Shown: one piece after another, positions 1 to 23,892 of the stretch
Layout: each line of letters opens with the position of its first letter
How positions within the stretch are numbered: the first letter of the stretch is position 1
Source of the DNA: a virus
IMG/VR virus record: IMGVR_UViG_3300049793_000244
Coordinates: 1 to 23,892 of that record
Strand: one strand, 5' to 3'
DNA length: 23,892 bases
Program-made: the position numbers and the translations under genes
The notes under the pieces: model-generated
What the model saw: only the letters and a program-made list of their open reading frames with translations
Told to the model about the DNA's origin: nothing
Databases searched by the model: none

Positions 1-785
1 TCAGCTCTTGCTAGGCTTATCGAGGAACCTTCTGTGTTAGCATCTCCAGTATCTACCGCAGGAGCAGTAAGAATATTGTGTTTGTGCATTGCATCTGAAA
101 CACGGCCACTATTTCCTTCAGAAGCTGCGGCTCCAGCACGAACATCTCGAACGTCTGATAAAATCCCACGAATTATATTTTGAGCGTTCTTAACACGTTC
201 ATCAGTAAGAGATATAATATTGTTTAAATCTGTGCTGAATTTAGCGAAAACTACAGTATATGGAGGAGCTAGAACACCAGACCCAGTTTGTTTTACAACA
301 CCATCAAGATCTACGTAAACCTCACCATTCGTAATATTTTGGTTTAAGAGAATATCATTTGCAACAAGTTGATAAAAAACACCGTCAAATCTAACAGTTC
401 CTCCGGTATAGTGAAGAATTCGTCCAGATGAAATCGATGGTCTAAAATCAGCCTGTGCATGAACGTTTACTTCGTCAATTGCGGCATTAACCTGTAAAGC
501 GCTTAATCCAGATGCGGAATTATCATACGGAACCTGAGCAGCATTTTGAAAAGCTGCATTAGCTTGCACTGTAGCAAGTTTTGCTTTTTCAGCATCTGTG
601 AAAGCATTCGTATTGGCGTTTGATTCGTACGCAGCTTTTACGGCAGCTGCAGTAAGAATTGCACTTCTTAAAGTTGCAATAGTTGCCTTACGCCCACCAT
701 TTGGATTCGTAGCAGATTCGACTGCGTAAATAAGATCACTATCTGAAATTGATAATAATTCTGGTAAATTTCTAACTTTGCTCAT
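1..785 (-). CDS. Tail fibre-like virion protein, C-terminus cut by window edge
   Basis: The frame is open from ATG at 785 to the left edge, giving about 261 residues without a stop. The start MSKVRNLPELLSISDSDL follows AAGGAA on the minus strand. The N-terminal part resembles phage fibre proteins (a 'SDSDLIYAV' stretch, then YDNSASGLSALQVNAAIDEV, close to a motif common in fibre and appendage proteins). The last visible residues contain MHKHN and then GDANTEGSSISLARA, which in fibre proteins normally leads into a D-H-x-H metal-binding repeat. By family knowledge such proteins are trimeric fibres used in host recognition; that role is inferred. The stop codon of the gene before it (TAA at 794-796) lies within this gene's ribosome-binding region, so the two are probably translated together. 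It could instead be a neck whisker or head fibre. Confidence 0.7.
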   Translation of the reverse strand, partial: MSKVRNLPELLSISDSDLIYAVESATNPNGGRKATIATLRSAILTAAAVKAAYESNANTNAFTDAEKAKLATVQANAAFQNAAQVPYDNSASGLSALQVNAAIDEVNVHAQADFRPSISSGRILHYTGGTVRFDGVFYQLVANDILLNQNITNGEVYVDLDGVVKQTGSGVLAPPYTVVFAKFSTDLNNIISLTDERVKNAQNIIRGILSDVRDVRAGAAASEGNSGRVSDAMHKHNILTAPAVDTGDANTEGSSISLARA

Positions 786-793
786 TTTATTCC

Positions 794-1750
794 TTAATCT
801 AAATTTAACGGTGTGTTATCGTCATCTAACAATTGAGCACCGTCATCATCGTCAATATATCTGTTTAATTTTAAATCCCATCCATTTACAGATGCGTAAT
901 TTGTCACGACTGCTTCCCCTAACAATGCTCCGTCTTCTCTATAAGTCAGTATTAAATTACTACCTATAAAAGATGGAACTACCGAATCATAGTTAGCGAG
1001 CTTCATCCAATTTGAAGCGCTGATTAGCGCTATAAATTTTTCATAAGTGCTACTGGTAGGTATTGGATTTTCGGGACTATAAGAATTACCATTACCATCA
1101 TGAAGTGAAACGTCTTGTGAAACCGTATCAGTATCAACAGTTCCGCGCTTAGCTGTAATTCTTTGGACTTGATCTGTTTGATCAGTATCTGTACTTCTAG
1201 TATGACCAATTAATCCGACGTTATCTGGATCTGGATTAGTGGTTGGATCGTAATATCCATCTACGTCAACATCTACTTGGACATCTACTTCTGCATGGAA
1301 TTGCCCATCAACAGCCAAACGATTGATACCATTACTGTCTCGCACGCTATCAATAGCGTTACCGTATTGATCATCAATTTCAACGCCAATGGTAGTACCA
1401 GGCTCTTGTCGATAAACCGCTTGAATAATATCGTCTGGCTTTAGTTTGGCTTTATCTTGCTCTTCAGCTAAAATATAAGCACTAGCAGCTACCGTGTAGG
1501 CAGTTAAATCTATGCGTGCAGTTAATGTATTTGTTTGTTGAGTCGTAGCGAATGGGCCAACGATAATCGTGTCGGGACCGATTATTCGTTTAACCTGAGC
1601 TTGGATTGTGTCTTGGCCAACAGCGGATATGGAAACTTTTTGCTTGACTTTGAAGCCAGCAGCATTAACCACTTTAATAACGCCATACTGTCCACCATTA
1701 GCTGTAAAAAGCTGCGGTGCAACTGCAGGCCATTTTTGTTCAATAGCCAT
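794..1750 (-). CDS. Virion structural protein, 318 aa, function unknown
   Basis: The ATG at 1750 is preceded by AGGATTGGAAA. The N-terminal half is beta-rich with alternating polar and hydrophobic residues; the middle has an unusual acidic V-D repeat (VDVQVDVDVDGYYD) around residue 155-170, and the C-terminus is Asp-rich (DDDDGAQLLDDD). No catalytic motif is visible. It lies between a small membrane protein and a fibre-like protein, at the distal end of the tail-gene run, so a role as a virion accessory or fibre-attachment protein is plausible. I do not recognise the family. Asp-rich repeats can bind calcium, but nothing here proves it. Confidence 0.6.
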   Translation of the reverse strand: MAIEQKWPAVAPQLFTANGGQYGVIKVVNAAGFKVKQKVSISAVGQDTIQAQVKRIIGPDTIIVGPFATTQQTNTLTARIDLTAYTVAASAYILAEEQDKAKLKPDDIIQAVYRQEPGTTIGVEIDDQYGNAIDSVRDSNGINRLAVDGQFHAEVDVQVDVDVDGYYDPTTNPDPDNVGLIGHTRSTDTDQTDQVQRITAKRGTVDTDTVSQDVSLHDGNGNSYSPENPIPTSSTYEKFIALISASNWMKLANYDSVVPSFIGSNLILTYREDGALLGEAVVTNYASVNGWDLKLNRYIDDDDGAQLLDDDNTPLNLD

Positions 1751-1820
1751 TTTCCAATCCTAAACCCTATTTTGGGCAAACTAGCCCGTGCTAGCCTTAA
1801 TAAGATTGGCTCAGATGGGA

Positions 1821-2174
1821 TTAACCAGGGAGAATCTCGTCAGATTTGGCCGTTGGAGCCTTGGATTCAGAAGAGTTAGACGTGCTTTTGTCGTCTAAAG
1901 AGATAGCTCCACTATTATCGCGTTGCATTTTGCGACCTAGATGTAAGCAAGAACAAGTGATAAACATTTGTAAACAGGCACCAGTATCCATTCCGCCTAA
2001 AGCACCAGAAGCCTTTCCAATAACAGAAACAACCCAAATGTTAAAGCTTAGGAATGCGAAAGTAGCTGTAAGGCTAGCTTTTTTGTCAGCACGAAGCATA
2101 GGAAGGGGAACCCCATTCTCATTCATATTGGTTACAAAAGCTTTCCATTTATCTTTAATTTCTTGAGCTGTCAT
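1821..2174 (-). CDS. Small putative membrane protein, 117 aa (holin-like candidate)
   Basis: The ATG at 2174 gives MTAQEIKDKWKAF. A polar N-terminus of about 30 residues is followed by a hydrophobic segment (about residues 34-53, TATFAFLSFNIWVVSVIG), a short Gly-rich turn, then a second weaker segment with three Cys ending in LGRKMQRD. The tail is Ser/Lys-rich and charged. Short phage proteins with this layout (hydrophobic span, short loop, GRK-like motif after the second span) are common and usually unassigned. Holin is possible given size and topology, but no endolysin is adjacent. There is no clear Shine-Dalgarno before the start, and the gene directly follows the tRNA cluster (tRNA-Gln 3' end 26 bases upstream), so it may be read from the tRNA promoter. 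Confidence 0.6.
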   Translation of the reverse strand: MTAQEIKDKWKAFVTNMNENGVPLPMLRADKKASLTATFAFLSFNIWVVSVIGKASGALGGMDTGACLQMFITCSCLHLGRKMQRDNSGAISLDDKSTSNSSESKAPTAKSDEILPG

Positions 2175-2199
2175 ATTAGGAAGATTAGGGCAGGTAAAA

Positions 2200-2281
2200 T
2201 GGTAGGGAAGGTAGGATTTGAACCTACGAAAAATGCTGGTGTCAAAGACCAGTGGCTTAAGCCAGACTTGCCGACTTCCCT
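2200..2281 (-). tRNA. tRNA-Gln (UUG), CCA encoded
   Basis: Minus-strand cloverleaf: acceptor AGGGAAG pairs with CTTCCCT, followed by discriminator A and an encoded CCA. The anticodon stem CTGGT/ACCAG encloses loop CTTTGAC, so the anticodon is TTG (Gln, CAA). The T arm is GTAGG-TTCAAAT-CCTAC. It is the last of six tRNAs in the cluster. Confidence 0.92.
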
Positions 2282-2292
2282 AAATATAAAAA

Positions 2293-2371
2293 TGGTCAGA
2301 GTGAGACGACTTGCACATCCCTATTTCGGTCTCCAAAACCGATCCACACCTATCTCTGGATTCACACTCTG
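2293..2371 (-). tRNA. tRNA-Pro (UGG), slightly unusual arms, CCA encoded
   Basis: Acceptor CAGAGTG/CACTCTG is seven perfect pairs, followed by A and CCA. The anticodon stem TCGGT/ACCGA holds loop TTTGGAG, so the anticodon is TGG (Pro). The T arm GGATG-TGCAAGT-CGTCT pairs with two G-U wobbles and has TG instead of TT at loop positions 54-55. The D stem is only about three pairs (TCC/GGA), and the usual base 26 is hard to place. It is probably functional but less canonical than its neighbours. Confidence 0.78.
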
Positions 2372-2388
2372 ATAAAAAAATAATAAAA

Positions 2389-2464
2389 TGGAGCCGACTG
2401 TCGGAATCGAACCAACGACCTGCTGTTTACAAAACAGCTGCTCTACCTGCTGAGCTAAGACGGC
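2389..2464 (-). tRNA. tRNA-Thr (UGU), CCA encoded
   Basis: Acceptor GCCGTCT/AGTCGGC has one T-T mismatch at the fifth pair, then T and CCA. The D arm AGCTC..GAGC is canonical, the anticodon stem GCTGT/ACAGC holds loop TTTGTAA (anticodon TGT, Thr ACA), and the T arm is GTTGG-TTCGATT-CCGAC. Confidence 0.93.
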
Positions 2465-2476
2465 ACTAAAAAAATA

Positions 2477-2551
2477 TGGAGTCGATAGGGAATTTTGAAA
2501 TCCCGACCTGCTGTTTGGAAAACAGCCGCTCTGCCTCTGAGCTATATCGAC
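2477..2551 (-). tRNA. tRNA-Gly (UCC), CCA encoded
   Basis: Acceptor GTCGATA/TATCGAC is perfect, followed by T and CCA. The anticodon stem GCTGT/ACAGC encloses TTTCCAA, so the anticodon is TCC (Gly, GGA). The T arm GGGAT-TTCAAAA-TTCCC has one mismatch. The anticodon stem and much of the D arm match the adjacent tRNA-Thr, which suggests they arose by duplication. Confidence 0.93.
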
Positions 2552-2552
2552 A

Positions 2553-2629
2553 TGGCGGGCCGTCAAGGATTTGAACCTTGGACCTTTCGCTTAACAAGCG
2601 AGCGCTCTAACCAACTGAGCTAACAACCC
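2553..2629 (-). tRNA. tRNA-Asn (GUU), CCA encoded
   Basis: Acceptor GGGTTGT/ACGGCCC pairs with two G-U wobbles; discriminator G and CCA follow. The anticodon stem CTCGC/GCGAA (one mismatch at the base) holds loop TTGTTAA, anticodon GTT (Asn). The T arm is CAAGG-TTCAAAT-CCTTG. Only one base separates it from tRNA-Gly, so the transcript must be processed. Confidence 0.93.
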
Positions 2630-2641
2630 TAATTAATAAAA

Positions 2642-2720
2642 TGGCGGAACCGGCGGGATTTGAACCCGCGATCTCTCCCGTGACAGGGGAGCGTTCACTC
2701 CAGGCTGAACCACGGCTCCG
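2642..2720 (-). tRNA. tRNA-Asp (GUC), CCA encoded, first of the cluster
   Basis: Acceptor CGGAGCC/GGTTCCG is followed by CCA. The anticodon stem CTCCC/GGGAG encloses CTGTCAC, anticodon GTC (Asp). The T arm is GCGGG-TTCAAAT-CCCGC. It is closest to the cluster promoter, about 12 bases downstream of the -10 box. Confidence 0.93.
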
Positions 2721-2732
2721 TAATAAAAAACT

Positions 2733-2761
2733 ATTATACCCTAAAACGAAAAAACCCGCAA
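2733..2761 (-). promoter_or_regulatory. Sigma-70-like promoter of the tRNA cluster
   Basis: On the minus strand, TTGCGG (2756-2761) is followed after exactly 17 bases by a perfect TATAAT (2733-2738). The start point would fall just ahead of tRNA-Asp. The -35 box lies inside one arm of the terminator hairpin of the preceding tail operon, so one sequence ends one unit and starts the next. Confidence 0.75.
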
Positions 2762-2780
2762 GTGGTAAGCTTGCGGGTTT
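2752..2780 (-). terminator. Rho-independent terminator of the tail operon
   Basis: An 11-bp perfect stem (AAACCCGCAAG with CTTGCGGGTTT) with a 7-base loop. On the minus strand the stem is followed by a T-rich run (TTTTTTCGTTTT). It lies about 30 bases after the tail tube stop codon. Confidence 0.9.
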
Positions 2781-2808
2781 GTAATTTATTTGATTTTTAA
2801 ACCAATTA

Positions 2809-3258
2809 CTACGGCAAGCTTACTGCTCCAGTCCCTTCATCCTGCGCTCCAGATTCATCACTTGCACGGATACCCATGTAGTTGATGCTTACGCGTGAAG
2901 TTGCTTTAGCATTATAATTCGTGTTATCTGTTGTCGGCACACACCCGAGGATAGTTTCCATTGTTTCACCGGTCTGACGATCAACAATAGTCATAGTGAA
3001 AGGCTCGAAAGCCAAGAGATCCTGGATTTTCGGGACTTTAGGAAGAACGTGTTTACCTTGGCCAACTACTCTGAAACCAGAGCAAGAAACGTTAACCGCT
3101 TCTTTAGAAGTGATAGCAATTTCATCTGGGCTATAACGGCCAAGCAAATGGATGGCTTCAACGCCTGTACTGTTTGCAACGCTGCAAGACTCGAAAATAC
3201 CGACAAGAACATTGTCGATATAAACTTTGGCTCTCGCGCCTGTGACTACTTTACTCAT
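2809..3258 (-). CDS. Tail tube protein (contractile tail)
   Basis: 149 residues, within the usual range for myovirus tube proteins. The start MSKVVTGARAKVYIDNVLVG and the alternating beta-strand pattern (VGIFESCSVANS, VSCSGFRVVGQG, FTMTIVDRQTGE) fit a tube fold. It is the gene immediately after the tail sheath, the standard sheath-tube order in contractile phages. The protein would polymerise into the inner tube through which DNA passes. A ribosome-binding site (AGGAGA) lies 7-8 bases before the ATG. The short gap to the sheath gene (24 bases) and the strong terminator after it show it closes this operon. The assignment rests on context plus size rather than a signature motif. Confidence 0.8.
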   Translation of the reverse strand: MSKVVTGARAKVYIDNVLVGIFESCSVANSTGVEAIHLLGRYSPDEIAITSKEAVNVSCSGFRVVGQGKHVLPKVPKIQDLLAFEPFTMTIVDRQTGETMETILGCVPTTDNTNYNAKATSRVSINYMGIRASDESGAQDEGTGAVSLP

Positions 3259-3282
3259 ATATTAATTCTCCTATACCTAAGA

Positions 3283-5433
3283 TTAAGCGTTCGACTGAAC
3301 TTGTGAGAAACTCAAGTTGATTGGGATGAAATAGATCGCTGTTGCGAGCTTAATTTCAACCGAAACATCCATTTCTGGGCCTGAGATCGCGAACTTGTCG
3401 TTTTTGTAACCAAGAGGTGCGTCATCGCTTGCGGCGATAAGTTTAATTTTCTTGTATCCATCCATCTTTTGAGCCATGAATGATTTGGCAGTAGCAGCGT
3501 CAACATCTGCAAGAGATTTACCAACGAAAGCTTTTTGGAAAGCGTCAGCAAGGTCAAGAGCGATGATGTCCGAGCAATAAGTTGCTTGGATTGAGTTATA
3601 CACAAAGTTAGTATCAAATCCATAAGTTGTTTGGTCAGAAACCCAACGATTACCAGCAGTGTCCTGAGTAAGGAACAATAAACCAGCATCAAGAGCGTCT
3701 TCACAATCACCAGGAGAACCAGAATCAAACCCAGATGGGTCAGTGAAACTAATTACGTTCGCGAACTTGTTACAGATTGATTTGTAGAATCCACCTGCTT
3801 GCATACCTGCAGCAACACAAGCTGCGTACCAAGGTAAGAAAGTAACGATATTTCCAGCAGAGTTAACTTGAGCCACTTTTTGAAGAGTCAAAGAGCAACG
3901 GAAGTTAGCAAGGCCTTGAGCTACTTCTTTAGCAGCAGCATAGTCATCATTCCAGTAAGAAAGAATACAGATTCTGTTCTTTTTAAGTTTTGGTGTGCTG
4001 TACTGAAGACAGTGAGACTTAGTTGCGGCGTTTATAGCAGCAATGGTATAAGTCGAACCAGATTCAGTTGTACCTTCTGCGATATCAGCCGTAGCATCTT
4101 GTGAGAACAATGGGATCACGATGTTTACTTGAATACCAGCAAGTTGATTTAAAGCATTTATAATATCAGCTGCAAGAGTGTTACCCTTAGCTCCACCAGC
4201 TAAGAAAACTGGGCTAGCCATAACAGCTGGGATACCAGCAGTTGCTGTTGCTTCAAATTGAAGAGCGTTAGAAGTTGCGATAACTTTTGCGAACTGAGCA
4301 GCAGCAGTCTTAATGCGACCAGGACGTTGTGACGCACCAGTTGAAGCGATACCGATTGCAGTTACAGAGTCAAGAGCTGTCGGAGCTTGTTGTTGAGCAG
4401 ACGCAGAGGCGATTGACGAGTAACCAGTTTGAGAGTTAATATAAGACGCAAGATCAGCAATAGTGCGATATTGAGTTAAATCAATAGATAGGTTAGCTCC
4501 AGATCCACCAACAACAGTAGTTGTAAGAAGAGTCTTAGCAGAGTTGATTGTAAGAGTTGCAGTTGTTCCTTGGTATCCAACGAACAAACCGATTGCAGAT
4601 TGAACGTCAAGAGTTTCAGATAAACCGATGTCTGGACGAGAAATTGCAACTTCAACGCCTGGTTCTTGAGCAGAAACAAAAGTTCCAGCAGCAAGGCCAA
4701 GAGAAGCAAGATCAGCTGAGCTATCAACTAATTCAAAAGACTTACCCCAACCTTTACGATTAGCAGCAGAATCAGTTGCGATTTTAAGTTTCAATGAGTT
4801 AGTAGCAGCGCCTGCAGAGGCAACGATACCTGCTGGAAGTAAACCGTTAAGCTCGATAATTAAAGCACTGATAGTTGCATGATCAGCAGGAGTAGCTGAC
4901 AAAGTAACAGTTGTAGAAACCAAACCATTTAAACGGATTTGAAATTCTGCACCGTTAAGTGCTGCACCGAAAGCTGCGATTGTAGTACCAGAAACTTCAG
5001 GAGTTTCTTCAGCAGCAATCGAAGTGATTTGGTATTTGTACTTGTTACCATCTTTACCGAAGTTTTGGTCACGAAGAATACCGTAATCGGTATCAACGAT
5101 AGCCGAAGCTTTCGTAGATGAGTTAGTTTTAACAATGTAGATTCTGTTAGCAGAACCGGCGATATCTGCATCCGAGCTAGGAGCAGAGAAAGCGCGCATT
5201 GCGTCTACGATTGGACCAGAAATGTATTGTTGAGATACTTTATCTAATTGGTCAGGCGTAAACGAGTTGTTCTTAAGAACCACGTTTTGATAGCTATCGC
5301 CACCGTCTGCTTCACCGATGATAACTACGTTCCCAGAAGCGCCAAGGCCAACTGGATTGCTTTTTACTGTGACGTTTGGGTATGCGCCTGGTACGTTTGT
5401 ATTTACAAAACTTGTAACTACTCTTTGTGACAT
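3283..5433 (-). CDS. Contractile tail sheath protein
   Basis: 716 residues, slightly longer than typical myovirus sheaths. The N-terminus (SFVNTNVPGAYPNVTVKSNP, then ASGNVVIIGEADGG) has the P-G-x-Y and V-x-x-x-G-E-A-x-G elements common to sheath proteins. The middle (about residues 120-430) is a variable, Ala/Thr-rich protruding region. The C-terminal third carries conserved sheath features (RICILSYWNDDYA, RWVSDQTTYG, then DGYKKIKLIAASDDAPLGYK) and ends with a beta-strand arm. Sheath subunits surround the tube and contract on infection. It is directly upstream of the tail tube gene. The gene uses consistently GC-moderate codons like its neighbours, and no frameshift or intein is visible. Confidence 0.93.
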   Translation of the reverse strand: MSQRVVTSFVNTNVPGAYPNVTVKSNPVGLGASGNVVIIGEADGGDSYQNVVLKNNSFTPDQLDKVSQQYISGPIVDAMRAFSAPSSDADIAGSANRIYIVKTNSSTKASAIVDTDYGILRDQNFGKDGNKYKYQITSIAAEETPEVSGTTIAAFGAALNGAEFQIRLNGLVSTTVTLSATPADHATISALIIELNGLLPAGIVASAGAATNSLKLKIATDSAANRKGWGKSFELVDSSADLASLGLAAGTFVSAQEPGVEVAISRPDIGLSETLDVQSAIGLFVGYQGTTATLTINSAKTLLTTTVVGGSGANLSIDLTQYRTIADLASYINSQTGYSSIASASAQQQAPTALDSVTAIGIASTGASQRPGRIKTAAAQFAKVIATSNALQFEATATAGIPAVMASPVFLAGGAKGNTLAADIINALNQLAGIQVNIVIPLFSQDATADIAEGTTESGSTYTIAAINAATKSHCLQYSTPKLKKNRICILSYWNDDYAAAKEVAQGLANFRCSLTLQKVAQVNSAGNIVTFLPWYAACVAAGMQAGGFYKSICNKFANVISFTDPSGFDSGSPGDCEDALDAGLLFLTQDTAGNRWVSDQTTYGFDTNFVYNSIQATYCSDIIALDLADAFQKAFVGKSLADVDAATAKSFMAQKMDGYKKIKLIAASDDAPLGYKNDKFAISGPEMDVSVEIKLATAIYFIPINLSFSQVQSNA

Positions 5434-5447
5434 GTTATATCTCCTAA

Positions 5448-5726
5448 TTACTTAATTTTAAGTCCAAAATGAGCGAGGCCTTTATCGAAGTTTTCTGGGT
5501 CATCAAGCTTTGAAGACTTTAAATGTGCCCATAGAATCGGTTCGAGATCTTTAGCCTTACCGTATTTGTATTTGTTTTCTGCCCAGAAAATTCTAAATTT
5601 TTCGCGCTTTTCGTGTTCGTCCAGCTTTACTTCTTTGGTCACATTAAGTGACATACGGTAAGCTTTAGATTCTGCAGCGGTCATTTCAGACTTTTTCTCT
5701 TGTTTTTGTTCTTTCTTGTCGGACAT
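5448..5726 (-). CDS. Small charged protein upstream of sheath, 92 aa
   Basis: The first 20 residues are almost all K, E, Q and S (MSDKKEQKQEKKSEMTAAES), then a mixed helical region with aromatic positions (KFRIFWAENKYKYGKAKD, LEPILWAHLKSS). It is probably helical and soluble. It starts at a TAATG overlap with the stop codon of the gene before it, so translation is coupled. The position just before the sheath suggests a virion assembly or chaperone role, but no family is recognised. Confidence 0.6.
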   Translation of the reverse strand: MSDKKEQKQEKKSEMTAAESKAYRMSLNVTKEVKLDEHEKREKFRIFWAENKYKYGKAKDLEPILWAHLKSSKLDDPENFDKGLAHFGLKIK

Positions 5727-6382
5727 TATGCTACTCCGACTGGTGCTGCTGGTGCTGGAGCGGCTGGTTTAGCTTTTTTCTTAGCTTCCATGTGCCCACA
5801 AAATTTAGCCAATTTAAAGTGACCTTTTGCACCTGGAGTAGTTCCCCACTCAGGATTTCCGTTTACTTTAGGATTTTGATCTGTCGGCTGAGGATCAGCT
5901 TTCGGTTCTACACGCGCACCTGGATTGACTGATTCACCTTGAACTTCTTCTTTAGGTGCGATTTCGCCTTCAGGAGCTTTGCCTTCTTTTTCAGAAAAAG
6001 GATTCTCAGACTTTTTTAGAGCCTCGTACTTTTTAAGCACTTCCTCAGCTTTTTTCAAAACTGCGATAGCTGCATCTTTAGCACTATATTTCTTTTCTTC
6101 GCTCATGTTATTGACCTCATTACCTACTATAGATTGCTGCGCAGGCATATTTTGGATATCTAAATCCTTTAAATTCTTAATACTTAGCTTCTCATTCTTA
6201 TCTAACTTACTGTAAGCTGATTCAGCCTCTACTGAGTCTATTTCAGTTTTACCCATCTTATGGTAAATATAGTTAGACAGTTTCCAGAAGCTTTCGCTTC
6301 CATGAGCTGTTTGTTTGCCAGCAGCTTCTTTTGCCTTGGCCCATCTAGCTTCATCTTTCGGTGTTTTAACAAATCCTGGCAT
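5726..6382 (-). CDS. Two-part virion-module protein, 218 aa, with possible internal start
   Basis: Residues 1-46 (MPGFVKTPKDEARWAKAKEA..., ending IYHKMGK) match a short domain seen at the start of many phage virion proteins, with the pattern D-E-x-x-W-x-x-A-K and a final IYxKM. Residues 93-125 (MSEEKKYSAKDAAIAVLKKA and on) form an amphipathic helix or coiled coil. A Pro/Glu-rich linker follows, and the C-terminus is K/A/P-rich. Met93 is preceded in frame by GAGGT at ribosome-binding distance, so a shorter product of 126 residues may also be made. No catalytic residues are visible. It sits between a large structural protein and a small charged protein upstream of the sheath. Function unknown. 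Confidence 0.6.
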   Translation of the reverse strand: MPGFVKTPKDEARWAKAKEAAGKQTAHGSESFWKLSNYIYHKMGKTEIDSVEAESAYSKLDKNEKLSIKNLKDLDIQNMPAQQSIVGNEVNNMSEEKKYSAKDAAIAVLKKAEEVLKKYEALKKSENPFSEKEGKAPEGEIAPKEEVQGESVNPGARVEPKADPQPTDQNPKVNGNPEWGTTPGAKGHFKLAKFCGHMEAKKKAKPAAPAPAAPVGVA

Positions 6383-6405
6383 ACATTAAAGATTGCGTAA
6401 GGTGA

Positions 6406-7437
6406 CTATTCATCATCTTCGGAATCATCTCCATTAGAATTAGCGGTGTACCAAGTTTCCTTGGATTTATCAATAAAATCAGGGGAATCGCTGTTTGATA
6501 AGATTTTAATCCCGCCGATATAACCTGGAGATTTTGAACCAGGTCCAGTTTTTTCACGTAAAAAGGCTGTTTCAATAACACGACGTGGACTTTTAATCCA
6601 AGTGTATTCTGCTTGGCCAGTCAATTGGATGGATCTCAAATAAGAGTTCTCACCGTTTGCGCCAGAGTAATTATCGTTTTCCATTAAAGGAGAACTTGAA
6701 ACGCTAGATTCTGCAAAACCTTGAGCTTCTAAAAGAGACTCGCGATATCGCAAGATAGAATAAAGAGCAATTGAATGTAGCCACATAGCAACTTGTGGAT
6801 CGCCATGACTATAACATGCAATGTCACAGCTTTCTTGAAAAAAGGTATGTTCAACGCGAGCTTTATAAAATTGATATTGAGGAACTACAGCTAATTGAGT
6901 TGCGTCAAGCATGATGCCTGGTTCAATATGAATACCTTGATCATCGTAGTCTTGGATTACAAATCCTTGACCTTGATCAGGATCAACTAGAATCATTCCA
7001 GCTGCAATGCCAGACATTCCTTTAACAGAATCATCTACTTCTACTATTCCAGTCTGAGAATCGTAGCCTTTGGGAACAAATGGTTTTACAATATAAGGGA
7101 TAGGTTTACCAATCTGAGCAGGCATAAGAACCAAAGTTTCAGTAGATTGATCTGCCATGGACTTCATATCGATCTTCTCTGGAGCGGGCCCAGGTGTAAT
7201 CGCGATCAAAGGCATTTTATCTTTGTCGTTGATTCCACGCATCTTGATTTCAATGTTATTATTGAGAAACCATTCTTTGCAAGCATCGATTTGTTTTTGG
7301 CCATATTTATCTTTCAAATAAGGATTTTCGAGACAGTCGCCAAGCATGTGGTCAATAAGCCACGGATTCTTGCGCATATCATCTATGCCAAGTTCAATAG
7401 CTGTTTTAACCGTTAAATCTAATTGAAAAATTCCCAT
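6406..7437 (-). CDS. Virion structural protein, 343 aa, probably neck or tail-completion
   Basis: Starts MGIFQLDLTVKTAIELGIDD. The N-terminal 80 residues are helical (RKNPWLIDHMLGDCLENPYL); the centre is beta-rich with many Gly and Pro turns; the C-terminus is highly acidic (NGDDSEDDE). The visible make-up resembles phage neck or tail-terminator proteins, and it follows an HK97 gp10-like gene with no gap (its ATG ends at the base next to the previous stop). That neighbourhood suggests a place at the head-tail interface. No catalytic motif is seen, and I do not recognise a precise family. Confidence 0.6.
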   Translation of the reverse strand: MGIFQLDLTVKTAIELGIDDMRKNPWLIDHMLGDCLENPYLKDKYGQKQIDACKEWFLNNNIEIKMRGINDKDKMPLIAITPGPAPEKIDMKSMADQSTETLVLMPAQIGKPIPYIVKPFVPKGYDSQTGIVEVDDSVKGMSGIAAGMILVDPDQGQGFVIQDYDDQGIHIEPGIMLDATQLAVVPQYQFYKARVEHTFFQESCDIACYSHGDPQVAMWLHSIALYSILRYRESLLEAQGFAESSVSSSPLMENDNYSGANGENSYLRSIQLTGQAEYTWIKSPRRVIETAFLREKTGPGSKSPGYIGGIKILSNSDSPDFIDKSKETWYTANSNGDDSEDDE

Positions 7438-8214
7438 TTATTTCCACTTCTCCATGACTTCAGGGAGGATTTTCTCTTCCCACTCTTTCATAGCCCAATC
7501 AAGTGCTCTATCTAAGAATTTCTTAGCTTCGAGTCCTGGGTGATGCCATTTACCTTGTGAGCCTGGCCCAGAAGATACGGTTCTAAATGTTAATATATCA
7601 CGGCGCACATTGCCAGATTTAGTAACTGATTGATAAATAGAGAGATTTTTAAATTGTGGAGTATTTCCCTTACCAGGGCCACCCATGGTTCCGCGAGGAT
7701 TTCCAAAGTCAAGCTCGTGGAGCTTTCCTACTTTAGGACTGCCATCTACATTTTTTTCAATTTTTCTAAAAGGGATCTTTTCTTTTCTAAGTTGAGACTT
7801 AAGATAAGAAACGACCATTTGAGTGCTTGGTGTTTGAGTGGAAGGCGCAGTACCATAATCGAATGGAATTGCTTTATAGCGATTACCGTCTTTAGATGTT
7901 TTAAAGTCTTTAGCCAAAAGATCAGGTTTCATGTCTTTATTAGACTCGATACCTTCTTCAACCCAAAGACCAGATTCATCCACAGAGATAATCCAAACGC
8001 CAGGACTGATTTCTTCAAAGCCAAGCGAGTCCATAAAAGGCTGACGAGAGCTTTTCAGTTCTTTAGAAGCCATCTCTTTAACTTTGGCATCTGTAATTGC
8101 AGCTAAATTCGCTACAGCTTTATTTAGATCTTGTTCAACTTCGAGTTTGAAAGATTTAAACTGATCTGCTAGCGCAGCTGCGTCAATGTTGAAATTAAGC
8201 TTAATATCGCTCAT
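7438..8214 (-). CDS. HK97 gp10-like neck or tail-completion protein
   Basis: 258 residues. The N-terminus is a predicted helix (MSDIKLNFNIDAAALADQFK, then a long amphipathic stretch). The C-terminal portion has the signature seen in HK97 gp10-type and related tail-completion proteins: a beta strand (DILTFRTVSS), then GKWHHPGLEAKKFLDRALDW, where W-x-H-P-G precedes a final helix. A middle segment is rich in Gly and basic residues (GNPRGTMGGPGKGNTP). Such proteins join the tail to the head-tail connector. It is two bases downstream of the CxYC-array protein and directly upstream of a 343-residue structural gene. Confidence 0.7.
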   Translation of the reverse strand: MSDIKLNFNIDAAALADQFKSFKLEVEQDLNKAVANLAAITDAKVKEMASKELKSSRQPFMDSLGFEEISPGVWIISVDESGLWVEEGIESNKDMKPDLLAKDFKTSKDGNRYKAIPFDYGTAPSTQTPSTQMVVSYLKSQLRKEKIPFRKIEKNVDGSPKVGKLHELDFGNPRGTMGGPGKGNTPQFKNLSIYQSVTKSGNVRRDILTFRTVSSGPGSQGKWHHPGLEAKKFLDRALDWAMKEWEEKILPEVMEKWK

Positions 8215-8216
8215 TA

Positions 8217-9650
8217 TTAACCTTGAATCGGTTTAACCGGTTTACCTTCGGGACTTAAAACACGGCCTTCCTTCATATTGATGAAAGATTCTTTACCAGT
8301 TTTAGGATCGACATATTTCTTTTGGCCCTGAGCATTTACTGCACCAGGAGGCAAAGGCTCACGAGCAACGTGTTGAGTAGTTGCAGAAGTTGGAAGTTTA
8401 CCGACAGGTTGGCCAATAGCACCTTCAGGTGATCCGCCGTTATCAGTGTGAGTTGGAAATGGGTTAGCCCATGAATTACCATTGTTAGAATCACCACTTG
8501 TAGATGCGCTTCCAGTACCAGGAGCCTGTGGAGCCTGAGCTTGAGGAGCACCGCCATTATCGGGGTGTGTAGCGAACGGATCTTGCCATTCATTTTGAGG
8601 GTTTCCCTCAAGTGGATTTTGATCAGGAGTTGCACCATTCTCAGAAAGGCCTAACATTTTTGCCATCTCGATCATAGCTTTAAGCATCATGATTGAAGAT
8701 TGGTAAAGTTGAGGAGCTTGAGTTTGAGATCGCTCAATGATTGGCTTGCAAGCTTTGAAACCAGTCAATGCTTGAGAAACCATTTGAACTACGCGCTCGC
8801 GTTGGATATTATCAGCATGAGAATCCAATCCTTCATGTAGGACAGAGCTAAGATCAGGAGAAACAGCTGTATTGTCTTCATCGAGAGCCATATCGCTTGG
8901 TGAATTCTGTGAGTAACTTTCTGGACGACTAACGCCATCAATAATATCTGTTCCAGGAACGATAGCAGCTGCATCAGTTGCTAAAGCAGTAGCCGCACCT
9001 TGCGGTCCAGGTCCAGCTCCACCCATAGATGGGTCATTTTCTATTTGTTGTGCGATTCCTTGCATAGCTTGTTTAGATTGATCTACTTGAACGGATTCAG
9101 CTGGACTAACTTGTCCATCTCCATTAATATCAGCAGGGCCAGCAGATCCAGAAACATTAGACTCACCAGTACCATTTTGGTCTAAAAGTAAGTTATTGTT
9201 TGTAGTGTCATCCATTGGAGTGACTTGCTCTTGAAGTTCTTCACCAGGAATAGGCTTAGGGATCGCAGGAGCATCCAGAGCTTGACCGGCAAAATCTTCA
9301 GAAGTTGTAGTCGTAGAATTTTGAGTTTGTGGGCCTGGTGCGCAATATTCACAGCCAGCATCTTGAGTTTGAGCGTCAGCACAATATTTACAGCCAGGAG
9401 CTGCAGCTGCAACTTCAGGACGATTACAGTATTGACAATCAGCTCCATCAGTACCGTTAGAAGCGGCACAATATTTACAGCTTTCAGTTCCAATAGGAGC
9501 TGCAGCTTCTTCGCGAGCACAATAAGGACAATCACCTTCTTCAGGATCATTCACTTGAGTTAATGCGACACAATATTTGCAACTAGTGTCTTCAGACATC
9601 GCAATAGTGGAATCGTCTTTAGGTTCCATCTTTTTGAGTTTCTTATCCAC
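8217..9650 (-). CDS. Protein with six CxYC knuckles and an EF-hand-like loop, 477 aa
   Basis: The start codon is GTG at 9650, preceded by AGGAGC; it overlaps the end of the previous gene by 8 bases. Residues 20-103 carry six C-x-Y-C motifs (24-27, 41-44, 58-61, 72-75, 87-90, 100-103), in three pairs of CKYC followed by CPYC, CQYC or CEYC, which suggests three zinc-binding units. A single calcium-loop-like sequence DINGDGQVSPAE occupies residues 174-185, with D, N, D, Q, S and E at loop positions 1, 3, 5, 7, 9 and 12. The rest is low-complexity, rich in Gln, Asn, Pro and Ala, and includes two copies of a W-x-[DN]-P-F-x-T-H-x-D-N-G-G repeat around residues 355-405. Function unknown; the position within neck genes implies a virion component or assembly factor. 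Confidence 0.7.
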   Translation of the reverse strand: MDKKLKKMEPKDDSTIAMSEDTSCKYCVALTQVNDPEEGDCPYCAREEAAAPIGTESCKYCAASNGTDGADCQYCNRPEVAAAAPGCKYCADAQTQDAGCEYCAPGPQTQNSTTTTSEDFAGQALDAPAIPKPIPGEELQEQVTPMDDTTNNNLLLDQNGTGESNVSGSAGPADINGDGQVSPAESVQVDQSKQAMQGIAQQIENDPSMGGAGPGPQGAATALATDAAAIVPGTDIIDGVSRPESYSQNSPSDMALDEDNTAVSPDLSSVLHEGLDSHADNIQRERVVQMVSQALTGFKACKPIIERSQTQAPQLYQSSIMMLKAMIEMAKMLGLSENGATPDQNPLEGNPQNEWQDPFATHPDNGGAPQAQAPQAPGTGSASTSGDSNNGNSWANPFPTHTDNGGSPEGAIGQPVGKLPTSATTQHVAREPLPPGAVNAQGQKKYVDPKTGKESFINMKEGRVLSPEGKPVKPIQG

Positions 9651-10605
9651 GTTTGCTCCTCAACACTTCTAAAAGCATTTCAATATTCTCTACGTCCCAG
9701 CCTCGGCCAAAACGAATGTTGATGCCTTGTTCAGTCTTTTTAATATGAATTTTTTTGTCCATGTCATCTCCTAGGCATATACACCCAGAGAATACTTTTC
9801 CGTCAAAAATGTTTTTCTTGCAGTCAGGACAATCGACCTGCTCATTTTTGGCCATTTCAATAGCGAACTCAGTAGGACTTTGTTTTCTTTTTCGTTGATC
9901 TAAAAAACCTTTTAATGGAGACGCTTTTTTTGCTTTTACGCCTTCTTTGAATCCTTCTTCCATTGCTTTCTCGATTAGTTCGGGAGACGGGTAAGATGGG
10001 CCATTATCAGAAAGTTCATGTGCCCGTGCTTCAAAGCTTGGAACTACTGGGGCGACGTCTTCTGTCAGCTTAGCCATAAGCAGTTGTTTAATGGCGTCTT
10101 TCTCTTCTATTTTCTTATCGACAACTTTGCCAATAAGATCGTGAAGAGCAAGTCTTTCATCAATCAAGATTTGTAGTTTTTTAGTAACATCTTCAGCCGG
10201 CTGTTTTTTATCGTTATCAATCAGCTTTTCAGTATCATACATTTCAAATGCGCTCATAATCACAAGGCCTACACCAGGGATTGAACGATATTTGAAATCT
10301 ACTATCATTATATTGTTTTCAAACACTTCGCCAGAATAAACATCACGCTCGTGCTTGCTTAAGCGAACCATAGAATCTGAGCCAACCTCAAGTTTGATCT
10401 CTTTGGTCTCGCCGATAGTCATCGGAGTAAGTTCGCGGATAAGAAGAGCCATGATAGTTCTCGGAACGATCATAAGTGCTGTCTTGATCTCTTCATGATC
10501 TACAGTCGTACGTGTGCCTGGCTTCCAAAGCTCAACTTTAGCTAAAGACTCAAAAAAGTCCTTACCTAGGGTCTTGCTTAGAAATTGGTCTGAGTTGAAA
10601 GCCAT
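9643..10605 (-). CDS. Structural-module protein with C-terminal zinc-ribbon-like motif, 320 aa
   Basis: Starts MAFNSDQFLSKTLGKDFFES. Residues 1-130 are mixed alpha/beta (ELWKPGTRTT, PRTIMALLIREL, VGLVIMSAFEMYD); residues 130-190 form a likely coiled helix (LLMAKLTEDVAPV end). Near residue 260 a CPDC and, 13 residues later, a CIC form a candidate zinc-binding pair. The downstream gene also carries Cys pairs, and the two overlap by 8 bases, so they may act together. The family is not recognised. Position within the neck and structural run favours a virion assembly role; a regulatory role cannot be excluded. Confidence 0.6.
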   Translation of the reverse strand: MAFNSDQFLSKTLGKDFFESLAKVELWKPGTRTTVDHEEIKTALMIVPRTIMALLIRELTPMTIGETKEIKLEVGSDSMVRLSKHERDVYSGEVFENNIMIVDFKYRSIPGVGLVIMSAFEMYDTEKLIDNDKKQPAEDVTKKLQILIDERLALHDLIGKVVDKKIEEKDAIKQLLMAKLTEDVAPVVPSFEARAHELSDNGPSYPSPELIEKAMEEGFKEGVKAKKASPLKGFLDQRKRKQSPTEFAIEMAKNEQVDCPDCKKNIFDGKVFSGCICLGDDMDKKIHIKKTEQGINIRFGRGWDVENIEMLLEVLRSKRG

Positions 10606-10616
10606 TTTACTGCTTC

Positions 10617-11078
10617 CTACTTAATTTCAGTCTTGATGGTCGTATCGTCTTCGATCAGATAAACTAGAAGAGTTGCCGCAGAAGCGATAACTTGATCTTG
10701 GTCTCCACACGCAATATATGTCCAATCATTAGGAGCACATGCGATACCTACGTTTTGTCCATTTGTGCCGGCTTGAACCGCACCAGGAGCCTGAGAAACA
10801 GGAGTTAACTCTGTTCCTGTATTTGCAACAAAACCTAAAGTAATAGAACCAACTGCGCCAGCGTTATTGTACACAGCTAAGTTGCGACCTTTCGATGGTA
10901 AAGTGCGAACTGAAGATGCGTCTGTAGTCCAAGTCGTAGCGTTAGAATTTAGAGGCTTAAGCTTGCGACCTACCTCAATGTTCTTTTGCGCACCAGCAGC
11001 TTCGTTGTAGGTGTGATTAGAGATCGCTGAAGGATCTTGGGTTTTATTACCTGGGAATACTCTTTGTGATTTAGCCAT
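10617..11078 (-). CDS. Small beta-rich virion protein, 153 aa
   Basis: MAKSQRVFPGNKTQDPSAIS at the N-terminus is polar and probably flexible; residues 55-150 are beta-rich with short turns (GRNLAVYNNAGAVGSITLGF, WTYIACGDQDQVIASAATLL). The composition is typical of small head- or tail-decorating proteins. It lies in the run of neck genes with 11- and 30-base gaps to its neighbours, and has a weak ribosome-binding site (AAGGAA). No enzymatic motif is seen. A decoration or fibre-base role is an inference from composition only. Confidence 0.6.
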   Translation of the reverse strand: MAKSQRVFPGNKTQDPSAISNHTYNEAAGAQKNIEVGRKLKPLNSNATTWTTDASSVRTLPSKGRNLAVYNNAGAVGSITLGFVANTGTELTPVSQAPGAVQAGTNGQNVGIACAPNDWTYIACGDQDQVIASAATLLVYLIEDDTTIKTEIK

Positions 11079-11108
11079 AAATAATTGGTTTCCTTATAGT
11101 TTATAGGG

Positions 11109-12044
11109 TTAAGATTGCTCGTCATCTTCGCCAATGGTACTCATATCCACTGGAATCGAGGGTTTGCCTGGATTTATAGAAGAAACAAGCTCTTTAGCCA
11201 CTCTTTTCGGGTCTTTAGACTTCAATTGGTTAAGTTTATCGCCCTTATTTTGATTGTGATACATGTATTCACGCACGGCAATACAATGGTAAGGCATACG
11301 TTGCGGAGATCTTTCACCATTTGTGGTCACATTAGTAATACGAACTTCCTTCAAAAGGATGGTAATGTACCAATATGAGCGATAAAGATAGCGCACAGAG
11401 TAAACTCTTCCACGGCCAGTTTCTGGATCAATTCCAGGATTCTTGCCGCCAGCTAGCCATCGAATATTTCCGTCTCCGGTAATTTCGTAGTCAACACCTT
11501 GCGTATAGGTGATGTTTCGAGAGTCAACCATCGGCATTTCCATTTGGACAATCGGGAACATAGGGATATTATCAACGCCAGCTTCATAATCCATTTTTTG
11601 AGGATTAGAAACTAGAACATCGGCTTCAGGATCAGCCACATAAATGCGGTCTCCTGGTGAGAGATAAATACGAGTTCCGTTAGAGACTCCACCATTTTCA
11701 TTGTAGAATCTAGGAAGTACTAGTTTAGATTCTGAGGGATCTAATATACCAGCTTCTCCACGTTTACGGTCACGACTGTTGTCAGTCATAGTTGCGGTGA
11801 ATTTTCCTGCACAGCGATAAATCATACCATTAGAAGTGATAGTGTCAACGCCGTCATTTCTACGATAATCTCCACGATCATTTTGGCCAATAGGAGAAGG
11901 CATACCTTTATAGTGAAAGTATTCTATTCCAAGGCTCGTAGATAAACCAACTTCGAGACGATCAAGGTCAAACGACTCTTGAATATACTCCATGTTCCTA
12001 TCTATTGCATCAATTTGAGCGCCGTTAGGTTTTCTGTTGCTCAT
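11109..12044 (-). CDS. Virion structural protein, 311 aa, probably neck region
   Basis: Starts MSNRKPNGAQIDAIDRNMEY. A helical N-terminus (25 residues) leads into a long beta-rich body with many Gly, Asp and Tyr (YLSPGDRIYVADPEADVLVS; VDYEITGDGNIRWLAGGKNP), followed by a strand-rich stretch with RVYSVRYLYRSYWYITILLK and a charged C-terminus. It begins 20 bases inside the end of a 63-residue gene. The neighbours are neck genes. I do not recognise the family. A capsid-vertex, neck or adaptor role fits the layout but cannot be shown from the sequence. Confidence 0.6.
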   Translation of the reverse strand: MSNRKPNGAQIDAIDRNMEYIQESFDLDRLEVGLSTSLGIEYFHYKGMPSPIGQNDRGDYRRNDGVDTITSNGMIYRCAGKFTATMTDNSRDRKRGEAGILDPSESKLVLPRFYNENGGVSNGTRIYLSPGDRIYVADPEADVLVSNPQKMDYEAGVDNIPMFPIVQMEMPMVDSRNITYTQGVDYEITGDGNIRWLAGGKNPGIDPETGRGRVYSVRYLYRSYWYITILLKEVRITNVTTNGERSPQRMPYHCIAVREYMYHNQNKGDKLNQLKSKDPKRVAKELVSSINPGKPSIPVDMSTIGEDDEQS

Positions 12045-12216
12045 TTTTTTTCACACACTTCTTTGCTAATTCTTCTAATTTTTTGTCAGTTTCGAGGTGA
12101 CAGCGAGTCAAGATTTCTTTAATCTTACTAAGACTTATATCACTTCTCGGCTTTGAGGCTTCGACTTGATCTTGGACATCATAAAATTCAATAGTTTCCT
12201 GTCTCTTCTGCCGCAT
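12025..12216 (-). CDS. Small basic/acidic helical protein, 63 aa
   Basis: MRQKRQETIEFYDVQDQVEA, ending in a Lys-rich helix (ELAKKCVKKNEQQKT). Highly charged, probably one or two helices. Its ATG lies one base after the TGA of the previous gene, and its end overlaps the next gene by 20 bases, so it is held within a coupled operon; that supports its being real. Function unknown. Confidence 0.55.
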   Translation of the reverse strand: MRQKRQETIEFYDVQDQVEASKPRSDISLSKIKEILTRCHLETDKKLEELAKKCVKKNEQQKT

Positions 12217-12217
12217 G

Positions 12218-12727
12218 TCATTTCCCTTGAATTCTTACTTTCGCGGCACCGCAAGATAAGGCTTTCTCAGTAGTAGCCCCTGCAAGTGCGTGAGAGAATT
12301 CTTTAGATACGTTCATGTTATTGACTACAATGGCGTCTTTTTCGAGAGTGGCTTGAACGGAGCCGACTTTAACGTCATGTTTAGTAATCTGGAATTCAAT
12401 ATTGGTACCGGATTGGATCGAGTACACATCGTGGCCAGATTTTTTTAGATCATCAGATAAGTAATGAGAATGCTTAGTAACAACCGCAGGATTAATAGAG
12501 ATTTCGCTCTTCATCATAGCAGGTTGGAAAGCAAGATATTGTTTTTCGAGATTGTATTTTACGATAGCAGGGTGAGATCCAGCTGCGAGAGCTTCGTCTA
12601 TCATTTTGCCTTGATTGCGGCCCACAGCGATGTGGAATCCGCCCTTAGTGCGAAGCATTTTGACCGGCGCGCCGTTCATCATACCTACATCTTCAATTGA
12701 TTCTATTTCATTTGGAGTAATATTCAT
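12218..12727 (-). CDS. Uncharacterised virion-module protein, 169 aa
   Basis: Starts MNITPNEIESIEDVGMMNGA with ATG sharing a TAATG overlap with the previous stop. A repeated KxxG/IAVGRN-type stretch around residues 25-45, a His/Asp segment (TKHSHYLSDDLKKSGHDVYS, about residues 83-102) and a C-terminal Ala-rich part (HALAGATTEKALSCGAAKVR) are visible. No known motif. The place between two neck-type genes suggests a structural or assembly role. Confidence 0.55.
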   Translation of the reverse strand: MNITPNEIESIEDVGMMNGAPVKMLRTKGGFHIAVGRNQGKMIDEALAAGSHPAIVKYNLEKQYLAFQPAMMKSEISINPAVVTKHSHYLSDDLKKSGHDVYSIQSGTNIEFQITKHDVKVGSVQATLEKDAIVVNNMNVSKEFSHALAGATTEKALSCGAAKVRIQGK

Positions 12728-13557
12728 TAAATGTTCCCTACGAAATATCGCGTCGAGAAGATAGCCTTCAATTTGCGAACTAATTCGTCTTTTTTCTTTT
12801 CTAATTCTGCGATACGTAATTCATAAATACGAGGTCCTGGACCGCTTGATGACTGACTAATCCCATCTTGACTTTGGCTTTGAGAATTGAAAGTGTTAAG
12901 AGGCGCGATTTCACTAAGAATAGCGATAGCTGCAATTGTGCCGATCAATTCGTTCACTGGAGTTGGAACCTGGCCTTCCTTAGTCGATAAACCAGCTGTA
13001 TAGTTTATTTGCCAGTAAGATGGTACCCAGTTTAGCCCGTCAATAACGGTCAAGAAAGCGATACCGGCATTACCGACAGCGCCTTGTACGGAATTGACAC
13101 CATAAGCAGCCAATAAAGGAATGACGTTAACCAGTCCTTTAGAGAAGTTAGAAGTTTCAATCCACGTAGGTGGAATCTCAAAAATTGTATTATTATCAGA
13201 AGATACGATAGCCAAATGTTCAATGGAAATCATTGGACGATGTTCGGCCATAAGGTGAATGTAAGCTCGGTAAAGTGAATAATCGAAAGGAAGCTTATCC
13301 TGGAAAGATTCGCGAGTAATTGTAGTTCCAATCATTAATTCAGCTTCGTTCATGGCAAGATAGATACGATCTTTTAATTCATCTGGAGTAAATGTATCGC
13401 CATTACGAAATCTAAGATTTATACCTTTTAGAAAACGACTGATTAGAAGTTCTGGAGTCAAAATTGGTTCACAACGACGCATTAATCCAGAAGTCGCGGA
13501 AGCATGGACTGGATATACGGCGGTTTGAATTTTCTTAGTTTGAGTAAAGTTTGACAT
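12727..13557 (-). CDS. Probable neck or head-tail adaptor protein, 276 aa
   Basis: Translation most likely begins at the ATG at 13557 (MSNFTQTKKIQTAVYP), which overlaps the previous stop as TAATG; a TTG six bases upstream is a weaker choice. The N-terminal region includes RFLKGINLRFRNGDTFTPDE and a segment with a helical pattern (YLAMNEAELMIGTTI); the middle has hydrophobic strand-like runs (GLVNVIPLLAAYGV); the C-terminus is a charged coiled helix (RIAELEKKKDELVRKLKAIF). Layout and gene position are consistent with a neck or head-completion protein. Family name not assigned. Confidence 0.62.
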   Translation of the reverse strand: MSNFTQTKKIQTAVYPVHASATSGLMRRCEPILTPELLISRFLKGINLRFRNGDTFTPDELKDRIYLAMNEAELMIGTTITRESFQDKLPFDYSLYRAYIHLMAEHRPMISIEHLAIVSSDNNTIFEIPPTWIETSNFSKGLVNVIPLLAAYGVNSVQGAVGNAGIAFLTVIDGLNWVPSYWQINYTAGLSTKEGQVPTPVNELIGTIAAIAILSEIAPLNTFNSQSQSQDGISQSSSGPGPRIYELRIAELEKKKDELVRKLKAIFSTRYFVGNI

Positions 13558-14027
13558 TAACAAGACCCATCATTAAATGTGTTTTCTACATTCAAAATAT
13601 TGAGTGCAGAAAATCTACGGATTGAATTACCTTCTGCAACGGCAAATTGCACGTTCCCAGAAGCAGGCGTTTGATTTGGCCCAAGAGTGACAGACCAAAT
13701 AGATTTGTCGTTAGGATCTTGAACTGCATTTACGGCAATCACAGCAGTGTCGTCAATTGAAGGAAAAGTAACAGTGATCGCAGCTGGCTGATTTGGAGAT
13801 CCAACTCCAACCATATAACGGAGGCCAATATTGCCAGATAATGTAGAATTTGCACCAAATTGGTTAGCTGGAGCAAATTGTCCAATGACGTTTGCGGGTC
13901 CTTGATCAAGGTCTACGATCTGAAAATATAAAGTATTAGGATCTCTAGATCTAATTACCCATTGGTTTCCGTACGAAAAGGAATTAACATTTGCATAATT
14001 TAAAATAGATCTAGCGGTTAATCGCAT
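13557..14027 (-). CDS. Beta-rich virion protein at the start of the neck run, 156 aa
   Basis: The ATG at 14027 is preceded by AGGAGTTTAAC, which also forms the last codons and stop of the nuclease gene upstream, so the ribosome-binding site lies inside that gene. Residues 1-156 are dominated by beta strands with Asn, Gly and Pro turns (GNQWVIRSRDPNTLYFQIVD, and a region of IDDTAVIAVNAVQ). No catalytic motif. Likely a connector or decoration component, judged from composition and position only. Confidence 0.58.
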   Translation of the reverse strand: MRLTARSILNYANVNSFSYGNQWVIRSRDPNTLYFQIVDLDQGPANVIGQFAPANQFGANSTLSGNIGLRYMVGVGSPNQPAAITVTFPSIDDTAVIAVNAVQDPNDKSIWSVTLGPNQTPASGNVQFAVAEGNSIRRFSALNILNVENTFNDGSC

Positions 14028-14028
14028 G

Positions 14029-14694
14029 TTAAACTCCTAAAAACTCAGATATTTGATTAAGACAGTTATTTTTGTCTTTTCTCCAATCTGATTCCTTTAT
14101 ATGTAAAATTTCAATACCTTGGGAATTGAAAAAATTGTCTTTAATGTTTTCGTAATTTTCTAAGACTTCTATTGGCCAAGCTGGATGAGATTTCTTAAGT
14201 CCCTCAACAGAATGCCAGTAAGTTCCGTCAAATTCGATTCCTTTATTTAGTTCTTTAATAAAAACATCTATTTCTAATCTTTTAAATGGTAAATCTTTGT
14301 TTTTATTGGCATATCTTATAGATTTAGCGGAATAAAATAAATTCTTTACAAAATTGCGAATTTCAGTTTCTGGAGCTGATACGGATTTATATTTACCAAA
14401 ATGGGTATCTAGCTCCGTTATCCATCCGTTCTTTTTGGCTACATTATAAGATCCACCTGAATTGTTTTGCCATTCCGTCTTACTTTTGTATTTTTTAGCT
14501 TCTGCGAATACTGAAGATTTTCTCCATTTGTTGAATTTCTTCAATTTTTTCATTTGCTTAGTAGTTTCATTGAGCCATTTATTTCTTACTGCAGCATCAT
14601 GGGAACCAGAAGAATTGGCTTTCCAATCCTCTCGTTTTTGATATTTTGCAGCTTCTTCAGCTACTTTATCAAATGTCCATTTTCTAATTGCCAT
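14029..14694 (-). CDS. EDxHD / Vsr-like homing endonuclease, freestanding
   Basis: The ATG at 14694 starts MAIRKWTFDKVAEEAAKYQK; a GTG five codons upstream is possible. Residues 10-95 hold two copies of a DNA-binding-type repeat: A-x-K-Y-x-x-[RK]-x-[ED]-W-x-x-N-S-x-G-S followed by A-x-x-x-x-W-[LI]-x-E. The nuclease core follows: a conserved E (APETEIRNF), LEIDVFI, GIEFDGTYWHS with a His, then DNFFNSQGIEILHI. This order (E, D, D, H and a terminal strand) matches the Vsr-like, EDxHD family of phage homing nucleases. It likely spreads itself by cutting sites in related phages. It is the promoter-proximal gene of the structural operon, next to a divergent promoter region. Confidence 0.83.
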   Translation of the reverse strand: MAIRKWTFDKVAEEAAKYQKREDWKANSSGSHDAAVRNKWLNETTKQMKKLKKFNKWRKSSVFAEAKKYKSKTEWQNNSGGSYNVAKKNGWITELDTHFGKYKSVSAPETEIRNFVKNLFYSAKSIRYANKNKDLPFKRLEIDVFIKELNKGIEFDGTYWHSVEGLKKSHPAWPIEVLENYENIKDNFFNSQGIEILHIKESDWRKDKNNCLNQISEFLGV

Positions 14695-14714
14695 TGCTTT
14701 TAGTTCCACAATAC

Positions 14715-14743
14715 GATATACTCTTAAGTAAGATTGCTGTAAA
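14715..14743 (-). promoter_or_regulatory. Sigma-70-like promoter for the minus-strand structural operon
   Basis: TTTACA (14738-14743, minus strand) is separated by exactly 17 bases from TATATC (14715-14720). It would start transcription just ahead of the nuclease gene. The -35 box lies in the left arm of the inverted repeat at 14737-14788, so a protein binding the repeat could block it. Confidence 0.55.
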
Positions 14744-14788
14744 CAGACTACTAAGATATCTATATCATATAAATCTTAGTGTTTACAG
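14737..14788. repeat. 16-bp interrupted inverted repeat between divergent operons
   Basis: The left arm, CTGTAAAC then AGACT then ACTAAGAT, pairs with the right arm ATCTTAGTGTTTACAG: 16 pairs in total, with AGACT as a 5-base bulge and a 15-base AT-rich centre. It lies in the gap between the minus-strand nuclease operon and the plus-strand dNMP kinase operon. It may be an operator, or a hairpin in one leader RNA. Confidence 0.7.
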
Positions 14789-14810
14789 TTATTTATCTAA
14801 AGGATGGGAA

Positions 14811-14939
14811 ATGACACTTGATACAATATTGCTCGTATTACTGTTAGCGCCAATCATATTAATGCTATGGTACTGTATTTTTGTACTTATAAGTCTTCAT
14901 TTTATTAACAAGAAGTATTTCAATAAGGATAAATCATGA
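14811..14939 (+). CDS. Small membrane peptide, 42 aa
   Basis: MTLDTILLVLLLAPIILMLW and on: one long hydrophobic segment from residue 5 to about 31, then a basic tail (NKKYFNKDKS). The start at 14811 is preceded by AAAGGATGGGAA; earlier in-frame starts lack such a site. Its TGA overlaps the ATG of the dNMP kinase gene (ATGA), so they are translated together. Topology suggests N-terminus out, basic C-terminus in. Function unknown. Confidence 0.68.
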   Translation: MTLDTILLVLLLAPIILMLWYCIFVLISLHFINKKYFNKDKS

Positions 14940-15580
14940 AAGTTATCGGTCTAACTGGATTTGCCAAATCAGGTAAGTCAACTGCTGCAGAAATTCTAAA
15001 AAGCTTAGGTGGAGAGGAAGTTGCCTTCGCAAAACACCTGAAAGACGTTTGTGCTGCAGTTTTTAATATTGAAAGAAGTCATTTTGATGATCAAGCTTTT
15101 AAAGAACTTAAGCTTAGCTATAATCGAATCATTACGCCGTATGATGTTGAAAGAGTTTTAAATTATTTTGAAATACCGAGTCGATTCATACCTGGAGCTG
15201 TTTTGGCTCATCAAAACACTGAATTGACTTCTCCACGTCACGTTGCTCAATATGTCGGAACAGAGATTCTTCGCACGATTGATGAAAATATTCATATCAA
15301 TATGGCATTTAAGATGGCTGCAGCTTCAAAAGCTCCATTCTTCATTTGCTCGGATATGAGATTTAACAACGAGTTAAACGCAGTCCAGGAAAACGAAGGC
15401 CTTTCTATTGGTATTTCTCGTCAAAAAGCGACACCAGCTGATCTTGAAAATTTACATGGTTCAGAGAAAGAAATCCCAGTTTTAATCAAGCAGTGTGACT
15501 GGCAAATACAAAATGAAGGGACAATTGAAGATCTTCAAAACACGGTTCGCGAAGCAGCTCAAAAATATCTTAAGCGTTAA
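14936..15580 (+). CDS. Deoxynucleoside monophosphate kinase
   Basis: 214 residues. A P-loop at the very start (VIGLTGFAKSGKST, G-x-x-x-x-G-K-S-T) is the nucleotide-binding motif. Further features of the phage dNMP kinase family are visible: KHLKDVCAAVFNIERSHFDD after the P-loop, SPRHVAQYVGTEILR near residue 100, FFICSDMRFNNEL (about 134-146, a strand ending in D-x-R), and a C-terminal dimer-type helix. The enzyme phosphorylates dNMPs to dNDPs to supply phage DNA synthesis, as T4 gp1 does. It is coupled to the 42-residue membrane peptide and ends at a bidirectional terminator. Confidence 0.9.
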   Translation: MKVIGLTGFAKSGKSTAAEILKSLGGEEVAFAKHLKDVCAAVFNIERSHFDDQAFKELKLSYNRIITPYDVERVLNYFEIPSRFIPGAVLAHQNTELTSPRHVAQYVGTEILRTIDENIHINMAFKMAAASKAPFFICSDMRFNNELNAVQENEGLSIGISRQKATPADLENLHGSEKEIPVLIKQCDWQIQNEGTIEDLQNTVREAAQKYLKR

Positions 15581-15587
15581 AAATAAA

Positions 15588-15612
15588 AAGCCCCGTGGGA
15601 ACCACGGGGCTT
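15588..15612. terminator. Bidirectional terminator between converging genes
   Basis: An 11-bp perfect stem (AAGCCCCGTGG / CCACGGGGCTT) with a 3-base loop. The minus-strand read has a strong T-run after the stem (TTTTTATTTTT); the plus-strand tail is weaker. It ends both the dNMP kinase transcript and the opposing unit at 15657. A second 7-bp hairpin follows at 15616-15634. Confidence 0.9.
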
Positions 15613-15656
15613 AAATTTCAGTTATTCACTGAAAAGATATAACTGCAGGGGAACAG

Positions 15657-15980
15657 TTACAATTTGACGGGGGCAGTATCAGTTAATTGAATCTCGTTAA
15701 TGAACTCATTCCCAGCTTTCTGGTCAGCGAACATTTCAAGAATATTTCTTTTACATCCAATAGATAAAGCGGCACCGCTAACGATAGCAGCCAAAAGTTC
15801 ATCCACAGCAGACTTAGGCTTAGAATTAACTTTATATTGACTACCCATAGCGCTAGCAAGGATTTTTGCGTTTTTCACGGAAACAGCTGAAGCTGCTGCG
15901 ATATTCCCAATAATCGCATTTGCTGCAGTTTTATCGCCAATCGCCTGAATAAAAACAAGTTGTGTTTTTTTAGTTAACAT
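15657..15980 (-). CDS. Ala-rich small protein, 107 aa, paralogue of next gene
   Basis: MLTKKTQLVFIQAIGDKTAA: the first 25 residues align with those of the 133-residue gene just upstream (L-[TS]-K-K-T, then A-x-x-x-K-x-A-A). The rest is Ala/Ser-rich with a helical pattern. No catalytic or membrane motif. It ends at the bidirectional terminator. The paired arrangement suggests gene duplication. Perhaps a minor head or internal protein, since it lies in the head gene run. Confidence 0.6.
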   Translation of the reverse strand: MLTKKTQLVFIQAIGDKTAANAIIGNIAAASAVSVKNAKILASAMGSQYKVNSKPKSAVDELLAAIVSGAALSIGCKRNILEMFADQKAGNEFINEIQLTDTAPVKL

Positions 15981-15992
15981 ATTTTATCCTAA

Positions 15993-16394
15993 TTATGAAG
16001 CCATTATTCCAGCAGTTTTAAGAGCTGCAATTATTGCGTCAAATTTTGCTTCAACAGCATCTATGCGCGCTTCTACTTGCGTACGCAATGTTTCAAGATC
16101 AGCATTGTCAGCTTTAACGTCAAGCGCTGATACTACTGCTGTTCGCAGTGTGTCGATACCTACGTCAACTTCAGCCTTTGTTGGTTCTGCAGGAATTGCT
16201 GCTGTAAAATTAGAATTAGCAATTACAGTAGCTGTAACAACTGCTGCGCTCAAATTAGACGTTACACCTAATGCAGCAATAGCAGCAGCTTGAGAGTTTC
16301 CGCCAGCATCAACAGCAGCAGCAAGCTCAGCAGCAGCAACTTTGTTAGCTAGCGCGACGGTTAGGATTTCTTTTGTTTTTTTCGATAAAGCCAT
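15993..16394 (-). CDS. Ala-rich protein with coiled-coil C-terminus, 133 aa
   Basis: MALSKKTKEILTVALANKVA at the N-terminus matches the paralogue downstream; the centre is dominated by Ala, Val and Thr; residues 95-125 (ADLETLRTQVEARIDAVEAK) look like a heptad coiled coil. A strong ribosome-binding site (AAGGAGAATGTC) precedes the ATG, and a 7-bp palindrome (CACTAAT/ATTAGTG, 16414-16428) lies in the gap before it. Possibly a trimerising virion component; not recognised as a named family. Confidence 0.6.
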   Translation of the reverse strand: MALSKKTKEILTVALANKVAAAELAAAVDAGGNSQAAAIAALGVTSNLSAAVVTATVIANSNFTAAIPAEPTKAEVDVGIDTLRTAVVSALDVKADNADLETLRTQVEARIDAVEAKFDAIIAALKTAGIMAS

Positions 16395-16450
16395 GACATT
16401 CTCCTTGGAAAGACACTAATAATTAGTGACATGTGCTAAAAAGAAGATTG

Positions 16451-17161
16451 CTACAGAACGTAGACGATTGACCCATCTTCACAGATTTCACGAATAGTTC
16501 TCATGGGTTTGTTATCGGATGGGAAATAGTTTTCATCCAAAGATGAGCCATTTACATAGGTCGTCTGAGAGTCATATTCAAACCCTCTACCTTCATGTAT
16601 GTGACCGAAAACATGGAGTTTTATCTGAGTTTCAACGATTCTTTTGGCTAAATGTTCACAACCTACATGGAGTCCACCGCTTCGTGCGACTAAATCAAGA
16701 ATTCCATGAGGAGGCCCATGAGTGATTAGAATTTCAGTATCTTCAGGAATCAAATCCCAGTGAGGCTTGATCCAGGGGTGCTTAGTATTGGACCCTTCTT
16801 CAGTACGATGACGATTAAAGGCCCAACTGTGAAACCATGGTTGAACTGGAGATCCCCAGATTTTAATACCCTCGATTTCAATACCAGAATCGTTCAAAAG
16901 AACAATTCCTCTTTTGGCAAATTCTTCTTTCCAGACATCGAAATTAGACTCAAGGTTCCAGTCGTGATTTCCAGGAATTACGATTTTATACTTATATTCT
17001 TGTTTTTCAAGCCAAAGCATGAACGCTTCTACTTCCATGGGAGTTCCGCGGCCAGTAAAGTCACCAGAATGGATCAAAATATCTCCACCTTCACAGATAA
17101 ATTTATCGTGACGATTATGAGTATCGGAAAGAATGTCTATTATGAGTTTTTTTGTTTCCAC
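16451..17161 (-). CDS. Calcineurin-like metallophosphoesterase
   Basis: 236 residues with the full set of metal-binding motifs: D-x-H (LSDTHNRH, D13/H15), GD (HSGDFTGRG, D34), GNHD (PGNHDWN, residues 64-67), TH (LITHGPPHGILD) and GHxH (VFGHIHEG). This order identifies a two-metal phosphoesterase; the T-H-G-P-P-H-G motif and length resemble the MPPED1/2-like group. Such phage enzymes act on phosphodiesters or nucleotides; the substrate here is not known. It lies between the HNH nuclease and the Ala-rich pair, within the head module and on the same strand. No signal peptide, so cytoplasmic. Confidence 0.92.
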   Translation of the reverse strand: METKKLIIDILSDTHNRHDKFICEGGDILIHSGDFTGRGTPMEVEAFMLWLEKQEYKYKIVIPGNHDWNLESNFDVWKEEFAKRGIVLLNDSGIEIEGIKIWGSPVQPWFHSWAFNRHRTEEGSNTKHPWIKPHWDLIPEDTEILITHGPPHGILDLVARSGGLHVGCEHLAKRIVETQIKLHVFGHIHEGRGFEYDSQTTYVNGSSLDENYFPSDNKPMRTIREICEDGSIVYVL

Positions 17162-17185
17162 GATGGTTTTATATCACAGAAAGAA

Positions 17186-17941
17186 CTATATTCTGTTGCC
17201 TTTCTTGTTATTATCTTCAGCTGTTAAGTATTGGAGATTCCAAGGAACATGTAAGCCACTGACCTTTTTGCCTCGCAAAGGAACGATATGGTCCACTTCG
17301 TATCCAGCAGGGCAATTTTCGTAAATACGTTGAATTTCGTCTATTTGCTGTTGAGATAACCAAGGAGGAGTAGCCCGCTTTTTTCTAGCTTTATATAGAG
17401 CAGTGCGAGCATTCTTCTTAGGTTGATTAGCTCTGTCGTACTTACGTTCTATTTCACGTTTACGCTCAGGATTTTCTTTTGCCCATTTAGTTGCCTTAGT
17501 AGCATGGTATTCTTTATTTTCTTGATAATAATTTTCGTTTGTTTCACGCCTTTTATCTGGATTAGTTTCTTTATATTCTCTAACTCTTCGTTTAATTTCT
17601 TCAGCGTTTTCTTCATAAAAATCACCACAACATGTTTTGCAAGCTGATACTTTTCCTGAAAGACGGTTTTTATTATTATGGAAATCGTCTAAAGATAAGT
17701 TTTTCCCACATTTTGAACAAACCTTATGTCCATCTTTTGTTGGTTCGTGATCTAGCCACCTACGCGCTCTTGCTTGTGCGGCTTGATCTTCATTAAGTTT
17801 GATATTTCTTTCCTTGAAAAGCTTATTTAAACTTTCATGCTTCATTCCGGTAATGGCGATGATTTCTGGGTTACTTTTACCCTCAAGACGAAGTTCGATT
17901 GATTTCTGTTTGATTTCTTCGGTATATTTTATTTTGCTCAT
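17186..17941 (-). CDS. HNH homing endonuclease with zinc motif and HTH-like N-terminus
   Basis: 251 residues. The N-terminus (residues 5-45) is helix-turn-helix-like (KSNPEIIAITGMKHESLNKL). Cys75/Cys78 and Cys101/Cys104 form a likely zinc site. The centre is a long Arg/Glu/Lys helix. The nuclease core is at the end: YEVDHIVPLRGKKVSGLH with D217/H218, then WNLQYLTAEDNNKKGNRI, giving the D-H, N and N/K residues of HNH enzymes. The gene sits just after the major capsid gene's terminator, a typical homing insertion next to a conserved essential gene. Its own start has an AAAGGAGATCAC ribosome-binding site. Confidence 0.9.
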   Translation of the reverse strand: MSKIKYTEEIKQKSIELRLEGKSNPEIIAITGMKHESLNKLFKERNIKLNEDQAAQARARRWLDHEPTKDGHKVCSKCGKNLSLDDFHNNKNRLSGKVSACKTCCGDFYEENAEEIKRRVREYKETNPDKRRETNENYYQENKEYHATKATKWAKENPERKREIERKYDRANQPKKNARTALYKARKKRATPPWLSQQQIDEIQRIYENCPAGYEVDHIVPLRGKKVSGLHVPWNLQYLTAEDNNKKGNRI

Positions 17942-18003
17942 GTGATCTCCTTTAATAAGATTACATCGCTAATGATAAAAGTAAAGGGATTTTTGAAATA
18001 AAA

Positions 18004-18029
18004 AAGCCCCAATATTTCTATTGGGGCTT
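18004..18029 (-). terminator. Terminator of the head operon
   Basis: Perfect 11-bp stem (AAGCCCCAATA / TATTGGGGCTT) with a TTTC loop, 25 bases after the capsid stop codon. On the minus strand it is followed by TTTTTTATTT. Confidence 0.9.
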
Positions 18030-18054
18030 AAACGTAATTAACTATTTGTTTTAA

Positions 18055-19440
18055 TTAAGAAAGTTGTCCAGTAATGTTCTCGATTAAAACATTTTTTCTC
18101 GGCTGATACATAGCTAAAGATAAGAAACGAAAATGTGCTTCAGGTAGTGACAAGTCGTTAACAGCAAGTTTTAATTTACTGTATGGAGCAAGTTGAGCGA
18201 TTCCCATTGTGTTACCTTGGATAAGGAATCCAGTAACAGAACCTGGCTGACGGTTTCCAAGGTCACGGAACACAGGGTTTCCAGCACCTTGAGCAATACG
18301 ACCAACAAATTTAGCAGAAGCAGCAGATCCACCAGCATCAGAACGATATACGTTATAATACTGAGCACCAGCAGCAGCTGTGATCGTTACAGTTACAGCG
18401 TTACCTGCAGTTGCAACAGCTTGCGCTGAAGCAGTAGAAGGAGCTGACTCACCACGCATAGACACTGAAGTCACGTAGTAATTGTAAGTAGCAGCAGCTA
18501 AAAGAGAACCAGCAGCACCAGCGTCAGCAGTTGCAATCGCAGGAGCCAAAGGCGAACCAGCGCGTGAACGTGCAGGACGAGTTTTACCAGAAAGGAAACG
18601 AGATGCCTCTAAGCTTACTACTGCAGCAGATGTCCACTGAGTTCTAAGGTGAGCACCAGTTGCCTCTTGAGCAGAACCAGCAAGCATAATTCTTTCTTTA
18701 GCGTGAGCAATTTTGTTGTACGCAGAAAGAGAAATAGGGTCAAGAACTAAACGGTCAGCCGCACCCATGTTCATTGCTGAACGAACAGATGAATCTTCAA
18801 TGATTGACTGAGTAAGAGTTCCACCAGCAGAAAGAACAACTGTTTGGTCAGATCCAAACTCAGCAAACATCAAGTCTTGAGTGTTTGATTGAGCGTCAGA
18901 TTGACGAACTTGTTGATCTACACCGATCATGTTAGGAACTTTTGCAACTGCAAGAGGGTTCCCGTCAAATACACCAGCGTTAGAGAAATCAGACTGTCCA
19001 CGGAACAAGTCGAATTCAATGTCACCAGCAAGTTTCATAGCAGCATCTGAAGCAGCACGGTCTTCAGCTTTTACGCCGTCGAATGCACCGATCAAGTTAG
19101 CAGCTACTGTAACTCTACGAGTAGTTGAGTAATAAGCCATTGGGACTACCGCACGAACGTAGTTCGACGTGTCTTCTTCTCCAATACCACCTTCAAATTG
19201 AGCTGAACCACCGAAGATTCCGTAGTCAAGTTGACGATTAAACTGGTGAAGTTGTGACTTCACATCTTTCGATGGAAGCATTTTTTGTAACTTGATGTGC
19301 GAGTCATCAAATGTTACGTTTTGCATTACTGGGGAAAGGTCTTCCACCATCAATGCAGCACCCTGTGCTAGTTGGCCAGGAGCGGCGTTGTAACTACCTG
19401 CTTCAAGGGCCTTCATGAGTGACTGAAGTTGTTCAATCAT
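18055..19440 (-). CDS. Major capsid protein (HK97 fold) with Ig/FnIII-like insertion
   Basis: 461 residues. It sits after protease, small head protein and scaffold genes, the usual capsid position. Typical features: an N-terminal segment probably removed on maturation (MIEQLQSLMKALEAGSYNAA, then PGQLAQGAAL and VEDL), an N-arm and E-loop region around 55-100 (LPSKDVKSQLHQFNRQLDYG, EGGIGEED), a P-domain with LVLDPISLSAYNKI near 231, and a C-terminal A-domain (LKLAVNDLSLPEAHFRFLSL). Residues about 297-396 form an inserted beta-domain with YNYYVTSVSMRGESAPS and YYNVYRSDAGG, matching the [Y]-x-V-x-[A/S]-x-x-G-E-S and Y-N-V-Y-R pattern of Ig/FnIII-like domains. A strong AGGAG precedes the ATG. Confidence 0.93.
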   Translation of the reverse strand: MIEQLQSLMKALEAGSYNAAPGQLAQGAALMVEDLSPVMQNVTFDDSHIKLQKMLPSKDVKSQLHQFNRQLDYGIFGGSAQFEGGIGEEDTSNYVRAVVPMAYYSTTRRVTVAANLIGAFDGVKAEDRAASDAAMKLAGDIEFDLFRGQSDFSNAGVFDGNPLAVAKVPNMIGVDQQVRQSDAQSNTQDLMFAEFGSDQTVVLSAGGTLTQSIIEDSSVRSAMNMGAADRLVLDPISLSAYNKIAHAKERIMLAGSAQEATGAHLRTQWTSAAVVSLEASRFLSGKTRPARSRAGSPLAPAIATADAGAAGSLLAAATYNYYVTSVSMRGESAPSTASAQAVATAGNAVTVTITAAAGAQYYNVYRSDAGGSAASAKFVGRIAQGAGNPVFRDLGNRQPGSVTGFLIQGNTMGIAQLAPYSKLKLAVNDLSLPEAHFRFLSLAMYQPRKNVLIENITGQLS

Positions 19441-19469
19441 TTTAATTCTCCTTCTTTTACCTTCTGCAT

Positions 19470-20354
19470 TTATTTAAGCAGGTGGCTAATTGTTTTTAGA
19501 TCTGGTTGAGCGTTAAGATAGAAAGCGTTAATAGCATCTCTATCGGATTTACTAAGTGTTGGTTCTGCGGCTTTCTTCATCAAAAGTGCGGTCACTTCTG
19601 ATTTAGAGAGTTGTTTCTCATCATTACCAACAATTTCACTTTTAGTGACTTGTTCGTATTGAGTGATGGCCTTCCCTTGAGGCACTTTCTTAACAAGTTG
19701 TGTTAAGAAGTCTTGTACTCCAGCTAGATTCTTTTGAAGTTCAGCAGCTTGTGCTTTTGCAGCAGCAGCTTCTGATTTCGCGAGTTCTAACTCAGCGTTT
19801 TCTGATTTATTCATCATTGTCATGTCTCCACATTTGTCAATTTCACCAGGAGCGGCAGCGGCAGGTGCTTCAGGAGCAGCTGGGGCAGCAACGGGTGCTT
19901 GTGCATTTGGAGCAGCATGAGTATGCTCAGCGCCTTGTGCATCTAATGCTCTAACGCAAGAATCATGGTGAGCTAAAAGCTCAGCTTTCGACATTGACAT
20001 GTACATTTGGTCCATGTGTGCAATATCTTCGGCATCATATCCACTTGCATCGTCAGCAGCAGGAGCGATTGGAGCTTGTTCGCCTTCAGCAGGAGCAGCA
20101 GGTGCGGCTTCAGCAGCGGGAGCAGCTTCTTTCGATTCAGCAGCTGGAGCGTCTTTAGGCTTCTCTTCCTTAGACTCTTCAGGTTTAGCTTCTTTTGATT
20201 CCGCAGGCTTATCTTTCGATTCGTCAGCAGATTCGTCTTCAGCCTTAGCTAAAGAGGCAGGAACAGTTGAACCAGCAATATCAGCAATGTGTGCTGAAAA
20301 TTCTGTTTCCAGATTCTTAATGAGTTGTGACAACTCTTGTTCTGTGTACTGCAT
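19470..20354 (-). CDS. Capsid scaffold / core protein
   Basis: 294 residues, between the small head gene and the capsid gene. Very low complexity: an E/K/S/A/P-rich acidic stretch (residues 40-110), a His/Met patch (AEDIAHMDQMYMSMSKAELL), another Ala/Pro run, then a coiled-coil C-terminal third (NAELELAKSEAAAAKAQAAE, ending LKTISHLLK). Acidic, disordered and coiled-coil make-up is the usual form of phage scaffolds, which assemble the procapsid and are removed by the protease. The N-terminal LLs and 'AGSTVPASLAKAED' faintly recall the capsid N-terminus. The AGGAGG site is the strongest in the window, consistent with high expression. Confidence 0.82.
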   Translation of the reverse strand: MQYTEQELSQLIKNLETEFSAHIADIAGSTVPASLAKAEDESADESKDKPAESKEAKPEESKEEKPKDAPAAESKEAAPAAEAAPAAPAEGEQAPIAPAADDASGYDAEDIAHMDQMYMSMSKAELLAHHDSCVRALDAQGAEHTHAAPNAQAPVAAPAAPEAPAAAAPGEIDKCGDMTMMNKSENAELELAKSEAAAAKAQAAELQKNLAGVQDFLTQLVKKVPQGKAITQYEQVTKSEIVGNDEKQLSKSEVTALLMKKAAEPTLSKSDRDAINAFYLNAQPDLKTISHLLK

Positions 20355-20389
20355 TCTGACCTCCTAAGTCGTTTAAATTATTTAATTAA

Positions 20390-20851
20390 TTAAACGCCTT
20401 TTGTAGGCCAATAAAGCTCGTCAATTTCAATATCAACAGCTTTTGCGTCCATAGAAGCAGCAGTAACGGCTGTACCGTTAGCAATTTCTTTTAATTGGAT
20501 AGCAACACCAGTTTTGATCGTTTCAAAATTAGCGATCAAAAGGTCAATGTCAGTTGGGATTGGGTTGTTTGCAGCAGTAAGCTCGTAAGCAATTTCAAGC
20601 TTATGAGGTGCGAAAGCGACTAGGTCATTTCCAAATACATCTTTAGAAATAGCATCAACTGCTCTAATACGGATAGCAATAACTGCTGCTCCGGCAATTT
20701 CTGAACCAGCGTCAGATAGGAATAACATTGGCCAGCCAGCAGCATCGCGGGCTTGACGTACAGTGTCGATGGTCGCAGATCCAGCATAACGAACTTTTAG
20801 TTTGTCAGCTACATCTCTTAGCAAAGCATCGGCTTTAGCAAGACTTTTCAT
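20390..20851 (-). CDS. Small head protein, first gene of the head operon, 153 aa
   Basis: The ATG at 20851 (MKSLAKADALLRDVADKLKV) is preceded by AAGGAG with 7 bases of spacing, so it is preferred over the start 13 codons upstream. Residues 20-153 are mixed alpha/beta (GSEIAGAAVIAIRIRAVDAI, then ANNPIPTDIDLLIANFETIK). The position before scaffold and capsid genes fits a head decoration, internal head or portal-linked protein. No motif gives a name. The promoter at 20963-20992 drives it, leaving a leader of about 100 bases. Confidence 0.6.
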   Translation of the reverse strand: MKSLAKADALLRDVADKLKVRYAGSATIDTVRQARDAAGWPMLFLSDAGSEIAGAAVIAIRIRAVDAISKDVFGNDLVAFAPHKLEIAYELTAANNPIPTDIDLLIANFETIKTGVAIQLKEIANGTAVTAASMDAKAVDIEIDELYWPTKGV

Positions 20852-20962
20852 TTTATAACTCCTTATGGGTTTATGGGTATTGGCGTTCAAGGTCAGATAC
20901 CGAGATACGCTAACCTGTTGTAACTTGTATAAGAATAGGTCTCACGCAAAATAGTCTATGAT

Positions 20963-20992
20963 ATCATAAAGTTAGATACTAAAAGCTGCCAA
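20963..20992 (-). promoter_or_regulatory. Sigma-70-like promoter of the head operon
   Basis: On the minus strand TTGGCA (20987-20992) is followed after 18 bases by TATGAT (20963-20968). Five of six -35 bases match. The -10 box is one arm of a 12-bp perfect palindrome (TATGATATCATA, 20957-20968), so the same site reads TATGAT on both strands. It fits the minus-strand start of the head genes. Confidence 0.6.
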
Positions 20993-21036
20993 ACCATGAC
21001 AGGTTTATTCAATAAAAACAGGTCAAACGCAATCTT

Positions 21037-21045
21037 TGATATAAG
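21037..21045 (+). promoter_or_regulatory. Possible extended -10 promoter before the protease gene
   Basis: TGATATAAG matches the extended form T-G-N-TATAAT with one mismatch, but no convincing -35 hexamer lies upstream. The predicted start would fall inside the ribosome-binding site (GGGAG at 21051-21055), which argues against it; a start further upstream is also possible. Confidence 0.25.
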
Positions 21046-21060
21046 TAGTTGGGAGAATTC

Positions 21061-22284
21061 ATGGGAATGTTTATTCACGGTATCGCGGCCTCAGAAAATA
21101 TCGACAGTTCGGGCGAGCGCATCTCTATATTAGGGATGGACATCTCATCTTTGGCCGTCGATGGTATCTTTAATTGGGAACACAAAGCTGACCAACCTGG
21201 TCAAATTGTTGGGAAAGTCTTAAAAGCTAAAAAGATTCTATCTGAAGAAGACTGCGAAGATGACGTTCAATTAGAATTTTTCCGTAAATGCGGTGTTCCA
21301 TATCTTTACGTTATGGGCGAGCTTTTTGACGACTATAAAGAGTCAGCCAAAGAAGTGGCTGGAATGTTCCGTTATGACGCAGACCATAAAGAATCTAACG
21401 AAAAAACCGTTATGAACTTTTCTATTGAAGGCGCTAAAATTGAAAAACAAGGCATGGACATTCTTAAGTCTATTGCCCGTAAAGTTACCCTGACCGCTCT
21501 TCCTTGTAATAAGGCTGCAATCGCTCAGATGGTTTCGACAGCTCCTGCAAAACCTAAAAAGAACTCAATTGATGAACTTTTCAAAACTGAAGAGATCAAA
21601 GCTGAAATTTTTGAGCCACTTCAAAAAGATCAGCCTAAATTGACTGTTGCTCCAGCTCCTGGTTCTGCCAGCTCAATTGGCGCTACTAAGTCCGGTAAAC
21701 CTATCCTAGCAACAGCTAAAATACACGAATATCACGATTTTGACGAAACTGACCACAGAGATGCGTCTACTGCTCACCTTAATATGGCTTCTAAGCTTGG
21801 TGAAACAGATTTCAAAATGGCTCAACATCATAGAAATAAAGGAATTTTACATAATTCTGCTGCTAACACTTTGATGGATAAAAAGAAGAGAATTACCTCT
21901 GGAATAACGCCTAAAATAGCAACACCAGCACCTAAACCGAACCTTTCTACTAAAGTTCCATACGGCGCAATTTCTGAGTTTAAGAAATCTCTTGATGCAG
22001 GTTCTGGTATGGCTGCTCCTTCCCAGCTTACTGGCGGCGCTGCTTTGGCCAAAGAAGATCTCGCTAAACCTAAGAAAAAGTCTCAATGGCTTATGCGTGC
22101 TGAAAAAGAATACGAAATGTGGTCTAAAAAAGAGCAGTTCGAGTCTTTCATGACAAAAAGAATGCCTAACATGACCAAAGGTGAGATAATCTCCATCGGA
22201 CAAATTTTTGTATTAAATAAAAGCTTGAAATTAGAAGAAATCATGCTAAAATTAAGAAATGATAATTTACAAGATCACGAATAA
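21061..22284 (+). CDS. Prohead protease fused to a scaffold-like C-terminal region
   Basis: Start at ATG 21061 (MGMFIHGIAASENIDSSGER), five bases after GGGAG. Residues 1-150 carry capsid-protease features: a G-I-A-x-S-E-N-I-D strand, IFNWEHKADQPGQIVGKV with the catalytic-type His41, VMGELFDDY, then FSIEGAKIEKQGMDI with Ser121 as the likely nucleophile, and VTLTALPCNKAAI. This is the usual H/S pair of phage prohead proteases. Residues 150-300 are a linker with His-rich segments. Residues 310-334 match the capsid N-terminal motif (L-x-AGS, AAP-x-QL, GAAL, EDL; 16 of 25 identical). A charged helical C-terminus follows. It would cleave the scaffold and capsid during maturation. On the opposite strand from the head operon, overlapped by a GIY-YIG gene. 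Confidence 0.85.
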   Translation: MGMFIHGIAASENIDSSGERISILGMDISSLAVDGIFNWEHKADQPGQIVGKVLKAKKILSEEDCEDDVQLEFFRKCGVPYLYVMGELFDDYKESAKEVAGMFRYDADHKESNEKTVMNFSIEGAKIEKQGMDILKSIARKVTLTALPCNKAAIAQMVSTAPAKPKKNSIDELFKTEEIKAEIFEPLQKDQPKLTVAPAPGSASSIGATKSGKPILATAKIHEYHDFDETDHRDASTAHLNMASKLGETDFKMAQHHRNKGILHNSAANTLMDKKKRITSGITPKIATPAPKPNLSTKVPYGAISEFKKSLDAGSGMAAPSQLTGGAALAKEDLAKPKKKSQWLMRAEKEYEMWSKKEQFESFMTKRMPNMTKGEIISIGQIFVLNKSLKLEEIMLKLRNDNLQDHE

Positions 22285-22633
22285 AATTAACGGAAAATCT
22301 TATATCGGACAAACGGTCCAAAAACTATCTTTTCGATGGGCTAGACATAAACGAGATTTCGATAGAATGGCTATATCTAAAGCCATACTGAAACATGGCT
22401 CAGATAATTTTGAAATTAAAATATTATCTACCTGCTCTTCTTTAGAAGAAATGAATCACAGAGAACAATACTATATAAGACTTTTCAATACGTTAAGTCC
22501 TTTAGGATACAATGTGAAATCTGGTGGCCACAATAGTAGAATGTCTGAAGAGACCAAGAAAAAGATATCCAATTCTCTTAAAGGTAAGCCAGGACATTCT
22601 GTTTCTCAAAATACCTTTTCAGTCAATATCTAG
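22259..22633 (+). CDS. GIY-YIG homing endonuclease, short
   Basis: 124 residues from ATG at 22259. The GIY-YIG core is complete: IIYKITNKINGKSYIGQTVQ (the IYKI strand, then SYIG), an Arg in LSFRWARHKRD, and a Glu in MNHREQYYIRLF. A short NUMOD-type DNA-binding repeat follows (RMSEETKKKISNSLKGKPGH), after which the protein ends, earlier than in most relatives, which often have a further helix-turn-helix part; it may be a trimmed form. It overlaps the protease gene by 26 bases, so it probably landed just at the 3' end and formed a new protease C-terminus. Homing next to a conserved gene is common for this family. Confidence 0.9.
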   Translation: MIIYKITNKINGKSYIGQTVQKLSFRWARHKRDFDRMAISKAILKHGSDNFEIKILSTCSSLEEMNHREQYYIRLFNTLSPLGYNVKSGGHNSRMSEETKKKISNSLKGKPGHSVSQNTFSVNI

Positions 22634-22651
22634 GGTATGTAAAAGTCAAAG

Positions 22652-22680
22652 AAATCATACTCATGGTATGGTTTTTCGTT
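22652..22680 (+). terminator. Terminator after protease and GIY-YIG genes
   Basis: AAATCATAC and GTATGGTTT pair over 9 bp (one G-T) around a TCATG loop, followed by a TTTTTCGTTTT run. It ends the protease transcript and separates it from the RNA region. Confidence 0.78.
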
Positions 22681-22706
22681 TTCTCTAAAATAATATTAAA
22701 AAATAG

Positions 22707-22734
22707 TTGCGTCTTTTTTAAAAATGCGATACAT
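22707..22734 (+). promoter_or_regulatory. Candidate promoter of the RNA region
   Basis: TTGCGT (22707-22712) precedes TGCGATACAT (22725-22734); read as an extended -10, T-G-C-GATACA, it gives a start near 22740, right where the first RNA structure begins. The -35 matches the TTGCG of the other tRNA promoter (2756-2761). The -10 is weak, so this is a candidate only. Confidence 0.45.
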
Positions 22735-22744
22735 TGATTAAGTA

Positions 22745-22807
22745 ACTCAACTCCCGAACACGGTTCGATTCCGTGGTTGTGTGGATTTCACAAGAGTTGA
22801 GTCACCA
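22745..22807 (+). ncRNA. tRNA-like three-way junction RNA ending in CCA
   Basis: A 9-bp perfect stem (ACTCAACTC with GAGTTGAGT) closes two hairpins of exactly 5+7+5: CACGG-TTCGATT-CCGTG and TTGTG-TGGATTT-CACAA, the second directly joined to the closing stem as a T arm is in a tRNA. The 3' end reads CACCA. It looks like a tRNA with no D arm, or a T-arm-bearing fragment. The first loop is a classic T loop; as an anticodon loop it would read CGA (Ser). Which role is right is not settled by sequence. Confidence 0.5.
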
Positions 22808-22869
22808 CTTTGGGTCTCGCGGTGTAGAGCGGTGAAAGTCCGTAGGGACACATTATTAAACATAAAACA

Positions 22870-22936
22870 GTCGGATATGTAGGTGCAACTCCTATTCCTC
22901 ACTTGTGAGGGTCGTCTAATAGCACAGGACGCCGGC
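22870..22936 (+). tRNA. Permuted tRNA-like module 1 (3' half precedes 5' half)
   Basis: Order on the DNA: GTCGG (anticodon 3' strand), variable ATAT, T arm GTAGG-TGCAACT-CCTAT, acceptor 3' strand TCCTCAC, then TT, acceptor 5' strand GTGAGGG, TC, D arm GTC-11 bases-GAC, G, and CCGGC (anticodon 5' strand). The acceptor pairs over 7 bp with one G-T, the anticodon stem over 5 bp with one G-T, and each linker has the normal tRNA length. A linear tRNA does not fit, because both acceptor halves and both anticodon-stem halves only pair in the swapped order. No CCA is encoded and only two bases join the halves. The anticodon cannot be read with confidence. Confidence 0.7.
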
Positions 22937-22940
22937 AACA

Positions 22941-23020
22941 AGAGGAAACATTGGTGCAAATCCAGTCTGCGATACCTTCCTTAGAAGCCTCGCGGTCGTC
23001 TAGTAGACCAGGACACCTCT
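22941..23020 (+). tRNA. Permuted tRNA-like module 2 (3' half precedes 5' half)
   Basis: The same swapped order as the module before: AGAGG (anticodon 3' strand), variable AAAC, T arm ATTGG-TGCAAAT-CCAGT, acceptor 3' strand CTGCGAT with ACC, a 12-base link, acceptor 5' strand CTCGCGG, TC, D arm GTC-TAGTAGACCAG-GAC, A, and CCTCT (anticodon 5' strand). The acceptor pairs 6 of 7, the anticodon stem 5 of 5. The link forms its own small hairpin (CTTC-CTTA-GAAG) that extends the acceptor. The bases after CCTCT are CTTTTAT, which would read UUU (Lys) if the whole loop came from the 5' half; this is tentative. Its D arm matches module 1 over 24 bases with 20 identical. Confidence 0.7.
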
Positions 23021-23276
23021 CTTTTATAGTAAAATGCTTTCCTTCGAGTCTATGTGCTATGCCTGGCAGGGTAACACAGTCATGAGAGGGTTGAGTCCAC
23101 AAGGTTCGGGAGCTGCTATAGACCGAATAGAATGAGAAATCCCATTAGCCTCTGGGCGGGCAAACACTTAAATGTGAACTTAAACGTAAAACTGGGTCGC
23201 TCATTCTTTTATTTAAAATTCAAAAGCGCGCCATTGCGACAATGTGAGTGATTACACGGAGTCAGAGTTTGGTAAA
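23021..23276 (+). ncRNA. Remaining transcribed non-coding region with several hairpins
   Basis: No protein gene is visible. Structures seen: TTTTA/TAAAA (23022-23034), TTCGG/CCGAA (23105-23127), a 7-bp GAATGAG/CTCATTC closing helix (23130-23206), CATTG-CGA-CAATG (23232-23244), and a D-arm-like TGAT-TACACGGA-GTCA (23249-23264). GAGAGG at 23084-23089 can also pair with CCTCTC at 23016-23021. No complete tRNA could be built here in either order. It may hold further broken or permuted tRNAs, or another RNA. Confidence 0.4.
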
Positions 23277-23320
23277 CCCAGGCATCCCACCTCTAATCAA
23301 GGTTAGCCTGGGCTTTTTTA
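23277..23320 (+). terminator. Terminator of the RNA region
   Basis: CCCAGGC (23277-23283) pairs with GCCTGGG (23306-23312) around a loop with its own ACCT/AGGT stem; a CTTTTTT run follows. The ribosome-binding site of the next gene (AGGA) begins at the end of the T-run. Confidence 0.78.
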
Positions 23321-23328
23321 GGAAAAAT

Positions 23329-23667
23329 ATGAAACAAGTAATAGTTCTCCGTAAAGACCTGAACATGCGCAAAGGCAAAATGGTAGCTCAAGGCTCTCAT
23401 GCTTGTTTGTACGCATATTTAAAGACTTCAAAAGAGATACGCGATGCTTGGTTTGGCCAAAGACAGACAAAGATTTGCGTTTCCGTAGATTCCGAAGAAG
23501 AACTTTTCGCAATCTATAAAGCGGCTACAGATGCTGGTCTTCCGGCAGTCCTTATTCAGGATGCTGGTTTGACCGAATTTAAAGAGCCTACCTACACAGC
23601 TGTTGGTATTGGCCCATGTGAAGATGACGATGTTAATAAAATTACTGGAAATTTAAAATTATTATGA
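23329..23667 (+). CDS. pth2: Peptidyl-tRNA hydrolase, Pth2 type
   Basis: 112 residues from the ATG at 23329, preceded by AGGAAAA; the in-frame upstream part overlaps the terminator and is unlikely to be translated. The sequence has the Pth2 signature throughout: KQVIVLRKDLNMRKGKMVAQ followed by GSHA, a strand with KICVSVDSEEEL, LPAVLIQDAGLTEFKEPTYT and the end AVGIGP...ITGNLKLL. The enzyme frees tRNA from stalled peptidyl-tRNA. Pth2 is the archaeal/eukaryotic type, also found in some phages, and differs from the bacterial Pth. It lies between a tRNA-like RNA region and tRNA-Ile, which suggests a phage set for keeping its tRNA pool usable. Confidence 0.93.
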   Translation: MKQVIVLRKDLNMRKGKMVAQGSHACLYAYLKTSKEIRDAWFGQRQTKICVSVDSEEELFAIYKAATDAGLPAVLIQDAGLTEFKEPTYTAVGIGPCEDDDVNKITGNLKLL

Positions 23668-23679
23668 TACAATATATAC

Positions 23680-23806
23680 CGGCGGGTAGCTCAGTCTGGT
23701 AGAGCATCAACCTGATACGTTGAAGGTCGTGGAACTTAGAAGTTAGTAGTGGCATAATTAACCATGAAAGCCGTATTAATATGTTCGATCCCCACCCCGC
23801 CGACCA
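23680..23806 (+). tRNA. tRNA-Ile (GAU) with a 50-base insertion in the T stem
   Basis: Acceptor CGGCGGG/CCCGCCG is perfect, followed by A and CCA. The D arm GCTC-AGTCTGGTA-GAGC, anticodon stem TCAAC/GTTGA with loop CTGATAC (anticodon GAT, Ile) and variable AGGTC are canonical. The T stem begins GTGG (23729-23732), then 50 extra bases (23733-23782) precede G-TTCGATC-CCCAC. Removing them restores GTGGG/CCCAC exactly, so the insertion lies between tRNA positions 52 and 53. It is too short for a group I or II intron and codes for nothing obvious. Either it is removed by an unknown process, or the gene is inactive. Confidence 0.88.
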
Positions 23807-23811
23807 TTTTT

Positions 23812-23892
23812 ATGAAAATTATATGGAAACAAAAAGTAGGAATTGAAAGCTGTCCATATTTAATAAGATGGGGATTTGTCTGTAAGTTTTTC
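23812..23892 (+). CDS. Start of a conserved phage protein (cupin-like family), cut by window edge
   Basis: An open frame from ATG at 23812 reads MKIIWKQKVGIESCPYLIRW, then GFVCKFF, and runs off the window. From memory this start resembles conserved phage and bacterial proteins that go on to a F-S-I-R-x-H-H-W and a D-H-P-W motif. The ATG is six bases after the tRNA-Ile CCA; no ribosome-binding site is evident in that gap. Confidence 0.55.
   Translation, partial: MKIIWKQKVGIESCPYLIRWGFVCKFF

Follow-up and report, generated by a model that had tools for sequence, protein, structure and literature searches.

The stretch of DNA analysed here, which we call the window, is a 23.9-kb IMG/VR fragment (23,892 nucleotides) of a large tailed phage that encodes a major head protein, a tail sheath and a head maturation protease. 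The protease and trailing homing-endonuclease genes on one side and a peptidyl-tRNA hydrolase gene on the other (Pth2, 23329..23667, plus strand; Pfam PF01981, E 7e-37) enclose about 600 bp without a convincing gene, and this interval houses two tRNA-like modules on the plus strand, at 22870..22936 and 22941..23020. No close DNA relative of the window was found among isolated phages; judged by the capsid protein, Myxococcus phage Mx1 comes nearest among isolates, at 52% identity. Both modules recur, in the same place and likewise 4 nt apart, in a 170.6-kb IMG/VR contig (G001, locus L002), the only one among the IMG/VR relatives to carry this exact tandem. Pth2 adjoins the RNA cluster in G001 as well as in the window. 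An association with Pth2 was considered and set aside: permuted domains lie near this gene in the window, G001, L227 and L251, yet few of 80 Pth2 loci passed the geometric test for such domains. Further downstream in the window is a tRNA-Ile(GAT) with an encoded ACCA (23680-23803, plus strand; Rfam tRNA, 46 bits), whose T arm carries an insertion of about 50 nt between GTGG and GTTCGATC, unusual for a phage; ARAGORN missed it, as it did a probable tRNA-Pro(TGG) whose D arm is odd and whose T loop reads TGCAAGT (2315-2390, minus strand).

The modules share their interval with other RNA-like elements, all on the plus strand. A D-arm-less tRNA-like element (22745..22803) folds into a 9-bp stem around two elements, a hairpin and a canonical T arm (CACGG TTCGATT CCGTG); no counterpart was found in G001. 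The element CACTTTGGGTCTCGCGGTGTAGAGCGGTGAAAGTCCGTAGGGACACAT, just upstream of the modules (22806..22860), is 95% identical in G001 and is the best-conserved piece of the non-coding region relative to that contig. Downstream, a structured RNA of about 165 nt (23040-23205) ends in a 3' hairpin followed by TTTTAT; an Rfam search with it gave no match, and its homologue is located at an unlinked G001 site (L006 15392-15556, minus strand), with 78% identity over the matched part (23040-23162). The block CCATTGCGA..AGAGTTTGGTAAACCCAGG (23226-23316), with the terminal hairpin CCCAGGC..GCCTGGG-TTTTTT, follows the modules in the window and has its counterpart upstream of them in G001, hence the region has been reshuffled. 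Could the interval from about 22740 to 23320 encode a single, larger non-coding RNA of the phage that has an activity elsewhere and uses the tRNA-like domains as structural knobs? A structured 600-bp stretch lacking good genes would accord with this idea, as would the conservation of 22806-22860 and 23040-23162. However, the homologue of the latter is 31 kb away in G001 and other blocks are reordered there, so that the elements behave as separate modules; we regard a single larger RNA as unlikely.

The first-pass annotation had described two tandem circularly permuted tRNA-like modules, and a strict scanner run on both strands returned exactly these two matches in the window. The order it requires is anticodon 3' strand, variable loop, 5-7-5 T arm, acceptor 3' strand and linker, then acceptor 5' strand, 2 nt, D arm, 1 nt and anticodon 5' strand. 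Module 1 accordingly begins with its anticodon 3' strand (GTCGG, 22870-22874), variable loop (22875-22878), T arm (22879-22895) and acceptor 3' strand (TCCTCAC, 22896-22902); a 2-nt linker (22903-22904) leads into the acceptor 5' strand (GTGAGGG, 22905-22911, then TC), the D arm (22914-22930, then G) and the anticodon 5' strand (CCGGC, 22932-22936). The acceptor pairs at 7/7 positions and the anticodon stem at 5/5, although a 6-bp acceptor closed by a CUUG tetraloop is the better reading. In isolation, the minimum-energy fold of module 1 is a permuted four-way cloverleaf. Its G001 orthologue (L002 10141-10199) and covariation support the same assignment. Four nucleotides separate the modules (22937..22940; AACA, ATAC in G001). 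In module 2 the succession is anticodon 3' strand (AGAGG, 22941-22945), variable loop (AAAC, 22946-22949), T arm (22950-22966), acceptor 3' strand (22967-22973), a 15-nt linker (22974-22988) that forms a 4-bp hairpin of its own (C-UUC-CUUA-GAA-G), acceptor 5' strand (22989-22995, then TC), D arm (22998-23014, then A) and anticodon 5' strand (CCTCT, 23016-23020), with 6/7 and 5/5 pairs; here too an orthologue (L002 10204-10284) and compensating changes accompany the scanner match. These stem counts agree with those first reported. Directly 3' of module 2, CTTTTAT (23021..23027), conserved in G001 as CCTTTTAT, is possibly a simple 3' end or an anticodon-loop remnant. The T loops, TGCAACT and TGCAAAT, have G at the expected pseudouridine site U55. 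Both D loops in the window do lack the usual GG, as had been noticed; GG is present in the D loop of G001 module 2 (AGTTGGGTTA). The module halves look like those of tRNA-Glu.

Might the same bases be explained by a clear linear tRNA? As originally proposed, the halves of each module pair with one another alone, in swapped order, and the linear reading, which joins the 5' half of module 1 to the 3' half of module 2, is unpaired. Chance is an improbable source, in line with the initial assessment: a test comparable to the strict scanner, if slightly different from it, gave 3 matches in 8.0 Mb of Markov-shuffled phage DNA, and the tandem recurs in G001 with compensating changes. Scores call for more care. 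With our covariance model R1, linear tRNA arrays in the window reach up to 42 bits, and models of such a shape match the tandem linear tRNA genes at 2434-2679; the linear array at 2200-2719 outscores the modules with R1, but its stems are mispaired or poorly aligned. Since tandem linear tRNAs can imitate permuted units, the case is built on the swapped stems, the compensating changes and the gene context rather than on scores alone.

Comparison with G001 is informative in this respect. Across the four modules of the window and G001, 96.6% of cells pair and 11 of the 25 pairs carry a compensating double change, against 1-3 double-changed pairs in a control in which partners were slid. The first-pass annotation had named homologues without such changes as a reason to abandon the permuted fold, and the fold came through this comparison. 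Between the two versions of module 2, both partners have changed with pairing kept in the anticodon, T, acceptor and linker stems; the linker hairpin reads C-CGC-ACAA-GCG-G in G001, where double changes preserve the stem of the window. Module 1 of G001 retains its anticodon, T and D stems, but all that is left of its acceptor is CC-GAAA-GG. Read from these alignments, the compensating double changes, with nearly all stems intact, show selection on the permuted fold. As the acceptor of that module is reduced and its other stems and their pairing are kept, selection acts on the permuted fold and not on a processable acceptor end. It is conceivable that recombination within tandem tRNA-Glu genes left permuted units behind as functionless relics of a tRNA array. 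Such domains may arise by recombination, the tandem linear tRNAs at 2434-2679 of the window can pass for permuted units, and the halves look tRNA-Glu-like. Nonetheless, 11 compensating double changes and almost all stems intact between two phages make mere relics very unlikely.

Are the modules tRNA genes? The initial proposal of permuted tRNAs or tRNA mimics was twofold; its terms 'tRNA mimics' and 'circularly permuted tRNA-like' describe the modules well, and the part that finds no support is the notion of genes needing processing and ligation or circularisation. Were the modules circularly permuted tRNA genes in the true sense, the acceptor linker would be cut by RNase P together with 3' enzymes, and joining at the anticodon loop would yield working tRNAs; for module 2 this reading gives CCTCT-CTTTTAT-AGAGG with the anticodon UUU. 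The full cloverleaf, the pairing of the swapped halves, a candidate loop of 7 nt and the ACC present in both phages after the acceptor strand of module 2 are all compatible with such genes. Yet none of the four junctions has a bulge-helix-bulge, the G001 loop, CCTTTTAT, does not have the proper spacing, and RtcB was not found in G001 or the window. A search for the RNA ligase Rnl1 (PF09511) also gave no match, but the control was likewise unmatched, so this absence is uninformative. With two base pairs and a GAAA cap, the acceptor of G001 module 1 could not give rise to an acceptor end, and together with the junctions lacking a bulge-helix-bulge it makes processing and ligation unlikely. Red and green algae and Thermofilum have permuted tRNA genes (PMC3978253) with the same half order and pairing; the modules differ from these genes in having no bulge-helix-bulge, no known ligation and, in one orthologue, an unprocessable acceptor. 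The nearest relatives of the modules, moreover, are Ro60-linked Y RNA tRNA-like domains, which are permuted relative to tRNA without being spliced. We consider permuted tRNA genes rather improbable, and the modules are probably stable tRNA look-alikes, not tRNA genes awaiting splicing. In permuted tmRNA, too, the T arm and the acceptor 3' strand precede the 5' part. A permuted tmRNA with acceptor and coding pieces is nevertheless extremely unlikely, because ARAGORN and Rfam give no tmRNA match, the D and anticodon stems are complete and no tag frame was identified.

The kinship with Y RNAs emerges from members of the phage family. Among 72 loci anchored on the capsid protein, L018 and L032 contain further permuted units, each at the tip of a long hairpin (P1-GGGUCG-P2-GUUAU..unit..P2'-UUAUCC-P1'). 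These units match Rfam YrlA across the full model at a sub-cutoff E of ~1e-6, and on both contigs a TROVE (Ro60) gene adjoins them. Weak YrlA matches in G012 and G040 turned out to be linear tRNA arrays, and GGGTCG was dropped as a genome-wide repeat element owing to a noisy motif search. When loci were anchored on Ro60 instead, 25 of 70 passed the geometric permuted test, with acceptor caps that include GTAA, GCAA and GAAA. A covariance model trained only on the four modules of the window and G001 (R2) has its best matches directly beside Ro60 genes, with E-values that are rough given a short calibration (L118, 5e-11; L159, 6e-11; L030, 1.6e-10; L116, 1e-9); across 998 kb of other loci it gave weak matches only, none comparable to these. 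Conversely, when nine Ro60-adjacent domains served as the training set, the resulting model picked up the window modules at a similarly rough E of ~1e-5, with 21/21 modelled pairs standard. The domains of L116 and L118 resemble the window modules in their tRNA-Glu-like D arm and in GAAAC, but they are carried on a full Y-RNA stem, with flanking helices of 9-10 bp. These results show the fold and its YrlA-type kinship.

Tandem arrays of Y-RNA-like hairpins adjoin Ro60 at L117 (3785-4300), L116 (from 5575) and L019 (3600-4080, minus strand); their permuted tRNA-like tips differ, and some tips are linear tRNA-like or absent. At L030 (3146-3240, minus strand) a linear tRNA with a 6-nt anticodon loop sits within a GAGAGCGG/CCGCTCTC stem and is attached through its acceptor end, not its anticodon end. 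Unannotated matches to the permuted model also lie near annotated Ro-like genes in Mycobacterium phage Sebata (L275 1196-1273) and Gordonia phage Forza (L276 4244-4309). TROVE matches 362 isolated phage records, and phage TROVE proteins are already known, for instance from mycobacteriophages and jumbo phages (PMC7824862). Phage Ro-like ribonucleoproteins of this kind (PMC7824862) resemble the present system in that phage Ro60 genes have permuted domains next to them; in the lineage of the window the RNA domain persists, but G001 yielded no TROVE gene.

How close are the modules to YrlA itself? With YrlA (RF02553; PDB 6CU1) they share the permuted tRNA fold, the closed acceptor end and entry through the anticodon-side stem, and the same domain class occurs in Ro60-linked RNAs of the phage family of the window. 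According to PMC11472068, the tRNA-like domain of the Y RNA in 6CU1 can be superposed on tRNA if its order is circularly permuted. In the window and G001, by contrast, two domains lie 4 nt apart with no linked Ro60, and they have a tRNA-Glu-like D arm (GTCT..GGAC) and an AAAC variable loop; a Y RNA would need neither full five-pair anticodon stems nor the conserved ACC after the acceptor of module 2, both of them tRNA-like details. Neither in the window nor in G001 do the modules have a basal, Ro60-binding stem such as the flanking helix of L116 and L118. The window has no match to Rfam YrlA (RF02553) at E up to 10, and TROVE (PF05731) was found neither in this 23.9-kb fragment nor in the 170.6 kb of G001, a contig as long as the complete phage Mx1 (169.6 kb). 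Because of these three absences we class the modules as an orphan tandem of YrlA-type modules, not as YrlA. Permuted units in tRNA clusters near Pth2 at L227 (G042) and L230 (G044), two places that are near-identical to each other and lie on contigs without TROVE, suggest that this orphan form is not unique.

Based on these observations, we propose, with a probability of roughly three in four, that the modules are phage-encoded YrlA-type tRNA-like domains of a tRNA-Glu-like subclass, an orphan tandem of stable, unspliced mimics. The RNA chain would enter and exit each domain through the anticodon stem while a small loop closes the acceptor stem, and each domain would thereby fold into a stable tRNA L without splicing. 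Once transcribed, as we expect the modules to be, the RNA would stay in one piece, because no junction has a bulge-helix-bulge and one of the acceptors consists of just two pairs and a cap. The capped acceptors (GTAA, GCAA and GAAA at Ro60 loci, and CC-GAAA-GG in module 1 of G001) fit an unprocessed stem. Most likely the intact RNA would not be aminoacylated. A tRNA-recognising protein might bind it, perhaps host PNPase or tRNA-modifying enzymes; for YrlA, PMC8394870 describes the tRNA-like domain and RYPER, with a role in tethering Ro60 to PNPase. Alternatively, the RNA might conceivably compete with a defence nuclease of the host that cuts tRNA. Competition of the tRNA-like domain with an anticodon nuclease has been proposed for YrlA (PMC7790460). 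A more specific version, which we advance only tentatively, is that a Ro60-independent tandem of tRNA-Glu-type permuted mimics, derived from phage Y RNAs, provides a scaffold or decoy to a host factor that recognises tRNA, perhaps a tRNA-cutting defence nuclease.

What are the implications for phage biology? Standard searches for tRNAs and with Rfam overlook phage tRNA mimics of this kind, and a phage 'permuted tRNA' is now linked to Y RNAs. In the family of the window, phage Y RNAs would be arrays mimicking different tRNA types, permuted and linear. Its forms with Ro60, some of them tandem arrays that include linear tRNA-like domains, and those without are natural variants, which could show how the tRNA-like half of a Y RNA behaves alone, including its proposed competition with anticodon nucleases.
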